Assembly: GCF_015223355.1 (NCBI RefSeq)
Contig: NZ_JADFFK010000012.1
Coordinates: 1 to 64,000 of the forward strand
Origin: Salipiger mangrovisoli
Lineage (GTDB): Bacteria; Pseudomonadota; Alphaproteobacteria; Rhodobacterales; Rhodobacteraceae
Direction of reading: 5' to 3'
Length of the DNA stretch: 64,000 nucleotides
Positions 1-64,000 of the stretch are shown here, piece after piece; within the stretch, counting starts at the first letter, position 1, and every line of letters begins with the position of its first letter. Below the pieces are notes generated by a model. The model worked only from the letters and a program-made list of their open reading frames with translations. It did no database searches and was not told the DNA's origin. Position numbers and translations under genes: made by a program.

Positions 1-90
1 AACGACTACGGCGCCTTGGGCGACACCTCGACCCTCGCCGACCCCTCGGTCGTCGACGACCTCATCGAAAACCGCGCGAACAAGGGGTGA
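1..90 (+). CDS. acs: Acetyl-CoA synthetase, C-terminal 29 residues (5' end outside window)
   Basis: An open frame enters from the left edge and stops at TGA 88-90. The visible tail contains GDTSTLADPSVVDDLIENR, which matches the very end of AMP-forming acetyl-CoA synthetase (E. coli Acs ends with a closely similar GDTSTLADPGVV segment). The enzyme converts acetate, ATP and CoA to acetyl-CoA, AMP and PPi in the cytoplasm. The downstream adenylate kinase and sodium:solute symporter fit this: one removes the AMP, the other would bring in acetate. The lysine-acetylation motif and active site lie outside the window, so the call rests on the C-terminus plus context. Confidence 0.85.
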   Translation, partial: NDYGALGDTSTLADPSVVDDLIENRANKG

Positions 91-95
91 GCGAG

Positions 96-779
96 ATGGA
101 GGCAACCACCGTGACCCGCGCCCCCGTGCTCATCCTTCTCGGCCCTCCGGGGGCCGGGAAAGGCACCCAGGCGCGCAAGCTCGAGGACAAGTACGGGCTG
201 GTGCAGCTCTCGACCGGCGATCTGCTGCGCGCCGCCGTGGCGCAGGGCACCGAGGCCGGCAAGGCCGCCAAGGCGGTGATGGAGGCCGGCGGGCTGGTCA
301 GCGACGAGATCGTCATCGCCATCCTGCGCGACCGCATCAAGGCGCCCGACTGCACCAGCGGTGTGATCCTCGACGGCTTCCCGCGCACCACGGTGCAGGC
401 CGAGGCGCTCGACGCGCTGCTGGCCGAGAGCGGGCAGAAGATCAACGCAGCGATCAGCCTCGAGGTGGACGATGCCGCCATGGTCGAGCGGATCTCGGGC
501 CGCTACACCTGCGGCGCCTGCGGCGAGGGCTATCACGACAGGTTCAAGACGCCGAAAGAGGACGGCGTCTGCGACAATTGCGGCGCGACGGAAATGAAGC
601 GCCGCGCCGATGACAAGGCGGAAACGGTGGCCTCGCGGCTCGAGGCCTACCACGCTTCGACCGCCCCGCTCATCGGCTACTACGAAGGCAAGAACGCCCT
701 GAGCCGCATCGACGCGATGGGCAGGATCGAGGAGGTCGCCGCCGGGCTCGGCGCGATCGTGGAGAAAGCGACGGGCTGA
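96..779 (+). CDS. adk: Adenylate kinase with zinc-type LID
   Basis: Adenylate kinase catalyses AMP + ATP = 2 ADP in the cytosol. The 227-residue product has the P-loop GPPGAGKGT (residues 16-24), the nucleotide-binding LSTGDLLR segment, the DGFPRT motif and a long LID. The LID carries two Cys-x2-Cys pairs (C139/C142 and C159/C162), so it is the metal-binding form. ATG 96 is chosen because AAGGGG lies about 8 bases upstream; a GTG at 87 in the same frame overlaps the acs stop as GTGA and is the alternative. The position directly behind acs makes sense because Acs releases AMP. Whether another adk copy sits in the ribosomal protein operon cannot be seen here. Confidence 0.95.
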   Translation: MEATTVTRAPVLILLGPPGAGKGTQARKLEDKYGLVQLSTGDLLRAAVAQGTEAGKAAKAVMEAGGLVSDEIVIAILRDRIKAPDCTSGVILDGFPRTTVQAEALDALLAESGQKINAAISLEVDDAAMVERISGRYTCGACGEGYHDRFKTPKEDGVCDNCGATEMKRRADDKAETVASRLEAYHASTAPLIGYYEGKNALSRIDAMGRIEEVAAGLGAIVEKATG

Positions 780-834
780 CCGTCGACGGCCGCTCAAAGG
801 AGGGGCGGCTGCATTTTCAGGAGGAGGAACCGCC

Positions 835-1122
835 ATGGCGGATCAATCAACGCACCATGCGCATGGCGCCGAGGAGGCCGGCAAGGCCTACTGGTCGGCC
901 AACCTGCGCCTCATCTACATCAGCCTGGTCATCTGGGCGCTGTGCAGCTTCGGCTTCGGCATCCTGCTGCGCCCGATGCTCTCGGGCATCAAGGTCGGCG
1001 GGTCCGACCTAGGCTTCTGGTTCGCCCAGCAGGGCAGCATCATCGTCTTCCTGGCGCTGATCTTCTTCTACGCCTGGCGGATGAACAAGCTCGACCGTGA
1101 ATACGGCGTGGACGAGGAGTAA
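835..1122 (+). CDS. DUF4212 protein, small subunit of sodium:solute symporter
   Basis: This 95-residue protein has a polar His-rich N-terminus, two membrane helices (about residues 27-47 and 65-83) and a short charged C-terminus. The pattern and its position 6 bases before a large symporter gene match the DUF4212 family (putative solute:sodium symporter small subunit). It probably associates with the large subunit in the inner membrane. A GGAGGAGG stretch precedes the ATG. The pair is usually linked to acetate or other short-chain carboxylate uptake next to acs; the substrate is inferred from context, not from the sequence. Confidence 0.9.
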   Translation: MADQSTHHAHGAEEAGKAYWSANLRLIYISLVIWALCSFGFGILLRPMLSGIKVGGSDLGFWFAQQGSIIVFLALIFFYAWRMNKLDREYGVDEE

Positions 1123-1128
1123 GGCGCC

Positions 1129-2910
1129 ATGGATCAGTTCACCATCAACCTGCTGTTCGTGGGCGCCTCCTTCGCGCTCTACATCGGCATCGCGATCTGG
1201 GCCCGCGCGGGCTCCACGTCGGAATTCTACGCCGCCGGGCGCGGCGTGCACCCGGTCACCAACGGCATGGCGACGGCGGCGGACTGGATGTCCGCGGCCT
1301 CCTTCCTGTCGATGGCGGGCCTCATCGCCTTCACCGGCTATGACAACTCGGCCTACCTGATGGGCTGGACCGGCGGCTACGTGCTGCTGGCGCTGCTGCT
1401 TGCGCCCTACCTGCGCAAGTTCGGCAAGTTCACCGTGTCGGAATTCATCGGCGACCGCTTCTACTCGCCGACCGCGCGTCTCGTGGCGGTGATCTGCCTG
1501 ATCATCGCCTCGACCACCTACGTGATCGGCCAGATGACCGGCGTCGGCGTGGCCTTCGGCCGCTTCCTCGAGGTGGACAGCACCACCGGCCTGCTGATCG
1601 GCGCAGTGATCGTCTTCGCTTACGCGGTGTTCGGCGGCATGAAGGGCGTGACCTACACGCAGGTCGCGCAATACGTCGTGCTGATCCTCGCCTACACCAT
1701 CCCGGCGATCTTCATCTCGCTGCAGCTGACCGGCAACCCGATCCCCGGCCTCGGCCTCTTCGGAACCGACCAGGCCTCGGGCGAGCCGCTGCTGGCCAAG
1801 CTCGACCAGATCGTGCGCGAGCTGGGCTTCGGCGAATATACCGCCCACAACGGCGACACGCTCAACATGGTGCTCTTCACCCTGTCGCTGATGATCGGCA
1901 CCGCCGGCCTGCCGCACGTTATCATGCGGTTCTTCACCGTGCCCAAGGTGGCCGACGCACGCTGGTCCGCCGGCTGGGCACTGGTCTTCATCGCCCTGCT
2001 CTACCTGACGGCCCCGGCCGTGGGCGCGATGGCACGCCTCAACATCACCCAGCAGTTCTGGCCGGAAGGCACCGAGGGCAAGGCCGTCTCGATCGAGCAG
2101 ATCGAGAACGACCCGGCCTATGACTGGATGGCAACCTGGCAGAAGACCGGTCTGCTGACCTGGAACGACACCAATGGTGACGGGCTGATCCAGTACTACA
2201 ATGACAAGAACCCCGCGATGCAGGAAAAGGCCACGGCCGAAGGCTGGGCCGGCAACGAGCTGACCAAGTTCGACAACGACATCCTCGTGCTCGCCAACCC
2301 CGAGATCGCCAACCTTCCGGGTTGGGTGATCGGCCTCGTCGCTGCCGGTGGTCTTGCCGCCGCGCTGTCGACCGCCGCCGGCCTGCTGCTCGCCATCTCC
2401 TCGGCGGTCAGCCACGACCTGATCAAGGGTCAGATCAACCCCGCAATCTCCGAGAAGGGCGAGCTCATGTCGGCCCGCGTCGCCATGGCCGTGGCCATCG
2501 CCGTCGCGACCTGGCTTGGCATGAACCCGCCGGGCTTCGCGGCGCAGACCGTGGCGCTGGCCTTCGGCCTTGCCGCTGCCTCGATCTTCCCGGCGCTGAT
2601 GATGGGCATCTTCTCGAAGGTGAACAACAAGGGCGCCGTGGCGGGCATGATCGCCGGCCTGCTGGTCACCCTGGTCTACATCTTCCTGCACAAGGGCTGG
2701 TTCTTCATCCCCGACACGGCGAGCTACTCGGACGCCGATCCCATGCTCGGCACGATCAAGTCGACCTCGTTCGGCGCAGTCGGGGCGCTGGTGAACTTCG
2801 TGGTGGCCTTCACGGTCTCGGCGATGAGCAAGCCGATCCCGCGCGAGATCTCGCAGCTGGTGGAAAGCGTGCGCATTCCGCGCGGTGCCGGTGCAGCCCA
2901 GGATCACTGA
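1129..2910 (+). CDS. Sodium:solute symporter, large subunit (ActP-like, VC_2705 subfamily)
   Basis: The 593-residue protein has about a dozen hydrophobic helices and SSS-family features: an N-terminal SxSEFYAAGR segment, the GMATAADWMSAASFLSMAGL helix, and QYVVLILAYTIPAIF. It is related to the acetate permease ActP but belongs to the group paired with DUF4212. A periplasmic or cytoplasmic loop around residues 330-375 contains DTNGDGLIQ (347 onward), which resembles a calcium-binding EF-hand loop. The gene begins 6 bases after the small-subunit gene and is followed by a strong terminator-like hairpin at 2960-2993. Likely role: sodium-driven uptake of acetate feeding Acs; pyruvate or other small carboxylates are alternatives. 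Confidence 0.92.
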   Translation: MDQFTINLLFVGASFALYIGIAIWARAGSTSEFYAAGRGVHPVTNGMATAADWMSAASFLSMAGLIAFTGYDNSAYLMGWTGGYVLLALLLAPYLRKFGKFTVSEFIGDRFYSPTARLVAVICLIIASTTYVIGQMTGVGVAFGRFLEVDSTTGLLIGAVIVFAYAVFGGMKGVTYTQVAQYVVLILAYTIPAIFISLQLTGNPIPGLGLFGTDQASGEPLLAKLDQIVRELGFGEYTAHNGDTLNMVLFTLSLMIGTAGLPHVIMRFFTVPKVADARWSAGWALVFIALLYLTAPAVGAMARLNITQQFWPEGTEGKAVSIEQIENDPAYDWMATWQKTGLLTWNDTNGDGLIQYYNDKNPAMQEKATAEGWAGNELTKFDNDILVLANPEIANLPGWVIGLVAAGGLAAALSTAAGLLLAISSAVSHDLIKGQINPAISEKGELMSARVAMAVAIAVATWLGMNPPGFAAQTVALAFGLAAASIFPALMMGIFSKVNNKGAVAGMIAGLLVTLVYIFLHKGWFFIPDTASYSDADPMLGTIKSTSFGAVGALVNFVVAFTVSAMSKPIPREISQLVESVRIPRGAGAAQDH

Positions 2911-2959
2911 GCGGTGACCCCGCGCGGGGGCGCAGGCGCGCCCTCGCCCTAGGCAAATG

Positions 2960-2993
2960 TCCCGTCCCGCGCTATGCCGGGGCGGGATTTTTT
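2960..2993 (+). terminator. Rho-independent terminator after the symporter
   Basis: TCCCGTCCCG (2960-2969) pairs with CGGGGCGGGA (2978-2987) with one G-U wobble and an 8-base loop, followed by six T residues. It separates the symporter transcription unit from the downstream nucleotidyltransferase gene, although read-through remains possible. Confidence 0.85.
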
Positions 2994-3033
2994 CTTCCGC
3001 GATTGCCCCTTATCGCACCACCGGAGCGCCAAA

Positions 3034-4857
3034 ATGCCGATTGAGCCCGACGACCTGCGCCGTTTCCTGACCTCGGTGCACCCCTATGACGCGCTGGACA
3101 CCGATGCGCTCGACGTGCTGGTGCCGCAGTTCCTCACGCGCAGCTACAAGCCGGGCGAGGAAATCTACGCCGTCGGCGCGCAACTCGAGGGGCTCTACCT
3201 CGTCCACAGCGGCCAGGTGGAGATTCGCGACGAGAACGGCGTCGCCGTCTCGTTGCTGGGTCCGCGCAATTCCTTCGGCGAGCGCGGGCTGATGCGCGAG
3301 GGCCTGGCTGCCACCACCGCCAGCTCGCTCGATGACACGGTGCTGCTGCTGCTGCCCGCCTATGCCTTCCGCGAGCTGGTGGCCGAACATGCCGCCGCCC
3401 GCCGCTTCTTCGACCGTTCGCGCGCCGCGCGGCCGCGCAAGTCCGACCTCGCGCACAGCCGGGTCGAGACGCTGATGGCCCGCGCCCCGCTCACCGTGCC
3501 CCCCGAGACCCCCGCCCAGCAAGCGGCCCTGATGATGCGCGAAGAGGCGGTGTCGTCGCTCTGCGTCACCGAGGGGCGCGACCTCATCGGCATCGTCACC
3601 ATCCGCGACATCTCGGCCAAGGTGGTTGCGGGCGGCATGGACATCAACGTCCCCGTCTCCGAGATCATGACCCATTCGCCGGTCACCCTGCCGCCCTCGG
3701 CGATCGGCTCGGACGTGCTGCACACGATGGTCGAACGCGGCATCGGCCATGTGCCGATCACCGACGCCGGGCGGCTAGTGGGCATCGTCACCCAGACCGA
3801 CCTCACCCGCTTCCAGGCGGTCAGCTCGGCCGAGCTGGTCGCCGCCATCGCCCGCGCCCGCAGCCCCGAGCAGATGGCCGAGACCACCGCCCGCATCCCG
3901 CAGTTGCTGGCGCAGCTCGTCGCCAACGGCAATCGCCACGAGGTGACGACGCGGCTGATCACCGACATCGCCGACACGGTCACCCGCCGCCTGCTGGCGC
4001 TGGCCGAGGAGGACTTGGGCTCGGCCCCGGTGCCCTGGCTGTGGCTGGCCTGCGGTTCGCAGGGACGGCAGGAACAGACCGGCGTGTCGGACCAGGACAA
4101 TTGCATGATCCTCGACGACAGCGCCACCGAGCGCGACATGGAATACTTCGCGGAGATGGCGAAGTTTGTCTGCGACGGCCTTGATAAAGCGGGATATTTC
4201 TACTGCCCTGGTGACATGATGGCGACCAACCCGCGCTGGCTGCAGACGCAATCGGTGTGGCGCAAGTACTTCCGGGGCTGGATCGAGACGCCCGACCCCG
4301 AGGCCCAGATGCTGGCCTCGGTGATGTTCGACCTGCGGCCCATCGGCGGCAGCAAGTCGCTGTTCGAGGACCTGCAGGCCGAGACGCTGGACGCCGCCTC
4401 GAGGAATTCGATCTTCACCGCCCACATGATTTCCAACTCGCTCAAGCACACCCCGCCGCTCGGCCTCTTGCGCGGCTTTGCCACGATCCGCTCGGGCGAG
4501 CACAAGAACACCGTCGATCTCAAGCACAACGGCGTGGTGCCCGTGGTCGATCTGGCGCGGGTCTACGCGCTGCAGGCACGGGTGCCCGAAGCCGGCACCC
4601 GCGCCCGGATCGAGGCGGCGATCGCCGCCGGCACCGTTTCCGGCTCGGGCGGTCAGGATTTGCTCGATGCCTATGATCTGATTGCCGAAACCCGCCTTGA
4701 GCATCAGGCAGCTCTGGTCAAGCGCGGCGAAAAGCCCGACAACTATCTGGCGCCGTCCGACCTGTCGGATTTCGAGCGCAGCCACCTGCGTGACGCCTTC
4801 GTGGTGATCAAGTCGATGCAATCGTCGATCGGTCACGGGCGCGGCATGCTGGGCTAG
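3034..4857 (+). CDS. cNMP-binding / CBS / DUF294 nucleotidyltransferase-like signalling protein
   Basis: The 607-residue protein has three parts: a cyclic-nucleotide-binding-like domain (about residues 10-130, with GLYLVHSGQVEI and FGERGLM), two CBS motifs (about 145-265), and a DUF294 nucleotidyltransferase domain with GSQGRQEQTGVSDQDN (341-356), the GlnD-type GSxGRxE and DxDN signature. A helical DUF294 C-terminal domain follows. The family is thought to uridylylate or adenylylate an unknown target in response to nucleotides. No membrane segment is present. ATG 3034 begins just before the cNMP domain; a frame-open extension to 2974 runs through the terminator and is rejected. The downstream membrane protein and exonuclease follow closely and appear co-transcribed. 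Target and product are unknown. Confidence 0.88.
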   Translation: MPIEPDDLRRFLTSVHPYDALDTDALDVLVPQFLTRSYKPGEEIYAVGAQLEGLYLVHSGQVEIRDENGVAVSLLGPRNSFGERGLMREGLAATTASSLDDTVLLLLPAYAFRELVAEHAAARRFFDRSRAARPRKSDLAHSRVETLMARAPLTVPPETPAQQAALMMREEAVSSLCVTEGRDLIGIVTIRDISAKVVAGGMDINVPVSEIMTHSPVTLPPSAIGSDVLHTMVERGIGHVPITDAGRLVGIVTQTDLTRFQAVSSAELVAAIARARSPEQMAETTARIPQLLAQLVANGNRHEVTTRLITDIADTVTRRLLALAEEDLGSAPVPWLWLACGSQGRQEQTGVSDQDNCMILDDSATERDMEYFAEMAKFVCDGLDKAGYFYCPGDMMATNPRWLQTQSVWRKYFRGWIETPDPEAQMLASVMFDLRPIGGSKSLFEDLQAETLDAASRNSIFTAHMISNSLKHTPPLGLLRGFATIRSGEHKNTVDLKHNGVVPVVDLARVYALQARVPEAGTRARIEAAIAAGTVSGSGGQDLLDAYDLIAETRLEHQAALVKRGEKPDNYLAPSDLSDFERSHLRDAFVVIKSMQSSIGHGRGMLG

Positions 4858-4875
4858 GGACCTGAGGGGGGAGAG

Positions 4876-5382
4876 ATGTTCTACGAATTGATTGCCGTGC
4901 TGGTGGCCGGCCTTGCCGGGGCCGGCGTGGTGATGCTGCTCAGTCGCGCGACGGGCGGACGGCTGCCGCGCTGGATGATCCCCCTGGGAGCCGGGGCGGC
5001 GATGCTGATCGCCTCCATCGCCAGCGAATACAGCTGGTACGGCAGCACCGCCCAATCGCTGCCGGAGGGCTTCGAGATCGTCGAGACCCATGCCTCCACG
5101 GCGCTCTGGCGGCCGTGGACTTATGCCGTCCCGATGACCGACCGCTTCATCGCGGTGAACGCCGGCGGGCGGCGCGAAAATGCGCAGACGCCGGGCCTCT
5201 ACCTCGCCGATCTCTATTTCTTCGCGCGCTGGCAGCCGACGCAGGTGGTCGAGGTCATGGTCGATTGCCCCGGCGGACGCCGCGCCGACCCCATGGGCGG
5301 CGATGGCGGCACGCCGCGCTGGCGCGAGGTCGGGTCCGAGGACAGCATCGTCGCCGCGGTCTGCCCGGAGGCGCGCACGTGA
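4876..5382 (+). CDS. Small membrane protein of unknown function in acetate locus
   Basis: The 168-residue product has two hydrophobic segments near the N-terminus (about 4-24 and 35-52), then a soluble region with WRPWTYAVPMTDRFIAVN and VEVMVDCPGGRRAD. I do not recognise a named family. A GGGGGGAGAG ribosome-binding site precedes the ATG, 18 bases after the DUF294 gene. Its stop overlaps the GTG start of the exonuclease gene (GTGA, 5379-5382), indicating translational coupling. The soluble part would face the periplasm if both helices cross the membrane with the N-terminus outside; topology is uncertain. It is plausibly an accessory part of the nucleotidyltransferase/exonuclease pair. Confidence 0.8.
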   Translation: MFYELIAVLVAGLAGAGVVMLLSRATGGRLPRWMIPLGAGAAMLIASIASEYSWYGSTAQSLPEGFEIVETHASTALWRPWTYAVPMTDRFIAVNAGGRRENAQTPGLYLADLYFFARWQPTQVVEVMVDCPGGRRADPMGGDGGTPRWREVGSEDSIVAAVCPEART

Positions 5383-6785
5383 CCCATCTGAGCCTGCGCC
5401 TGCGCATCTTCCTCTTCTTCGTCCTGATTGCGGTCGGCGGTGCGGGGATCATGGCGCTGGCGCTCTGGCTCGGCTACGGGCGCGCGCTCGGCACCACGCC
5501 CGGCAACGGCTTTGTCTTTGCCGGCATTCTTGCCATCTTCGGCCTGACTGCGCTGACCGTCGGCGTCTGGCTGCTCTTCGACGAGAATGTCGCCAAGCCG
5601 GTCGAGCGCATCGCCTCGGAGATGCGCGTGCGCGCGCATGCGGGGGTCGAGCGGCAGGTGGACACCCATGCCGCGCGCTACCTCGGCGATCTGGCGCATG
5701 CGGCCGAGGCGGTCTCGGCCCGGCTGACGGAAACCGCGCTGGCCTCGGCGCAGCGGGTGGCCGAGGAGACCGCGCAGCTCGCCGCCGACAAGGAACGGCT
5801 GACCGCCCTGCTCACCGAGATCCCCGTGGCCACCCTCATGGTCAGCCCCAATGGCCGCATCGTGCTCTACGATGGGCAGGCCGCCGAGGTGCTCGCCCAG
5901 ATCCACGTGCCGCGGCTCGACGCGGCGGTGACCGATTATTTCCTCGCAGCCGGGGTCGAAGCCGCGGTGCGCGAGATGCATCGCACCGGCCGCGAGGTCA
6001 CGCTCACCCTGCGCTCGGTCGACGAGGCGCAAAGCTACCTGGGGCGGATGAAACCGCTCGACGCAGGCGGCTATCTGCTGATCATCGAAGAGGCCGAGGC
6101 GCGCCTTCCGCCACAGGCCGAGCGCCCGATGGTTTTCGACTTCTCGCTGCTCACCGCACCGGCCCCTGCCGCGCTGGAGGACACGCCGCTGCGGGCCTTG
6201 ACCTACGTGGTGTTCGACACCGAGACGACGGGACTGCTGCCGCACAAGGACGAGGTGGTGCAGATCGGTGCGGTGCGGGTCGTGAACGGGCGCATCGTTC
6301 CCGGCGAGCAGATCGACCAGCTGGTCGATCCCGGCATCCCGATCCCGCAATCCTCGACCAGGGTGCACAAGGTGACCGACGCCATGGTGCACGGCCAGCC
6401 GGACATCGCCGAGGCCGGGCGGCGCTTTCATCACTTCGCCCGCAACGCGGTGATCGTGGCGCATAATGCGCCCTTCGACATGGCTTTCCTGCGCCGCCAC
6501 CAGTCCCGTATGGGGATCGACTGGACCAATCCGATCCTCGACACGGTGCTGCTGTCGGCGGTGCTTTTCGGCGCGAGCCAGACCCACACGCTGGATGCGC
6601 TCTGCGACCGGCTCTCCGTGTCCATCCCCCCCGCTCGGCGGCACACCGCGCTCGGCGATGCGCAGGCCACCGCCGAGGTGCTGGTCAGGATGCTGCCGAT
6701 GCTGGAAGCGCAGGGAATGGCGACCTTCGGCGCGGTGCTGGCGCAGACCCGGCAGCACGGGCAACTTCTGGAAGACCTGAACTGA
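5379..6785 (+). CDS. Membrane-anchored DEDDh 3'-5' exonuclease (DnaQ-like)
   Basis: The 468-residue protein begins with two membrane helices (about 8-31 and 43-67). A HAMP-like/coiled-coil stretch (70-145) and a PAS-like sensor region (about 146-240) follow. The DEDDh exonuclease domain spans about 275-440: VFDTETTG gives D280 and E282, NAPFD gives D367, and RRHTALGDA gives H422 and D427. All five catalytic residues are present. It starts at GTG 5379, overlapping the previous stop by 4 bases. Anchoring to the membrane with a sensor linker argues against a role as the replicative proofreading subunit; degradation of a small nucleotide or removal of a nucleotidyl group is an inference. Its 3' end overlaps the convergent gene by 101 bases. 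Confidence 0.88.
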   Translation: MTHLSLRLRIFLFFVLIAVGGAGIMALALWLGYGRALGTTPGNGFVFAGILAIFGLTALTVGVWLLFDENVAKPVERIASEMRVRAHAGVERQVDTHAARYLGDLAHAAEAVSARLTETALASAQRVAEETAQLAADKERLTALLTEIPVATLMVSPNGRIVLYDGQAAEVLAQIHVPRLDAAVTDYFLAAGVEAAVREMHRTGREVTLTLRSVDEAQSYLGRMKPLDAGGYLLIIEEAEARLPPQAERPMVFDFSLLTAPAPAALEDTPLRALTYVVFDTETTGLLPHKDEVVQIGAVRVVNGRIVPGEQIDQLVDPGIPIPQSSTRVHKVTDAMVHGQPDIAEAGRRFHHFARNAVIVAHNAPFDMAFLRRHQSRMGIDWTNPILDTVLLSAVLFGASQTHTLDALCDRLSVSIPPARRHTALGDAQATAEVLVRMLPMLEAQGMATFGAVLAQTRQHGQLLEDLN

Positions 6786-7575
6786 GGCTGTCGAGCGCCG
6801 CCTGCACGGCCTCGCGCGGAGCGGACCCAGATGGCAGCCGCGCCAGCGCCGCCAGCCGCGGCTCGAGGGCGCACATGGCGGCGTGTAGCGCGACCGCGCG
6901 CGGGATCACCCGGCCCGCACCCGCCCGCGGCAGCGGCCAGTAGGCGCAGACCGGCGGCGGCATTTGCGAACCGAGCGGCAGGGCATCCGCCGCGACGGTG
7001 TCGAGGGCGATCACCATATCCGCACCCCGTTCCATCGCGCCGCGCGGAACGTCGCCGGGCGGCGGCAGTCCCCAGACCCCGAGCAGCGCCAGCAGCAGCG
7101 GATCGAAGGCACAGGCGGGGTCAGCGCCCGCCGCCGACACGCGCGCCCCGCCCCTGAGCCGCCGCCGCGCCAGCGCCGCGGCCAGCGGCGACAGCAGCGC
7201 GCCGTCCGAGCAGAGAAACAGCAGCCGCGCCCTGGCCGACCTGCGCCTGCCCGGAACCTCGCGCTCCGGCACCGCGCCGGCCCGCCCCAGCGCCACATCC
7301 GCCCCGAGCCAGTCGATCACATGCGCCAGCGCGCCCGGCACCGCGTGGTAGAGCCGCAGCGGCCCCTGCGCACGCTGCACCAGCAGCCCCGCGTCGCAGA
7401 GCGCCGCCAGATGCGCCGAGAGCGTCGAGGGCGGCACCGCCAGCGCGCGCGCCAGATCGCCCGCAGCCAGGGGATGCGGCAGATGGCGGATCAGCAGCCG
7501 CAGCACCGTGACGCGCAGCGGGTTTCCGAGCAATCCGAGACGGGCGAGACAAAGCGGTTCCATGTCCTTCCGCAT
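6685..7575 (-). CDS. ArsR-like HTH fused to degenerate low-molecular-weight phosphatase domain
   Basis: The 296-residue protein has a winged helix (about 12-80, with STLSAHLAALCDAGLLVQR) and then a domain that aligns by motif with LMW phosphatase/arsenate reductase: LLFLCSDGALLS, SAAG, a DPLLLALLGVWGL segment, GADMVIALD and YWPLPRAGA. The phosphatase P-loop CX5R is broken: C122 is present but the Arg position is L128. The general-acid Asp of the usual WxxxDP motif is R217. Catalysis is therefore unlikely, and the domain probably senses a ligand or is decaying. The ArsR metal-binding ELCVCD motif is absent. The C-terminal 33 residues overlap the 3' end of the exonuclease gene. It is divergent from the ABC-F gene, 99 bases away. 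Confidence 0.8.
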   Translation of the reverse strand: MRKDMEPLCLARLGLLGNPLRVTVLRLLIRHLPHPLAAGDLARALAVPPSTLSAHLAALCDAGLLVQRAQGPLRLYHAVPGALAHVIDWLGADVALGRAGAVPEREVPGRRRSARARLLFLCSDGALLSPLAAALARRRLRGGARVSAAGADPACAFDPLLLALLGVWGLPPPGDVPRGAMERGADMVIALDTVAADALPLGSQMPPPVCAYWPLPRAGAGRVIPRAVALHAAMCALEPRLAALARLPSGSAPREAVQAALDSLSSGLPEVARAAGSAPAPRRRSPFPALPASAAS

Positions 7576-7674
7576 AGCTCAGGCGCCTTGAAGGCAAGGT
7601 TAACGCCACCGGCCCGCCTGACCTCCTCACGCGCCCACTTGACCTTTCCCCGGCGCGGCCCTAGCGCTCTGGGC

Positions 7675-9504
7675 ATGGCACAGGCACCCCTTCTCCAGCT
7701 CTCCGACATCGCGCTCACCTTCGGTGGCGAGCCGGTGTTTTCCGGCCTCTCGCTCAACGTCCAGCCCGGCGACCGCGTCGCGCTGGTCGGCCGCAATGGC
7801 TCGGGCAAATCCACCCTGATGAAGGTCATGGCGGGCTTCGTCGAGCCCGACACCGGCGAGCGCATCGTGCCGCCGGGCATCTCGGTGGGCTACATGGAGC
7901 AGGAGCCGGACCTCTCGGGTTTCGAGACGCTGGGCGATTATGCCGCCGAGGGCCTCGGCCCGGCGGAAATGTACAAGGTCGAGGCAGCGGGCGAAGGGCT
8001 CGGCTTCGACCCCGCCCGCCCCGTCGCCACCGCCTCGGGCGGCGAGCGCCGACGCGCCGCGCTCGCCAAGCTGATGGCACAGGACCCGGACGTCATGCTG
8101 CTCGACGAGCCGACGAACCACCTCGACATCAACGCGATCGGCTGGCTCGAGGACGAGCTGAAGCGCACCCGCAAGGCCTTCGTCCTGATCTCGCACGACC
8201 GGCGCTTCCTCGAGAACCTCACCCGCGCCACGCTGTGGATCGACCGCGGCGCGGTGCGCCGTCAGGAGCAGGGCTTCGCTGCCTTCGAGGTTTGGCGCGA
8301 CAAGACCTGGGCCGAGGAGGACGAGGCCCGCCACAAGCTCGACCGCAAGATCAAGGCCGAGGCGAAATGGGCGGTCGAGGGCATCTCGGCCCGCCGCACC
8401 CGCAACCAGGGCCGCGTGCGCGCGCTGCAGGCGCTGCGCGCAGAGCGCTCGTCGCAGATCCGTCGCCAGGGCACCGCGGCAATGGAGCTGTCCTCTGGCC
8501 CGACCTCGGGCAAGAAGGTGATCGAGGCCGTGGCGCTCACCAAGGGCTTCGGCGACAAGCAGATCGTCAAGGAGTTCTCGCTGACCGTGATGCGCGGCGA
8601 CCGCGTCGCCTTTGTCGGTCCGAACGGCGTCGGCAAGACCACCCTCATCCGCATGCTGATGGGCGAGATCGCGCCCGACGCCGGCAGCGTCAAGCTCGGC
8701 ACCAACCTGATGCCGGCGATCTTCGACCAGACCCGCGCCCGGCTCGACCCCGAGATGACGCTCTGGGAAAGCCTCACCGGCGATCCCGAGATGCGCGTTT
8801 CCGGCAAGGCCGACCAGGTGCTGGTACGCGGCCAACCCAAGCATGTCGTCGGCTACCTCAAGGAATTCCTCTTCGACGAGCGCCAGGCCCGCGCGCCCGT
8901 GCGGTCCCTCTCGGGCGGCGAGAAGGCCCGGCTGCTGCTGGCCAAGATCATGGCCAGCGAAAGCAACATGCTGGTGCTCGACGAACCGACCAACGATCTC
9001 GACGTGGAAACGCTCGACCTGTTGCAGGACCTGCTCGGAGACTATGACGGCACCGTGCTGCTGATCAGCCATGACCGCGACTTCCTCGACCGGGTGGCCA
9101 GCTCGACCATCGCCATGGAGGGCGACGGCCGTGCCGTCGCCTACGCCGGCGGCTGGAGCGACTACCAGGCGCAGAAGGCCGAGGCCGAGGCGGCGAGCGC
9201 ACCGAAGGAGAAGCCCGTCGCCAAGCCCGGCAAGGACAGCTCCGCCGCGCCGAAACCCAAGGCGCAGCAGAAGGGCATGAGCTTCAAGGACAAGCACCGG
9301 CTGGAGGAACTGCCCGGCCTGATCGACCGGCTGACCGCCGAGATCGGCAAGCTTGAAGGGCTGCTGGCGGACCCCGAGCTCTTCACCCGCGAGCCGATGA
9401 AGTTCAAGAAAGCCACCGAGGCGCTGGACGAGCGGCAGGAAAAGCTCGCCGCCGCCGAGGAGGAATGGCTGGAACTCGCGGAGAAGGCCGAAGCGGCAGG
9501 CTGA
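7675..9504 (+). CDS. uup: ABC-F ATPase, Uup-like
   Basis: The 609-residue soluble protein has two ABC cassettes and no membrane segments. Cassette 1 has GRNGSGKS (39-46), an ASGGERRR signature and MLLDEPTNHLD. Cassette 2 has GPNGVGKTT, LSGGEKAR and LVLDEPTNDLD. A charged linker lies between them and the C-terminus ends in a coiled coil (LEELPGLIDRLTAEIGKLEG region), which is typical of Uup. ABC-F proteins act on ribosomes; Uup also influences branched DNA intermediates and transposon excision. ATG 7675 is selected because the family N-terminus starts there; the upstream extension is antisense to the ArsR fusion gene. Twin palindromes follow the stop. Confidence 0.92.
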   Translation: MAQAPLLQLSDIALTFGGEPVFSGLSLNVQPGDRVALVGRNGSGKSTLMKVMAGFVEPDTGERIVPPGISVGYMEQEPDLSGFETLGDYAAEGLGPAEMYKVEAAGEGLGFDPARPVATASGGERRRAALAKLMAQDPDVMLLDEPTNHLDINAIGWLEDELKRTRKAFVLISHDRRFLENLTRATLWIDRGAVRRQEQGFAAFEVWRDKTWAEEDEARHKLDRKIKAEAKWAVEGISARRTRNQGRVRALQALRAERSSQIRRQGTAAMELSSGPTSGKKVIEAVALTKGFGDKQIVKEFSLTVMRGDRVAFVGPNGVGKTTLIRMLMGEIAPDAGSVKLGTNLMPAIFDQTRARLDPEMTLWESLTGDPEMRVSGKADQVLVRGQPKHVVGYLKEFLFDERQARAPVRSLSGGEKARLLLAKIMASESNMLVLDEPTNDLDVETLDLLQDLLGDYDGTVLLISHDRDFLDRVASSTIAMEGDGRAVAYAGGWSDYQAQKAEAEAASAPKEKPVAKPGKDSSAAPKPKAQQKGMSFKDKHRLEELPGLIDRLTAEIGKLEGLLADPELFTREPMKFKKATEALDERQEKLAAAEEEWLELAEKAEAAG

Positions 9505-9521
9505 ACCCGCCGTCGCCGGCC

Positions 9522-9541
9522 AAATCTCTTCGAAGAGATTT
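9522..9541. terminator. Perfect 20-bp palindrome, bidirectional terminator candidate
   Basis: AAATCTCTTCGAAGAGATTT is a perfect palindrome with a TTCGAA centre and A/T-rich ends, between the convergent ABC-F and AbrB genes. The terminal A and T runs would give a U-tract in both directions. Confidence 0.65.
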
Positions 9542-9565
9542 GCAAGAGCCTTCGAAGGCTCTTGC
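9542..9565. terminator. Perfect 24-bp palindrome abutting the previous one
   Basis: The arm GCAAGAGCCTTC is followed at once by its complement GAAGGCTCTTGC, giving a perfect palindrome with the same TTCGAA centre. It starts at the base after the first palindrome and ends 3 bases before the stop of the AbrB-family gene. It may form a double hairpin terminator or a protein-binding site. Confidence 0.6.
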
Positions 9566-9568
9566 CTC

Positions 9569-10654
9569 TTACTCGCCCGGCTGGTGCAGCGGCAGGCGCT
9601 TCTCGGCAATCACCATGACCCCCACGGTCAGCAGGATGCGCACCACGTGGTGCAGGCTGACCAGCGCCGGGTTGGCGGCAAGCGACAGCGCGATGATCGA
9701 CATCTCGGTGACGCCGCCCGGCGCATAGGAGATCATCAGGTGCAGGAACGGGATGTCGGTCGCCCAGGTCAACCCCAGCGCGAAACTGCCGCCGAGCGCC
9801 AGCATCCACAGCACCGACAGAAAGCTGAGCCCGGCCGAACGCCGCAGCATCGCCGCGGTCATGCCGGTGAAGCGCACGCCGAGCGAGCTGCCCACCACCA
9901 CCTGCGCCGCGGCGATCAGCCAGAACGGCAGGTGCATGTCCACTAGGCCGGACAAGGTCAGCGCCGCCGAGAGCAGCAGCGGCCCGGTGATCTGCCCCGC
10001 CGGCAGCTTGATCTTCGAGGCCACGAAGAGCCCGGCGAGCGCCGCCAGAACGACCACGAGCAGCTCCGCCGCCGTGGCGGGCCCCGTGGGCATGACGCTC
10101 TGGCCGGCGGCGCTGCCGACCGGATGACCGACCCACAGCGACAGCGCCGAGGGCAGGATCGAGATGACCAGGATGATGCGCAGGAACTGCTGCGCGGTCA
10201 GCAGCCGCAGATCCGCTCCCGCCCTCTCGCCGAGCACCAGGCTTTCCATCAACCCGCCCGGCGCGCCGGCGTAAAAGGCCGTTGCCCGATCATAGCCGCC
10301 AAGACGGTGGAAGATCAGGAAGTTGCCGAATTGCGCCAGCACCACGAAGGCGGCCAGCATCGACAGGGTCAGCGGCAGTTCGGGCAGCAGCGCGAAGATC
10401 TCGGGCGTGACCTGCGTGCCGATCATCACGCCGATGAGCCCGATGAACAGTGTCCGGAACCGCATCGGAAAGGCGTAGTCCGCCAGCGCGCGCCGGTGGA
10501 ACAGCGCCACCGCGGCACCCGAGGTGAAGAGCGAGCCGAGCATATAGGGCATCGGCAGATGCGCCAACTGCGCGAGCCAGCCGCCAAGGCTGCCCGCAAC
10601 CAGCAGGCAGCCGGTGGTGAGGATCATCCGGAGGGAGAGCGTCGAAAGGGTCAT
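9569..10654 (-). CDS. AbrB-family (AbrB_dup) integral membrane protein
   Basis: The 361-residue protein has about ten hydrophobic helices arranged as two similar halves, with the family motifs LPMPYMLGSLFTSGAA in the first half and LPAGQITGPLLLSAAL in the second. These match the gram-negative AbrB duplication family (TIGR03082), once called ammonia monooxygenase or putative regulator, whose function is unknown. YAPGGVTEMSIIALSL is another conserved segment. It is an inner-membrane protein. ATG 10654 gives a standard N-terminus (MTLSTLSLRMILTTG) with a membrane helix; the longer frame to 10795 runs through a repeat and is rejected. Confidence 0.88.
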   Translation of the reverse strand: MTLSTLSLRMILTTGCLLVAGSLGGWLAQLAHLPMPYMLGSLFTSGAAVALFHRRALADYAFPMRFRTLFIGLIGVMIGTQVTPEIFALLPELPLTLSMLAAFVVLAQFGNFLIFHRLGGYDRATAFYAGAPGGLMESLVLGERAGADLRLLTAQQFLRIILVISILPSALSLWVGHPVGSAAGQSVMPTGPATAAELLVVVLAALAGLFVASKIKLPAGQITGPLLLSAALTLSGLVDMHLPFWLIAAAQVVVGSSLGVRFTGMTAAMLRRSAGLSFLSVLWMLALGGSFALGLTWATDIPFLHLMISYAPGGVTEMSIIALSLAANPALVSLHHVVRILLTVGVMVIAEKRLPLHQPGE

Positions 10655-10715
10655 GTCCGGACATAAGCGCAACCCGCGGGAAGGTGCAACGGCGCAATCC
10701 CGGATCGCGCGACGA

Positions 10716-10802
10716 GGGGGCTCCGCCCCCGCCCTGCGGGCTCCCCCGGCGTATTTTGGAAGAGAAGAAGAGGCCTCCGCTTCTTCTCTTTCCAAATACG
10801 CC
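10716..10802. repeat. Intergenic composite palindromic repeat, copy A
   Basis: A GGGGGC-TCC-GCCCCC hairpin (10716-10730) and a small GCCC/GGGC hairpin are followed by a long inverted repeat. The left arm is 10748-10770 and the right arm 10780-10802: 23 bases each, 2 mismatches, 9-base loop. The arms carry TATTTTGGAAGAGAAGAAG-like sequence. It resembles copies B, C and D and lies between the AbrB-family gene and pqiC. Confidence 0.75.
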
Positions 10803-10834
10803 CTTGCCGCGCCGGTGCCGGGCGCGGCAAGGGG

Positions 10835-11398
10835 TCAGCGCGCCAGGTCGCTGGCGATGCGGGTGGCGAGCTGGTCGGTGGCACTGCCCGCCGCCGCGGC
10901 GATTCCGGCGGCGCTGGCCGCGGCCAAGGGTACGGTGATCTCGAAGCGGTTGACGCGTTCGCGGATCACCCTGTCGTAGGACGACAGCGCGTATTGCCCC
11001 TTGAGCCGGAACGTTCCCGCCTCACTCGCCACCGCCTCGGACACGCGCACATGCACCGCCGCCTGCGCCGGTTCCTCGAGCGGCCAGGGTTCGGCGGCCA
11101 CGGTCGCGCCGCTGATCTGCCCGAGGCGCTCGGCCAACGCCTGGGTCATCGCGCGGCGCGGATCGTCGGCCCAGAGCGCACCCTCGACCTGGTTCATCGC
11201 GCCGGAGGTCTCTTCGAGCAGGATCTCGGAGGCATCGGCATAGGCCGGCAGCGAGACCTCGCGCACTTCGAGCGTGCCCACGGCGAGACGGACGCTGGCG
11301 GTGGGCGGGGCGGTCTCCATCCGGTAGCGCGGCTCGGAGCCGCAGGCGGCGGCAAGAAGCGGCAGCAGCAGAAGCGGGAGGGTCGTCTTGAGGCGCAT
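10835..11398 (-). CDS. pqiC: ABC-type transport auxiliary lipoprotein, PqiC family
   Basis: The 187-residue protein starts with a lipoprotein signal (MRLKTTLPLLLLPLLAAAC) with the lipobox Cys at residue 19. The remainder resembles the PqiC/LptE-like auxiliary domain (DUF330), with YRMETAPPTASVRLAVGTL near the N-terminus. It would be anchored in the outer membrane and receive the PqiB needle that crosses the periplasm. It is the last gene of a four-gene operon; its start is 13 bases after the pqiB stop. ATG 11398 is chosen because it puts the signal peptide at the N-terminus. Confidence 0.9.
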   Translation of the reverse strand: MRLKTTLPLLLLPLLAAACGSEPRYRMETAPPTASVRLAVGTLEVREVSLPAYADASEILLEETSGAMNQVEGALWADDPRRAMTQALAERLGQISGATVAAEPWPLEEPAQAAVHVRVSEAVASEAGTFRLKGQYALSSYDRVIRERVNRFEITVPLAAASAAGIAAAAGSATDQLATRIASDLAR

Positions 11399-11411
11399 TC
11401 GGGGTCTCCTG

Positions 11412-13517
11412 TCAGCGGCCGAAGAGCAGCGAGTTGGGGTTGCGTTCGATCGTGCGGGCAAGTTTGTTCAACGCCTCGGCGGCGGTCTGCACCTCGCGCA
11501 GGGCCGAAACGGTCTGGCGGTTGAAGGCAGAATTGCCGTCATAGCCCTTGATCACCTGCTCCGCCTCGGCGACGAGGCGCTGGATGCGCGCCGAGAGGTC
11601 GGGCAGCGTGGCCGCCGCCTCCTCCACCGCCGCGGCGGCGTCGCGCGCCGAGGCCAGCGTGGCATTGGTGTTCTCGATCACCCCGCCGGCGCGCAGCTCG
11701 GAAAGCGCGCCCTGCGCCTCCTGCAGCATGGCCGAGAGATCGGCGGGCAGCTGGCGGGTGCTGTCCTGGTCGACGAGCTTGCCCGCCCCGTCGAGGAACT
11801 GCCCGGCATCGGCCAGGAAGCTTTCCAGGTCGAGCGCCGTGGCCTTCTGAGTGAGCGCCCGCAGATCGGCGAGCAGGTCGGGCACGCCGGCCATGCTCTC
11901 ATCCACCGAGCCCGCCACGCCGGTGACCTCTTCTGCCGCGGCCTCGGCCGCCTCGAGGGTCGACACCAGTTGCTGCACCGCGCCGGCGGCGCGCATGTCC
12001 TCGATCACCCCGCGCAGCTCGGCGACGGTGCCGCGCAGCTCGCCCGGAATGGCCTGGATTTCCTCGTTGCCGATCAGCCCGCGGGCGTCTTCGAGCAGGC
12101 CGATCACCGCCTCCGGGGCGTCGCGCAGACGCGGGTTGGCGGTGAAGTTCTCGATCGAGGCCAGGGTGTCGATCGCCTGGTCGAGCAGGTCCTCGACCGG
12201 CAGGTCGTTGATCCTCTGGAACAGGCCCTCGGCGGTGGCGGTGATGTCCGGCAGGTCCGACTCGACCGAGGGGATCAGCGGCGCGTCCTGGGCGAAGACG
12301 CCGAAGGTCGCGGGCTCGGCGTCCGGCACCTCGGCCAGTTCGACCACCAGCGACTGGCTGAACAGGCTCTGCGAGGCCAGCCGGGCGCGCAGCCCGTTCT
12401 TCACCGCGTTGGACAGGAAGGCGATGGTGTCGGACTGCGGCGCCTCTTCCTCGAGCCCCAGCGCGCGGGGATCGATCGAGAGCGTGGTGCGCAGGCGCAC
12501 GGTCTGCTGCTCGCCCTCGCCGTCGATGAAAGCCCCGATGGCGGTGACCCGGCCAACGCGCAGCCCGCGGTAGGTGACCGAGGATCCGACCTCGAGCCCG
12601 CGCACGGATTCGTCGAATTCGGCGGTCAGCTCCACCGCGTTGGAAATGCTTTCCGAGAACAGGCTGTCGCGGGCCGCCGCCTCGTCATCGTAGAGGTCGA
12701 AGGCGTAGCCCGCCGGCACCGCGTTGCCGCCCGAGACCACGGTGTCGAAGGCGATCCCGCCGCGGATCAGCGCGGCCACCGAGCCGACCGAGAGGTTGAG
12801 ACCCGATGGGCCGATGTTGACCGAGAAGCCCGAGGTGTCCCAGAACCGCGTTGCCGTGGTGATGCGGCGATCGTTCGGGGCCTCGATGAAGGCATCGACG
12901 ACGACGCCGTTGCCGCGCTCGAGCAGCCGCGGGGTCTCGATCCGGCCGACCTCGATGCCGCGGTAGAAGATCGGCGCGCCGGCCGAGAGCTGCGTGCCAT
13001 CATCGGCGCGGATGGTGATGCGCGTGCCCTTCACGCCGGGGCGCACCAGCGGGCTGGTGTCGAGGCCGCGGAAGCTGCGCGCAGTGGCCCCCTCCTCGGG
13101 CGCGAAGCCCGCCTCGATGTAGACCCCCGAGAGGACGGTCGAGAGCCCGGTGATCCCGGAGGTCGAGACCTCGGGGCGGACCACCCAGAACTCTGCGTCA
13201 GACGGCAGCGAATCCGCCACGTTGCGGTCGATCCGCGCGGTGACGCGCACCTCGGCCAGGTCGTCCGAGAAGACCACGTCCTCGACCGTTCCGACGACCA
13301 CGTCACGGTAGCGGATGGTGGTCTCTTCGGCGGTGATCCCGGCGGCGTTCTCGAAGGTGATCTCGATCTTCGCGCCGCGTTCGGCAAAGCTCTGCCAGGC
13401 GATGAACAGCGTCACCGCGATGGCAGCCATCGGCACCAGCCAGACCAGCGAGAGGTTGCGCCAGACGGAGCGGCGCTTGGGCTCGATCTCCATCTGGGCC
13501 GGTTTCGGATCACTCAT
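11412..13517 (-). CDS. pqiB: Intermembrane transport protein PqiB, three MCE domains
   Basis: The 701-residue protein has one N-terminal membrane helix (about 22-43) and three MCE repeats: GAKIEITFENAAGI, GTRITIRADDGTQLS with GAPIFYRGIEVGRIE, and LTAEFDESVRGLEVGSSVTYRGLRVG. A long helical C-terminal part (about 430-690, Ala/Leu/Glu rich) fits the coiled-coil needle of PqiB. In E. coli this forms a tunnel for lipid movement between the membranes. The start overlaps the pqiA2 stop by 4 bases (ATGA). The opposite strand carries a 779-residue open frame that is only a shadow. Confidence 0.95.
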   Translation of the reverse strand: MSDPKPAQMEIEPKRRSVWRNLSLVWLVPMAAIAVTLFIAWQSFAERGAKIEITFENAAGITAEETTIRYRDVVVGTVEDVVFSDDLAEVRVTARIDRNVADSLPSDAEFWVVRPEVSTSGITGLSTVLSGVYIEAGFAPEEGATARSFRGLDTSPLVRPGVKGTRITIRADDGTQLSAGAPIFYRGIEVGRIETPRLLERGNGVVVDAFIEAPNDRRITTATRFWDTSGFSVNIGPSGLNLSVGSVAALIRGGIAFDTVVSGGNAVPAGYAFDLYDDEAAARDSLFSESISNAVELTAEFDESVRGLEVGSSVTYRGLRVGRVTAIGAFIDGEGEQQTVRLRTTLSIDPRALGLEEEAPQSDTIAFLSNAVKNGLRARLASQSLFSQSLVVELAEVPDAEPATFGVFAQDAPLIPSVESDLPDITATAEGLFQRINDLPVEDLLDQAIDTLASIENFTANPRLRDAPEAVIGLLEDARGLIGNEEIQAIPGELRGTVAELRGVIEDMRAAGAVQQLVSTLEAAEAAAEEVTGVAGSVDESMAGVPDLLADLRALTQKATALDLESFLADAGQFLDGAGKLVDQDSTRQLPADLSAMLQEAQGALSELRAGGVIENTNATLASARDAAAAVEEAAATLPDLSARIQRLVAEAEQVIKGYDGNSAFNRQTVSALREVQTAAEALNKLARTIERNPNSLLFGR

Positions 13518-14146
13518 TGCTCGGGTTCCTCACTCGCGTCCCAGATCAGCCTCGGGTCGAAGCTCTGCGCCGAAAGCATTGTGAATGCAACGGAAAGCGC
13601 GAAACTGATCGCTGCTATTCCAGGATTGATCGCGGCGGCGAAGTCCAGTTGCACCAGCGATGCGAGGATGGCCACCACGAAGACGTCGATCATCGACCAG
13701 CGGCCGACGAATTCCACCACCTCGTAGAGATGCTGGCGCTTGCCGGGCGAGAGCTTCACCCGGTGGGTCACGCTCAGCGCCAGGTAGGCGATGGCGATGA
13801 ACTTGGCGACGGGGATCATGATCGAGGCGAAGAAGACGATCCCGGCAATGCCGTAGGAGCCGTGGTGCACGAGATCGACCACCCCGCCGAAGATCGTGCT
13901 GTTGGTGGTCTTGCCCAGCAGCGTGGTCTTCAGCATCGGGTAGACATTGGCCGGCACGTAGATCACCAGCCCCGCCCCCAGCCAGGCCCAGACCCGCTGC
14001 AGCGAGGTCTCGTCGCGGCTCGACAGGCGCGAGCCGCAGCGGTCGCAGCGCTCGGGGCCCGGCACATGCACCTTGCCGCATTCGGTGCAGGCGATCATGC
14101 CCGCGCGGCGCGCGGTCAGGACCGGCGCGTCTCTAGCGTCTTCCAT
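13514..14146 (-). CDS. pqiA: Paraquat-inducible protein A, second copy
   Basis: The product is about 210 residues. A zinc-ribbon-like start (CTECGK then CDRCGS) is followed by four membrane helices, with VYVPANVYPMLKTTLLG-type sequence typical of PqiA. The inner-membrane PqiA partners PqiB. Start 14146 (MEDARDAPVL) overlaps the upstream pqiA copy by 31 bases and has an AGGG about 7 bases upstream; ATG 14098 (MIACTECG) is the alternative. The frame stays open to 14887 but there it is out of frame with the first pqiA gene. E. coli PqiA is a single protein with two such halves; here the halves are two genes. Confidence 0.88.
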   Translation of the reverse strand: MEDARDAPVLTARRAGMIACTECGKVHVPGPERCDRCGSRLSSRDETSLQRVWAWLGAGLVIYVPANVYPMLKTTLLGKTTNSTIFGGVVDLVHHGSYGIAGIVFFASIMIPVAKFIAIAYLALSVTHRVKLSPGKRQHLYEVVEFVGRWSMIDVFVVAILASLVQLDFAAAINPGIAAISFALSVAFTMLSAQSFDPRLIWDASEEPEQ

Positions 14147-14808
14147 ACGGTGACCCTGCACATGAAATTGTCCTTCAGCACGGTGACCAGCACCAGTGCC
14201 ACGAAGGCCCAGAAGGCCGGGCCGATCGACAGATGCGCCAGCCCCGCCACCTTCACCAGCGCCACCGCGACGCCGACGATGAACACCTCGGCCATGGCCC
14301 AGGGGCGCAGGTGGTCGGCGAGGCGGAAGAAGAAATCGGCGTGCCGCGCCGGGCGGTGGCCAAAGGCCATCGGCGCCAGCACGTAGACCAGCGACAGGAA
14401 GCGCACCGTCGGCAAGATCACGATCAGCGAGGCCATGGCGATGGTCAGCGGCGCGGTCATCCCGTTCGAGAAGGCGAGGATGGTGTCGAGCAGCGAGCTG
14501 CGCTGCACCCGCCCCGCGACGGAAAGCTCGAGGAATGGAAAGAACATCGCGGCGATCATCAGCACCAGCGCCGAGAGCGCGAGCATGATGATCCGGGTCA
14601 TCGCCATGCTGCGCGGCTGCTCCAGCACCGCGTGGCAGCGGGCGCAGCGGGCGGTCTCGCCCGTGGCGATCTCGCGCTCCTCGTGCAGCGCGTCGCAGAG
14701 CGGGCAGGCAATGAGGTGTCCGGCCTGCTCCGCGGTGAAAGCGGGCGGCGGGAGGGCCGGGTTGATCTGCGGCGGCAGCTCGGAGGCGACGACGTCGGCG
14801 AGGCTCAT
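14116..14808 (-). CDS. pqiA: Paraquat-inducible protein A, first copy
   Basis: The 230-residue protein has a zinc-ribbon pair (CPLCDAL at about 35 and CARCHA at about 55) and four hydrophobic helices, including ALVLMIAAMFFPFLELSVAG, the PqiA signature. It is the first gene of the pqiA-pqiA-pqiB-pqiC operon. The gap to the divergent deacetylase gene (14809-14992) should hold the operon promoter; I cannot identify a convincing SoxR or other operator there. The N-terminal 30 residues are Pro-rich and lack homology that I recognise. Confidence 0.88.
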   Translation of the reverse strand: MSLADVVASELPPQINPALPPPAFTAEQAGHLIACPLCDALHEEREIATGETARCARCHAVLEQPRSMAMTRIIMLALSALVLMIAAMFFPFLELSVAGRVQRSSLLDTILAFSNGMTAPLTIAMASLIVILPTVRFLSLVYVLAPMAFGHRPARHADFFFRLADHLRPWAMAEVFIVGVAVALVKVAGLAHLSIGPAFWAFVALVLVTVLKDNFMCRVTVWKTLETRRS

Positions 14809-14992
14809 GCGCCCAATCTAGAGTGCGGCGAGCGGCATGGAAAGGGCTGTGGGGACAAAGCCTTCGCCCTGCCCGCCAAGCAGGCATTCAGGACGCACCG
14901 GCCGGATGTTGCGGAGCGCTCCATCGACAAGCGCAGGGGCGGCCTGCTACCACCAAGGGCAGAAAAACACTGCACCAAGGAGGTCGAGCCAG

Positions 14993-16030
14993 ATGAAATG
15001 CTTCTACGCCCCGGAAACCGAGGGGCACGACCCGAGCTTCCGGCTCACCCACGGCACGGTGGTGCGCAACGCCGAGCGCGCCGAGCGCGCGAAGCTGCTG
15101 CTCAAGGGGCTGGACCAGCTCGGCCTCGGCACGGACAGCCCGCCCGAGGCGCCGCGCGCCGCGCTCGAGGCGGTGCATACGGCCGAGTTCCTGCGCTTTC
15201 TCGAAACCGGGTGGGACGCGTGGCAGAAGCTGCCGAATGCCGGCCCCGAGGTGGTGCCCAACGTCTTTCCGCGCGGGCCGGTGACCACCTACCCCGAAAC
15301 AATCGTCGCCCGCGCCGGCTGGCACATGTCCGACACCTCTGCCCCGATCGGCCCGAAGAGCTGGGAAGCCACGCGCCGCGCCGCCGATTGCGCCGTGGCC
15401 GCCGCCGAGGCGGTGATGGCGGGTGAACGCGCCGCCTACGCGCTGTGCCGCCCGCCGGGGCACCACACCACCGCCGACGTGGCCGGCGGGCACTGCCTGA
15501 TGAACGTCACCGCCATCGCCGCGCAGCACCTGCGCCGGGCACACAGCCACGTCGCGGTGCTCGACATCGACGTGCACCATGGCAACGGCACGCAGGCGAT
15601 CTTCTACGACCGCGCCGACGTGCTGATGGTTTCGGTCCACGCCGAAACGCACGACTACTACCCGTTCTATACCGGTTACGCCCATGAAACCGGCATCGGC
15701 GACGGCAAGGGCTTCAATCTCAACCTGCCGCTGCCGCGCAGCACCACCACACCCGGCTGGCTCGCCGCCGTCGATCAGGGCATCGACCGGATCAGGGCCT
15801 ATGCCCCCGGCGCGCTGGTCGTCAGCCTTGGCCTCGACGCGCATGAGAATGACCCCCTTGACGGCATGAAGGTGAGCTTCGATGGTTTCGCCGAAGCGGG
15901 ACGCCGGATTGCCGAGGCGGGGCTCCCCACGGTGATCGTGCAGGAAGGCGGCTACCTGTCGCCCGACCTCACCACGTCGCTGACCTCCTTCATGGGAGGG
16001 TTTCTCGGCAAGGACCCGCGCGCAGCCTGA
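14993..16030 (+). CDS. Histone-deacetylase-family amidohydrolase (acetylpolyamine deacetylase type)
   Basis: The 345-residue protein carries the arginase/HDAC-fold signatures CRPPGHHTT (catalytic His pair), DIDVHHGNGTQ (zinc Asp and His), SVHAE and the LGLDAHENDPLDG zinc-binding Asp region. Bacterial members remove acetyl groups from acetylpolyamines or similar small amides. AAGGAGG (14977-14983) nine bases before ATG 14993 fixes the start. The next gene, 32 bases downstream, is a class III aminotransferase. This suggests an acetylputrescine or related amine catabolic step. The substrate is inferred. Confidence 0.9.
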   Translation: MKCFYAPETEGHDPSFRLTHGTVVRNAERAERAKLLLKGLDQLGLGTDSPPEAPRAALEAVHTAEFLRFLETGWDAWQKLPNAGPEVVPNVFPRGPVTTYPETIVARAGWHMSDTSAPIGPKSWEATRRAADCAVAAAEAVMAGERAAYALCRPPGHHTTADVAGGHCLMNVTAIAAQHLRRAHSHVAVLDIDVHHGNGTQAIFYDRADVLMVSVHAETHDYYPFYTGYAHETGIGDGKGFNLNLPLPRSTTTPGWLAAVDQGIDRIRAYAPGALVVSLGLDAHENDPLDGMKVSFDGFAEAGRRIAEAGLPTVIVQEGGYLSPDLTTSLTSFMGGFLGKDPRAA

Positions 16031-16062
16031 TGGCGCGTCACACTGGAATTCGGAGTTAACAG

Positions 16063-17445
16063 ATGAACAAGATCCCCAACTCGCTGCACGCCTCGGACAT
16101 TGCCCACAGCATGCACCCCTACACGAACATGCGCCTCCACGAGGAGCAGGGGCCGATGATCATCACCCGTGGCGAAGGCGTCCACGTCTACGATTCCGAG
16201 GGAAAGGAATACATCGAGGGTCTTGCCGGCCTCTGGTCCGTCGCCGTCGGCTTCTCGCAGCCGCGTCTGGTCGAGGCCGCCGCCAAGCAGATGGCCGAGC
16301 TGCCCTACTACCACAGCTTCGCGCACAAGGCGCATGAGCCGTCGATCCGTCTGGCCGAGAAGCTTGCCGAGATGACCCCCGAGGGCATGGATCGGGTGTT
16401 CTTCACCAACTCCGGCTCCGAGGCGAACGACACCGTCATCAAGATGGTCTGGTTCTACAACAACGCGCTCGGCCGCCCCGAAAAGAAAAAGTTCCTTGCC
16501 CGCAACAAGGGTTATCACGGCATCACCATCGCCTCGGGTTCGCTGACCGGCCTGCCGGCGAACCACAAGGATTTCGACCTGCCGGCGATCCCGGTGACCC
16601 ACCTCACCTGCCCGCACTACTGGAAGTGGGCCGAGGACGGCGAAACCGAGGCCGAGTTCACCGCGCGCCTGCTGAAAGAGGCCGAGGACACGATCCTTTC
16701 CGAGGGCCCCGAGACCATCGCCGCCTTCATCGGCGAGCCGGTGATGGGTGCCGGCGGCGTGATGACCCCGCCCGAGGGCTACTGGCCGGGCATCCGCGCG
16801 CTCTGCGACAAGTATGACATCCTGCTGGTCTCGGACGAGGTGATCAACGGCTTCGGTCGCTGCGGCACGCCCTTCGGCTGCCAGAAATACGGCTTTACGC
16901 CCGACATCATGGTGACCTCGAAGCAGCTCACGTCGTCCTACATGCCGCTGGCGGCGATCATCGTGAACGACAAGGTGTACAACACCATCGCCGATCACAC
17001 CGCCAAGCTCGGCACCTTCGGGCATGGCTTCACCGGCTCCGGCCACCCCGTCGCCTGCGCCGTCGGCCTCGAGAACCTGAAGATCATCGAGGAACAGGAC
17101 CTGATGGGCAATGCCGCCCGTCTAGAGGCAAAGTTCCAGGAGGGTCTGCGCAAATTTGCAGATCACCCGCTGGTCGGCGAGGTGCGTGGCGTCGGCCTCA
17201 TCGGCGGCATCGAACTGGCCAAGGACAAGGAAAAGCGCCTCAGCTTCGAGCCCGCGGGCAAGGTCGCGCCGCAGGTGGTGAAATTCTGCGCCGAGGAAGG
17301 GCTGATCCTGCGCGCGGTCTACGAGACCGTCGCGCTCTGCCCGCCGCTGATCGTCACCGAGGAAGACATCGACCAGATCCTCGCCCGCCTCGGCCGCGCG
17401 CTCGACCGCGGCTGGGAGTGGGTGCAGGCCGAAGGGCTGGCCTGA
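16063..17445 (+). CDS. Class III PLP-dependent aminotransferase (omega-amino acid/polyamine type)
   Basis: The 460-residue protein follows the class III pattern: a GLAGLWSVAVGF segment near the N-terminus, NSGSEAND for phosphate binding, LVSDEVINGFGRCG with the PLP Asp, and MVTSKQLTSSY with the likely Schiff-base Lys (K287). It is close to the group annotated as aspartate aminotransferase family or omega-amino acid:pyruvate transaminase, including putrescine and beta-alanine enzymes. Co-transcription with the deacetylase 32 bases upstream points to amine catabolism. A rho-independent terminator follows at 17472. Confidence 0.9.
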   Translation: MNKIPNSLHASDIAHSMHPYTNMRLHEEQGPMIITRGEGVHVYDSEGKEYIEGLAGLWSVAVGFSQPRLVEAAAKQMAELPYYHSFAHKAHEPSIRLAEKLAEMTPEGMDRVFFTNSGSEANDTVIKMVWFYNNALGRPEKKKFLARNKGYHGITIASGSLTGLPANHKDFDLPAIPVTHLTCPHYWKWAEDGETEAEFTARLLKEAEDTILSEGPETIAAFIGEPVMGAGGVMTPPEGYWPGIRALCDKYDILLVSDEVINGFGRCGTPFGCQKYGFTPDIMVTSKQLTSSYMPLAAIIVNDKVYNTIADHTAKLGTFGHGFTGSGHPVACAVGLENLKIIEEQDLMGNAARLEAKFQEGLRKFADHPLVGEVRGVGLIGGIELAKDKEKRLSFEPAGKVAPQVVKFCAEEGLILRAVYETVALCPPLIVTEEDIDQILARLGRALDRGWEWVQAEGLA

Positions 17446-17471
17446 CCTGCCGCCGTACCGCATGCAGTGAC

Positions 17472-17498
17472 AAGGGCGCCCCTCGGGGCGCCCTTCTT
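17472..17498 (+). terminator. Rho-independent terminator after the aminotransferase
   Basis: AAGGGCGCCC (17472-17481) pairs perfectly with GGGCGCCCTT (17486-17495) around a CTCG tetraloop, followed by CTTG. The T-run is short but the stem is very stable. Confidence 0.8.
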
Positions 17499-17608
17499 GC
17501 AAGGGTTTGGCACAGGGCTCGGCGCCGCCTCGTCCCAGCATCACACCCGACAGCCATCTCGCGCAGCTCGGTGTCGTTGCCGGGGTGCCCGCGCCTTGCT
17601 TCAGCGTT

Positions 17609-18019
17609 CTACTTCAGCCTGAAAAAGATCTCACGCTCCCCCGACAGGTTGAGATCGTCCGCACAGCCGATTTCGCGGGCGTCGCAGGTTCGCAGGAGGG
17701 CCCGCATCGGAAAATTCGACGCCTCCGTGGAGGTGTAGAGCCGGAGCCAGCGCGAGGCGGAGGTGGCAGCCGCCACCAGCTCCCGACCTATCCCCTGTCT
17801 GCGCGCAGCGGGTGAGACACAAACGATCGACAGCAGCGGCCAGCCCAAAAAGTCGCAAGGCGCAACCTTTGCATAGCCGGCGACTGCGCCTTGCAGCGTC
17901 GCGACCATGAGGCTGCCTTGTTGCATGTCCATGCGGCGGTCCCCGATGAACTCGTCAAAACTCTTGAGCGCCCGGTAATCGCGCATTTCACAAGGTCTGA
18001 TAATCGTGCCTGGTCGCAT
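17609..18019 (-). CDS. GNAT-family N-acetyltransferase
   Basis: The 136-residue protein has the GNAT core: a beta strand MVATLQGAVAGYAKV, then LLSIVCVSPAARRQGIGRELV, which is the acetyl-CoA-binding motif A (RRQGIG), and a short C-terminal strand. The acceptor is unknown. ATG 18019 gives MRPGTIIRPCEMRDY, a usual GNAT N-terminus; an ATG 45 bases upstream (18064) is less likely. The protein is slightly short but intact. Its neighbours do not indicate a pathway. Confidence 0.75.
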   Translation of the reverse strand: MRPGTIIRPCEMRDYRALKSFDEFIGDRRMDMQQGSLMVATLQGAVAGYAKVAPCDFLGWPLLSIVCVSPAARRQGIGRELVAAATSASRWLRLYTSTEASNFPMRALLRTCDAREIGCADDLNLSGEREIFFRLK

Positions 18020-18170
18020 GGGCCCTCCGCACGCCACCTTCACGCTTGCCGCCCGGAGATGCAATCTGAAGCCCTGCGCTCAAGCCCGGTCGATGCGCCG
18101 CGCCTATTCCGGGCGCTCGCATGAGCCGAGCCGTTCACCACGAGGGGCGAAAAGGGCTCTGCCCGCCCGC

Positions 18171-19511
18171 TCAGCCGACCTCTGGCCAGCGCGGGTGCAA
18201 CGCGTCGATCCGGTAGTCATGCGCGTGCCGATGCCCGCCATCCGCCACCGGGTGCTCTTGCAGGTGTGGATGGTCGCCGGGCAGTTCCGGATGGTCGTGC
18301 GCCCTTGCCAGCGGGTCGCGCGCCGGCCAGACGCGCAGCGCCATCAGCGCGCCAGCCGCCGCGGCCAGCCCCAGGATCCCCAATGCATGCTCGGGGGCAA
18401 GCGCCGCGCCCAGCCAGCCGGCCAGAGGATAGGCCAGCAGCCAGCCCGCATGGCTGAGCGAGAACTGCGCCGCGAAGACGGCGGGCCGGTCGCCCGGTTG
18501 CGCCGAACGCGCCAGCACCAGCCCGCCCGGTGTCAGCACCAGCGACGAGACCGCGCCGAAGCCCGCCCAGAGCGCCAGAAGACCCGCCATCGGAAGGCCG
18601 GGCAGCAGGGCCAGGACTCCGCCCAGCAGCGCAAAGCCGATCACCCCCGCGGCCATGCAGAGCCGCTCCTCCAGCCATGCTACGAGGCGCGGGACCGCCA
18701 GCGCCCCGAGCGCCGCGCCGACCCCATACGCGGCCATGAGCCTTGTGTAGTGACGCTCGGCATCTCCTAGCCTCGCCCCGGCGAAGACCACCGTGTCAAC
18801 GATCACCCAGGCCATGACCAGCGACAGGGCGACGTTCAGCACGAAGAGCCCGCGCAGTCGCGGCGTGTGAATGAAGATGCGCACCCCCTTGCCCAGCCGA
18901 TCGAGAAAAGGCGCCTTCAGCGGCGCGACCCCGGCCGGAAAGGCCGTCAGCACCAGCAGCAGCGCCGAGCCGGCAAAACAGGCTGATGCAAGGAAGAACA
19001 GGTCAGATGCCGCGAGCAGCAGCAGCGCCGCCCCGGCGATCACCGGACTCAGAATCGATTCCAGCGTATAGGCCAGCCGCGACAGGGCCAGCGCGCGGGA
19101 ATAGCGCTCCGGTTCTGGCAGCATGTCCGGCAGCACCGACTGAAAGAGCGGTGTGAACCCCGCCGAGACGGCAAAGAAGACGAAGGCCAGCGCCGCGATC
19201 TGCCAGGGGCCACCGGCAAGGCCCATCGCGCCAACCAGCGCCAGCCGGGCCAGATCGAGCGCCACCAGCGTGCCCCGGCGCGGCAGCCGCGACAGCAGTG
19301 CCTCGGCCAGGGGGGCGATCAGCACGTAGGCGATCATTTTCAGCCCCAAGATGCCGCCCAGAATCGTCCCACCCGATTCCGTGCCACCGACCGCGTAGGC
19401 GCTCAGCGACAGCGAGACCGTCATCACCCCGATTCCCAGCAACGAGAGGATCTGCGCGGCAAAAAGCCTGCGGAACCCTGAATGGCGTAGCGGTGATGTT
19501 TTCGGCAGCAT
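18171..19511 (-). CDS. MFS transporter with histidine-rich C-terminal tail
   Basis: The 446-residue protein has 12 predicted membrane helices. The N-terminal segment RHSGFRRLFAAQILSLLGIG is typical of MFS exporters of the DHA3/enterobactin-exporter-like group. The last 45 residues carry nine histidines in about 37 residues (HDH, DHPH, HRHAH), suggesting a cytoplasmic metal-binding tail. ATG 19511 is chosen because the membrane protein starts there; the open frame to 19730 runs through the promoter. It is divergent from a GntR-family regulator 228 bases away. The substrate is unknown; a metal, metallophore or drug are all possible. Confidence 0.85.
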   Translation of the reverse strand: MLPKTSPLRHSGFRRLFAAQILSLLGIGVMTVSLSLSAYAVGGTESGGTILGGILGLKMIAYVLIAPLAEALLSRLPRRGTLVALDLARLALVGAMGLAGGPWQIAALAFVFFAVSAGFTPLFQSVLPDMLPEPERYSRALALSRLAYTLESILSPVIAGAALLLLAASDLFFLASACFAGSALLLVLTAFPAGVAPLKAPFLDRLGKGVRIFIHTPRLRGLFVLNVALSLVMAWVIVDTVVFAGARLGDAERHYTRLMAAYGVGAALGALAVPRLVAWLEERLCMAAGVIGFALLGGVLALLPGLPMAGLLALWAGFGAVSSLVLTPGGLVLARSAQPGDRPAVFAAQFSLSHAGWLLAYPLAGWLGAALAPEHALGILGLAAAAGALMALRVWPARDPLARAHDHPELPGDHPHLQEHPVADGGHRHAHDYRIDALHPRWPEVG

Positions 19512-19666
19512 GCGTAACCCCAGCAATCGCCCCGCGACGGAGCCAGGCCGATCATTGTGCCACGCAGCTTGGGGATCAAGCCCCGCTTTTGGCGCCCAAG
19601 ACGAATATCGGGAGCAATGCCGCCCCCTCCGGATTGGGGCATCCCGCCGCCTCGCTGAAACAGATT

Positions 19667-19694
19667 CACATGTATTCAAACGGAAATATATGTG
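19667..19694. promoter_or_regulatory. Inverted repeat between the MFS and GntR genes, candidate operator
   Basis: CACATGTAT (19667-19675) faces ATATATGTG (19686-19694) with one mismatch and a 10-base spacer. The surrounding bases are unusually AT-rich for this genome. It sits 45 bases before the GntR gene in the divergent region, where a GntR operator and the promoters are expected. Confidence 0.6.
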
Positions 19695-19739
19695 CTTCAA
19701 TTGCTTGTCTCCGGTACAGCTTTTCAGCAATGAGACGCC

Positions 19740-20741
19740 ATGGCAGCACGACAGTCACAGCTCGACGAGGCCCTCGCCCGAATTGCCGACGCAATTGACC
19801 CGGACTCCACGGTCGCGGTTCCTCAGCAATTGCGCGGCGCATTGGAGTTCGGCATCGCCGCCGGAGAGCTTCCGATCGGCGCGCGACTGCCCTCGGTGCG
19901 GGCGCTGGCGCGGCAGCTGAACCTCTCGCCGGTCACCGTCAGCAACGTCTATGCAGCGCTTCAGGCCGCGGGCCATGTCGAGGGGCGCGTCGGCTCGGGC
20001 ACCTACGTGAGCCCGAACGCTCCCGTCGCCGACCCCGAGAAGTTCCACGCGCTCGAGCGGGCGATCACCAACCTGATCGCCCTCGCCCGCGACTGCGGCA
20101 TCGACCGCGCCGAACTGGCGACCCGCATCGGCATGGACCGACCGCGCAACGCACGCCCGCTGCGGGTGCTCATGCTGGGCAATTTCGCCGAGGCGACGCG
20201 GGCCTATGCCGCCGACGTGCGACCGCATCTCGCGCCCGGCGACAGCATCGAGCCGATGCTGATCGACGAGGTGGCCGAGAGCCCCCCGCAGGATTTCGAC
20301 ATCGTGCTCTCGCCCCGGACGCTGCTGCCGCAGGCGCGCGCCCTGTTTCCGCGGGCGGAAGTACTCGGGCTGACGGTCATCCCGAACGAAGCGACCCGCG
20401 TCGCGCTTGCGGCGATCCCGCCCGAGGCGTCGGTGGTGGGCTACTCGTATTTCCCCACCTATGTCTCGATGATGAAAGCCAACGTGATGCGCTACGCGCC
20501 GCATGTCAGCCGCCTGAGCATGGTGGTGCGCGGCGACGAGAGCGAGGCCGCCCGCGCGCGCATCGCCGAAGCCGATGTGCTGGTCTATGCCACCGGGGCC
20601 GACTACCTGGCGGCGCGGCTCGCGCCGGGACAGAGCGCCTTCGAGTATCGCCACACACCCGACAGCCAGGAGCTGCGCAACGCGCTGCCGCCGCTGCTCG
20701 ACCGCTGCCGGCGACGCGGCCTGCCGCTGTCCGCCGAGTAG
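19740..20741 (+). CDS. GntR-family transcriptional regulator with noncanonical effector domain
   Basis: The 333-residue protein has a GntR winged helix at about 28-95 (GELPIGARLPSVRALARQLNLSP and GRVGSGTYVS). The C-terminal part of about 230 residues is not the aminotransferase domain of MocR proteins, which is much longer, nor a FadR/HutC domain that I recognise. It reads like an alpha/beta ligand-binding domain (VLMLGNFAEATRAYAADVRPHL, SVVGYSYFPTYVSMM). It is divergent from the MFS transporter and probably controls it and itself. The ATG is preceded by no strong ribosome-binding site. Confidence 0.85.
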   Translation: MAARQSQLDEALARIADAIDPDSTVAVPQQLRGALEFGIAAGELPIGARLPSVRALARQLNLSPVTVSNVYAALQAAGHVEGRVGSGTYVSPNAPVADPEKFHALERAITNLIALARDCGIDRAELATRIGMDRPRNARPLRVLMLGNFAEATRAYAADVRPHLAPGDSIEPMLIDEVAESPPQDFDIVLSPRTLLPQARALFPRAEVLGLTVIPNEATRVALAAIPPEASVVGYSYFPTYVSMMKANVMRYAPHVSRLSMVVRGDESEAARARIAEADVLVYATGADYLAARLAPGQSAFEYRHTPDSQELRNALPPLLDRCRRRGLPLSAE

Positions 20742-20755
20742 AGCCGCGAAACGGA

Positions 20756-20787
20756 CACGGGCGGCAGCCTATGCGCTGCCGCCCGTG
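20756..20787. terminator. Bidirectional terminator between gntR-like gene and bamB
   Basis: CACGGGCGGCAGC (20756-20768) pairs perfectly with GCTGCCGCCCGTG (20775-20787), a 13-bp stem with a 6-base loop. It lies in the 76-base gap between two convergent genes. T-runs are weak on both sides. Confidence 0.7.
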
Positions 20788-20817
20788 CGAATTTGTGGCG
20801 TTCCTGTCCGATCCGGA

Positions 20818-22140
20818 TCAGCGATAGGCGTGCAGCACGCCCTCTGCCGAGACCACGTAGAGCGTGCCATTGACCACGATCGGACGGGTCGTCGCACCGC
20901 CGTCGATCTGGGTGCTGCCGACAAGCTGGCCCGAGGCCGGATCGAACGCCCGGATCAGCCCGTCCGAGGAGGCGACGATCAGCCGCCCGCCCGCCAGGAT
21001 CGGCCCGTGGTTCACATAGGCACTGTCGCGGCGCTTCTGGGGTTTCCTGACCGGCTTGTAGCCCGGCAGATCCACCGCCCAGATCTGCGCGCCGCTGCGC
21101 GCGTCGAGCCGCACCAGCTGGTTGATGTCAGACACGAGGAAGACCGAATCTCCCGCCGGCCAGACCATGTCGAGCGCGCCCATGCGCGCGGTCCACAGGC
21201 GCTCGCCGCCCGAGAGCGACAGCGCCACGACCCGGCCGGAATGGTTGCCCGCGTAAACCACGCCGTTCGCGATCAGCGGATCGCCGGTGATATCGGTGAC
21301 CGACGCCAGCGCCTTGCCGTTGCGGCTGCCCGCGACATCGGCGGTCCAGCGGCGCAGCCCGCCCTGCTTGAAGGCCGCCTGCAGCGCGCCCGATCCGAAG
21401 GCGAAGACCACCATCTCGCCGTCCGTGGCCGGCGCCGGGGCTCCGGCGACATTGTTGAAGTCCTCGGGGTAGTCGATGCGCCAGCGGACGCGCCCCGTGG
21501 CGGTCTCGATCGCCCAGCCGGTGGAATCCGACGAGGTGACATAGGCCAGCCCGCCGCGCACGGTCGGGGCGCCGGTGGCGGTCCCGCCGAGCTGTTGGCT
21601 CCAGACCTCGCCCCCGGTGGCCGCGTCGAGCGCGGTCAACCGGCCGAAGCCCGAGGTGACGTAGAGCCGCCCGCCCTCGACCGCGAGGCCGCCGCCCTGC
21701 GCCTGCCGCGCCTGGTCGCGCGCCGGCACCAGGCTGCGCTGCCAGAGCAGCTGACCCGAGGTGCTGACGGCGCTCACCGTATGGGCGGAATCCATGGTGA
21801 AGATACGGCTACCGTCCGACACCGGGTCGACGTTCAGACGGTTGCGCTTGGTGTCGCCCTGGCCGATGTCGGTCGCAAAGACCGGCTGGAGCGGCAGCGC
21901 GAGCGCCGCGTGACCGCTGCGTGCGAAGGGCGACACGGGGCTTTGCGCCGCAACGCCGTTCGACATGCCGCCAAGCGAGATCGCCTGCGCGCGATTGGCC
22001 GGAGCGACATCATCCGCCCCGCCATTTACGAGAATTTCGCGTGCGCCGAGCCGCTCGCCGGGCAGCACCGCCTCGGGCCGTTCGCAGGCGGCAAGCGCCG
22101 TCAGCCCCAGAAGCGCTGCGGAAATCGTGGTGATGCGCAA
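20818..22140 (-). CDS. bamB: BamB-like outer-membrane assembly lipoprotein, PQQ-type beta-propeller
   Basis: The product is about 440 residues. The start is TTG 22140: it gives a lipoprotein signal (RITTISAALLGLTALAAC, lipobox Cys 19) and is preceded by GGGGG about 6 bases upstream; no ATG gives this. The mature part has repeated beta-propeller blades with W/G motifs (LLWQRSLVP, GEVWSQQLGG, GRVRWRIDYP, ERLWTARMG, AQIWAVDLPG). BamB assists the BAM complex in outer-membrane protein insertion. It follows yfgM by 49 bases, the usual order. The GTPase gene der, often next in this group, is not downstream here. Confidence 0.88.
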   Translation of the reverse strand: MRITTISAALLGLTALAACERPEAVLPGERLGAREILVNGGADDVAPANRAQAISLGGMSNGVAAQSPVSPFARSGHAALALPLQPVFATDIGQGDTKRNRLNVDPVSDGSRIFTMDSAHTVSAVSTSGQLLWQRSLVPARDQARQAQGGGLAVEGGRLYVTSGFGRLTALDAATGGEVWSQQLGGTATGAPTVRGGLAYVTSSDSTGWAIETATGRVRWRIDYPEDFNNVAGAPAPATDGEMVVFAFGSGALQAAFKQGGLRRWTADVAGSRNGKALASVTDITGDPLIANGVVYAGNHSGRVVALSLSGGERLWTARMGALDMVWPAGDSVFLVSDINQLVRLDARSGAQIWAVDLPGYKPVRKPQKRRDSAYVNHGPILAGGRLIVASSDGLIRAFDPASGQLVGSTQIDGGATTRPIVVNGTLYVVSAEGVLHAYR

Positions 22141-22189
22141 AACACTGCCCCCGTCGTACTTGGTCCTTACCGTGGCCCCGCGGGCCGTG

Positions 22190-22846
22190 TCAGCCCGCAT
22201 CGGGCGTGCCACCGAGGGCCACAATCAACTGTGCGGCGCGCTGGCGCAAGCCCGCGGTGATCTCGGAATCCTGCAGGATGCGCTGCAGTTTGCCGAGCGC
22301 CGCCTCAGTGTCGCCCGCCTTGATGTCAAGCAGGGCGAGCTGCTCTTCGGCGAGCAGGCGCAGCGGTTTTCCGGGCACCGCCAGCGCCTCGAGCCGGATG
22401 CGGCGCTCGTCGTCCGAAAGCCCCGAGTCCGTGCGGCTGACCGCTTTGTATGCCGCGATCTCGCGGTAAATCTCGGGCAGGGCGCCATCGGCCGCCGCAT
22501 CGTCGAGCAGCTTGGTCGCGGCAGCGCCATCCTCGGCAGCGGCCAGTTCGCTCGCCGCCAGCAGGTCGGTCACGGCGGTTGCCTCGGCACCGGGCGCGCT
22601 GACCGCGGTCAGGGCCGCGGCACGGTCCGCCGGGGCCTCTGCCTCGAGCGCGCCGCGCAGCGCGTCACCGAAAGCCTCGGCCTGCGCCTGCCTTTGCACA
22701 GCACTGTATTCGCGCCAAGCCGCGCCGCCGACGATCGCCAGCACCGCCACCACGCCGACCCAGCCATAACGCTTGAGCAGCGCGAAGAGCTTGTCGCGGC
22801 GGACCTCCTCGGTCACCTCGTCGATGAAACTGTCGGTATTGCTCAC
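22190..22846 (-). CDS. yfgM: YfgM-like TPR protein, ancillary SecYEG component
   Basis: The 218-residue protein has a cytoplasmic N-terminus (SFIDEVTEEVRRDKLFALLKRYG), one membrane helix (about 29-46) and an Ala/Leu-rich TPR-like periplasmic domain. This is the arrangement of YfgM, which contacts the Sec translocon and periplasmic chaperones. It starts with GTG 22846. Its position directly before bamB supports the call. The alphaproteobacterial versions are divergent, so the function is by analogy. Confidence 0.85.
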   Translation of the reverse strand: MSNTDSFIDEVTEEVRRDKLFALLKRYGWVGVVAVLAIVGGAAWREYSAVQRQAQAEAFGDALRGALEAEAPADRAAALTAVSAPGAEATAVTDLLAASELAAAEDGAAATKLLDDAAADGALPEIYREIAAYKAVSRTDSGLSDDERRIRLEALAVPGKPLRLLAEEQLALLDIKAGDTEAALGKLQRILQDSEITAGLRQRAAQLIVALGGTPDAG

Positions 22847-23154
22847 GGGGCTGCCTCACCTTTCGATTGTTGCCCCCTCTTAGCGCGGCAGGCGCAGGCT
22901 GCCAAGGCCAAGCCCGCGCAGCCATTGCCCGATCGCTCCGGCGTCGGCCCCTGCCCGCCCGCGCGTGCCCCTGCGGCAGAAGGCCGCTTGAACGGTTTCC
23001 CAAATCCACTATTCTGAACTGAGGAGTTTAGTCACGTCTTCGCGCGCTCCCGGTCAGACCCCGGTTCCGGACCCTTTGCGGTCTGTCGGCTGATCCGGTG
23101 CGGCGCGCGGGCCGTAATGATCCCGGACAAGGGCCAGCACTTGGGAAGGCCATC
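22847..23154. other. 308-base divergent intergenic region, yfgM / RND adaptor
   Basis: No gene is visible. The region holds the yfgM promoter on the left and a good candidate promoter for the efflux genes at 22988-23015. The last 140 bases would be a long untranslated leader. I see no strong operator palindrome. Confidence 0.5.
22988..23015 (+). promoter_or_regulatory. Candidate sigma-70 promoter of the RND operon
   Basis: TTGAAC (22988-22993) and TATTCT (23010-23015) are separated by 16 bases, upstream of the adaptor gene and about 140 bases before its ATG. This is a pattern match only. Confidence 0.5.
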
Positions 23155-24453
23155 ATGAAACTGATTTCGATCCTGACCGCCATTTTGGTCGCAGCGGTGC
23201 TCTACGCGGTGGTTCTCGACCGCGACCGGCTCATGGGCTGGGCCCGCGGTGGCGCGCAGGAGCAGCAAGAGACCGCAACCGCGGCCTCCCAGGACCCCCC
23301 GGCAGCACCCGCCGAAGCAGCGACGGTGGCTGGCGCGGTCGCGGTGATGGCCCGACATTCCCAGGCGCAGGAGATCGACGACGCGGTTCTGCTGCGTGGC
23401 GAAACCCAGCCCTCGCGCGAGGTCGAAGTGCTGTCCGAGGCCTCGGGCCGGGTGATCTCGACGCCGCTGCGCAAGGGCAGCATGGTCGAGGAAGGCGCGG
23501 TACTTTGCGAACTCGACCCCGGCACCACAGGCGCGGCGCTCGTCGAGGCCGAGGCACGGCTTGCCGAGGCACGGGCGCAGCGCCCGCAAGTCGAGGCCGC
23601 GCTGCCCGAGGCCGAGGCCCTGCTGGCGCAGGCCGAGGCCGCCGTGGCCGAAGCCGAGATCAACCTCACCGCCGCGCGCGAACTGTCGCAGGGCGGCTAT
23701 TCCTCGCGCACCTCCGTTGCCTCCGCCGAGGCCAAGATGCGGGCTGCCGAGGCCAGCGTGCGCAGCGCCGAAGCCGGGCTGGAAGCCGCCCGCGCCGGCA
23801 CGGACAGCCTCGAGGCCTCGATCCAGAGCGCCGAGGCCGCCGTCGCCACCGCCCGCAAAGCCGTCGGGAACCTGACCATCACCGCGCCCTTCGGCGGCGT
23901 GCTGGAGAGCGACACCGCCGAACTCGGTCTGCTGATGAGCACCACCGGCAACGCCAGCTGTGCGCACATCTTGCAACTCGATCCGATCCGGCTGGTGGGC
24001 TACGCGCCCGAGGCCGACGTGGCGCGCATCCGTCTGGGCGCACGCGCCGGGGCGCAGCTGACCGGCGGGCAGACGCAGGCGGGCACCGTCACCTTCGTCT
24101 CGCGGCAGGCCGACGAGACCACCCGCACCTTCCGCATCGAGGTCACGCTGGAGAACCCCGATCTGACGCTGCGCGCCGGGCAGACAGCGCGCATTTTGAT
24201 CGAGGCCGATGGCGCGCTGGCCCACCTGCTGCCGCAGAGCGCGCTGACGCTGAACGACGAGGGCCGCATGGGGCTGCGCACGGTCAGCGCCGAGCAGACC
24301 GCGCAATTCATGCCGGTGAGCATCCTGCGCGACACCCCCGAAGGCGTCTGGATCGCCGGATTGCCGGACAGTGTCGACGTGATCACCCTCGGGCAGGAAT
24401 ACGTCACCGACGGCGTGCCGGTCGCGCCGAGCTACCAGGAGATCCTCCAGTGA
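23155..24453 (+). CDS. RND efflux periplasmic adaptor (membrane fusion protein)
   Basis: The 432-residue protein has an N-terminal membrane helix or uncleaved signal (KLISILTAILVAAVLYAVVL). A barrel-sandwich start (LRGETQPSREVEVLSEASGRV) and a long Ala/Glu-rich alpha-hairpin (about residues 120-245) follow. Next come LTITAPFGGVLESD, the lipoyl-like second half, and the membrane-proximal beta domain. It links an RND pump to an outer-membrane channel. Its stop overlaps the GTG start of the pump gene by 4 bases. No TolC-like channel gene is nearby, so the pump must recruit one from elsewhere. Confidence 0.92.
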   Translation: MKLISILTAILVAAVLYAVVLDRDRLMGWARGGAQEQQETATAASQDPPAAPAEAATVAGAVAVMARHSQAQEIDDAVLLRGETQPSREVEVLSEASGRVISTPLRKGSMVEEGAVLCELDPGTTGAALVEAEARLAEARAQRPQVEAALPEAEALLAQAEAAVAEAEINLTAARELSQGGYSSRTSVASAEAKMRAAEASVRSAEAGLEAARAGTDSLEASIQSAEAAVATARKAVGNLTITAPFGGVLESDTAELGLLMSTTGNASCAHILQLDPIRLVGYAPEADVARIRLGARAGAQLTGGQTQAGTVTFVSRQADETTRTFRIEVTLENPDLTLRAGQTARILIEADGALAHLLPQSALTLNDEGRMGLRTVSAEQTAQFMPVSILRDTPEGVWIAGLPDSVDVITLGQEYVTDGVPVAPSYQEILQ

Positions 24454-27400
24454 CCGGCATCGTCGACTGGGCGGCGCAGCGCGCGCGCATGGTGCTCGCC
24501 TTCATCGTCCTGTCGATCGTCGCCGGGGCCTTCGCCTATATCACCCTGCCGAAAGAGGGCGAGCCGGACATCGAGATCCCGGCGCTCTTCGTCTCGGTCC
24601 CCTTCCCCGGCATCTCGGCCGAGGACGCCGAGACGCTGATGGTCAAGCCGATGGAGACCGAGCTTTCGGACATCGACGGGCTCGACAAGATCAGCGGCGT
24701 CGCCTCCGAGGGCTATGCCGGGGTCGCCATGGAGTTCGAGTTCGGCTGGAACCGCACCGAGACCATGGCCGAGGTGCGCGACGCGATGACCAAGGCGCAG
24801 GCCAAGTTCCCCGAGGGCGCCGAGCAATACACCATCTCCGAGATCAACTTCTCGGAGTTCCCGATCATCATCGTCTCGCTCACCGGCCCGCTGCCCGAAC
24901 GCACCATGGCGCAAGTCGCCAAGGACCTGCAGGACCGCGTCGAGGCGCTGGATTCGGTGCTCGAAGCGGGCATCGCGGGCAATCGCGACGAGATGGTCGA
25001 GGTGGTGATCGACCCGCTGAAGCTGGAAAGCTACAACGTCACCGCCAGCGAGCTGATCCAGACCGTCCAGAACAACAACCAGCTGATCGCCGCCGGTGAA
25101 GTGCGCTCCGAGCGCGGCACCTTCTCGGTGAAGATCCCCTCGAGCTTCCGCGAGCCTCAGGACATCTTCAACCTGCCGATCAAGGTGAATGGCGACCGGG
25201 TGGTGACCCTCGGCGATCTCGCGGACATCCGCCTCACCTTCGAGGACCGCACCGGCACCGCGCGCTTCAGCGGCGACACGGCGGTGGCGCTGCAGGTGGT
25301 CAAGCGCAAGGGTTTCAACCTCATCGACACCGCCAGCGCGGTGCGCGCGACCGTGGCCGAAGCGCAGCGGGGCTGGCCCGAAGAACTGCGCGCCACGGTG
25401 ACGGTCGAGGAAAGCAACGACCAGTCGCGCATCGTCGACTCGATGGTCAGCCAGCTCGAAGGCGCGGTGCTGACCGCCATCGCGCTGGTGATGATCGTGG
25501 TGCTGGGCTCGCTCGGCACCCGCGCGGCGCTGCTGGTCGGCTTCGCGATTCCCACCTCCTTCCTGCTGTGTTTCGTGCTGCTGGCGGTGATGGGCATCAC
25601 CGTGTCGAACATCGTGATGTTCGGCCTGATCCTCGCCGTGGGCATGCTGGTCGACGGCGCCATCGTGGTGGTGGAATACGCCGACAAGCGCATCTCCGAT
25701 GGCGTGGGGCCGATGCATGCCTATGTCGAGGCCGCCAAGCGGATGTTCTGGCCGGTGGTCAGCTCCACCGCCACCACGCTCTGCGCCTTCCTGCCGATGC
25801 TGTTCTGGCCCGGCGTCGCGGGCGAGTTCATGGGCATGCTGCCGGTCACGCTGATCTTCGTGCTCTCGGCCTCGCTGATCGTGGCGCTGGTCTACCTGCC
25901 GGTGATGGGCGGTGTTTCGGGGCGCTTCTCGCGCCTGCTGCACAATGCCTCTATGGCGCTGCGCAAGCGGGTGCAGGGCTGGCCCGCACGCGCGGCGCTG
26001 GTGGTGGTCGCGCTCGGGGGGATGCTGCTGGGGGCGCTGCTGGTGCTGAACCCGTCGTTCCTCGGGGTCACGCTGATGGAGGGGCGCGGCGCACGGGTGC
26101 CGGGGATCGTGGTCTTCCTGCTCTTCGCCGTCATGGCCTCGATCACCCTCGATGCGGCGCAGATCGAGCGCACGCAGAAGCGCGTGCGCAAGACCTACCG
26201 CCGGACGGTCTTCGGGCGGGTGATCCAGTTCGTCACCGGCAACCCCGTGATGCCGCTGGTGACCATCGGCGGGGTGATCTTCTTCGTCATCTCAGTCTTC
26301 GGCTACTACGGGCAGAACAACAACGGCACCGAGTTCTTCACCGAGAGCGAGCCCGAGCAGGCCATCGTCTACGTGCGCGCCCGAGGCAACCTCTCGTTGG
26401 CCGAGAAGGACGCGTTGGTTCAGCGTGCCGAGGCGATCGTGCTGCAGCATCCGGGCATCGAGACCGCCTTTGCCTTTGCCGGCGACGGCGGGCTGGAATC
26501 GAACACCGGCGGCGCGCAGCCGCCCACCGACACCATCGGGCAGATCCAGCTCGAGGTTGTCCCTTGGGAAAACCGCCGCGACCGGCCCGAGCTTGACGGC
26601 GACCTGGTGCTGGCCGAGCTGACCGAGCAGCTCGCGACGATCCCCGGTATCCAGACAGAGATCCTCAACCTCGCCATGGGCCCGGCCTCGGCCAAGCCGG
26701 TGCACCTGCGGATCAAGGGCGACAACTGGCAGGACCTGCTGGCCGCCACCGAGACCGCACGCGCCGAGTTCGACGCCATGGCCGGGCTGCGGCTGATCGA
26801 GGACACCCGCCCCCTGCCCGGCATCGACTGGCAGATCGACGTCGACGTGGAGGAGGCCGGGCGCTACGGCGCCGACGTGGCCACCGTCGGCGCCATGGTG
26901 CAGCTGGTGACGCGCGGCGTGACGCTCGACACCATGCCGGTGGACAGCTCGGACGAGGAGATCGACATCCGCGTCCGCCTGCCCGAGGAGGATCGCGTGC
27001 TCTCGACGCTCGACAATCTCAGGGTGCGCACCACCGATGGGCTGATCCCGCTGTCGCATTTCATCACCCGCACCCCGGTGCCCAAGCTGGCCGAGATCAA
27101 CCGGGAAGGCCGCAAGCGCTACTTCGACGTGAAGGCGGGCGTGACCGAGGGGCTGGTGAAATTCACCTCGGGTGGTGAGACGCTCGGCTACGGGCGCGAG
27201 GTCGAGGGCGGTGCGCTCACCGTGCGAGGGGCCGGCTACGAAATCACCCGAACCGAAGACGGCCAAAGCGCCGAAGCGATCCGCGAGGCGGCCACCACCG
27301 GCGCGCTGGCCACGGTGCCGGTCACCGCCAACGAGCGCATTGCCACCCTGACCACCGCCTTGCAGGAGACCGACTTCCCGTCCGGCATCAGCTGGGAGTG

Positions 27401-28145
27401 GACCGGCGACCAGGAAGAGGAGGCGGAAAGCCAGGCCTTCCTGACGCAGGCCTTCGCCGCCGCGCTGGGGCTGATGTTCATCATCCTGCTGGCGCAGTTC
27501 AACAGCTTCTACAACTCGGTTCTGGTGCTGCTGGCGGTGGTGCTGTCCACGGCGGGCGTGTTCCTCGGGATGATCGTGATGGACCAGACCTTCTCGATCA
27601 TCATGTCGGGCACCGGGGTCGTGGCGCTGGCGGGCATCGTGGTGAACAACAACATCGTGCTGATCGACACCTTCCAGGACTACTCGCGCTACATGCCCCG
27701 GATCGAGGCGATCATCCGCACCGCCGAGGACCGCATCCGGCCGGTGCTGCTGACCACGATCACCACCATCGCCGGGCTTTTCCCGATGATGATCGGCCTC
27801 AGCCTCGACTTCTTCGGCGGCGGCTATTCGATCGACGCGCCGACCTCGCTGTGGTGGAAGCCGCTGGCCTCGGCCGTTGTCTTCGGCCTGTCGATCGCCA
27901 CGGTGCTGACGCTGGTCTTCACCCCGGCGATGCTGGCGCTGCGGGTGTGGCTGTCGACCTACGCGCATTGGCTGGCGCGGCTTCTGGCCATCGCCTCCTT
28001 CGGGCGTGGCAGCCGCGCGGCGCGGGACTGGGCGCTGCAACGCGAGGCCCGCAAGGTGAAGGCTCCGCTGATCCTCTGGGACGATCCGGATGCCGAGGGC
28101 ACCGGTGCACCGGGCGCGAAGACCACCATGCGCGCGGCGGAATAG
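24450..28145 (+). CDS. RND efflux permease, enlarged (about 1231 residues)
   Basis: The start is GTG 24450, overlapping the adaptor stop (GTGA). Features include an N-terminal helix (MVLAFIVLSIVAGAFAYITLP), large periplasmic loops (PFPGISAEDAETLMVKPME), the TM4 segment NIVMFGLILAVGMLVDGAIVVVEY with the proton-relay Asp region, and a second copy with GVVALAGIVVNNNIVLIDT. Normal RND pumps have about 1030-1050 residues. This one has about 90 extra residues after TM6 (about 495-585) with two further hydrophobic segments (RAALVVVALGGMLLGALLVL and VPGIVVFLLFAVMASITL), plus a soluble tail of about 60 residues. Substrate is unknown. Confidence 0.92.
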   Translation: MTGIVDWAAQRARMVLAFIVLSIVAGAFAYITLPKEGEPDIEIPALFVSVPFPGISAEDAETLMVKPMETELSDIDGLDKISGVASEGYAGVAMEFEFGWNRTETMAEVRDAMTKAQAKFPEGAEQYTISEINFSEFPIIIVSLTGPLPERTMAQVAKDLQDRVEALDSVLEAGIAGNRDEMVEVVIDPLKLESYNVTASELIQTVQNNNQLIAAGEVRSERGTFSVKIPSSFREPQDIFNLPIKVNGDRVVTLGDLADIRLTFEDRTGTARFSGDTAVALQVVKRKGFNLIDTASAVRATVAEAQRGWPEELRATVTVEESNDQSRIVDSMVSQLEGAVLTAIALVMIVVLGSLGTRAALLVGFAIPTSFLLCFVLLAVMGITVSNIVMFGLILAVGMLVDGAIVVVEYADKRISDGVGPMHAYVEAAKRMFWPVVSSTATTLCAFLPMLFWPGVAGEFMGMLPVTLIFVLSASLIVALVYLPVMGGVSGRFSRLLHNASMALRKRVQGWPARAALVVVALGGMLLGALLVLNPSFLGVTLMEGRGARVPGIVVFLLFAVMASITLDAAQIERTQKRVRKTYRRTVFGRVIQFVTGNPVMPLVTIGGVIFFVISVFGYYGQNNNGTEFFTESEPEQAIVYVRARGNLSLAEKDALVQRAEAIVLQHPGIETAFAFAGDGGLESNTGGAQPPTDTIGQIQLEVVPWENRRDRPELDGDLVLAELTEQLATIPGIQTEILNLAMGPASAKPVHLRIKGDNWQDLLAATETARAEFDAMAGLRLIEDTRPLPGIDWQIDVDVEEAGRYGADVATVGAMVQLVTRGVTLDTMPVDSSDEEIDIRVRLPEEDRVLSTLDNLRVRTTDGLIPLSHFITRTPVPKLAEINREGRKRYFDVKAGVTEGLVKFTSGGETLGYGREVEGGALTVRGAGYEITRTEDGQSAEAIREAATTGALATVPVTANERIATLTTALQETDFPSGISWEWTGDQEEEAESQAFLTQAFAAALGLMFIILLAQFNSFYNSVLVLLAVVLSTAGVFLGMIVMDQTFSIIMSGTGVVALAGIVVNNNIVLIDTFQDYSRYMPRIEAIIRTAEDRIRPVLLTTITTIAGLFPMMIGLSLDFFGGGYSIDAPTSLWWKPLASAVVFGLSIATVLTLVFTPAMLALRVWLSTYAHWLARLLAIASFGRGSRAARDWALQREARKVKAPLILWDDPDAEGTGAPGAKTTMRAAE

Positions 28146-28245
28146 CGCGGGGCTCCGGCAGCGCCGAGATTTGGCGCGGCCGGGGGCAGCGCCTATATCT
28201 AAGGCAGGCGTCGGATAAGCCGCGCCTGCGATCCGGAGACCCCCG

Positions 28246-28590
28246 ATGAAAACTGTGATTGCCGCCCTCGTCCTTGCCGCCCTGCCCTTGCCCGCGCTGG
28301 CGCAGCTCAAGGGCTGCGCGCCCGACAAGAACGGCATCACCCGCTGCCCCGGCGCATCGACATTTTCCACCGACCAACTGGGCATCACCCGCGAAACCCG
28401 CAGCGCCCCGCAGACCACGGATCGCAACGGCATCGTGCGGGACAATACCGGCGGCGGCTATTTCATCGCACCCGGCGATCCGACCGCCGACCGCGGCGGC
28501 AGCGTCAGCCCGGTCCGGCCGCCCAGCACGACCCGCCGCGCAGAGAAGAACTGCACCACCGATCGCGACGGGATCGTGCGCTGCGAGTGA
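28246..28590 (+). CDS. Small secreted protein with four DxxGIxR repeats
   Basis: The 114-residue protein begins with a signal peptide (MKTVIAALVLAALPLPALAQ). The mature part carries four copies of a nine-residue motif: PDKNGITRC (26-34), TDQLGITRE (42-50), TDRNGIVRD (58-66) and TDRDGIVRC (105-113). Three cysteines lie in or beside the terminal copies (C24 and C34, C103 and C113 give four in total), which could form disulfides. The function is unknown. Its codon use and GC3 match the neighbours. It is a free-standing gene between the RND pump and a convergent small gene. Confidence 0.8.
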   Translation: MKTVIAALVLAALPLPALAQLKGCAPDKNGITRCPGASTFSTDQLGITRETRSAPQTTDRNGIVRDNTGGGYFIAPGDPTADRGGSVSPVRPPSTTRRAEKNCTTDRDGIVRCE

Positions 28591-28597
28591 TCCTACG

Positions 28598-28807
28598 TCA
28601 TTGACGTTCGCCCTCTGAAGGGGTCTCCGCGCGCGTTGCCGCCGCCGGAGGTTCTGCCTGCCCTGGATCGGGAGCGTCGCTTTCCGCGGCATAGAGCAAC
28701 CACCACACCAGCAGTAGCGCCGCGACCACCAATCCGGCCCAGATCGCCATCAGAGCACCGCGGTGTTCCTCCTCCTGCGTTTCGCTGCGGGTCTTGGGTG
28801 ATGACAT
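28598..28807 (-). CDS. Small single-helix membrane protein, unknown function
   Basis: The 69-residue product starts at ATG 28807, preceded by AAAGGAGAG at good spacing. It has a charged cytoplasmic start (MSSPKTRSETQEEEHRG), one membrane helix (LMAIWAGLVVAALLLVWWLLYA) and a Pro/Ala/Glu-rich tail. I do not recognise a family. It converges on the small secreted-protein gene with 7 bases between the stops and diverges from pepN. A longer frame to 28999 exists but overlaps pepN. Confidence 0.7.
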   Translation of the reverse strand: MSSPKTRSETQEEEHRGALMAIWAGLVVAALLLVWWLLYAAESDAPDPGQAEPPAAATRAETPSEGERQ

Positions 28808-28973
28808 GTCTCTCCTTTGCCTCCGCCCCGCAGGCCCTGCGGCGCGGCTCCGGCCTTCGTGCCCGCCCGCAGGCGCATTTCCCCTGCGCAGCGGTTGTAG
28901 CGTCCTGCTCATGGGCATAACGTCGCGCATGACTGCCGGTTCCGGCCGCAACTCCAAAGGCAAGGAGACGCCC

Positions 28974-31523
28974 ATGAAGGACGCAAGCCCCCAAACCATC
29001 TACCTCAAGGATTACACCCCCTTCGGCTGGACCGCCGAGGAGGTGCATCTGACCTTCGTGCTTGCGCCCTCGGCGACCCGTGTCCGCTCGCGCATCCGCT
29101 TCGCGCCGAACCCCGAGGCACCGAAGCAGGACTTCTTCCTGCACGGCGAGCAGCTGAAGCCGATCTCCTTCGCCATCGACGGCACCCCTGTCACCCCCGA
29201 GATCAGCGACACCGGCCTCACCTGCGCGGTGCCCGAGGGCGGCTTCACCTGGGAGGCCGAGGTCGAGATCGCGCCGGTCGAGAATTTCGCGCTCGAAGGT
29301 CTCTACATGTCGAACGGCATGTACTGCACGCAATGCGAGGCCGAGGGGTTCCGCAAGATCACCTTCTACCCGGACCGCCCCGACGTGATGTCGGTCTTCA
29401 CCGTGCGGATCGAGGGCGACGAGAGGGTCAAACTGTCGAACGGCAACCCGAAAGGCAGCGGCGAGGGCTGGGCCGAGTGGCACGACCCGTGGCCGAAGCC
29501 CGCGTACCTGTTCGCATTGGTCGCCGGCGATCTGGTCAACCATCCCGGCAGTTTCACCACCATGTCGGGCCGCGAGGTCGAGCTGAACCTCTGGGTGCGC
29601 CCCGGCGACGAGGGCAAATGCGCCTTCGGCATGGAGGCGCTGAAGAAGTCGATGAAGTGGGACGAGGAGGTCTATGGCCGCGAGTACGACCTCGACATCT
29701 TCAACATCGTCGCCGTCGATGATTTCAACATGGGTGCGATGGAAAACAAGGGGCTGAACATCTTCAACTCCTCCGCCGTGCTCGCCTCGCCCGAGACCGC
29801 CACCGATGCCAACTTCGAGCGCATCGAGGCGATCATCGCGCATGAGTATTTCCACAACTGGACGGGCAACCGCATCACCTGCCGCGACTGGTTCCAGCTG
29901 TGCCTGAAAGAGGGTCTGACGGTCTTCCGCGACGCGCAGTTCACCTCGGACATGCGCGGCGAGGAGGTGAAGCGCATCTCCGACGTGATCGACCTGCGCG
30001 GCCGCCAGTTCCCCGAGGACCAGGGGCCCCTCTCGCACCCGGTGCGCCCCGAGAGCTTCCAGGAGATCAACAACTTCTACACTGCCACAGTCTACGAGAA
30101 GGGCGCGGAGGTCATCGGCATGCTGAAGCGGCTGGTGGGCGACGAGGGCTATGCCAAGGCGCTCGACCTCTACTTCGAGCGGCACGACGGCGATGCGGCC
30201 ACGATCGAGGACTGGCTGAAGGTCTTCGAGGAGGCCACGGGCCGCGACCTGACCCAGTTCAAGCGCTGGTACAGCCAGGCGGGCACGCCGCATGTGGCCG
30301 TGTCGGAGGCGTTCGCGGATGGCACCTACACGCTGACCCTCAAGCAGCACACGCCCCCCACCCCCGGCCAGCCCGAAAAGCTGCCGCAGGTGATCCCGGT
30401 GGCGGTCGGCCTGCTCTCGCCCAACGGCGACGAGGTGGTGCCGACCACGGTGCTGGAGCTGACCGAGGCCGAGCAGAGCTTCACCTTCGACGGCCTCAGC
30501 GCCAAGCCCGTGCCCTCGATCCTGCGCGGTTTCTCCGCCCCTGTCGTGCTGGAGCGTGAGAGCAGCCCCGAGGAGCGCGCCTTCCTGCTCGCCCATGACA
30601 CCGACAGCTTCAACCGCTGGGAAGCCAACCGCGACCTCGCCCGCGAGTGCCTCGTGGCGATGATCACCGAACGTGCCGCGCCGGACGTGGCCTGGCTCGA
30701 CGGGCTGGAGGCGGTGATCCGCGACAGCGCGCTCGATCCGGCCTACCGCGCGCTGATGCTCGGCACGCCGACCCAATCCGAGCTGGCGCAGGTGCTGCAT
30801 GCGCGCGGCGTGACGCCCGACCCCGACGCGATCTGGACTGCCACCGAGACCCTCAAGACCACCCGCGCCGAGCGCTGGTCGAAACTGCTGCCCCAGCTCG
30901 CCGAAGAGGCCAAGGTCACCGAGCCCTACCAGCCCGACGCCGAGCAATCCGGCAAGCGCGCGCTTGGCGGCGCGGTGCTGGCGCTGACCACCCGGCTCGA
31001 CGGCGGCGCGGCGGCGCAGGCGCAATACGACAGCGCCGACAACATGACGCTGCAACTCTCGGCGCTGGCCTGCCTCGTGCAGGCGGGCGCGGGCGCGGAC
31101 GCGCTGGCGAAGTTCCGCTCCCAGTGGAACGGCGACCGTCTGGTGATGGACAAGTGGTTCGGCCTGCAGGTCGCCGCCTCGGGTCCGTCGGAAACCGCGG
31201 ACCGCGCCAAGGCACTGACCGAGGATCCGGACTTCGACATGAAGAACCCCAACCGCTTCCGCGCGGTGATGGGCGCGCTGGCGATGAACCACGCCGGGTT
31301 CCACCGCATCGACGGCGCGGGCTACAGGCTGCTGGCGGACTGGCTGATCAAGCTCGACGAGAAGAACCCGCAGACCACCGCGCGCATGTGCTCGGCCTTC
31401 CAGACTTGGAAGCGCTACGACGCGACGCGGCGCGGGCTGATGCAGGCCGAACTCGAGAAGATCGCCGCCAAGCCGGGCCTGTCGCGCGACGTGACCGAAA
31501 TGGTCACGCGGCTGCTGTCATGA
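28974..31523 (+). CDS. pepN: Aminopeptidase N, M1 family
   Basis: The 849-residue zinc metallopeptidase has the substrate-binding GAMEN motif (254-258) and the HEYFH-x18-E zinc site (H290, H294, E313, catalytic E291). Length and the long helical C-terminal domain match bacterial PepN (about 870 residues). It trims N-terminal residues from peptides in the cytoplasm; no signal peptide is present. AAGGAG lies 8 bases before ATG 28974. The stop overlaps the start of the SDR gene (ATGA 31520-31523). Confidence 0.97.
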   Translation: MKDASPQTIYLKDYTPFGWTAEEVHLTFVLAPSATRVRSRIRFAPNPEAPKQDFFLHGEQLKPISFAIDGTPVTPEISDTGLTCAVPEGGFTWEAEVEIAPVENFALEGLYMSNGMYCTQCEAEGFRKITFYPDRPDVMSVFTVRIEGDERVKLSNGNPKGSGEGWAEWHDPWPKPAYLFALVAGDLVNHPGSFTTMSGREVELNLWVRPGDEGKCAFGMEALKKSMKWDEEVYGREYDLDIFNIVAVDDFNMGAMENKGLNIFNSSAVLASPETATDANFERIEAIIAHEYFHNWTGNRITCRDWFQLCLKEGLTVFRDAQFTSDMRGEEVKRISDVIDLRGRQFPEDQGPLSHPVRPESFQEINNFYTATVYEKGAEVIGMLKRLVGDEGYAKALDLYFERHDGDAATIEDWLKVFEEATGRDLTQFKRWYSQAGTPHVAVSEAFADGTYTLTLKQHTPPTPGQPEKLPQVIPVAVGLLSPNGDEVVPTTVLELTEAEQSFTFDGLSAKPVPSILRGFSAPVVLERESSPEERAFLLAHDTDSFNRWEANRDLARECLVAMITERAAPDVAWLDGLEAVIRDSALDPAYRALMLGTPTQSELAQVLHARGVTPDPDAIWTATETLKTTRAERWSKLLPQLAEEAKVTEPYQPDAEQSGKRALGGAVLALTTRLDGGAAAQAQYDSADNMTLQLSALACLVQAGAGADALAKFRSQWNGDRLVMDKWFGLQVAASGPSETADRAKALTEDPDFDMKNPNRFRAVMGALAMNHAGFHRIDGAGYRLLADWLIKLDEKNPQTTARMCSAFQTWKRYDATRRGLMQAELEKIAAKPGLSRDVTEMVTRLLS

Positions 31524-32260
31524 GCCGGCTGCTGCTGGTCACCGGCGGCAGCGCCGGCATCGGGGCGGCCACGTGCCGCCTCGCTCCCGCGCGCGGCTGG
31601 GAGCGCGTGGTGGTCCACTACGGGCGCGACCGCGAGGCCGCCGAGGCGGTGGCCGAGGAGGTCCGCGCTGAGGGCGCCGAGGCGCATGTGCTGGGCGCCG
31701 ATGTCGCGGACCCCGCGCAGGTGGTAGAGCTTTTCGCCGAGCTGACGGCGCTGGCACCGGGGCCGCTCGATCTGGTCAACAACGCCGGGATCGTCGCGCC
31801 CACCGGAGCGCTCGCCGATCTCACGCCCGAGCGCGTCCGCCGTGTCTTCGAGGTCAACGTTTTCGGCGCGATCGAGGTGGCCCGCCAGGCGGTGGCCTAC
31901 ATGCGCGCCCACGCGGGGGGCGGCATCGTGAACGTCTCCTCGGTGGCGGCGCGGCTCGGCTCGGCGCGGCAGTACATGGACTATGCCGCCTCGAAGGGCG
32001 CGATCGACACGTTCACGCTCGGCCTCGCCGATGAACTGGCCGCCGAAGGCGTCAGGGTCAACGCCGTGCGCCCCGGCCTGATCGAGACCGGTATCCACGC
32101 CAAGGGCGGCGAGCCGGATCGGCTGGCGCGCATCGGCCACACCCCGCCGCTGGGCCGCGCCGGCACCGCCGAGGAAGTGGCTGAAAGCATCCTGTGGCTT
32201 CTGTCGGACCGCGCGGGCTATGTCACGCGCAGCATCCTAGATGTCGGCGGCGGGCGCTGA
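31520..32260 (+). CDS. SDR-family NAD(P)-dependent oxidoreductase
   Basis: The 246-residue protein is a classical short-chain dehydrogenase: TGGSAGIGAA cofactor loop (from residue 8), DVADP, LVNNAGIV, a catalytic Ser in NVSSVAA and YAASKG with the Tyr-x3-Lys pair. The C-terminal LDVGGGR is typical of glucose-dehydrogenase-like and FabG-like SDRs. The ATG overlaps the pepN stop by 4 bases. A basic residue after the cofactor loop (YGRDRE) hints at NADP preference. The substrate is unknown. Confidence 0.9.
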   Translation: MSRLLLVTGGSAGIGAATCRLAPARGWERVVVHYGRDREAAEAVAEEVRAEGAEAHVLGADVADPAQVVELFAELTALAPGPLDLVNNAGIVAPTGALADLTPERVRRVFEVNVFGAIEVARQAVAYMRAHAGGGIVNVSSVAARLGSARQYMDYAASKGAIDTFTLGLADELAAEGVRVNAVRPGLIETGIHAKGGEPDRLARIGHTPPLGRAGTAEEVAESILWLLSDRAGYVTRSILDVGGGR

Positions 32261-32275
32261 GGCCCCGAAGAAATT

Positions 32276-32303
32276 CGGGCGGAACCATGTCTGGTCCCGC
32301 CCG
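32276..32303. terminator. Stem-loop between SDR and lytic transglycosylase genes
   Basis: CGGGCGGAACCA (32276-32287) pairs with TGGTCCCGCCCG (32292-32303) with one mismatch and a TGTC loop, between two convergent genes. No clear T-run follows. Confidence 0.6.
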
Positions 32304-32331
32304 TTGATACCTTGAAGCGATGTTCAGCAGA

Positions 32332-33225
32332 TCAGCCGTCGGTCTCCAGAAGCTGTCCCTGGGTCGAGATGAAGGTGTTCGCATAGCTTGCGTCGAGCGG
32401 GCGCGATCTGGCCAGCGGACGGATGCCGGTGCCCGCCTCGTTGGAGGCCATGATGCCGGGCAGCAGGCTGACCGGGCGCTCGATCGGGCGCAGCGAGCGG
32501 CCAAGCCCCGTGCAATAGGCCTGCGAGCGGGTCCACTCGATCATGTCCTCGCGCTTCGCGCGGGAATGGAACGGCCCCCAATCGGCAGCCACCCCGCGCA
32601 TGTTGGCGCTGACCACGCCGTCGCGGGCAACGGTACGTGCCATGATGCGCAGGCCGCAGGACAGGTTGGCGCGCGGATCCTTCAAACCGTCGACGGTGGT
32701 TGCCTGGCAGCCATAGAGCCGCGCGGTCGAAGGCAGGATCTGCATCAGGCCGATCCACTTGCCGCCGCCACCAACGGCGGTCGGCTTGAAGGTGCTCTCG
32801 TGCTTGACCAGCGCCGAGACGAGGCCCAGCCAGAACGCCTCGCGCTGTTCGCGCGAGCCGCTTTCGTAGGCGGGGCACCAAGTGTCGATGTCTGCCGGCA
32901 CCACGTCGGGCAGCGCATTGGCGTGACCGCGGAGCGAGGAAAGTACCGCCAGCGACCAGGTGCTGCGGCCGCCGGAGGTTCCCCAGCGGGCCTTTGGAAT
33001 GGTCATCCGCCGCGCCAGCGGGCGAGGCGAAACGGACACGGCGCGGAGCGACTCCGGGGCCTCGGACAACGCGTGGGGCGAGACGCGAGGCATCGTCGGA
33101 GCGGACACCGCGAAGGCTGCCTGCGTGACGGGTGCAGGGCCGGTATTCGCTTGGGCCATCGGCGCGATCATCAACGCCGCGAGGGCTGGAATGGAACGGT
33201 TCAGCATGGCGCAGAACTTGCCCAT
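32332..33225 (-). CDS. Lytic transglycosylase (SLT domain), secreted
   Basis: The 297-residue protein has an N-terminal signal (MLNRSIPALAALMIAPMAQA) and a C-terminal goose-lysozyme-like SLT domain. The catalytic Glu lies in VKHESTFKP; GGKWIGLMQILPSTARLYGC and LSCGLRIMART follow. It would cleave peptidoglycan in the periplasm. ATG 33225 and ATG 33207 are both possible; the latter gives the cleaner signal peptide. The frame stays open far upstream but overlaps the divergent gene at 33430. A 15-base palindrome (33267-33281) lies in the promoter gap. Confidence 0.85.
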   Translation of the reverse strand: MGKFCAMLNRSIPALAALMIAPMAQANTGPAPVTQAAFAVSAPTMPRVSPHALSEAPESLRAVSVSPRPLARRMTIPKARWGTSGGRSTWSLAVLSSLRGHANALPDVVPADIDTWCPAYESGSREQREAFWLGLVSALVKHESTFKPTAVGGGGKWIGLMQILPSTARLYGCQATTVDGLKDPRANLSCGLRIMARTVARDGVVSANMRGVAADWGPFHSRAKREDMIEWTRSQAYCTGLGRSLRPIERPVSLLPGIMASNEAGTGIRPLARSRPLDASYANTFISTQGQLLETDG

Positions 33226-33429
33226 GACGGACAATCCGGGCAAGCCTGACGCTTCTTTATGGGCGGCGGATCGCCGATCCGAACAAAAGACATCTGATTT
33301 TCCGCAGATAATTCGAGAATCCCGATCTCCTGAAATCGAACAATTTGCCACCGTCACGCCCTTGCCTTGTCTCGGGACCTGCGCGTGTCTGCCCAGTTCC
33401 GGCCTGATTCTCCGGCGAGTCTCGCGCCC

Positions 33430-34788
33430 ATGCCGCGTGATGTGACCCGCCTCTTTCCGCTTCTGCCGGGCATGCCCCGGCGCCGAGTCCCGGTGATCGG
33501 GAGCGGCCGCGAAGACGCGCCTGCGGCGGTTTCCGGAGGCGGCGATATCCTCATCCCGGCGCTCGACACGAGCCCCGATGAAAGCGCCTGTGACGACCTG
33601 CGCGGGCGCGGAATGCGGCTTGCCCGGCAGGAGCGCTGGTCGACACTCGACAGCACCCTGCGCGAGGCCGACCTCGCCCGCAGCCGTACCCCCGGCGGCA
33701 TGCTGTCGAGTCGGCTGCTCTGCGAAGGTGCCGTCGAGGACGTCGTTGCGCGCGCGGCAGAGGCGGTGGCGCTCGGCGACCCCGCCGCGGCGCGGATGGC
33801 GGTGCTCGGCTTTGGCGGCGCGCTCGGCCCCACCATCGAGTCCCCCATGCGGGCGCTGCTCGCGGCTTCGGCACATATTGCCGTGGCCCGGCTCTGGCGC
33901 GAAGCGGGCATCTCCCCCCTGCCGGAGCCCCAGCGTCGCGCCGCTGTGCAACAGCACCTGGAGACGGCACATCTCGTGCTCCGCCCGCATGATCCGGAGG
34001 AGCTGGGCTCTGCGGCGCTTGCCGCCGCGCGCTGCGCGGTGCTGGAGGTGCTCCCCGCGCCCGCGTCGCATGTCGCGCGCAGCTACAAGACGCTGTTCAA
34101 GGCCGATCCGGGCGGCACGGAGCATCAGCGCGCCTTCGGGCTCGACCTGTCTCCGGCGCGCTTTGGAACCTGGTCACGGCTCGATCGCGCCGCGCGCGGG
34201 ATGGTTGCCCGGGGCGGCGCGCATCGCGGGTGCGCGGCCTACACGTGGGTCTGGCTCGATGTGCTGGCGCAGCAGCCCGAGGGTTTCGGGCATGTGGACG
34301 CCGAACTTTTCGTCGAGGGGATGCACGACATCCTGCGGCCGGGCAGCGGCAGACCGCGGGATTGCCGACCGGACCAGCATCTTGCCAACCTGCTTGCCGC
34401 CTGGTGCAGCCGGCACACTTCGGCACGCCCCGAGCCGTGCCGCCAGCCCGGTGACCCTGCCCGCGCCCGCATCGGCGGCTGCCTCGGCTGGATCGTCACG
34501 GACCAGCTGCGGGAATTGCACCCTCTGCTCTGGGCCGCGACCGACGGTGCACGCCACGTGCCCGAGACGGAAAGGTCGGCGATCCGCACCCGCGGCACAG
34601 AAGCCGCTCGGGCCGCACTCCGCGGGGTTCTCGCCCATCAACTGGACCGTGGGCGCCGCGTCATCTTCACCGAGGATGGGCTTGGCCTTCAGCCGGACGG
34701 CCGCGGCTCCTGCACCCTTGCCCCCTGTGCCGCTCTGGCGTATCCCCGTCGCAACCTGAGAGACGAGGACCCCCCATGCTTGACCTGA
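33430..34788 (+). CDS. Conserved-looking hypothetical protein upstream of gatB
   Basis: I do not recognise this 452-residue protein. Its amino-acid balance (Leu, Asp, Glu, His and Trp spread evenly) and strong GC3 bias support a real gene; the other frames give Arg/Ser/Pro-rich shadows. Visible segments include [19 protein letters not shown], an aromatic stretch [20 protein letters not shown] and several Cys and His residues in the last third (CSRH, CRQPGD). No signal peptide or membrane helix is seen. ATG 33430 begins at [19 protein letters not shown]. The 3' end overlaps the gatB start by 13 bases, so the two are probably co-transcribed and coupled. Confidence 0.65.
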
Positions 34789-36290
34789 GCTTCGAGCCCC
34801 CCAAACCCAAGGTCATCGCCGGCGCCAAATACGATTGGGAGCTGGTGATCGGGATGGAAATCCACGCCCAGATTTCCACCGAGGCGAAGCTGTTCTCCGG
34901 CGCCTCGACCAAATTCGGCGCCGAGCCCAACTCGAACGTCGCCTTCGTGGACGCGGCGATGCCCGGCATGCTGCCGGTGATCAACGAGTACTGCATCGAG
35001 CAGGCCGTGCGCACCGGGCTTGGCCTGAAGGCAGAGATCAACCTGAAATCCGCCTTCGACCGCAAGAACTACTTCTACCCCGACCTGCCGCAGGGCTACC
35101 AGATTTCCCAGCTTTACCATCCGCTTGTCGGCGAAGGTGAGGTGATCGTGGACATGGAGCCCGGCATCGCCCGCAAGGTGCGTATCGAGCGCATCCACGT
35201 CGAGCAGGACGCCGGCAAGTCGATCCACGACATGGATCCGGCGATGTCCTTCGTCGACCTCAACCGCACCGGCGTGGCGCTGATGGAGATCGTCTCCCGC
35301 CCCGACATCCGCGGCCCCGAGGAAGCGGCGGCCTATGTGGTCAAGCTGCGGCAGATCCTGCGCTACCTCGGCACCTGCGACGGCAACATGCAGAACGGCA
35401 ACCTGCGGGCGGACGTCAACGTCTCGGTCTGCCGTCCCGGCCAGTATGAGAAGTACCAGGAAACGCAGGACTTCAGCCACCTCGGCACGCGCTGCGAGAT
35501 CAAGAACATGAACTCGATGCGCTTCATCCAGCAGGCCATCGACTACGAAGCCCGCCGCCAGATCGCCATCCTCGAAAACGGCGGCAAGGTGGACCAGGAG
35601 ACGCGTCTCTACGATCCGGACAAGGGCGAGACCCGCTCGATGCGCTCCAAGGAAGAGGCGCACGACTACCGCTACTTCCCCGATCCCGACCTGCTGCCGC
35701 TCGAAATCGAGCAGGCCTGGGTGGACGACATCAAGGCCTCGCTCCCGGAGTTGCCGGACGAGAAGAAGGCGCGCTTCGTCAATGACTTCGGCCTGTCGGA
35801 ATACGATGCCGGCGTGCTCACCGCGGAAGTGGTGAACTCGGCCTATTTCGAGGACGTGCTGAAGGGCTGCGACGACGGCAAGCTGGCCGCCAATTGGGTG
35901 ATCAACGAGCTCTTCGGCCGCCTCAAGAAGGAAGGCCACGACATCACCGAGAGCCCGGTCTCGCCGGCGCAGCTCGCCGGGATCATCTCGCTGATCAAGA
36001 AGGGCGACATCTCGGGCAAGATCGGCAAGGACGTCTTCGAGATTGTCTACACCGAGGGCGGCGACCCGGCGAAGATCGTCGAGGAGAAGGGCCTCAAGCA
36101 GGTCACCGATACCGGCGCCATCGAGGCCGCCGTGGACGAGGTGATCGCCGCCAACCCGGCGCAGGTCGAGAAGGCCAAGCAGAACCCCAAGCTCGCGGGC
36201 TGGTTCGTCGGCCAGGTGATGAAGACCACCGGCGGCAAGGCCAACCCCAAGGCGGTGAACGATATCGTCGCGGCGAAACTCGGGCTCTGA
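34776..36290 (+). CDS. gatB: Asp-tRNA(Asn)/Glu-tRNA(Gln) amidotransferase subunit B
   Basis: The 504-residue protein has the GatB hallmarks: [11 protein letters not shown] near the N-terminus, the [16 protein letters not shown] motif, [25 protein letters not shown], and a C-terminal GatB/YqeY tail ([22 protein letters not shown]). With GatA and GatC it converts misacylated Glu-tRNA(Gln) to Gln-tRNA(Gln). gatA and gatC are not in the window, the common situation where gatB stands alone. A strong terminator follows. Confidence 0.98.
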
Positions 36291-36312
36291 CGACGTCGCT
36301 TCGCGAAATCGG

Positions 36313-36340
36313 AAAGGCCGCCCAAGCGGGCGGCCTTTTT
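36313..36340 (+). terminator. Rho-independent terminator of gatB
   Basis: AAAGGCCGCCC (36313-36323) pairs perfectly with GGGCGGCCTTT (36328-36338) around an AAGC tetraloop and is followed by T residues (TTTTTCTTT). Confidence 0.92.
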
Positions 36341-36384
36341 CTTTGGTCAGATCACGCGGGCGGCGCGCCGGGCTGGGCCGCGCC

Positions 36385-37998
36385 CTACCCCCGCGCCGCG
36401 AGCAGCGCGCGCAGCTGGCTCGGGAAAAGCTGCAGGATCATCGTCTCGGTCATCGCCTCGCCCTCATGCGAGACATAGACCCGCAGGTCGATCGGTTCGT
36501 CGTCCTCCGCCGCGATCGCCGAGAAATCGAGGTCGAACATCGCCCGCCAGTTCTGCGTGCTGACCACGGGATAGGCCGCCTCGCCCGAGACCTTTCCGCG
36601 CGAGGCGGTGACAACCGGCAGCGTGTCGGGACCACGGTCCATCCCCTCCATCCCCAAACCGTCGAAGTCGCAGACGACCTTCACCGTATCCGCCGGGCGC
36701 GGCTGGCCGGGGATGCCGCCCTTGCCCATGCGCACCGCGATGAACCGCGCGGCCTGCGGCGGCACCGGGCAATCCTCGAGCCAGGAAAGCTGGTAGTTCA
36801 TGCTGTAGGAACTTCCCGCAGCGGCGGGCTCCGCCGGGGTCCAGAAGGCGACGATATTGTCGTGGATCTCATCGTCCGTGGGCAGTTCGACCAGTGTCAC
36901 GGCGCCCGGCCCCCAACCCTCCTGCGGTTTGATCCAGGCCGAGGCGCGGCGCTCGTAGAACACGCCATCATCCTCGTATTCGCTGAAGTTTCGCTCGCGC
37001 TGCATCAGCCCGAACCCGGCAAGATCAGTGGCGCCAAAGGCATTGGCCATGACCCGCGGCGGGTTGTTGAGCGGGCGCCAGATGCGCTCTCCGCCGCCGG
37101 TGTGGATTTCCAGCCCGTCGCTGTCATGCACCTCGGGACGCCAGTCGGCGGCGACGTGGCGGTTGTGCTTGCCGAACCAGAACATCGAGGTCAGCGGCGC
37201 AACCCCCAGACGCGCGACATCGCCGCGCAGGAAGATCTCGGCCGAGACGTCCTGGATCACCCCGTTGTCGCGCCGCGAGGCGATGCGGTAGGCGCCGGTG
37301 GCGCGCGGGCTTTCCAGCAGCGCGTAGGTGGTCACCGCCCCCTCCGCCCCCTGTTCCAGCCAGAAGCGGGTGAAGCGGGGAAATTCCTCGGGGCCGTCGG
37401 GGATCGCCGTGTCCATGGCCAGCCCGCGCACCGACAGCCCGAACTGCCCGGAATACCCCGCCGTGCGCCAATACGAGGCGCCTAGGAAGGCCATCCAGTC
37501 GAGCCGGTCGGCGGGGTCCTGCACCGCGAAACCGGCAAATCCTTCGGTTTTCTCGAGCCGATTGGCAGGGCTGCCCTGCGGGATCTCGAACAGATCGCGG
37601 GAAAACGGAACCTCGCGCGCGGTGCCCTCTTCGAGCGCGTAGACATGCACCGGCTCGGGGAAGTAGCGGCCCGGAAAGAAGAAGCGCACCGGCTGCGCAT
37701 CTCCTTGCCCGGACCAGAGCGCCCGGTCCTCGCGGAAACGGATTGCACCATGCGCATCGTAGTCGATCTCCTGAAGGATCTCGGCATCCGGCACCGCCAT
37801 CGGCGTGAAGTTTTCCTTCGCCAGATTTGACGCAAGCTCGCGCAGCATGTCGAAGCTGAAGGGCTTGGGCGGGCCGAGCGGGATGCCAGAGGCGATGGCC
37901 CCGGACTGCGCACGGGCGAAATCGGGCAGCACCGAAAAGGCGCCGGTAGCAAGCACGGATGCAAGGAAGGCGCGGCGGTCGAGCAGAGCGTCGGACAT
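36385..37998 (-). CDS. opgG: Periplasmic glucan biosynthesis protein, OpgG/OpgD family
   Basis: The 537-residue protein starts with a twin-arginine-like signal (LLDRRAFLASVLATGAFSVL, then ARAQ). The body has MdoG-family features: FSFDMLRELASNLA, FREDRALW, FFPGRYFPEPVHVY, DWMAFLGASYWRTAGYSGQFGLS and NYQLSWLEDCPVP. It shapes the backbone of osmoregulated periplasmic glucans. The Tat-type signal is more like E. coli OpgD than OpgG, but the two are hard to separate by eye. The glucosyltransferase opgH is not adjacent. ATG 37998 is fixed by the signal peptide. Confidence 0.88.
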   Translation of the reverse strand: MSDALLDRRAFLASVLATGAFSVLPDFARAQSGAIASGIPLGPPKPFSFDMLRELASNLAKENFTPMAVPDAEILQEIDYDAHGAIRFREDRALWSGQGDAQPVRFFFPGRYFPEPVHVYALEEGTAREVPFSRDLFEIPQGSPANRLEKTEGFAGFAVQDPADRLDWMAFLGASYWRTAGYSGQFGLSVRGLAMDTAIPDGPEEFPRFTRFWLEQGAEGAVTTYALLESPRATGAYRIASRRDNGVIQDVSAEIFLRGDVARLGVAPLTSMFWFGKHNRHVAADWRPEVHDSDGLEIHTGGGERIWRPLNNPPRVMANAFGATDLAGFGLMQRERNFSEYEDDGVFYERRASAWIKPQEGWGPGAVTLVELPTDDEIHDNIVAFWTPAEPAAAGSSYSMNYQLSWLEDCPVPPQAARFIAVRMGKGGIPGQPRPADTVKVVCDFDGLGMEGMDRGPDTLPVVTASRGKVSGEAAYPVVSTQNWRAMFDLDFSAIAAEDDEPIDLRVYVSHEGEAMTETMILQLFPSQLRALLAARG

Positions 37999-38144
37999 GC
38001 GGGTCTCCGGAAAACGAATATTCCTGAGCAAATTTGGCACTTTTCCGCGTCGCAGCAATCGCATTTGCCACGGATGCGCGAGGCTTTGCCGATTTTCCGA
38101 CCTTACGTCAAGTAGGCGACACCGGGCAGCCCCCGCACACGGCC

Positions 38145-38738
38145 TCAGGCAAGGGCGCGCCCTTCCAGTTCGCGCGCGATGTCCTCGGCGAGCTGTGCCA
38201 CCTTTTCGCGGCTGTCGGTTCGCTGCGCATAGGCACGCAGACCGAAGATCTCGGCCTGGAGCCGACTGGCGCAGCGCTGCGGGTCGGCCTCTGGACCGAG
38301 TTCACCGCGCTCCTGCGCCTCGCGGAAGGCATGGGCGAACATCGTCTCCATGCCGCGCATCAGATTTTCTGTCTGCACGCGCAGGCCCGGATCGTCGTCT
38401 GGCGTTTCAAGAAGCGTCTTGACCAGCATGCAGGCGCGCGAGGGAACGGTATCGCTGGCGCATCCGAGTTTGCGCACGTGGTTGGCGAGCCCCTGCAGAC
38501 GGCGCGGCCCGGCCTCGAGGGTTTCGAGGAATTGCAGGCGCGAGGTTTCGGCGTAGAGCGCCAGCGTTTCGGAATACAGCGCCTCTTTCGAGCCGAAGGC
38601 GGCGTAGATCGAGCCGGGGCGCATGTCGAGCGCCAGCTCGAGGTCCTTGAGCGAGGTTGCGTGGTAACCTTTCGACCAGAAGAGTTCGAGCGCCTTGCCC
38701 AGCACCTCCTGCCTGTCGTGTCGCGCCTGTCTGGCCAT
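38145..38738 (-). CDS. TetR/AcrR-family transcriptional regulator
   Basis: The 197-residue protein has an N-terminal TetR helix-turn-helix (RQEVLGKALELFWSKGYHATSLKDLE, then GSIYAAFGSKEALY) and an all-helical ligand domain, with SRACMLVKTLLE typical of the TetR_C_13/AcrR-like group. It is divergent from the carboxymuconolactone decarboxylase-like gene. The 151-base gap contains three related operator-like palindromes, so it very likely represses both directions. Confidence 0.92.
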   Translation of the reverse strand: MARQARHDRQEVLGKALELFWSKGYHATSLKDLELALDMRPGSIYAAFGSKEALYSETLALYAETSRLQFLETLEAGPRRLQGLANHVRKLGCASDTVPSRACMLVKTLLETPDDDPGLRVQTENLMRGMETMFAHAFREAQERGELGPEADPQRCASRLQAEIFGLRAYAQRTDSREKVAQLAEDIARELEGRALA

Positions 38739-38785
38739 TGCCCTGCCCGTTCCCTTCCCTCGCCCGCCGTCGGCTGCGATCCGCT

Positions 38786-38870
38786 TTGCCTGAACGAGCG
38801 CTCAAAATGTATCTTGAGTGATCACTCAAGTAAAGCTATCTCTCCCTCATCAATTTGAGCAATCGCTCAA
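38786..38870. promoter_or_regulatory. Triple TetR operator and promoter region
   Basis: CTTGAGTGATCACTCAAG (38813-38830) is a perfect 18-bp palindrome. TTGAGCAATCGCTCAA (38855-38870) shares its arms, and GAACGAGCGCTCAA (38792-38805) is a weaker third copy. A TTGCCT / TATCTT promoter with 18-base spacing (38786-38791 and 38810-38815) overlaps them. The consensus TTGAGyGATCrCTCAA is typical of TetR half-sites. Confidence 0.85.
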
Positions 38871-38889
38871 GAATCAGGGAAAGACAGAG

Positions 38890-39459
38890 ATGACCCAGTT
38901 CACCAAGCACACGCTCGACACCGCCCCCGAGGCGAGCCGACCTCTTCTGGAGCATTCGCAAAAAGCCTTTGGGCGCCTGCCCGGACTGCATTCGGTGATG
39001 GCCGAGGCCCCGGCGCTGCTCGACGGCTACAAGCATCTGCATCGGCTGTTCGCCGAGGAAACCAGCTTCGACAAGGACGAGATCACCGTGGTCTGGCAGA
39101 CGATCAACGTCGAACACGCCTGCCACTACTGCGTGCCCGCCCACACCGGCATCGCCAAGATGATGCAAGTGGATGACGCGATCACCGAGGCGCTGCGCGA
39201 CGAGACGCCATTGCCGAACGCCCGGCTCGAAGCACTGCGCGACTTCACCCTGCAAGTGGTCCGCCAGCGCGGCGCGTTGGACGAAGCCCAGGTGCAGGCC
39301 TTCCTCGACGCCGGGTACACGCAGCGGCAGATCCTCGAGGTGATCCTCGCCGTCGCGCAGAAGGTCATGTCGAACTACACCAACCATCTCGCGGACACCC
39401 CGGTGGATCAGGTGATGCAGAAGTTCGCCTGGGAAAAGAAGTCCGTGGCCGCGGCGTGA
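38890..39459 (+). CDS. Carboxymuconolactone decarboxylase / AhpD-like family protein
   Basis: The 189-residue protein has the CMD/AhpD core: FDKDEITVVWQTINVEHACHYCVPAHTGIAKM, with a Cys-x2-Cys redox pair (ACHYC) and the downstream His, as in peroxidase-associated alkylhydroperoxidases. The last third (LEVILAVAQKVMSNYTNHLADTPVD) is the usual helical end. It is cytoplasmic. ATG 38890 is chosen over 38818, which would translate through the operators. TetR control through the palindromes suggests induction by a small electrophile or aromatic compound (inference). Confidence 0.88.
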   Translation: MTQFTKHTLDTAPEASRPLLEHSQKAFGRLPGLHSVMAEAPALLDGYKHLHRLFAEETSFDKDEITVVWQTINVEHACHYCVPAHTGIAKMMQVDDAITEALRDETPLPNARLEALRDFTLQVVRQRGALDEAQVQAFLDAGYTQRQILEVILAVAQKVMSNYTNHLADTPVDQVMQKFAWEKKSVAAA

Positions 39460-39478
39460 AGCCAAGGGCTGGCCGGGG

Positions 39479-39742
39479 TCATGGGTGCCCCGGCCAGGCA
39501 CCCTCGCGCGCGAGCTGCCTGGCCTCGATCGCGTTCAACCGCTCGGCCGCCGCCTTGCAGCAGCCGCTCCGGCGAAGCGCTGCGCGCCAGGCGCGCAGTG
39601 CCGAGCGCGGCGACCAGGGCAGCGCCGCCTGAGCCAGCCAGGCCCTCAGCTCGGGCGGCAGCCGGTCATAGGCAGCCATGATATCGGTCTCGCGCCGGCG
39701 GCTGGGACTCGCCCCAAGGTTGCGCCGCTGGCCGCGCCTCAC
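39479..39742 (-). CDS. DUF6525 family protein
   Basis: This 87-residue basic protein starts with GTG 39742, overlapping the stop of the upstream GTPase gene (GTGA). It contains [12 protein letters not shown] and [21 protein letters not shown], which I recognise as the Rhodobacteraceae DUF6525 family. The protein is rich in Arg and Ala, has two Cys (GCCKAA) and no membrane segment. Translational coupling to the ZigA-like GTPase suggests a role in metal, probably zinc, handling. The function is unknown. Confidence 0.8.
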
Positions 39743-40965
39743 GACCCCTGCACCTCGCGCCAGGCGGGGAAGGGATCTGTCAGCCCATCCCAGTTCCCCG
39801 GTTCGAAAACCCCTTCGCAGACCAACGCCCCATCGAGCGCCGCGGTGATCGCCGCCCTGTCAAACCCCGCGCCGATGAACACCAGCTCTTGCCGCCGGTC
39901 GCCAAATGGCTCTTGCCAATGCTGCGCCAGATAGTCGCGAAACCCAGCGTGCGCCGGCATCCGCTCGGGCGGCACGCTCGCCCACCAGCGCCCCATCGGC
40001 CGCACGGAGCTGAGCGCCCCCGCCAACGAGAACTCTGCCAGCCAGTCCGGACGCGTGGCGATCCAGAAGTGCCCCTTGGCACGGATCACCCCCGGCAGCG
40101 GGCCGTTCAGCACCGCATGGATCTTCGCAGGCACGAAGGGCCGCCGGGCCCGGTAGACGAAAGACGAGACGCCGTATTCCTCGGTTTCGGGCACGTGGTC
40201 CGCAAAGCCGTACAGCTCCTTGGCCCAGAGCGGGTGCTCGTGCGCGGTCTCGAAATCGAAGCGCCCGGTGCCCATGATGCGGGCGGGATCGACCCGGCCA
40301 TGGTCCGCCTCGACGATCTCCGCGTCGGGGTTGAGCGCGGTGATGATCAGCCGCGCCGCGGCCCGCGCGTCCTCGCCCGCGGTCGTGACCTTGTTGAGCA
40401 CCACCACGTCGGCGAACTCGATCTGGTCGACCAGCAGGTCCACCAGCGTGCGCGTGTCCGCCTCGCCCAGACTCTCGCCGCGGTCGGCGAGGAAGTCATG
40501 GCTGGCGTAGTCGCGCAGCAGATTGGCAGCGTCCACAACGGTCACCATCGTGTCGAGCCGGGCGATGTCGGACAAGCTCTCGCCCGCCGCGTCGCGGAAC
40601 TCGAAGGTCGCGGCGACCGGCAGCGGCTCGGAAATCCCGGTGCTTTCGATCAGGAGGTAGTCAAAGCGATGCTGCGCTGCGAGACGGCGGACCTCGGTCA
40701 AGAGATCGTCGCGCAGGGTGCAGCAGATGCAGCCGTTGGTCATCTCGACCAGGGTTTCCTCGGTCTGCGACAGCTCGGCCCCGCCCCCGCGCACAAGGTC
40801 GGCGTCGATGTTCACCTCTGACATGTCATTCACGATGACCGCGACACGGCGGCCTTCGCGATTGTTCAGCACCTGGTTGAGCAACGTTGTCTTGCCCGCT
40901 CCGAGAAAGCCCGACAGCACGGTGACAGGAAGACGCGGGTCGGCGGGGGTGGCGGATGTCGGCAT
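39739..40965 (-). CDS. zigA: CobW/COG0523 GTPase, ZigA-type zinc chaperone
   Basis: The 408-residue protein has Walker [10 protein letters not shown], the metal-binding CxCC motif (GCICCT), VLNKVT for guanine recognition and a C-terminal CobW domain with [18 protein letters not shown]. It belongs to the zinc-responsive COG0523 group that delivers zinc to client proteins under starvation. A Zur-like palindrome lies 21-34 bases upstream of the ATG. It is co-transcribed with the DUF6525 gene. It is distinct from the cobalamin enzyme CobW by context. Confidence 0.9.
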
Positions 40966-40985
40966 GGTCGCTCTCGTGATTCGTT

Positions 40986-40999
40986 ACGTTATAACGTAC
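40986..40999. promoter_or_regulatory. Zur-like operator palindrome
   Basis: TACGTTATAACGTA is a perfect 14-bp palindrome with the GTTATAAC core seen in alphaproteobacterial Zur boxes. It sits 21 bases upstream of the zigA start in the 133-base gap shared with benE. It should respond to zinc limitation. Confidence 0.75.
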
Positions 41000-41098
41000 C
41001 ATCTACCCGACACCGAACACCTCCTGCAAGTCCGCCCCCGCTTGCCATTCGGCGGCGCGCTGCCTAAGGGCGAACAAGACCCCACGTAAGGAGCCATC

Positions 41099-42274
41099 AT
41101 GTCCCGATCCCCGCGCCGCCCCGGTCCCGACCTGCAGAACGTGACAACCGGGGCGATGGTGGCGATCGTCGGCGTGTTCAGCTCCTTCCCGATCGTGCTG
41201 CAGGGGCTGACCGCAGTGGGCGCGACCCCCGAGCAGGCAGGCGCGGGCCTTGCGGCGGCGGCGCTCTCCATGGCCATCGCGGGCATCGTTCTGGCCTGGT
41301 GGCGGCGCGAGCCCGTGTCCTGCGCCTGGTCCACCCCCGCCGTGGCGCTGCTGGCCGCCTCGCAGCCATTGGCCGACGGCTTTGCCGGGGCGGTGGCGGC
41401 CTTCATCGTGGCGGGCGGGCTGATCGCGCTTGCCGGGCTCTGGCCGGCGCTGGCGCGGCTGGTGACCTCGGTGCCCACGGCGCTGGCACAGGCAATGCTG
41501 GCGGGCGTGCTGGCGGGGCTCTGCATGGCACCGTTTCGCGGCCTCGCCGAGGCACCCGAGGTCGCCCTGCCGATCCTGCTCAGCTGGTTTCTCGTCGGGC
41601 GGGTGAAACGCATCCTCGCCGTGCCTGCGGCGGTGCTGGCGGCGCTGGGAGTGACGCTCTGGGCGCATGATTTCTCGCTGCCGATCACCGGCAGCTGGAT
41701 GAGCCACCCTGTCTGGGTGACGCCGGTGTTCTCGCCCGAGGCAATCCTGAGCCTCGGCATCCCACTTTTCATCGTCACCATGGCAACGCAGAACATTCCC
41801 GCCGTGGCGGTGCTGCGCAGCTTCGGCTACACGCCGCCGCCCGGACCACTGTTGGCCGGGGTCGGCGGCATCTCGCTGCTGACCGCCCCCTTCGGCAACC
41901 CGGCGACCTGCCTCGCCGCGATCACCGCCACCATGTGCGCCAACGCCGACAGCCATCCGGACCCCTCGCGGCGCTACTGGTCGGCGGTGATGGCCGGTGT
42001 TTTCTACAGCCTTTTCGGTCTCTTCGCCGTGGCGGTGACGGCCGTGGCCGCGCTTGCCCCGGCGATGACGCTGCAGGTGCTGGCAGGCGTGGCCCTTCTG
42101 CCGGTCTTCGCCGCCTCGGCCAGCGGCGCACTGCGCGAAGAAGAGAGCCGCGAGGGGGCGGCGGTGACCTTTCTGGTGACCGCCTCGGGCCTCACGCTCT
42201 GGGGCCTCGGCGCGGCGGTCTGGGGGCTGGCGTTCGGGGGCATCGTCCTGGCGTTTCGCCCGCGCAAAAGCTGA
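41099..42274 (+). CDS. benE: Benzoate/H+ symporter BenE-family transporter
   Basis: The 391-residue membrane protein has about twelve helices and BenE/UraA-type motifs: NVTTGAMVAIVGVFSSFPIVLQGL, AWWRREPVSCAWSTPAVALL, TQNIPAVAVLRSFGY and LLAGVGGISLLTAPFGNPATCLAAITA. The nucleobase-transporter-like fold is used here for benzoate or related aromatic acids. TAAGGAG precedes the ATG. No benzoate catabolic gene is adjacent, so the substrate is uncertain. It is divergent from zigA and may share the Zur-like site. Confidence 0.88.
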   Translation: MSRSPRRPGPDLQNVTTGAMVAIVGVFSSFPIVLQGLTAVGATPEQAGAGLAAAALSMAIAGIVLAWWRREPVSCAWSTPAVALLAASQPLADGFAGAVAAFIVAGGLIALAGLWPALARLVTSVPTALAQAMLAGVLAGLCMAPFRGLAEAPEVALPILLSWFLVGRVKRILAVPAAVLAALGVTLWAHDFSLPITGSWMSHPVWVTPVFSPEAILSLGIPLFIVTMATQNIPAVAVLRSFGYTPPPGPLLAGVGGISLLTAPFGNPATCLAAITATMCANADSHPDPSRRYWSAVMAGVFYSLFGLFAVAVTAVAALAPAMTLQVLAGVALLPVFAASASGALREEESREGAAVTFLVTASGLTLWGLGAAVWGLAFGGIVLAFRPRKS

Positions 42275-42278
42275 GTTC

Positions 42279-42319
42279 GCGCAGGCATTTACCGCGGGAG
42301 TTGCAAAATGCACCTGCGC
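42279..42319 (+). terminator. Stem-loop after benE
   Basis: GCGCAGGCATTT (42279-42290) pairs with AAAATGCACCTGCGC (42305-42319) if two bases bulge. It begins 5 bases after the benE stop and is followed by a pyrimidine-rich stretch. Confidence 0.55.
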
Positions 42320-42427
42320 CCTTTCCTTCCCGGATCGGCGCAATAGTTCCGATGTCTACCGGGGCACCGTGAGGTCGCGGTTCCGCCCCCAGAATTGATC
42401 GGGGCCACGGGGACAAATGATTTTTTT

Positions 42428-42540
42428 GGGGATTTTGACCCCGATTTCATCGCTGACCCGAGAGTGTCGCACCGGCGCACTCTCGGGTATTTGCCGCGCC
42501 CTTTACTTGCCCATCCCCGCGCCGTACCCCTTTGGGGTCA
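42428..42540 (+). promoter_or_regulatory. Structured 5' leader of the DUF4177 gene, possible cis-regulatory RNA
   Basis: A perfect 10-bp hairpin CCCGAGAGTG (42457-42466) / CACTCTCGGG (42478-42487) is enclosed by an outer pair TGACCCC (42436-42442) / GGGGTCA (42534-42540). Two alternatives compete with the outer pair: GGGG (42428-42431) with CCCC (42439-42442), and ACCCC (42526-42530) with GGGGT (42534-42538). The AGGAAGGG ribosome-binding site begins 6 bases after the outer pair. This switch-like layout is visible but untested. Confidence 0.5.
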
Positions 42541-42563
42541 GAACCAGGAAGGGACGCGCCCGG

Positions 42564-42938
42564 ATGAAAACCCACGAGTACAAGGTGCTCCCCGCCCCCA
42601 CCAAGGGAGAGAAGGCCAAGGCGGCCAAGGGACCAGAGGGGCGCTTTGCGGTCTCCATGTCACGGTTGCTGAACGAAATGGCCGAACAAGGCTGGGACTA
42701 CATCCGCGCCGACACCCTGCCGAGCGAGGAGCGCAGCGGGCTGACCTCGAGCACCACGGTCTGGCGCACGCTGCTGGTCTTCCGCCGCCCGGTTCCTCAG
42801 GCCCCGGCGGCTGCCCCCTTCCACCACGAGCCGGTGGCGGTGCCGATCGCCCCCCCGCTCACGGCCTCGCCGCCGGAGGAGACCCCGGAGCCGGTGATGC
42901 CCACGCGCGAGCAGCAGGCGGACGACAAGGTCGGCTGA
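42564..42938 (+). CDS. DUF4177 domain-containing protein
   Basis: The 124-residue protein has an N-terminal DUF4177 domain: MKTHEYKVLPAPTKGEKA, then LLNEMAEQGWDYIRADTLPSEER and TTVWRTLLVFRRP, the short alpha/beta fold of that family. A Pro/Ala/Glu-rich unstructured tail (about 75-124) follows. It is soluble, with no signal peptide. The function of DUF4177 is unknown. ATG 42564 is set by AGGAAGGG upstream; the frame is open back to 42417 but that part covers the hairpin leader. Confidence 0.82.
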   Translation: MKTHEYKVLPAPTKGEKAKAAKGPEGRFAVSMSRLLNEMAEQGWDYIRADTLPSEERSGLTSSTTVWRTLLVFRRPVPQAPAAAPFHHEPVAVPIAPPLTASPPEETPEPVMPTREQQADDKVG

Positions 42939-42964
42939 ACGCGCCGCAGCGCCGCTCGATGCAC

Positions 42965-42994
42965 AAAAAAAGGCGGGCCAGCGGGCCCGCCTTT
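42965..42994. terminator. Bidirectional terminator, DUF4177 gene / atoE
   Basis: AAAGGCGGGCC (42969-42979) pairs perfectly with GGCCCGCCTTT (42984-42994) around AGCG. An A-run at 42965-42971 gives a U-tract on the minus strand, so it suits atoE particularly well; TTTCG serves the plus strand. Confidence 0.9.
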
Positions 42995-43017
42995 CGCGTG
43001 TTTCAAGGGGTTCGTGC

Positions 43018-44334
43018 TCAGCCCATCATCGACAGCAGGACGAAGGTGCCACCGATGGCGACCCCCGAGATCGCCAGCCAGATCAGCAGGTAGCCCATGA
43101 TGTCCCGCGCCGAGAGCCCGGCGACGCCAAGCAGCGGCAGCGCCCAGAACGGCTGGATCTGGTTGGTCCAGCCATCGCCCCATGTGAAGGCCATGATGGT
43201 CTGCGCCGGATCCGCGCCGAGCGCCGCCGCCGCTTCCATCATGATCGGGCCCTGGATCGCCCATTGGCCGCCCCCCGAGGGGATGAAGAAGTTCACCAGC
43301 CCGGCCGACAGGAAGGTCAGCAGCGGGAAGCTGGTCGGGGTGGCCACCGAGATGATCGCCTCGGAGAACTGGGTGACAAGGCCGGAGTCGGTCATCATGC
43401 CCGCGATCCCGGCGTAGAGCGGGAACTGCACGATGATGCCGCGCGCCGCCGCCACGGCCTTTTCCGCGGCCTTGAGATAGGACGCCGAATTCCTGTGCAG
43501 CAGCAGGCCTAGCGCGAGGAAGATCAGGATCACCGTGTCGAGCGTGATGGCGAAGCTGCCGTCGAAGACCTGGCCCAGCAGGTAGGCCGCCGTCAGCAGG
43601 CCGAGGAACAGCGTCGGCATACGCGAGGTCTCGATGCGGTCCGAGGGCGACATGGCGCTGCGGTCAAGCACCGACTCCGGGGCCTCCTCGGTCTCGTCGA
43701 TCTGCAGCCTGTCGATCTTTGCGGGCTGCTTCTGGACCATGAAGAACAGCACCAGCAACACCAGCAGCGCGACGGTCATCGCGATATTCCAGGGCGCGTA
43801 GAGCGTTTCGGTCACCGGCACGAGGCCGATCTTTTCCTCAAGGAAGTGACCCGGCGTCGCGATCACCAGCGGGATCGAGGAGGACGGACCGCGCACCAGC
43901 TCGCCGCCATAGGCTGCCGCCACGATGAGCGGGAAGTGCACCGCCACGCGGCGGCCCATTTCGCGCGCGAGGATCGCGCCCGCGACCATGCCGAAGCCCC
44001 AGTTGAGATAGTAGCACACGAAGCTGGTGACGATGGTGATGACCAGCGCCTGCCGGGTGCTGCCGGCCAGATGGGTCAGCCCGGTCAGCATCTTCTGCAC
44101 CGGCGGGGTCATCGCCAGCACGTAGCCGGTGAGCAGCACCAGTGTCATCTGCATGCCGAATTTGAACAGCTTCGAGAAGCCGTCGCCCCAGTAGCCGGCC
44201 ATTGCCATGGGCGTCTCGCCCCCCGCGGCCATCCCCAGCACGAAGACGATCGCCGTCAGGATCAACGCGAGCACGAACGCGCTCGGAAGGTATCTCTGTA
44301 CGATCCGCACCGAGAAGTTGGTAATGGCCTCCAT
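43018..44334 (-). CDS. atoE: Short-chain fatty acid transporter, AtoE family
   Basis: The 438-residue inner-membrane protein has about 11-12 helices. Family motifs include VQRYLPSAFVLALILTAIVF, GYWGDGFSKLFKFGMQMTLVLLTGYVLA, FIPSGGGQWAIQGPIM and WGDGWTNQIQPFWALPLLG, typical of AtoE/TIGR00366. It imports short-chain fatty acids such as butyrate or acetoacetate. AGGAGG precedes ATG 44334, which rejects the open extension to 44439. No acetoacetate:CoA transferase gene is adjacent. A 7-bp hairpin (44352-44370) lies in its leader. Confidence 0.92.
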   Translation of the reverse strand: MEAITNFSVRIVQRYLPSAFVLALILTAIVFVLGMAAGGETPMAMAGYWGDGFSKLFKFGMQMTLVLLTGYVLAMTPPVQKMLTGLTHLAGSTRQALVITIVTSFVCYYLNWGFGMVAGAILAREMGRRVAVHFPLIVAAAYGGELVRGPSSSIPLVIATPGHFLEEKIGLVPVTETLYAPWNIAMTVALLVLLVLFFMVQKQPAKIDRLQIDETEEAPESVLDRSAMSPSDRIETSRMPTLFLGLLTAAYLLGQVFDGSFAITLDTVILIFLALGLLLHRNSASYLKAAEKAVAAARGIIVQFPLYAGIAGMMTDSGLVTQFSEAIISVATPTSFPLLTFLSAGLVNFFIPSGGGQWAIQGPIMMEAAAALGADPAQTIMAFTWGDGWTNQIQPFWALPLLGVAGLSARDIMGYLLIWLAISGVAIGGTFVLLSMMG

Positions 44335-44699
44335 GGAAGTCCTCCTGAATTCTTTCCGTTTTGCGGAAAGACGCATGAGCAGGAATCCGCACATGTGCAA
44401 GCAGGGGCACCCCAGGGTCCGACCTTGGGCCTTTCTCAAGATATCTCGCTATTTCAACGGTATGACTTCGGAATTCCATCGCATACCAATGCATTCTGAG
44501 ATCACAGGCGGCGCAGGATACCCCAGACATACCGAGAAACCGCACTTCGGTGACGTCGCGTCAGGACGCCAAAAGTCCGGATTAATCCGCTCATTTCGAG
44601 ACGACGTTTGCGCAAACCCGCAACATGGCTGCGACGCCCGTCACACAGCCGAAGACGCAGGGGCAGGCGCGCGAGTCGCCCGCGCCCCGCCCATGGGGA
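44335..44699. other. 365-base intergenic region between bolA and atoE
   Basis: No gene is supported. It carries a CTTTCCG/CGGAAAG hairpin with a 5-base loop (44352-44370) in the atoE leader. Two perfect 12-bp palindromes, CGGATTAATCCG (44578-44589) and GTTTGCGCAAAC (44606-44617), lie closer to bolA and could be operators for atoE. I do not see a sigma-54 promoter. Confidence 0.45.
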
Positions 44700-44957
44700 T
44701 CAGCCCTGCACGTCGAGGGAGAGCGCGTGGATCGCCCCGACCAGATCGGATCCCAGCGCGGAATGCACGGCGCGATGGCGCTGGATGCGGCTCATCTCGG
44801 CGAGTTCCGCAGCACGCATGCGGACATGGAAATGGCTTTCGCCGCCCTCCTGGTATCCGGCATGGCCGGCATGCTTTTGACTTTCGTCAAGAACCTCCAG
44901 TTCGGTAGGATCAAAGGCCGCCCGCAGACGGGTTTCGATCTCGCTTGCTCGCGACAT
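44700..44957 (-). CDS. bolA: BolA family protein
   Basis: The 85-residue protein has the BolA fold: MSRASEIETRLRAAFDPTELEVLDES, a GGESHFHVRMRAAELAEMSRIQRHRAVHSAL core with the conserved FHV and RHR segments, and AIHALSLDV at the end. BolA proteins work with monothiol glutaredoxins in iron-sulfur handling. Start ATG 44957 is preceded by AGGAG. It is divergent from the dnaJ-like gene, a common arrangement in Rhodobacteraceae. Confidence 0.95.
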   Translation of the reverse strand: MSRASEIETRLRAAFDPTELEVLDESQKHAGHAGYQEGGESHFHVRMRAAELAEMSRIQRHRAVHSALGSDLVGAIHALSLDVQG

Positions 44958-45029
44958 TTTTGGCTCCTGCCTCTTCAAACTCGGTCAGGATTGTCTAAAC
45001 TCCCTCGTCCGAGTCGAAAAGGTGAGACC

Positions 45030-45656
45030 ATGAGCAGACCCGACCCCTTCGGTTTCGACATGTCGATTAAGTCGGCTAAGAAAAAGAACCCGCGCGGACG
45101 ACGCGGGATGACCGGCGAACAGGAAACCTCCACCCGCGTGTGCGAGCACGACGGATGCGAAGAGCCGGGCAAGTTCCGCGCTCCCAAGGCGCCGGACGTG
45201 CTCGATGAATTCAAATGGTTCTGCAAGGACCATGTGCGCGAGTACAACAACCAGTGGAACTTCTTCCACGGCAAGACCGAGGCCGAGATGAACGCTCAGG
45301 CCACGTCCGACAAGGTGTGGGAGCGCAAGACCAAGGATTACCGCGACCCCGAACAGCGGGCCTGGGCCCGTCTGGGCATCGAGGACGCGCATCAGGTGCT
45401 TGGCGACAACGCCACCCGCAACCCCGGCCGCAAGGCCCCGGGCGGCGGACGCCGCCTGCCCCCGACCGAGAAGCGCGCGCTCGAGATCCTCGATGTCGAG
45501 AGCGCCGAGACCAAGGCCGACGTGCGCAAGGCGTACAAGAAGCTGATCAAGGTGCTGCACCCGGACATGAACGGCGGCGACCGCTCTCAGGAAGAGCAGC
45601 TGCAGGAAGTCGTCTGGGCCTGGGACCAGATCAAGGACAGCCGCAACTTCAAGTGA
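45030..45656 (+). CDS. J-domain (DnaJ-like) protein
   Basis: The 208-residue protein has a C-terminal J domain (about 150-205) with the HPD motif in KLIKVLHPDMNGGD, preceded by a Cys-containing region (CEHDGCEEPGKF and WFCKDH, a possible zinc-binding site at about 38-75). It lacks the G/F and zinc-finger regions of true DnaJ, so it is a specialised DnaK co-chaperone. In related genomes the bolA/dnaJ pair usually lies beside cobS; here msrB and a sigma pair intervene. A strong terminator follows. Confidence 0.92.
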   Translation: MSRPDPFGFDMSIKSAKKKNPRGRRGMTGEQETSTRVCEHDGCEEPGKFRAPKAPDVLDEFKWFCKDHVREYNNQWNFFHGKTEAEMNAQATSDKVWERKTKDYRDPEQRAWARLGIEDAHQVLGDNATRNPGRKAPGGGRRLPPTEKRALEILDVESAETKADVRKAYKKLIKVLHPDMNGGDRSQEEQLQEVVWAWDQIKDSRNFK

Positions 45657-45659
45657 CGA

Positions 45660-45687
45660 ACGGGCCCCGCGGGGCCCGTTTTCGTTG
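45660..45687 (+). terminator. Rho-independent terminator of the J-domain gene
   Basis: ACGGGCCCCGCGGGGCCCGT (45660-45679) is a perfect 20-bp palindrome, followed by TTTCGTT. Confidence 0.88.
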
Positions 45688-45734
45688 GGGCCGCGAGCCG
45701 CGTCTGTGCCGGCAACATTCACGATCCACGATAT

Positions 45735-45782
45735 TCACAACCTATTGGTGTGATTTTCTCGACAGGTGACGTAAGGTTGTGA
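45735..45782. repeat. Perfect 9-bp inverted repeat with a 30-base spacer
   Basis: TCACAACCT (45735-45743) and AGGTTGTGA (45774-45782) are exact complements. The spacer is AT-rich. Nothing in the surrounding sequence codes, so these may be operator half-sites or the ends of a small structured RNA. Confidence 0.45.
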
Positions 45783-45928
45783 TACCGTCATCGTATCGGC
45801 CCAGATTTCGGGCCGGACCAAGGTGACGCGAGCTCCCTGTCGTGTCCACTCACGGACCAAGTCGGCCTGCACACCGCTCCCCCTGGCCGTGCAGGCCCCT
45901 TGGGCCGACCCCCGCACCCCCGCACCCG

Positions 45929-45953
45929 ACCTGACCGGCCCACCCGGTCAGGT
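45929..45953 (-). terminator. Stem-loop downstream of msrB
   Basis: ACCTGACCGG (45929-45938) pairs perfectly with CCGGTCAGGT (45944-45953) around CCCAC, 27 bases after the msrB stop on the minus strand. There is no U-tract, so the terminator call is moderate. Confidence 0.55.
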
Positions 45954-45979
45954 CGGAACCCTTCCCCAGCGTAATCCCG

Positions 45980-46441
45980 TCAACTCGGCACGAAACGCAG
46001 CGCGATACCGTTGATGCAATGGCGTTTTCCGGTAGGTGGCGGGCCATCGTCGAAGATATGCCCCATGTGCCCGCCGCAGCGGCGGCAGTGGCATTCGGTG
46101 CGGATCATGAAAAGCGACAGATCGCGCCTGGTGGCAATCGCCCCCGGAAGCGCCGCGTAGAACGACGGCCATCCGGTGCCGCTGTCGAATTTTGCCTCCG
46201 AGCCGTAGAGCGGCAGGTCGCAACCCTTGCACAGGAAGTTCCCCGCGCGTTTCTCGCGGTCGAGCGGCGAGCTGAACGCGCGCTCGGTTCCGGCCTCGCG
46301 CAGCACCTTATACTCCGCCGGGGTCAGGCGGGCGCGCCACTCTTGCGGGCTGCGGGTGATCTCGAAGCTCTCCGCGGCGCGCGCCGGACCTCGACCGGCC
46401 ACGAGCGTTGCAAGACCCGCGAGCACTCCTCGGCGTTTCAT
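45980..46441 (-). CDS. msrB: Peptide-methionine (R)-S-oxide reductase, exported
   Basis: The 153-residue protein has an N-terminal MKRRGVLAGLATLVAGRG signal, possibly Tat-dependent, so it acts in the periplasm. The MsrB domain has zinc pairs C71/C74 and C119/C122, FDSGTGWPSFY, and the catalytic Cys142 in RHCINGIALRF. No obvious resolving Cys is at the usual position. It is 310 bases downstream of the anti-sigma gene on the same strand and may belong to the stress response controlled by that sigma factor (inference). Confidence 0.93.
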   Translation of the reverse strand: MKRRGVLAGLATLVAGRGPARAAESFEITRSPQEWRARLTPAEYKVLREAGTERAFSSPLDREKRAGNFLCKGCDLPLYGSEAKFDSGTGWPSFYAALPGAIATRRDLSLFMIRTECHCRRCGGHMGHIFDDGPPPTGKRHCINGIALRFVPS

Positions 46442-46751
46442 GGTTTCCTCCCTGGTCTCCTCGCGGCCGAGGATGCGCCTCGGAAATGCCGGAGGTCAAG
46501 CGGCGCAGCAGATGGCACGGGAAAGAGCGGATGGCACGGGGAACGTGTTTAACGGGACCGGCGCCACTTGCACCGGCCCCCTTTCGTCCAGAGCGGCGGC
46601 TTCGACCCGGCTGTCATGCCGCGGCGGCTGGCAACGCCTGCGGCAGGGGCAAGATAGATCTGGCTCTGGCCGGGGCGCCTTGGCGCGCGGCGCTCCCGCT
46701 TTCTACGGGCGGAACCGGGGATAGGGACGCAGCATCGTTCATTCCGCCGCA
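46442..46751. other. 310-base intergenic region between anti-sigma gene and msrB
   Basis: No gene is supported; a 68-residue open frame on the minus strand is Arg-rich and lacks a ribosome-binding site. The msrB promoter should lie here. I found no matching GGAAC/CGTT ECF promoter with the right spacing on the minus strand. Confidence 0.4.
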
Positions 46752-47438
46752 TCAAAGCGGCGCGAGTTTGCCGAGCGCGATCACCGGGCCCGTGGGCCGC
46801 CCGTCCGGCGCACCACCCGGAGGCTCCAGCGAAAGCGCGAGCGTGGCCCCGGAGATCTGCCCCGCAAGCGCCCTCTCCAACACCAGATCGGTCGGCCCTT
46901 CAGGCGCCACGATGCCGAGCGGCACCGGCGCTTCGGCGCTGTCGGACAACATCCACAGTTGCAGAACCTGGTCCGGCGGATACGCCCCCGCCGTGCGATG
47001 CACCGTGAGCGTCCTGCGGCCCGCCGCGTAGTCGAGGCTGATCTCCAGCCCCTGCACCCCGGCACGCAGATCGGCGCGGAGATCCGGCAGCGCCGGACCG
47101 AGAAGACCCGTCACCATCGCCGCCCAGGCCAGCCCCGCCGCCAGCACCGCGCCGAGAAGATAGGGCAGCAGCTGCCGCCAGAGCGGCGGCTGCGCCGCTC
47201 CATGCAGCCGGGCTTCGAGCCGCGGCCAGAGGCTGGCGGGCGGCGCGACCTCGGAGATGTCGGCGGTCAGCGCGGCAAAGCAGGCGCACCAGCTTGCGAC
47301 CTCGCGCGCCAGCGCAGGGTCGCGCGCCAGCCGCGCCTCGAAAGCCTGCCGCTCCGGCACGGGCAGCAGCCCCAGCACGTATTCTGCCGCGGTGGCCTCT
47401 TCCCCTCCGGGCGGGCCGGGCTGCGGCGTCCCGGTCAT
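46752..47438 (-). CDS. Anti-sigma factor, RskA-like
   Basis: The 228-residue protein has a cytoplasmic anti-sigma domain (TAAEYVLGLLPVPERQAFEARLARDPALAREVASWCACFAAL pattern, broken here for length), one membrane helix (about 90-113) and a periplasmic RskA-C domain (LDYAAGRRTLTVHRT, LQLWMLSDS). It holds the sigma factor at the membrane until a periplasmic signal arrives. The start ATG 47438 overlaps the sigma stop (ATGA); an upstream ATG at 47450 is less likely. Confidence 0.9.
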   Translation of the reverse strand: MTGTPQPGPPGGEEATAAEYVLGLLPVPERQAFEARLARDPALAREVASWCACFAALTADISEVAPPASLWPRLEARLHGAAQPPLWRQLLPYLLGAVLAAGLAWAAMVTGLLGPALPDLRADLRAGVQGLEISLDYAAGRRTLTVHRTAGAYPPDQVLQLWMLSDSAEAPVPLGIVAPEGPTDLVLERALAGQISGATLALSLEPPGGAPDGRPTGPVIALGKLAPL

Positions 47439-47989
47439 CGGCTCAGGCACTCCCGCAGGCTCAGAAGGCTGCGCCGCAGCCAGGTCCTGACGGTATTGAG
47501 CTTGACCCCGGTGGCGGCAGCGAGCTCGGCGTAGGTGGCCCCCTCAAGATAGGCGCGGCGCACCATCTCGGCACGCTCGGGCGGCAGCTCGTCCATGCAG
47601 AGTGCCAGCGCCTGCGCCTCGTCGCGCGCCTCGGCCTGCTGGGCCGGGCCCGGCGCCGGGTCGGCAAGCCGGTCATCAAGCTCGATCGGCTGCACCACGC
47701 GCCCGGCGTCGCTGCGCCGGCGACGATCGACCGCGGCATTGCGCGCCAGGGTGATCAGCCAGGTCATCGGGGAGTAGCCATTGACCCGATAGCTGCCGGC
47801 ATTGTTCCAGACCTTGACGTAGGTATCCTGCAACGCCTCCTCGGCCTGCGCCCTGTCCTGCAGCACCCGCAGGCAGACCCCGAACAGTTTTGCCGAGGTG
47901 CGCTCGTAGAGCCGGGCAAAGGCGGTGCGGTCGGCCATGGCGACCCGCGCGATCAACTCCTCGAGGTCGGGATGGGGTGAACTTGCCAC
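47435..47989 (-). CDS. ECF RNA polymerase sigma factor (SigK-like)
   Basis: The 184-residue protein has sigma region 2 (FARLYERTSAKLFGVCLRVL, then AEEALQDTYVKVWNNAGSY and SPMTWLITLARN) and region 4 (LPPERAEMVRRAYLEGATYAELAAATGVKLNTVRTWL). Together with the RskA-like gene it forms a typical sigma/anti-sigma pair. The promoter region faces cobS. The expected ECF autoregulatory promoter is not obvious at the right distance. Confidence 0.93.
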   Translation of the reverse strand: MASSPHPDLEELIARVAMADRTAFARLYERTSAKLFGVCLRVLQDRAQAEEALQDTYVKVWNNAGSYRVNGYSPMTWLITLARNAAVDRRRRSDAGRVVQPIELDDRLADPAPGPAQQAEARDEAQALALCMDELPPERAEMVRRAYLEGATYAELAAATGVKLNTVRTWLRRSLLSLRECLSR

Positions 47990-48195
47990 GTAACGCGCCT
48001 GTTTGGTTCCTGCACTTGCCGCAGATTAGTGCCCGGAAAGCGGCAGGCGCAAATACATTCCGTGCCCGGCTTGCCACCCCGATCCGCGGCTGGCCCGGCC
48101 ATCACGCAAACCCGGCTGCGGCCCCCTTGCCCTTGCCTGCGATATGGGGCACGACGGTGCGCAAGACTTTCTAACGACCGGACAGGGGCACGACC

Positions 48196-49182
48196 ATGGC
48201 GGATGGCACGATCGACATCAATGCGAAACCCACCGAGGAAATCTCGGTCCGCGAGGTGTTCGGCATCGACACGGACATGGTGGTCCACGGCTTCCCCGAC
48301 CGCACCGACCGCGTTCCGGATCTCGACAGCACCTACAAGTTCGACCCCGACACCACGCTGGCGATCCTCGCGGGTTTCCGCAACAACCGCCGGGTGATGA
48401 TCCAGGGCTACCACGGCACCGGCAAGTCGACCCACATCGAGCAGGTCGCCTCGCGGCTGAACTGGCCCTGCGTGCGCGTCAACCTCGACAGCCACATCTC
48501 CCGGATCGACCTGATCGGCAAGGACGCCATCAAGCTGGTCGACGGCAAGCAGGTCACCCAGTTCCAGGAAGGCATCCTGCCCTGGGCGCTGCGCAACCCG
48601 ACCGCCATCGTCTTCGACGAATATGACGCGGGCCGCGCCGACGTGATGTTCGTGATCCAGCGCGTGCTGGAAACCGACGGCAAGCTGACCCTGCTGGACC
48701 AGAACCAGGTGATCACGCCGCACAAGTACTTCCGCATCTTCGCGACCGCGAACACCGTCGGCCTCGGTGACACCACCGGGCTCTACCACGGCACCCAGCA
48801 GATCAACCAGGGCCAGATGGACCGCTGGAGCCTCGTCGCGACGCTGAACTACCTCAGCATCGACGCGGAGGTGAACATCGTGCTGTCGAAGGCGCCGCAC
48901 TACAACAACGAGAAAGGCCGCAAGACCATCCGCCAGATGGTCACCGTGGCCGACTTCACCCGCCGTGCCTTCATGAACGGCGAGCTCTCGACCGTGATGT
49001 CGCCGCGGACCGTGATCGCCTGGGCCGCCAACGCCGAGATCTTCCGCAACGTCGGCTATGCCTTCCGCCTGTCGTTCCTCAACAAGTGCGACGAGCTCGA
49101 GCGCCAGACCGTGGCCGAGTTCTACCAGCGCTGCTTCGACGAGGAACTTCCCGAGAGCGCGGCCTCGCTGTCGCTGGCCTGA
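48196..49182 (+). CDS. cobS: Cobaltochelatase subunit CobS, AAA+ ATPase
   Basis: The 328-residue AAA+ protein has Walker [10 protein letters not shown] (71-79), IVFDEYDAG for Walker B, an [11 protein letters not shown] sensor region and [14 protein letters not shown] near the end. With CobT and CobN it inserts cobalt into hydrogenobyrinic acid a,c-diamide in aerobic B12 synthesis. cobT is 1.2 kb downstream with two small genes between. A stem-loop and repeat copy B follow the stop. Confidence 0.97.
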
Positions 49183-49194
49183 TCCGGGACGATC

Positions 49195-49253
49195 GGGGGC
49201 TCTGCCCCCGTCCGCTGACGCGGACTCCCCCGGGATACTTCCGCCTAGAAGAA
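49195..49253. repeat. Intergenic composite repeat, copy B (half element)
   Basis: A GGGGGC-TCT-GCCCCC hairpin (49195-49209) and a GTCCGC/GCGGAC hairpin (49210-49225) are followed by one arm (49228-49253) of CCCCGGGATA...CCTAGAAGAA, nearly identical to the left arm of copy C. The matching right arm is missing. Confidence 0.75.
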
Positions 49254-49267
49254 CGCGAAAAGACCAG

Positions 49268-49298
49268 GGGGCGCGGGCCGATCGAGCCCGCGCCCCTT
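49268..49298 (+). terminator. Stem-loop after cobS
   Basis: GGGGCGCGGGC (49268-49278) pairs perfectly with GCCCGCGCCCC (49286-49296) around a 7-base loop, followed by TT. It lies 86 bases after the cobS stop. Confidence 0.65.
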
Positions 49299-49339
49299 GG
49301 GTTAAAGGGCTGGGCCGGGTGCGGCCAGGAGGACGGCGC

Positions 49340-50035
49340 ATGGGAAAAGCTTTGCATATCGGGCTGATCGGCGGCATCGGTGTCGCCGCCACGGTGGTCT
49401 ATTACCAGCGGCTGGCGGCGGCCGTGGCGGCGCTCGGCGCGCCGCTCGAGCTGACCATCGTACAGGCGGATGTCCAGGAGTTGATCCGCAACAACCTCGC
49501 CGACAAGCGTGCCGCACAGGCCGAGGTCTACGCACGGCTGATCGACCGGCTCGCGGCAGCGGGCTGCGACTGCGCTGCGATCACCTCGCTTGGCGGGCAT
49601 TTCTGCTTCGAGGAAACCGTTGCCCGCGCCAGCCTGCCGCTGGTCTCGGCCGTGGCGCCGCTGGACGATTTCTTTGCCCGTGAGGGACTCTTGCGGGTCG
49701 GCTTGCTTGGCACGCGGGTGGTGATGCGCACGCGGCTCTACGGGCAGCTCGCCCGCACCGAGGCGGTGGCGCTTGATGGCGAGACCGAGGCGCTGGGGCA
49801 GCGCTACCAGGAGATGGCGGTGGCCGGGTCCTGTTCCGAGGCCGACCGCGCGGCTTTCTTCGAGGCCGGGCGGCGCATGGTGGAGGACATGGGCGCCGAG
49901 GCCATCGTGCTGGCGGGCACCGATCTCAACCTCGCCTTCGACGGCCGCCATGATCCGGGCTACCGGGTGATCGATGCGCTCGACGTGCATGTCGATGTGC
50001 TTGCAGGGCTGGCCACCGGGAGGGCGGCGCTGTGA
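49340..50035 (+). CDS. Aspartate/glutamate racemase-fold protein lacking canonical cysteines
   Basis: The 231-residue protein follows the family layout: an HIGLIGGIGVAATVVYYQRL N-terminus, ADVQELIRNNL, a middle AAITSLGGHFCFEETVARASLPLVS and a late GAEAIVLAGTDLNLAF. The usual first catalytic motif (CNTxH type) is replaced by LGGH, and the second (GCTE type) by AGTD. Racemisation by a two-cysteine mechanism is therefore unlikely. One Cys (HFCF) lies close to the first site. AGGAGGA precedes the ATG. The stop overlaps the next GTG start. The role next to cobS/cobT is unknown. Confidence 0.82.
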   Translation: MGKALHIGLIGGIGVAATVVYYQRLAAAVAALGAPLELTIVQADVQELIRNNLADKRAAQAEVYARLIDRLAAAGCDCAAITSLGGHFCFEETVARASLPLVSAVAPLDDFFAREGLLRVGLLGTRVVMRTRLYGQLARTEAVALDGETEALGQRYQEMAVAGSCSEADRAAFFEAGRRMVEDMGAEAIVLAGTDLNLAFDGRHDPGYRVIDALDVHVDVLAGLATGRAAL

Positions 50036-50370
50036 AGGGTCTTGTCGCCGCACTGATGCTCGCCGCCGGAGCCGCCCACGCCCATCCCGAAGCCGCCGAT
50101 TGCGCGGCGCTCTGGCAGGGCGCGGCGCTGGAAATCGCCGATGATCCCTCTCCCGGCGACTCGTCCGAGAGCGCCAGCCTGCTGGCGCGCCAGTTCAGCC
50201 TGAGCGCCGCCGCGGGCGGGCTCACCGGCCCGACGCTGCGCGCCGCGATCCTCGAGGCCCTGCCCGGCTACCGGCTGCTCTACCGCGGCGTGCTTGCCGG
50301 CGATGCGCAGAGCCGCGCGCTTTTCGAACGCCGCTCGGAGGATTGCAGCCACCTTCTGCCGCAGGGCTGA
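50032..50370 (+). CDS. Small secreted protein between cobS and cobT
   Basis: The 112-residue protein starts with GTG 50032, overlapping the previous stop (GTGA). It has a signal peptide ([21 protein letters not shown]) and a mature part with two Cys (C in AADCAALW and C in [11 protein letters not shown]) that could pair. I recognise no domain. Translational coupling links it to the racemase-like protein. The mature part is helical and Ala/Leu-rich. Confidence 0.72.
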
Positions 50371-50440
50371 ACGCCGCGCGGCGCAGAATGGCGCGCATCC
50401 CCTCTTGCCAATTCCCCGCCACGGCGCGAAACCTGTGAGC

Positions 50441-52318
50441 ATGGCACGCGACACCGACAACCCCGCAGATCCGTTCAAGAAGGCTTTGGCCGAGGCCACC
50501 AAGGTCATGGCCGACGACCCCGAGCTCACGGTCAACTATTCCGTCGACCCCTCAGGCGTCTCGGGGGACATCATGCGGCTGCCGCAGGTGTCACGCCGGA
50601 TGACCCGCGACGAGGTGCTGCTGGCCCGCGGCACCGCCGATGCGCTGGCGCTCTACCGCCGCTACCACGACGGCGCCACCCACACGCGCTACGCGCCGCA
50701 GGGCGAGATGGCGCGCGAGCTCTACGAGGCGATGGAGACCGCCCGCTGCGAGGCGATGGGCGCGCGTGACATGCCGGGCACCGCGGGCAATATCGACGCC
50801 AAGATCGGCCACGAGGCCGCGCGCCGCGGCTACGGGCAGATCACCCAGGCCTCGGAGGCGCCGCTGCCGGTCGCCGCGGGCTACATGATCCGCCATCTCG
50901 CCACCGGGCGCGACCTGCCGAAGGACGCCGCCCACGTGATGGAACTCTGGCGCGGCTTCATCGAGGAGCAGGCCGGCGGCACGCTCGAGGATCTGCAGGC
51001 CAAGCTCGCCGATCAGGCGGCCTTTGCCCGCTTCGCGCGGCAGATCATCACCGACCTCGGCTACGGCGACCAGCTCGGCGAAGATCCCGACCAGCTCGAC
51101 GACGAGGCGCAGGACGAGGCCGACCCCGGCAGCGAGGACCAGGAACAGCCCGATTCGACCGGTCAGGACGACCAGCAGCAGGACGAGGCCGAAGCCTCGC
51201 CCGAGCAGTCGCAGGAGCAAACCCAGGACCAGAGCCAGGCGCAGGTCTCGGCCGACGACATGGCTGACCAGGAGATGGGCGAGGAGGCCGAGCTGCCCGA
51301 GGGCGACGCGCCGATGGAGCCGCCGCCCCCCGCCCCCGTGTCCGAGGCAGATCCCGGCTACAAGGTTTACGATTCGACCCACGACGAGGAAATTCCCGCC
51401 GAGGAGCTGGCCGACCCGCAGGAACTGGAGCGCCTGCGCGCCTATCTCGACCAGCAGCTCGAGCCGCTGAAGGGCGCGGTCTCGCGGCTGGCCAACAAGC
51501 TGCAGCGCCGGCTGCAGGCGCAGCAGAATCGCTCGTGGGAGTTTGACAAGGAAGAGGGCGTGCTCGATGCCGGCCGGCTGGCCCGCGTCGTCGCCAACCC
51601 CACCACGCCGCTCTCGTTCAAGGTCGAGAAGGACACAGAGTTCCGCGACACGGTGGTGACGCTGCTGATCGACAACTCCGGCTCGATGCGCGGCCGCCCG
51701 ATCTCGATCGCCGCGATCTGCGCCGACGTGCTGGCGCGCACCCTCGAGCGCTGCTCGGTGAAGGTCGAGATCCTCGGCTTCACCACCCGCGCCTGGAAAG
51801 GCGGGGTGGCGCGCGAGAAATGGCTGGCCGAGGGCCGCGAACAGCAGCCTGGCCGCCTCAATGATCTGCGCCACATCATCTACAAGAGCGCCGACGCGCC
51901 CTGGCGCCGGGTGCGCGACAATCTCGGGCTGATGATGAAGGAAGGCCTGCTGAAGGAGAACATCGACGGCGAGGCGCTGGAATGGGCGCATAAGCGCATG
52001 GCGCATCGCCCCGAAGCGCGCAAGATCCTCATGGTGATCTCCGACGGCGCGCCGGTGGACGATTCCACCCTGTCGGTGAACCCCGCCAACTACCTCGAGA
52101 AGCACCTGCGCGACGTGATCGCCATGGTCGAGCGCAAGAAGCAGGTCGAGCTGCTGGCGATCGGCATCGGTCACGACGTCACGCGCTACTACGAGCGCGC
52201 GGTGACCATCACCGACGTCGAGCAGCTGGCCGGTGCGATGACCGAACAGCTCGCCGCGCTCTTCGATTCCGACCCACGGGCGCGGGCGCGCGTCATGGGC
52301 ATCCGCCGCGCCGGCTGA
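50441..52318 (+). CDS. cobT: Cobaltochelatase subunit CobT
   Basis: The 625-residue protein has an N-terminal CobT domain, a highly acidic and Gln-rich linker (about 225-315, with runs such as [16 protein letters not shown]) and a C-terminal von Willebrand A domain. The VWA metal site is [13 protein letters not shown], with D411, S413 and S415. CobT forms the chaperone-like ring with CobS that powers CobN. ATG 50441 is chosen; a GTG six bases upstream is possible. Repeat copy C follows. Confidence 0.96.
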
Positions 52319-52330
52319 GACCGCAGGACC

Positions 52331-52455
52331 GAGGGGCCGGCCCCTCGGGCTCCCCGGGAAATTTGCACCTAGAAGAAAGCCCGGCATCCGGCCTTCTTCT
52401 AGGTGTAAATATCCCGGGGTGAATTGGCCGTCAGGCCAAGAGGGGCAGCGCCCCT
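52331..52455. repeat. Intergenic composite repeat, copy C (fullest)
   Basis: A perfect GAGGGGCCGGCCCCTC palindrome (52331-52346) is followed by a long inverted repeat: left arm 52352-52377, right arm 52394-52419, 26 bases each with 2 mismatches. An AGGGGC-AGC-GCCCCT hairpin (52441-52455) closes it. It lies between cobT and the aminopeptidase gene. Confidence 0.8.
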
Positions 52456-52503
52456 GCCCTGACCACATGACACCCCCGTCCCACGACCGCAGGAGACCTC
52501 CGC

Positions 52504-54282
52504 ATGTTCCAGACTTTCGAACAGAGCGCTTCCCCCGAACAGGGACCGCCGCGGCTCGCGGCGCTGCGCGCCGAACTGGCCGCAGAAGGGCTCGATGGCT
52601 TCCTGGTGCCGCGCGCCGACGCGCATCAGGGCGAATATGTCGCGCCGCGCGACGACCGGCTGGCCTGGCTGACCGGCTTCACCGGCTCCGCGGGGCATTG
52701 CGTGGCGCTGGCGCAGAAGGCCGGGGTGTTTGTCGACGGCCGCTACCGGGTGCAGGTCAAGGCGCAGGTGGCATCCGAGTTCACCCCGGTCGACTGGCCC
52801 GAGGTCGGGCTGGCCGAATGGATCGCCGAGGCGCTGCCCGAAGGCGGCACGGTCGGCATCGATCCCTGGCTCTTCTCCGTCGAGCAGATGCGGGGACTCG
52901 AGCGCGGGCTGGGGCCGGTGGCCCTGCGCCGCTGCGACAATCTTGTCGACCGCATCTGGCAGGATCAGCCGGCGCCGCCGCTGGGACCTGCCTTTGTCCA
53001 GCCCGTGGATCTGGCCGGCGAGGCGCACGAGGAGAAGATCCTGCGGCTCGGCAAGGCGCTCGGCAGCGTCGATGCCTGCGTGATCACTCTGCCTGACAGC
53101 CTGGCATGGCTGTTGAACATCCGCGGCTCGGACGTGGCGCGGAACCCGGTCCCGCATGGCTTTGCCATCCTGCACGCCGAGGGCCGCGTCAGGCTGTTCA
53201 TGGCGGCCGAGAAGCTGACCGGGCTGGGCGATCACCTCGGCCCGCGCGTCTCCGTGGCCGCGCCCGCGGATTTCCTGCCGGCGCTCGCGGCTTTGGAGGG
53301 GACCGTGCAGATCGATCCCGCCAGCTGTCCCGTCGCCGTGCTGGACGCGCTCGAGGGGCGCGACATCGCCGAGGCCGCCGACCCCTGCCTGCTGCCCAAG
53401 GCACGCAAGAACGCCGCCGAGCTCGCCGGGGCACGGGCGGCGCATCTGCGCGATGGCGCGGCCATGGTGCGCTTCCTGCACTGGCTTGACCGCCAGACGC
53501 CGGGCGCCTTCACCGAGATCGACGCGGTGGTTGCGCTCGAGGAGGAGCGCCGCGCCACCAATGCGCTGCGCGACATCTCCTTCGAGACCATCTCGGGGGC
53601 CGGGCCAAACGGCGCCATCGTGCACTACCGGGTCACCGAGCAGACCAACCGTACCACCGCCGCGAACGAGTTGCTGCTGATCGACAGCGGCGGACAATAT
53701 GTCGATGGCACCACCGACATCACCCGCACCATGGTGCTGGGCGAGGCCGGGCCCGAGGAGAAAGACGCCTTCACCCGCGTGCTGAAGGGCATGGTGGCGC
53801 TGTCGCGGCTGCGCTTCCCGGCGGGGCTGGCGGGGCGCGACATCGACGCGCTGGCGCGCGCCGCGCTTTGGGAGGCCGGGCTCGACTACGGCCATGGCAC
53901 CGGCCATGGCGTCGGCTCGTACCTGTCGGTGCACGAGGGGCCGCAGCGCATCGCGCGCACCGGCACGGTGCCGTTGGAGCCGGGGATGATCCTTTCCAAC
54001 GAGCCGGGCTTCTATCGCGAGGGATCTTATGGTATCCGCATCGAGAACCTCATCGCGGTGGAACCCGCGCCCCCCCTTCCTGGCCAGAACGTAGCCAAGA
54101 TGCTGCGCTTCGAAACGCTGACTTGGGTGCCGATCGATCGGCGTCTGATCGAGACGGGGCTGCTGACCGCCGCGGAACGTGACTGGCTTGACGCCTATCA
54201 CGCCGGGGTTCTCGAACGCATCGCTCCGCTTGTCACAGGCGCCGTGCGGGACTGGCTCGAGGCGGCTTGCGCGCCGCTTTGA
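52504..54282 (+). CDS. pepP: Xaa-Pro aminopeptidase (aminopeptidase P family)
   Basis: The 592-residue enzyme has two creatinase-N-like domains and a pita-bread metallopeptidase domain: LLIDSGGQYVDGTTDITRT (metal Asp pair), GHGTGHGVGSYLSVHEGP (metal His region), LSNEPGFYREG and RIENL (metal Glu residues). The three-domain length matches the 600-residue eukaryote-like and bacterial family. It removes the N-terminal residue before proline in cytoplasmic peptides. ATG 52504 follows AGGAG at close spacing. Confidence 0.93.
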   Translation: MFQTFEQSASPEQGPPRLAALRAELAAEGLDGFLVPRADAHQGEYVAPRDDRLAWLTGFTGSAGHCVALAQKAGVFVDGRYRVQVKAQVASEFTPVDWPEVGLAEWIAEALPEGGTVGIDPWLFSVEQMRGLERGLGPVALRRCDNLVDRIWQDQPAPPLGPAFVQPVDLAGEAHEEKILRLGKALGSVDACVITLPDSLAWLLNIRGSDVARNPVPHGFAILHAEGRVRLFMAAEKLTGLGDHLGPRVSVAAPADFLPALAALEGTVQIDPASCPVAVLDALEGRDIAEAADPCLLPKARKNAAELAGARAAHLRDGAAMVRFLHWLDRQTPGAFTEIDAVVALEEERRATNALRDISFETISGAGPNGAIVHYRVTEQTNRTTAANELLLIDSGGQYVDGTTDITRTMVLGEAGPEEKDAFTRVLKGMVALSRLRFPAGLAGRDIDALARAALWEAGLDYGHGTGHGVGSYLSVHEGPQRIARTGTVPLEPGMILSNEPGFYREGSYGIRIENLIAVEPAPPLPGQNVAKMLRFETLTWVPIDRRLIETGLLTAAERDWLDAYHAGVLERIAPLVTGAVRDWLEAACAPL

Positions 54283-54335
54283 CACAGGACTGTCGCATCG
54301 GCGTTGGTATATGATGATCGGATAACGGGAGAGAC

Positions 54336-54683
54336 ATGATGTTGAAACAGATTGCCGTCCGCCCCGCCTCGGGCACCTGGGTCATCCGCGCCGGTGGCGC
54401 CGTGCTTGGGGAAAGCAGCCGCGCCCTCGAGCTGACCGAGGGTCAGAAGCCCCTGACCATCTATTTCCCGCGCGAGGACGTGGCCATGGCCTTCCTCGAG
54501 CCGAGCGCCTATCGCAGCACCAGTGCCGCGCTTGGCGACGCCGAGCATTACCACATCGCCTCGAAGAGCCGCACCTATGACAACGCGGTCTTCTCCTACA
54601 TGGACCCGAAGGCGGACGCGGCGGAGATCAAGGGCTACCTTGCTTTCGACCTGCAGGATGGCGTGGCCGTCGAGCAGATCTGA
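54336..54683 (+). CDS. DUF427 domain-containing protein
   Basis: The 115-residue protein has the DUF427 beta fold: GTWVIRAGGAVLGESSRALEL, PLTIYFPREDVAMAFLEPS, HYHIASKSRTYDNAVFSYMDP and GYLAFDLQDGVAVEQI. The family is small, cytoplasmic and of unknown function. GGGAGAG precedes two adjacent ATG codons (54336 and 54339). A perfect terminator follows 31 bases after the stop. Confidence 0.9.
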   Translation: MMLKQIAVRPASGTWVIRAGGAVLGESSRALELTEGQKPLTIYFPREDVAMAFLEPSAYRSTSAALGDAEHYHIASKSRTYDNAVFSYMDPKADAAEIKGYLAFDLQDGVAVEQI

Positions 54684-54714
54684 GCCGCAGGGCCATGCAG
54701 ACCCAAGGGCCGGC

Positions 54715-54745
54715 CCGCAACGGGCCGGCCCTTTTGGCGAAGGCA
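54715..54745 (+). terminator. Rho-independent terminator of the DUF427 gene
   Basis: AAGGGCCGGCCC (54715-54726) pairs perfectly with GGGCCGGCCCTT (54732-54743) around GCAAC, with TTTT at the end. Confidence 0.92.
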
Positions 54746-54853
54746 GGACCGACGCATGTTCGCGTCCCCGTCGCGCGCCCTTCTGCAGGGCACGCTCCGC
54801 TGACGCGGCGCGGTCGTTTCTCCACATCGACATTTCCAAGAGAGGACAGGGCC

Positions 54854-55267
54854 ATGACCTCGGAAGTCCTAGAGATACCGCCGGGCAACGCGCTCTTCGA
54901 AGGCTACCGTGCCGCCTTCGAGGCATATGGGTTCTCGCCCGCCGTGAAGTCGAAGGGGATGCTCTTCATCTCCGGACAGGTCGGCGCGCGCCCGGATGGC
55001 AGCGCCGGCGAGGGTGTTGCCGAGCAGACCGAATGGGCCTTGAGGCGCATCGAGGAACTGCTGCGGATCGCCGGGCTGGATTTCACCGATCTTGTGGACG
55101 TCACCAGTTACCACGTGGATATCGAGACGACGCTCCCGGCCTTCATCGAGGTCAAGCGCCGGTTCATCCGGAGCCCCTATCCGGCGTGGTCGATCATCGG
55201 CATATCCGGGCTCAGCCGGCCCGAGCTCAAGGTCGAAATCCGCGCCGTCGCCGCCTTGCGGGATTGA
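54854..55267 (+). CDS. Rid-family protein lacking the RidA arginine
   Basis: The 137-residue protein has the RidA/YjgF fold: SKGMLFISGQVGARPDGS, VTSYHVDIETTLPAFIEVKR and the final ELKVEIRAVAAL. In RidA the segment FPARSCV holds the imine-hydrolysing Arg; here it is YPAWSII, with Trp in that place. It therefore belongs to a Rid subgroup without that activity. The ATG follows AGGACAGG; the frame is open to 54695 but the family start is here. Confidence 0.9.
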   Translation: MTSEVLEIPPGNALFEGYRAAFEAYGFSPAVKSKGMLFISGQVGARPDGSAGEGVAEQTEWALRRIEELLRIAGLDFTDLVDVTSYHVDIETTLPAFIEVKRRFIRSPYPAWSIIGISGLSRPELKVEIRAVAALRD

Positions 55268-55294
55268 CCGGTCGCCGGAGCGGCCTGCGCCGCC

Positions 55295-55768
55295 CTACCC
55301 CTTGCGCAGGTTGTCGCGCAACCGGCTCACCTGATCGCGCAGGGCCAACAGCTCCTCTACACTCATGCCGCTCTGCGCGGCGATGCAGCCCGCGATATGC
55401 GCGGTACGGTCCCGCATCTGCTGCCCGTCCTCGGTCAGCGTGATGCGAACCTGCCGCTCATCCTCGGCGTCGCGGCGGCGGGTGAGCAGCCCCATGGCCT
55501 CCAGCCGCTTCAGCAACGGCGTCAGCGTGCTCGATTCGAGTTGCAACTGCCGCGACAGCAACCCGACGGTCGGCGGCGCCTCGGCGGACCACAGCGCGCT
55601 CATCACGAGGTACTGCGGGTAGGTCAGCCCGAGCTTTTCCAGATGTGGCCGGTAGGCCTGGCTCATGGCGTGCACCGCCGAATAGAGCGAGAAACAGACC
55701 ATGTCCTGCGGCGAAAGCGGCTGCGGCACGGTGGTTTCGGGGTCAGATGGCGTGGGGCTCCGGGTCAT
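55295..55768 (-). CDS. ohrR: MarR-family organic hydroperoxide sensor OhrR
   Basis: The 157-residue protein has the MarR winged helix (GLTYPQYLVMSALWS, then VGLLSRQLQLESSTLTPLLKRLEAMGLLTRRRDAEDERQ pattern) and the OhrR sensing Cys at residue 25 in MVCFSLYSAVHA. Oxidation of this Cys releases DNA. It is divergent from ohr, with an operator-like palindrome at 55834. ATG 55768 keeps the operator untranslated; an open extension reaches 55858. Confidence 0.93.
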   Translation of the reverse strand: MTRSPTPSDPETTVPQPLSPQDMVCFSLYSAVHAMSQAYRPHLEKLGLTYPQYLVMSALWSAEAPPTVGLLSRQLQLESSTLTPLLKRLEAMGLLTRRRDAEDERQVRITLTEDGQQMRDRTAHIAGCIAAQSGMSVEELLALRDQVSRLRDNLRKG

Positions 55769-55833
55769 CTGCCGAATATAAATCGCGCGCGATCCTTTCT
55801 CAAGCGATTGACTTTCGTCGTGGTGCAAATATC

Positions 55834-55851
55834 TATCGTGTACGATATAAT
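55834..55851. promoter_or_regulatory. OhrR operator overlapping the ohr -10 box
   Basis: TATCGTGTACGATA (55834-55847) has perfect TATCG/CGATA arms. A consensus TATAAT (55846-55851) overlaps its right end, 21 bases before the ohr ATG, so bound repressor would block RNA polymerase. Confidence 0.8.
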
Positions 55852-55871
55852 CGACCACAAATGATTACCCC

Positions 55872-56300
55872 ATGTCTCTCGATGTGAAATACCGGACCGA
55901 AGCGCAGGCATCCGGCGGCGGCCGCGATGGCGTCACGAAGCTCGCCTCGGGCATGCTGACGGTGACCATGAACAGCCCCAAGGAGCTCGGCGGCTCTGGC
56001 AAGGGGCACAATCCCGAAGAGCTCTTCGCTATGGGTTACGCCGCGTGCTTCCTCAGCGCGATGCGCTTCGTGGCGCAGGCCGAGAAGCTGGGCTCCGTGC
56101 CCGCGGAGGCGACCGTCGATGCCGAGGTGGCCATTGGGGGCCTGCCCGAAGGCGGCTTCGGACTGGCGGTGAAGCTGGTCGCGAAGATGCCGGGACTGGA
56201 GCGCGACACGGCCGAGGCGATCCTCAAGCGCGCCCATGAGGTCTGCCCCTATTCCAACGCCACCCGCGGCAATATCGAGGTCGCGCTGGAGCTGGCCTGA
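55872..56300 (+). CDS. ohr: Organic hydroperoxide resistance protein Ohr
   Basis: The 142-residue peroxidase has the two reactive cysteines: C59 in MGYAACFLSA (peroxidatic) and C125 in AHEVCPYSNATRGN (resolving). GHNPEELFA and the C-terminal NIEVALEL are family features. It reduces organic hydroperoxides with lipoylated proteins as reductant. It is divergent from its regulator ohrR. Confidence 0.97.
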   Translation: MSLDVKYRTEAQASGGGRDGVTKLASGMLTVTMNSPKELGGSGKGHNPEELFAMGYAACFLSAMRFVAQAEKLGSVPAEATVDAEVAIGGLPEGGFGLAVKLVAKMPGLERDTAEAILKRAHEVCPYSNATRGNIEVALELA

Positions 56301-56322
56301 GGCTCCGCGGAGCAACCGCAAG

Positions 56323-56347
56323 GCCCCGCGCACAGCCGCGGGGCTTT
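56323..56347 (+). terminator. Rho-independent terminator of ohr
   Basis: GCCCCGC (56323-56329) pairs with GCGGGGC (56338-56344), flanked by AAG and TTTCG, 22 bases after the ohr stop. Confidence 0.75.
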
Positions 56348-56386
56348 CGCATGTCAACCCAGCGGCAAAAGTGCCGCCGGATCGTC

Positions 56387-56920
56387 TCAGTCGATCCTCG
56401 GTCCCGGCGCGTCGCGCAGCCGTCCCATCACGTGCGAGTCGATCAATACGCCGTCGCGCAGGGCATCGCCGCGCCGGGTGCCCTCGATCTCGAAGCCGTG
56501 CCGCTGGTAAAGATGGATCGCCGCGCGGTTGTCTGTGTTCACGTCAAGCTCCAGCCGCCGCAGGCCGAGCCAGTTGTCGGCAATGTCGAGAAGGCTCTTC
56601 AGGATCGCCGTGCCGTAGCCGCGCCCCACGTGAACGTCATGCACGATGAGGAAAATCTCGCCGACGTGAGAGCGCCGCCGCTGGCCCGGCATGAGCCCAC
56701 CCTCGGCGACAATTTTCTGCACGCCGCTCCCGTCCTCGATCAGCCCGACGAGGAAATGGTTCGCGCCGCTGGCGGCGAGCCGCCGCTCGACCCTGCTCTG
56801 CGTGTCATGGGGCATCCGGAGGGTGCCGTGCCGGACCCCCGGAAGGTTGCCCATCTCGGCAAGCGCACCGGCGTCGCGGGGTTCGGCGGCGCGGATGATG
56901 AGGGTCGGGATCTCGGTCAT
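56387..56920 (-). CDS. GNAT-family N-acetyltransferase
   Basis: The 177-residue protein has the full GNAT fold: LIIRAAEPRDAGALAEMGNLPGV, GEIFLIVHDVHVGRGYGTAILKSLLD with the acetyl-CoA motif GRGYGT, then RLELDVNTDNRAAIHLYQRHGFEIEGTRR, the usual motif B. It resembles RimJ/PhnO-type small-molecule acetyltransferases. The acceptor is unknown. It lies just downstream of the ClC gene on the same strand (40-base gap from the start), possibly as part of a small operon. Confidence 0.9.
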   Translation of the reverse strand: MTEIPTLIIRAAEPRDAGALAEMGNLPGVRHGTLRMPHDTQSRVERRLAASGANHFLVGLIEDGSGVQKIVAEGGLMPGQRRRSHVGEIFLIVHDVHVGRGYGTAILKSLLDIADNWLGLRRLELDVNTDNRAAIHLYQRHGFEIEGTRRGDALRDGVLIDSHVMGRLRDAPGPRID

Positions 56921-56960
56921 TCAGGCATCCTCTTACAGCGGCCGCAGGCGGCGCACCCGC

Positions 56961-58637
56961 TCAGCTGTGCTCTTCCTCCGCCGTCGCCGCCAGGGCGCGG
57001 TTGTACGCCTTCAGCGCATCGACGTGGAAGAGCGCGCCCTGCAGCACCGGCGCGTCGTCAGGACCGCTGCGGGTCACCACCGGCAGGTAGGCCACGCCCG
57101 ACTTGTCGAAGAGCGGCAGCGCCGCCTCCAGTGTCGCCTGCGCGTTGAGGTAGAGCCCCTGCTCGATCATCCGCAGGCAAGCCTCCTCGTCCGCCGCGCC
57201 TTCGTCGGAGGGCTTGCGCATCACCCCCTGCACCCGGAACATCGCCAGCAGATAGGCCTGCGGACCGGCGGCCAACTGGACGTTGCGCCTGGCCAGCTGC
57301 GACAGGAAGAAGCTGCGATCGACGAGCCGCGAGGCCACCGCCGTGGACATCGACACCGAGACCATCACCGCCAGCCCCGTCTGCCAGTCGCCGGTCAGTT
57401 CGAAGACGATCAGCGTGGTCGAGATCGGCGCACCCAGCACCGCCGCCGCCACCGCCCCCATCCCCGCGAGCGCGTAGAGCGTGAAGACCGAGCTCTGCTC
57501 GGGGAAGAGACCGGTGGCGATATGGCCGAAGGTGAGCCCTGTGAGCGCGCCCACCATCAGCGAGGGCGAGAACACCCCGCCGCCCATGCGCCCGGCCATG
57601 GTGATCGACACCGCCGCCACCTTCACCGCGGCGAAGAGGAAGGCCTGGCTCAGTGTCAGCTGCCCCGAGAGCGCCCGCGAAGTCGTCTCATAGCCCACGC
57701 CGATGATGTGCGGGAAGGCGATGGCGATGGCACCGAGCAGCAGCCCCGCCACCGCCGGGCGCAGCCAATGCGGCAGGCCAAGGCGGGTCTGGATCGCCGT
57801 CCCCACGCTGTCGGACCAGAACAGCGCCTTGATCATCAGCACCGCCACCAGGCCGCAGACGAGCCCCATGAGGAAGAAGGCGGGCAACTCGAGGTAGAAC
57901 TCCACCGTGGTCGTGCCCGGCAGCACGAATTCGGTAACGTCGCCAAAGTAGATCCGGTTGATCACCGTGCCCGCGGCGCTGGCCACCACGATCGGCGCGA
58001 AGGCATGGAAGGCAAAATGCCGGAGCACCACCTCGAGCCCGAAGAGCGCCCCGGCGATGGGCGCATTGAAGCTGGCAGAGACGGCAGCGGCCACAGCGCA
58101 GCCGAGCAGGTCGCGCCCGGTGATGCCGTCGACGCGCAGCAGGTTCGACACCGAAGAGGCGATCATCGCGGCGATATGCACCACCGGCCCCTCGCGCCCC
58201 GTCGAGCCGCCGGTCGAAAGGGTGATCCACGAGCAGAGCGCCGAGGCGATGCCCGCCTTCTTCTCGACCCGCCCGTCGTTGAGTGCCGCGCCCTCGATCA
58301 CGTCCGAAACGCTGCGCACCCGCCCGTCGGGGGTGAACTTCTGCAAGATGAGCCCGACCGTCGCCCCGCCCGCCACAGGGATCAGCAGCACGTAGACCCA
58401 GGGCAGCGTCTCGGCGAAGCTGGCCAGAAGGTTCACATCCTCGGTGCCGTAGACAAAGGCCTGCAGACGGTGGATGGCCAGCCGGAACACCAGCGCGGCA
58501 AAGCCCGCGGCGGCCCCGACCAGCAAAGCGATCACCCAGAAGGTGACCTGCCCCGGCCCCTTGTGGCGCAGCGTGTCCCATCCTCGGCCGCAAAGCGCGC
58601 GCGTCTCGCGCCACTGATCGGATAACTGGTACGGCAT
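56961..58637 (-). CDS. ClC-family chloride channel/antiporter with CBS region
   Basis: The 558-residue protein has about ten to twelve helices and ClC signatures: STGGSTGREGPVVHIAA with the gating Glu of GREGP, ASFNAPIAGALFGLEVVLRHF, and GAVAAAVLGAPISTTLIVFELTG. A C-terminal CBS-like region (about 450-545, LYLNAQATLEAALPLFDKSG) is cytoplasmic. It probably exchanges chloride and protons or serves as a channel. The start is near a divergent dehydrogenase gene (72-base gap). Confidence 0.93.
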   Translation of the reverse strand: MPYQLSDQWRETRALCGRGWDTLRHKGPGQVTFWVIALLVGAAAGFAALVFRLAIHRLQAFVYGTEDVNLLASFAETLPWVYVLLIPVAGGATVGLILQKFTPDGRVRSVSDVIEGAALNDGRVEKKAGIASALCSWITLSTGGSTGREGPVVHIAAMIASSVSNLLRVDGITGRDLLGCAVAAAVSASFNAPIAGALFGLEVVLRHFAFHAFAPIVVASAAGTVINRIYFGDVTEFVLPGTTTVEFYLELPAFFLMGLVCGLVAVLMIKALFWSDSVGTAIQTRLGLPHWLRPAVAGLLLGAIAIAFPHIIGVGYETTSRALSGQLTLSQAFLFAAVKVAAVSITMAGRMGGGVFSPSLMVGALTGLTFGHIATGLFPEQSSVFTLYALAGMGAVAAAVLGAPISTTLIVFELTGDWQTGLAVMVSVSMSTAVASRLVDRSFFLSQLARRNVQLAAGPQAYLLAMFRVQGVMRKPSDEGAADEEACLRMIEQGLYLNAQATLEAALPLFDKSGVAYLPVVTRSGPDDAPVLQGALFHVDALKAYNRALAATAEEEHS

Positions 58638-58709
58638 TCCTCGGTCCCATGGCTTTCGCAGGGCGCGCAGCGCGGCTAAGGTCGCCCCGATTTTCCACGG
58701 AGGTTTCCT

Positions 58710-60083
58710 ATGCCCGTCGCCGCAGCCCTGGAGGCTCTCGATGCCTTCCTAGGCGAACGATTCACCCGCTCCAAGTCCGAACTGGAGCAGCATGGCCGTT
58801 CCGAGTCCTATTTCCCGCTGACCCCGCCCGATGGCGTCGCCTACCCCGAAACCGCCGAGCAGGTGCAGCGCATCGTGCAGATCTGCGCCGAGCACGGCTG
58901 CCCGGTCATCGGCTGGGGCGCGGGCAGCTCGCTCGAAGGTCACGGCCAGGCGGTGAAGGGCGGCGTCGTGGTCGATTTCACCCGCATGAACAAAGTGCTG
59001 GAGATTCGTCCCGCCGACATGGACGTGACCATCCAGCCCGGCGTCACGCGCGAGGCGCTGAACGAGGAGCTGCGCGCCACCGGCCTGTTCTTCCCGGTCG
59101 ATCCCGGCGCCAACGCAACGCTTGGCGGCATGGCGATGACCCGCGCCTCGGGCACCACCACGGTGCGCTACGGCTCGATGCGGGACAACGTGCTGGGGCT
59201 GAAGGTCGTGCTCGCCGACGGGCGCACCATCGAGACCGGCACCCGCGCCCGCAAGTCGGCGGCGGGCTATGACCTCACCGCGCTCTTTGTCGGCTCGGAG
59301 GGCACGCTCGGCCTCGTGACCGAGCTGACGCTGCGCCTGCACGGCATCCCCGAGGCGGTTTCGGCCGGCATCTGCGCCTTCCCCGACATGGGCAGCGCGG
59401 TCACCGCGGTGATGGAGACGATCCAGATGGGGATTCCGATGGCCCGGATCGAATTCGTCGACGCCGCCACCGCCCGTGCCTTCTCGGCCTATTCGGGCAT
59501 GGAGATGGCCGAGAGCCCGCACCTGCTGGTCGAGTTCAACGGCTCACCAGAGAGCGTGACCCAGGACGCCGAGCGCTTTGCCGAGATCGTCGCCGACAAT
59601 GGCGGCAGCCCGTTCGAATGGTCGGCCCGCGAGGAGGAGCGCCGGGCGCTCTGGGCCCTGCGCCACAACGGCTATTACGCCATCCTCGCCTCGCGCAAGG
59701 GCGCGAGGGCGGTCGTCACCGACATCTGCGTGCCGATCTCGCGCCTCGCGCAGGCGGTCGAGGAGACGCAGGCCGACATCGCCGCAAGCAGCATCCCCGG
59801 CCCGATCCTCGGCCACGTCGGCGACGGCAACTTCCACGCCATCCTGCTGGTCGATCCCGAAAGACCAGAGGATCTGACCGAGGCGAAGCGCCTGTCGCAC
59901 CGCATGGCCGAGCGCGCGTTGCGGCTCGGCGGCACCTGCACCGGCGAGCACGGCGTGGGCCACGGCAAGCTGGCCCACATGGAGCAGGAGCACGGCGAGG
60001 GCTGGCAGGTGATGGGCGAGATCAAGCGCGCGCTCGATCCGCAGAATATCATGAACCCCGGCAAGCTGGTGCCGCAGGGCTGA
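58710..60083 (+). CDS. FAD-linked oxidase, D-lactate dehydrogenase/GlcD-like
   Basis: The 457-residue enzyme has an FAD-binding-4 domain (GWGAGSSLEGHGQAVKGGVV, FPVDPGANATLGGMAMTRAS, GLKVVLADGRTIETG) and a C-terminal FAD-oxidase domain (LGHVGDGNFHAILLVDPE, GTCTGEHGVGHGK, LDPQNIMNPGKL). These are the features of cytochrome-type D-lactate dehydrogenase and glycolate oxidase subunit GlcD. It stands alone, with no glcE or glcF, which favours D-lactate or another D-2-hydroxyacid. A GAGGTTTCCT stretch precedes the ATG. Confidence 0.9.
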   Translation: MPVAAALEALDAFLGERFTRSKSELEQHGRSESYFPLTPPDGVAYPETAEQVQRIVQICAEHGCPVIGWGAGSSLEGHGQAVKGGVVVDFTRMNKVLEIRPADMDVTIQPGVTREALNEELRATGLFFPVDPGANATLGGMAMTRASGTTTVRYGSMRDNVLGLKVVLADGRTIETGTRARKSAAGYDLTALFVGSEGTLGLVTELTLRLHGIPEAVSAGICAFPDMGSAVTAVMETIQMGIPMARIEFVDAATARAFSAYSGMEMAESPHLLVEFNGSPESVTQDAERFAEIVADNGGSPFEWSAREEERRALWALRHNGYYAILASRKGARAVVTDICVPISRLAQAVEETQADIAASSIPGPILGHVGDGNFHAILLVDPERPEDLTEAKRLSHRMAERALRLGGTCTGEHGVGHGKLAHMEQEHGEGWQVMGEIKRALDPQNIMNPGKLVPQG

Positions 60084-60142
60084 GATGCGACAGGCCGGGG
60101 GGTCACCGCCCCGGCCTCAGTGCACCCGGTGAGCGCGGGATC

Positions 60143-60200
60143 GAGTATCTGGGGAAAGATGAAAGCCCGGCCTGCGCCTTTCATCCTTCCCCGAATACTC
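60143..60200. repeat. Intergenic inverted repeat, copy D
   Basis: Left arm 60143-60165 (GAGTATCTGGGGAAAGATG...) and right arm 60178-60200 pair over 23 bases with 3 mismatches around a 12-base loop. It lies between the convergent dehydrogenase and trkH genes. The arms share the layout, though less of the sequence, of copies A to C. Confidence 0.7.
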
Positions 60201-60217
60201 CCGCCCGCGGCGGTTCC

Positions 60218-61666
60218 TCAGCCGCGCCAGAAGCGCAGGGTGAAGAGCACGAAGACCGCCATGATCTCGAGCCGGCCGACCAGCATGGCGAAGGACAGCA
60301 TCCATTTCGCGGTGTCGTTGAGCGTCGCGAAGTTGCCCGCCGGGCCGATGATCTCGCCCAGCCCCGGCCCGACGTTCGCCAGCGCCGTCGCCGCGCCCGA
60401 GAGCGAGGTGACGAAATCGAGCCCGGTGAAGCCGAGCGCCAGCGAAAGCACCCCGAGCGAGACCACGAAGAAGACGAAGTAGGCCATCACCGAGTTCAGC
60501 ACCTCGTCGGCGACCGGGCGGCCGTCGAAGCGCGGAGTGAACACGCCATGCGGCGCGCGGATTCGCTTCAGCTGCACGCGGATCGAGGCGAAGAGCAGCT
60601 GGTAGCGGAAGATCTTCACCGAGCAGGCCGTGGAGCCGGCGCAGCCGCCGATCAGCCCGATGAGGAAGAACAGGGTGACCAGGAACGAGCCCCATCCCAT
60701 GTAGTCCACAGAGGCGTAACCGGTGCCCGAAATGATCGAGCTGATGTTGAACAGCGACTCGCGGATGGCCTGCTCGGGATGGTGCGGAAAGAGCGCGAGC
60801 AGCGTGACGCTCATCACCGCCACCAGCGCGAGGATGGTGCCGAAGAAGGCGCGCACCTGGCTGTCGCGCCACAGCGCGGTGTGATGGCCGTTCAGCATCT
60901 GCACGTAGCGCACGAAGGGCAGCGCGGCGGCGATCATGAAGAAGGCGGCGACATATTCCGCCGGCCCCTGGAAACCGCCGAAGGAGGAATCGTAATTGGC
61001 GAAGCCGCCGGTCGAGAGCGTGGTCAGCGCGTGCACCGTCGCATCGAAGGCATCCATGCCGCAGACCATGTAGGCGGCGGCGCAGGCCAGCGTCATGCCG
61101 ACGTAGATGGTCGAGATCGACGAGGCGATCTCGGTGGCACGGGGCAGGATCTTGCCCATGGTCTCGAAGGCCTCGGAGCGGAAGATCTGCATCCCCCCCA
61201 CCCTCAGCTCGGGCAGGAACACCATGGCGACGACGATGATCCCGATGCCGCCCAGCCATTGCAGGATGCCGCGCCAGAGGAGGATGCCCTTGGGCAGCCC
61301 GTCGAGCCCGGTGAAGACCGTCGAGCCGGTGGTGGTGATCCCTGACATGGCCTCGAAGAAGGCATCGACGATGCGCGCCTCGGTCGCCCCCAGCATGAAG
61401 GGGATGCCGCCGAACAGGGGCAACACCACCCAGGCCCCGACGGTCAGCAGGAAGGTCTGCTGCAACGTCAGTCCCTGCCGCCCGGCATTGGCGCAGGCAA
61501 GGCTCACCAATCCGCCGCAAAGCGTGGTGATCAGGGCACTTTCGAGAAAAACCGGCCATTGACCCCGGCCCTCGGCGATGTCCACGAGAAACGGAACCAG
61601 CATGCAGCCGCCGAGCGTGGTGACGAGAAGGCCAAGAACGTAGGCGACAGGGCGGACATCGAACAT
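60218..61666 (-). CDS. trkH: TrkH-family potassium uptake protein
   Basis: The 482-residue membrane protein has four repeated M1-P-M2 units with selectivity segments such as MSGITTTGSTVFTGL, TTLSTGGFANYDSSF, SGTGYASVDYMGWG and LANVGPGLGEIIGP. It imports potassium and normally works with a TrkA NAD-binding partner, not present in this window. Its length matches TrkH of E. coli. The upstream side is a small DUF1127 gene on the same strand. Confidence 0.95.
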   Translation of the reverse strand: MFDVRPVAYVLGLLVTTLGGCMLVPFLVDIAEGRGQWPVFLESALITTLCGGLVSLACANAGRQGLTLQQTFLLTVGAWVVLPLFGGIPFMLGATEARIVDAFFEAMSGITTTGSTVFTGLDGLPKGILLWRGILQWLGGIGIIVVAMVFLPELRVGGMQIFRSEAFETMGKILPRATEIASSISTIYVGMTLACAAAYMVCGMDAFDATVHALTTLSTGGFANYDSSFGGFQGPAEYVAAFFMIAAALPFVRYVQMLNGHHTALWRDSQVRAFFGTILALVAVMSVTLLALFPHHPEQAIRESLFNISSIISGTGYASVDYMGWGSFLVTLFFLIGLIGGCAGSTACSVKIFRYQLLFASIRVQLKRIRAPHGVFTPRFDGRPVADEVLNSVMAYFVFFVVSLGVLSLALGFTGLDFVTSLSGAATALANVGPGLGEIIGPAGNFATLNDTAKWMLSFAMLVGRLEIMAVFVLFTLRFWRG

Positions 61667-61722
61667 GGCAGAGCCATCGCCCGCCGCTGCCTGCCTGTCA
61701 AGCGCCGCGCGGCGGCAGCCTT

Positions 61723-61962
61723 TCAGTCCCCCAGGAGGTCGCGGAAGACATGCGGCAGAATCTGCTCGCGCGTCAGCCCCATCTCGGCGAGCCGTTCGTC
61801 ACTCTGGCTTTCCAGCACGAGGATCTCGTACATCCGCTCGCGCCGGAGCGCATAGGCGTTGAGGCCCTGGCCGACGCCCGCGAAATAGGCATCGATCCTG
61901 GCGCGGAGTGAACCGCGACCCAGGCCGATGATGACATTTTCGGCGTAGCTGCTCGTGGCCAT
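61723..61962 (-). CDS. DUF1127-like small protein
   Basis: The 79-residue protein ends in ALRRERMYEILVLESQSDER and LAEMGLTREQILPHVFRDL, a DUF1127-like tail. This domain has Arg-rich helices in alphaproteobacteria that affect RNA turnover and phosphate or stress responses. The canonical RRELxxLxDRxLxDIGL motif is degenerate: the fourth-position Arg pattern is RRERMYEIL. ATG 61962 starts MATSSYAENVIIGLG; the open frame to 62088 is not needed. Confidence 0.78.
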   Translation of the reverse strand: MATSSYAENVIIGLGRGSLRARIDAYFAGVGQGLNAYALRRERMYEILVLESQSDERLAEMGLTREQILPHVFRDLLGD

Positions 61963-62136
61963 GCGACGACCTCCGTTGGCTTGCCTGCCCCGCTTCCCGA
62001 GGATGCACGAGAGCGTTCCGCAAATCATGAAGAGCGCCGCGAAAATTTCCGCAGTGCAGCAAAATGCCGCCGGAGTGACCGGCGGCATACGGGCAATGCC
62101 GAAGATTGCAGCAGCGCCCGGCGGGCGCCGTCCGCC

Positions 62137-63237
<1,101 letters not shown>

Positions 63238-63362
63238 GTCCTGCCCTCCGAGGCGGGGGTTCGTTCCAACGTACTTAGGATGTTTTACCGAAAAAACCAC
63301 CATTTACGACCCTTATACGGGCACACCTATTCGTATGGATCATCTATTGCGGGCAAAAATGT

Positions 63363-63390
63363 GGCCGGGCAATTGTTAATTGTCCCGGCC
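63363..63390 (-). terminator. Rho-independent terminator of metZ
   Basis: GGCCGGGCAATT and AATTGTCCCGGCC pair with one bulged base around GTT. On the minus strand the stem is followed by ACATTTTT, giving a U-tract. Confidence 0.82.
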
Positions 63391-63399
63391 GCCCAAGTT

Positions 63400-64000
63400 T
63401 TACGCAACGTCAAGAGCTTGTTGAATATCTGCAACAAGATCGCCGGTGTCCTCGATGCCGACCGAAAGCCGGATCAAGCCGTCGCCGATGCCAAGCCCTT
63501 GACGTTGTTCAGGAGACAGTCGTTGGTGGGTTGTCGTCGCCGGGTGGGTCGCGATGGATTTCGCGTCGCCGAGGTTGTTCGAGATCAGGATGATCTTGAG
63601 CGCGTTGCAGAAGCGGAAGGCTGCCTCTTTTCCGCCTTGAATCTCGAAGGCGACCATCGTGCCCCCTGCCCCGAGCTGCCGTTCCGCCAGCGCGTTCTGC
63701 GCATGCGACGCGAGCCCCGGATAGCTGACGCGGATCACCTTCGGGTGGCCGGTAACCGCCTTGGCGATCGCCTCGGCCGAGGCGGTCTGGGCGCGCACGC
63801 GCAGGTCGATGGTCTCGAGGCCCTTGAGCATGACCCAGGCGGTGAACGGGCTCATCGAGCCGCCGGTGTGCTTCATGTAGGGCTCGATCACGCCGCGGAT
63901 GATCTCGCGGCTGCCAAGGATCACGCCGCCCAGCGTCCGGCCCTGGCCGTCGATGTGCTTGGTCGCGGAATAGACCACCACGTCGGCGCCCTGCTCGATG
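63400..64000 (-). CDS. metZ: O-succinylhomoserine sulfhydrylase, C-terminal part (5' end outside window)
   Basis: The frame enters from the right edge without a start. The visible 200 residues contain the PLP-binding VYSATKHIDGQGR with the Schiff-base Lys, GGSMSPFTAWVMLKGLETIDLR, GGTMVAFEIQGG and ILISNNLGDAKSIATHPATT, closely matching MetZ-type O-succinylhomoserine sulfhydrylases of alphaproteobacteria. The enzyme makes homocysteine from O-succinylhomoserine and sulfide. It could also be a close cystathionine gamma-synthase paralogue. Confidence 0.88.
   Translation of the reverse strand, partial: IEQGADVVVYSATKHIDGQGRTLGGVILGSREIIRGVIEPYMKHTGGSMSPFTAWVMLKGLETIDLRVRAQTASAEAIAKAVTGHPKVIRVSYPGLASHAQNALAERQLGAGGTMVAFEIQGGKEAAFRFCNALKIILISNNLGDAKSIATHPATTTHQRLSPEQRQGLGIGDGLIRLSVGIEDTGDLVADIQQALDVA

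Follow-up and report, generated by a model that had tools for sequence, protein, structure and literature searches.

The closest described counterpart of the locus considered here is the pp_0354/pp_0353 operon of Pseudomonas putida, which belongs to the MxtR/ErdR (CrbS/CrbR) regulon and, in the relevant passages of PMC9927547 and PMC8402216, encodes the same combination of a CBS-domain protein and an RNase_T exonuclease. In other pseudomonads, homologues of these genes lie beside actP and yjcH; Pflu5625 is a homologue described in PMC5715377. Control of the pair by CrbS/R (MxtR/ErdR) has been shown in Pseudomonas, and pp_0354 was described as acetate-induced, with a promoter bound by ErdR in P. 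putida (PMC9927547 and PMC8402216). In P. aeruginosa, the cluster PA3232-PA3235 is upregulated about 16-fold on propionate (PMC9765439). The operon itself is already published for Pseudomonas; the passages of PMC9927547, PMC8402216 and PMC5715377 that describe it mention no gene fusions, no kinase-like exonuclease and no spread outside this genus.

A nucleotidylation role of DUF294 was predicted long ago, but neither a target nor an enzyme for the reverse step was named (as cited in a passage of PMC5715377). Its companion domain DUF294_C has been placed with the protein-modifying GlnD/GlnE group (excerpt of PMC3710099). Our searches of the open-licence literature returned no report that links DUF294 with an exonuclease, be it in connection with acetate or not (PMC9927547 describes such a pair without the name DUF294), nothing on DUF4212, and nothing that combines HAMP, histidine kinase and a DnaQ-type exonuclease as output domain. 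Here we analyzed a window of 64,000 nucleotides at the start of a contig of Salipiger mangrovisoli, together with related loci from other bacteria. The reading that we prefer, with a probability of roughly 0.4, is a nucleotide switch that the DUF294 protein would write and the exonuclease would erase, probably acting on carboxylate uptake. The first-pass annotation of this DNA had proposed a nucleotide-based on/off switch, and that interpretation is partly supported by the results below.

Gene content of the window

The gene set that had been described for the window is present, with corrections. All genes discussed here are on the plus strand. The acetyl-CoA synthetase gene (acs) is represented only by its last 29 residues and stop codon (positions 1..90), the rest being off the contig, so the proposed set of Acs, Adk and a symporter stands for its adk and symporter genes but not for a whole Acs. 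Adenylate kinase follows at 87..779 (PF00406, 7.5e-56); the genome has two copies of adk, the other one on contig C45. In 28 loci with this adk, we looked for an open reading frame, taken from stop to stop, that immediately precedes adk and has the Acs tail of the window at its end. Such a frame of 648-758 codons was found in 17 of the 28 loci; in one further locus it is cut to 340 codons by a contig end (L033), one locus has none (L005), and in the remaining nine, including the window, there is none and the stretch ends at this point. A second acs copy was considered as the cause of the contig end and rejected, as the 90-bp tail has no second copy. No protein of the assembly exceeds the TIGR02188 cut-off for Acs (best score 621 bits versus 725).

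The two-subunit symporter consists of a DUF4212 small subunit (835..1122; PF13937, 2.2e-34; TIGR03647, 113.6 bits) and an SSS protein of the VC_2705 family (1129..2910; TIGR03648, 807.4 bits), both TIGRFAM scores being over their cut-offs. Identity with ActP was rejected (TIGR02711, 146.3 bits versus a cut-off of 1099.25). In this respect the window differs from the pp_0354/pp_0353 system, whose neighbours in the published passages are ActP/YjcH. Since the symporter belongs to the VC_2705 family and not to ActP, the connection with acetate is drawn from acs and adk only.

Between the symporter and DUF294 genes lies a terminator-like stem-loop with a T tail (2959..2988). The terminator reported earlier can thus be located, but it is the only such site found and shuffled sequences contain 1.2 on average. 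The DUF294 gene most likely starts at the ATG at 3034 rather than at 2974, because the latter falls inside the terminator stem. It encodes a protein of 607 aa (3034..4857), the presumed writer. An 18-bp gap separates it from the gene of a small membrane protein of 168 aa that belongs to no family (4876..5382), and this gene overlaps by 4 bp (5379-5382) with that of a membrane DEDDh exonuclease of 468 aa, the presumed eraser (5379..6785). The coupling by overlaps noted before therefore applies to the second junction but not to the first. Relatives of the small membrane protein also adjoin SSS genes apart from the exonuclease. No RNA family reached its gathering score in positions 1-9600.

The DUF294 protein combines a cNMP-like domain (PF00027), a pair of CBS domains (PF00571), DUF294 (PF03445, 163.4 bits, 3.6e-48) and DUF294_C (PF10335, 158.1 bits, 1.6e-46), the last two over the curated cut-offs, and the intact catalytic site described before is indeed present (GSQGR...SDQD). 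Pfam finds only these four kinds of domain in the window protein. GlnD uridylyltransferase, in comparison, is built of an NTase domain with GlnD_UR_UTase, HD and ACT domains. Thus the window protein shares with GlnD/GlnE a polymerase-beta nucleotidyltransferase, a related C-terminal domain and, presumably, the logic of reversible modification, whereas it has no HD or ACT domain, has CBS/cNMP domains for input, and would leave the reverse reaction to a separate DEDDh exonuclease. The structural model of the protein is poor in its C-terminal half and the 50 Foldseek matches listed are all CBS/cNMP folds, so the catalytic fold is without structural confirmation. The first bacterial entry among the listed matches (rank 6) is AcuB in complex with AMP and ADP (9s4v), which shares the CBS pair but not the nucleotidyltransferase domain. 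AcuB has a role in the control of acetyl-CoA synthetase.

Pairing of DUF294 with an exonuclease

We compiled 113 DUF294 loci, namely 100 fetched from among the matches listed, 12 further loci and the window; L001, a second entry of the window, was excluded. Since near-identical loci (e.g., L011 and L012) were kept, the locus counts are not independent. For L004, whose DUF294 frame is split in two, the better piece was used in the counts, and A5 does not include this locus. The catalytic GS..R and DQD motifs are conserved in all 113 loci, and the G, T and D of the adenosine-binding consensus of the first CBS domain in 113, 110 and 109, respectively. A default role of the N-terminal domain as a cAMP sensor was rejected: with the pocket columns assigned by eye, only 39 of the 113 proteins have Arg in the putative phosphate-cassette Arg column and 32 have Glu in the Glu column, and the window protein has Ala at the Arg position. 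By these residues, the domain bears little resemblance to a canonical cAMP sensor. PF03445 itself matches (E<=0.001) in 297 of 397 sampled Pseudomonadota genomes, many of these matches being weak and probably GlnD-like.

The exonuclease gene is directly downstream of the DUF294 gene in 99 of the 113 loci, and in 19 of 20 lower-scoring DUF294 loci. Away from such loci, the same stretches (1.88 Mb) contain two exonuclease matches (L014 and L050); the pairing is thus far above chance. In the other 14 loci, the first 1 kb downstream is free of an exonuclease gene, and in ten of them so is the whole stretch. The pair was also found in Bacteroidota and Bacillota and in non-acetate contexts, and this wide occurrence contradicts the idea of a peculiarity of Rhodobacterales. 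The co-occurrence proposed in the first-pass annotation therefore holds strongly for the two enzymes but much less for the transporter, as 40 of the 99 pairs have no SSS or DUF4212 gene in the stretch. The latter fact makes the pair itself the unit and, together with the unrelated contexts, means that the uptake system cannot be its sole target. It also speaks against an ordinary acetate operon that merely carries along two unrelated housekeeping-type genes. The acs-adk-transporter set is clear in Rhodobacterales, as such an operon would have it, but the co-occurrence data, the other phyla and the fusions described below already contradict this explanation, which we regard as highly improbable.

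The two partners are also inherited together (Mantel r 0.881, n=99). In the six genomes with several pairs, the true assignment of partners ranks first among the 192 possible arrangements, and in 16 of 16 comparisons a protein is closer to its own partner. Moreover, the two parts can be joined in a single chain. Five proteins confirmed by Pfam combine an exonuclease with CBS and DUF294 domains and keep all five catalytic residues of the exonuclease; in a sixth (L142), the exonuclease part is degenerate and the gene adjoins a sensor-type exonuclease with all five residues. These fusions come from the exonuclease search (five among ten second-tier matches fetched and one among 29 new sensor-type matches) and not from an unbiased DUF294 sample.

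The exonuclease family and its kinase-like module

The window exonuclease is a DEDDh enzyme by both domain search (RNase_T, 120.2 bits, 1.7e-34) and motifs (FDTETTG, HNAPFD and RRHTALGD). Its AF2 model (mean pLDDT 78.1) starts with two long helices, assigned as TM, which are followed by a coil of low confidence, an alpha/beta domain and the DEDDh domain. We read the alpha/beta domain as PAS-like on the basis of the model; as for the HAMP/PAS-like regions annotated previously, this part can be retained in the qualified form, while Pfam finds neither PAS nor HAMP in the window protein. Pfam HAMP is likewise absent from all relatives scanned, the corresponding region being of low confidence in the AF2 model, and weak PAS matches occur in three longer relatives (L086, L096 and L197).

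All 50 Foldseek matches listed for the exonuclease are exonucleases. The nearest DEDDh enzymes by sequence and fold are PolC, DnaQ (epsilon), RNase T and ExoX, which act on DNA or RNA and share the fold and the D-E / D / H-D residues; the match with the PolC exonuclease is 9e-31 by sequence and 3e-13 by fold. Motifs I and III are kept in all 99 paired enzymes, and motif II has Glu in place of Asp in 46 of them. What sets the DUF294-linked exonucleases apart is a sensor N-terminus or a DUF294 partner and a clade of their own, in which FastTree places 143 of them versus 25 others (support 0.72). An IQ-TREE analysis of a 77-row subset, in which the soluble exonucleases were represented by 26 of 72 and the sensor ones by 20 of 65, needed two changes and is still compatible with one clade (p-AU 0.49). 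Separate recruitment of many different exonucleases is thus not supported.

The nucleic-acid substrates of the nearest folds allow a different explanation, in which DUF294 would extend a tRNA or small RNA at its 3' end and the exonuclease would trim it, so that translation or RNA stability is tuned to the carbon supply. RNase T and DnaQ are among these folds, extension of tRNA ends is described for MenT and other polymerase-beta enzymes (according to published excerpts), and a nucleic-acid end shared by both enzymes would fit the gene fusions. However, DUF294_C is allied with protein modifiers (see the excerpt of PMC3710099 above), and the membrane anchor and transporter neighbours would be left unexplained. 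We consider this explanation unlikely.

Compared with its longer relatives, the window enzyme is the short form of a larger sensor, without their kinase-like module. A profile of their mid-region matches ZraS (5.7e-7), as well as FixL and KdpD, and aligns with neighbouring true kinases at an hhalign probability of 95.5 over 200 columns. In single-sequence Pfam searches (E<=1), HATPase_c was found in two and HisKA in one of 14 long relatives. The order TM-PAS-DHp-CA is shared with ZraS, KdpD and FixL, but the output is an exonuclease and none of the 34 DHp-like segments has the phospho-accepting His (by eye, the site holds 23 E, 3 D, 4 P, 2 T, 1 Q and 1 M). The ATP boxes, also judged by eye, are gone. 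By homology to DHp and CA, the long exonucleases thus carry a degenerate histidine-kinase module. In the stretches around the 42 long sensor exonucleases, a DUF294 gene is missing in four cases.

Among all 65 sensor exonucleases found, a receiver-only gene lies just upstream in 33 of 34 with a DHp-like segment and in none of 31 without, a match that goes back to only 2-3 independent losses (independent-pairs p 0.5; the trait table for the loss analysis has 64 of the 65 rows, L135 being left out). L117 is a long form with the helices and no receiver gene upstream.

A possible nucleotide switch

In the reading that we prefer, the DUF294 domain, of the polymerase-beta superfamily, would transfer an NMP from an NTP to the target, while the CBS pair would sense the adenylate state; Acs, which converts ATP to AMP, shifts this state. 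The resulting phosphodiester would be hydrolysed by the dedicated DEDDh enzyme, with release of the NMP. The p-nitrophenyl ester of TMP, which resembles nucleotidyl-tyrosine in being an aryl-NMP, is a substrate of E. coli epsilon. The window eraser would be membrane-bound, with the signal entering through its TM/PAS-like part; the long-form eraser, a decayed histidine kinase, would most probably be signalled by the receiver-only response regulator, which in turn would be phosphorylated by a transporter-like (SSS) histidine kinase encoded in the neighbourhood. As target, the carboxylate uptake system is the likeliest candidate, either through the SSS transporter or through its small subunit, and modification would switch it off.

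The mutant phenotypes bear on this proposal in both directions. In the passages of PMC9927547 on the P. putida operon, the mutants of the DUF294-type and exonuclease genes have no growth defect on 20 mM acetate, pp_0353 matters at 5 mM acetate in transposon data of others, and growth on pyruvate is slow in the exonuclease and actP-I mutants but unimpaired in the DUF294-type mutant. The Pflu5625 mutant of P. fluorescens has no phenotype (passage of PMC5715377). Control of acetate use, as first proposed, is thus favoured by the 5 mM and pyruvate results but not by the others; action of the exonuclease on DNA alone together with normal growth of mutants on acetate had been named beforehand as an argument against it, and the 20 mM data and the Pflu5625 mutant supply half of that argument. 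The pyruvate pattern is in line with a modification that blocks the transporter and an eraser that lifts this block.

The same pattern agrees with the speculation of Henriquez et al. that pp_0353 is a regulated ribonuclease of metabolic mRNAs (passage of PMC9927547); DUF294 would then regulate and perhaps nucleotidylate it. The signal-receiving architecture of the exonuclease is in line with this, and fused or adjacent proteins could be an enzyme and its regulator. Opposite enzymes, however, explain the near-invariant pairing and fusion at least as well and predict the same mutant phenotypes, and we hold the ribonuclease explanation to be distinctly unlikely. Less probable still is a pair in which DUF294 makes a small (di)nucleotide messenger that the exonuclease degrades, much as oligoribonuclease acts on linear dinucleotides. 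Cyclic-dinucleotide synthases belong to the polymerase-beta enzymes, a sensor-style architecture is typical of signal enzymes and the CBS pair could read the product, but seven window-derived profiles and those for kinases and receivers, run on the neighbours, gave no receptor candidate that is constant across contexts.

Returning to the writer and eraser, we tentatively suggest, with more doubt than for the switch as such, a new system of reversible nucleotidylation, composed of a CBS-gated DUF294 writer and a DEDDh eraser that is often the output of a decayed kinase that responds to a stand-alone regulator and to a kinase resembling a transporter. With its constant association and natural fusions, the exonuclease is a candidate for the enzyme that reverses DUF294 nucleotidylation. 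If this is true, a proofreading-type exonuclease fold would have found a second use in the removal of marks from proteins or metabolites and would also serve as an output of two-component signalling, and annotations of '3'-5' exonuclease' next to transporters would need a different reading.

Association of DUF294 and exonuclease genes

The gene for a DUF294 nucleotidyltransferase and the gene for a DEDDh exonuclease (RNase_T) form a conserved unit. Our first sample comprised 113 loci, including 100 among the PF03445 matches listed for 397 Pseudomonadota genomes, 12 from Rhodobacterales, and the window, each match being examined in a stretch of at most 17 kb (L numbers denote such stretches). 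In 99 of the 113 loci the DUF294 gene is followed on its own strand, at no more than 1 kb, by a DEDDh exonuclease, and the same profile found two exonucleases outside such loci (L014, L050) in 1.88 Mb of stretches. To counter top-score bias, we included a second sample of 20 stretches from 19 genomes with weaker best matches; the exonuclease was directly 3' of DUF294 in all except L178 (19/20). Among the 14 misses of the first sample, four have a long exonuclease further away or on the opposite strand (L086, L094, L096, L112), and ten have no exonuclease in the stretch (L026, L030, L037, L040, L071, L081, L093, L097, L098, L100). In L097 (7794-10421), DUF294 is the output domain of a Cache/PAS-DUF294 protein some 860 residues long; the proteins of L098 and L100 are similar to it in length and score.

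Tree distances of the two partners are correlated (r 0.881, n=99). Where a genome carries two or more pairs (six genomes), the actual assignment of partners correlated best among all 192 possible arrangements, and in each of 16 comparisons the protein's own partner was the closer one. The DUF294 site (GS..R and DQD) is intact in 113/113 proteins, and the exonuclease motif I and III residues are kept in 99/99. At motif II, 52 of these exonucleases have Asp, 46 have Glu and one has Asn. The Glu forms (HYRRIERxFL type, e.g. L018:7202-8059) all fall in a single 53-row branch (support 1.0), and Glu in place of the Asp metal ligand represents a conserved DEDDh variant. The CBS1 Gly, Thr and Asp, the adenosine-binding consensus, are kept in 113, 110 and 109 of the 113 DUF294 proteins, respectively, and the cNMP pocket residues are poorly conserved in the same set. 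In a FastTree phylogeny, 143 DUF294-tied exonucleases formed one clade against 20 ordinary DnaQ-like and five unpaired proteins (support 0.72); in IQ-TREE (77 rows) a single clade was neither rejected nor shown.

A profile of sensor-type exonucleases (those with a sensor N-terminus), applied to the same 397 genomes, revealed natural fusions. Five single-chain proteins join an N-terminal exonuclease to CBS-DUF294-DUF294_C (L143, L145, L146, L151, L152; confirmed by Pfam), and all five catalytic residues are kept in each. A sixth (L142, 9459-11612) has the same layout, with no RNase_T match at E<=0.001 in its exonuclease part; there the motif I Glu is replaced by Asp, motif III falls outside the alignment, and the motif III Asp is lost by eye. 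This part looks catalytically lost. The adjoining gene encodes a sensor-type exonuclease in which none of the five catalytic residues is missing, as expected if both exonucleases share one job.

We also surveyed plasmids, using eight of 62 matching annotated records picked for spread. A Hymenobacter (Bacteroidota) plasmid has the order exonuclease-DUF294 (L193:3815-6425) within a LacI/GH43 glycoside-hydrolase cluster, a non-acetate context, and a Cytobacillus (Bacillota) record has DUF294-exonuclease with no acetate genes within 5 kb. Pseudomonas aeruginosa and Methylocella plasmids carry DUF485-cation acetate symporter-DUF294-exonuclease, and Ruegeria and Rhizobium records share the window's gene order without acs or adk. 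The pair itself thus extends to Bacteroidota and Bacillota. In the first sample, an SSS gene was present in the stretch for 59 of the 99 pairs, the other 40 having neither an SSS nor a DUF4212 gene there.

Gene content of the window locus

All genes of the locus are on the plus strand. The contig, and with it the window, begins within acs, of which the last 29 residues remain (1-90). It is followed by adenylate kinase (87-779; a second copy lies on contig C45 of this genome), a DUF4212 subunit (835-1122), an SSS symporter (1129-2910), a terminator-like stem (2959-2988), the cNMP/CBS2/DUF294/DUF294_C protein (3034-4857), a membrane protein of 168 residues without family (4876-5382), and the membrane DEDDh exonuclease (5379-6785). 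The genes named in the first-pass annotation were confirmed, with corrections that include the extent of Acs and the symporter, which belongs to the VC_2705 family (TIGR03648, 807 bits) and falls far short of the ActP models. Its acetate role is inferred from the adjoining acs and adk.

Of 28 loci carrying this adk, 17 have an Acs-tail ORF directly 5' of it, and most of the rest are cut short by a contig end. In the window's genome and in six of 12 Rhodobacterales relatives (L002, L003, L004, L007, L008, L010), the contig breaks within the final part of acs or shortly after it, and in three further stretches (L033, L047, L068) the contig stops at acs or within it. The window's assembly yielded no Acs above the family cut-off. 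Relatives of the small membrane protein also adjoin DUF4212-SSS genes or come after the exonuclease (L032, L063, L101, L103, L110), and the protein may therefore be part of the transporter. In Alloyangia mangrovi (L004:2997-4818) the DUF294 gene is split over two overlapping frames, possibly a frameshift or sequencing error. Elsewhere in the window (10835-13517), an ABC_trans_aux lipoprotein (PF03886) lies beside a 701-residue minus-strand ORF that by eye looks like an MCE/Pqi-type protein.

Exonuclease architecture and its kinase-like module

The structural model of the window exonuclease (mean pLDDT 78.1) begins with two long helices, continues through a coil of low confidence into an alpha/beta domain, read here as PAS-like, and closes with the DEDDh domain; its Foldseek matches included PolC-exo, DnaQ, RNase T and ExoX. 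No Pfam HAMP match was obtained in this protein or any relative scanned.

The first 36 sensor-type proteins comprised 22 short (461-472 residues) and 14 long forms (655-733), the latter with 189-249 extra residues between the PAS-like domain and the exonuclease. Against solved structures, a profile built from these 14 additional segments matched ZraS (5.7e-7), FixL (1.9e-4) and KdpD (4.6e-4), the first non-kinase following at 0.1. Aligned by hhalign with true kinase domains of neighbouring SSS kinases, it covered 200 columns (probability 95.5, E 1.5e-8). Single-sequence Pfam searches are nearly blind to this module (HATPase_c in 2/14, HisKA in 1/14). In 34 DHp-like segments counted by eye, Glu occupies the phospho-His position in 23 and Asp in three; none has His there. 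Judged from these profiles, the long-form putative eraser is a decayed histidine kinase. Intermediates that keep the CA-like part and have partly lost the DHp-like helices also occur (L011:12349-14388, L012, L044, L054, L060, L083, L089).

Of the 34 sensor exonucleases with DHp-like helices, 33 have a receiver-only gene immediately 5' by profile search (Pfam Response_reg in L197 and L200), against none of the 31 without them, including the 22 short forms. Among the 41 with a CA-like part, this gene accompanies 32 of 33 with helices versus 0 of 8 without. Histidine kinases of the SSS-fused type occur within 5 kb of 22/42 long versus 0/23 short forms, and 38/42 and 23/23, respectively, have DUF294 within the stretch. 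On the tree the helices need three changes and the receiver gene four, because L117 keeps the helices without the receiver. Both features change together in both independent pairs on well-supported branches, which are too few to carry power (p 0.5). Given this co-occurrence, we read the receiver as docking on the DHp-like helices and both as having been lost in the lineage of the window, with the direction of change inferred.

Published mutants and the proposed switch

DEDDh enzymes direct an attack on the terminal-nucleotide phosphate, with an alcohol expelled. A phosphodiester of the same type links the nucleotide to protein in a protein-O-NMP, and E. coli epsilon cuts p-nitrophenyl-TMP. For these reasons we favour a reading in which DUF294, gated by its CBS domains, would write a nucleotidyl mark that the exonuclease would erase. 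The two proteins could instead act on RNA, DUF294 extending 3' ends and the exonuclease trimming them, which we consider unlikely; that DUF294 makes a small messenger degraded by the exonuclease appears less probable still.

In P. putida, the DUF294-type gene pp_0354 is acetate-induced and its promoter is bound by ErdR (PMC8402216). It forms one operon with the exonuclease gene pp_0353, and mutants in either gene grew unimpaired on 20 mM acetate; growth on pyruvate was worse in the exonuclease and actP-I mutants and not in the DUF294-type mutant (PMC9927547). In transposon data of others cited in that paper, pp_0353 and actP-I mattered at 5 mM acetate. Its authors speculated on a role of pp_0353 in mRNA decay; an exonuclease acting as a regulated ribonuclease is, in our estimate, somewhat less likely than the trimming of RNA ends. 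For the P. fluorescens homologue Pflu5625, one paper reports no mutant phenotype and cites a nucleotidylation role as a prediction (PMC5715377). P. aeruginosa PA3232-PA3235 were about 16-fold up on propionate, and PA3233-PA3235 were 2-fold down after propionate addition in a separate experiment (PMC9765439). In searches of the open-licence literature we found no paper naming both DUF294 and an exonuclease, none on an exonuclease in a kinase-like architecture, and no fusions, dedicated exonuclease family or kinase-derived eraser. The gene pair itself is already known.

The acetate-linked nucleotide switch of the first-pass annotation is partly supported. Coupling in both samples and in fusions strengthens its putative writer/eraser core, whereas the pairs without a symporter gene and the normal growth at 20 mM weaken its acetate focus. 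If, on the favoured writer/eraser reading, the mark inhibits the transporter, loss of the eraser would lock uptake off, making an exonuclease mutant resemble an actP-I mutant, and loss of the writer would have no effect, which is the published pattern.
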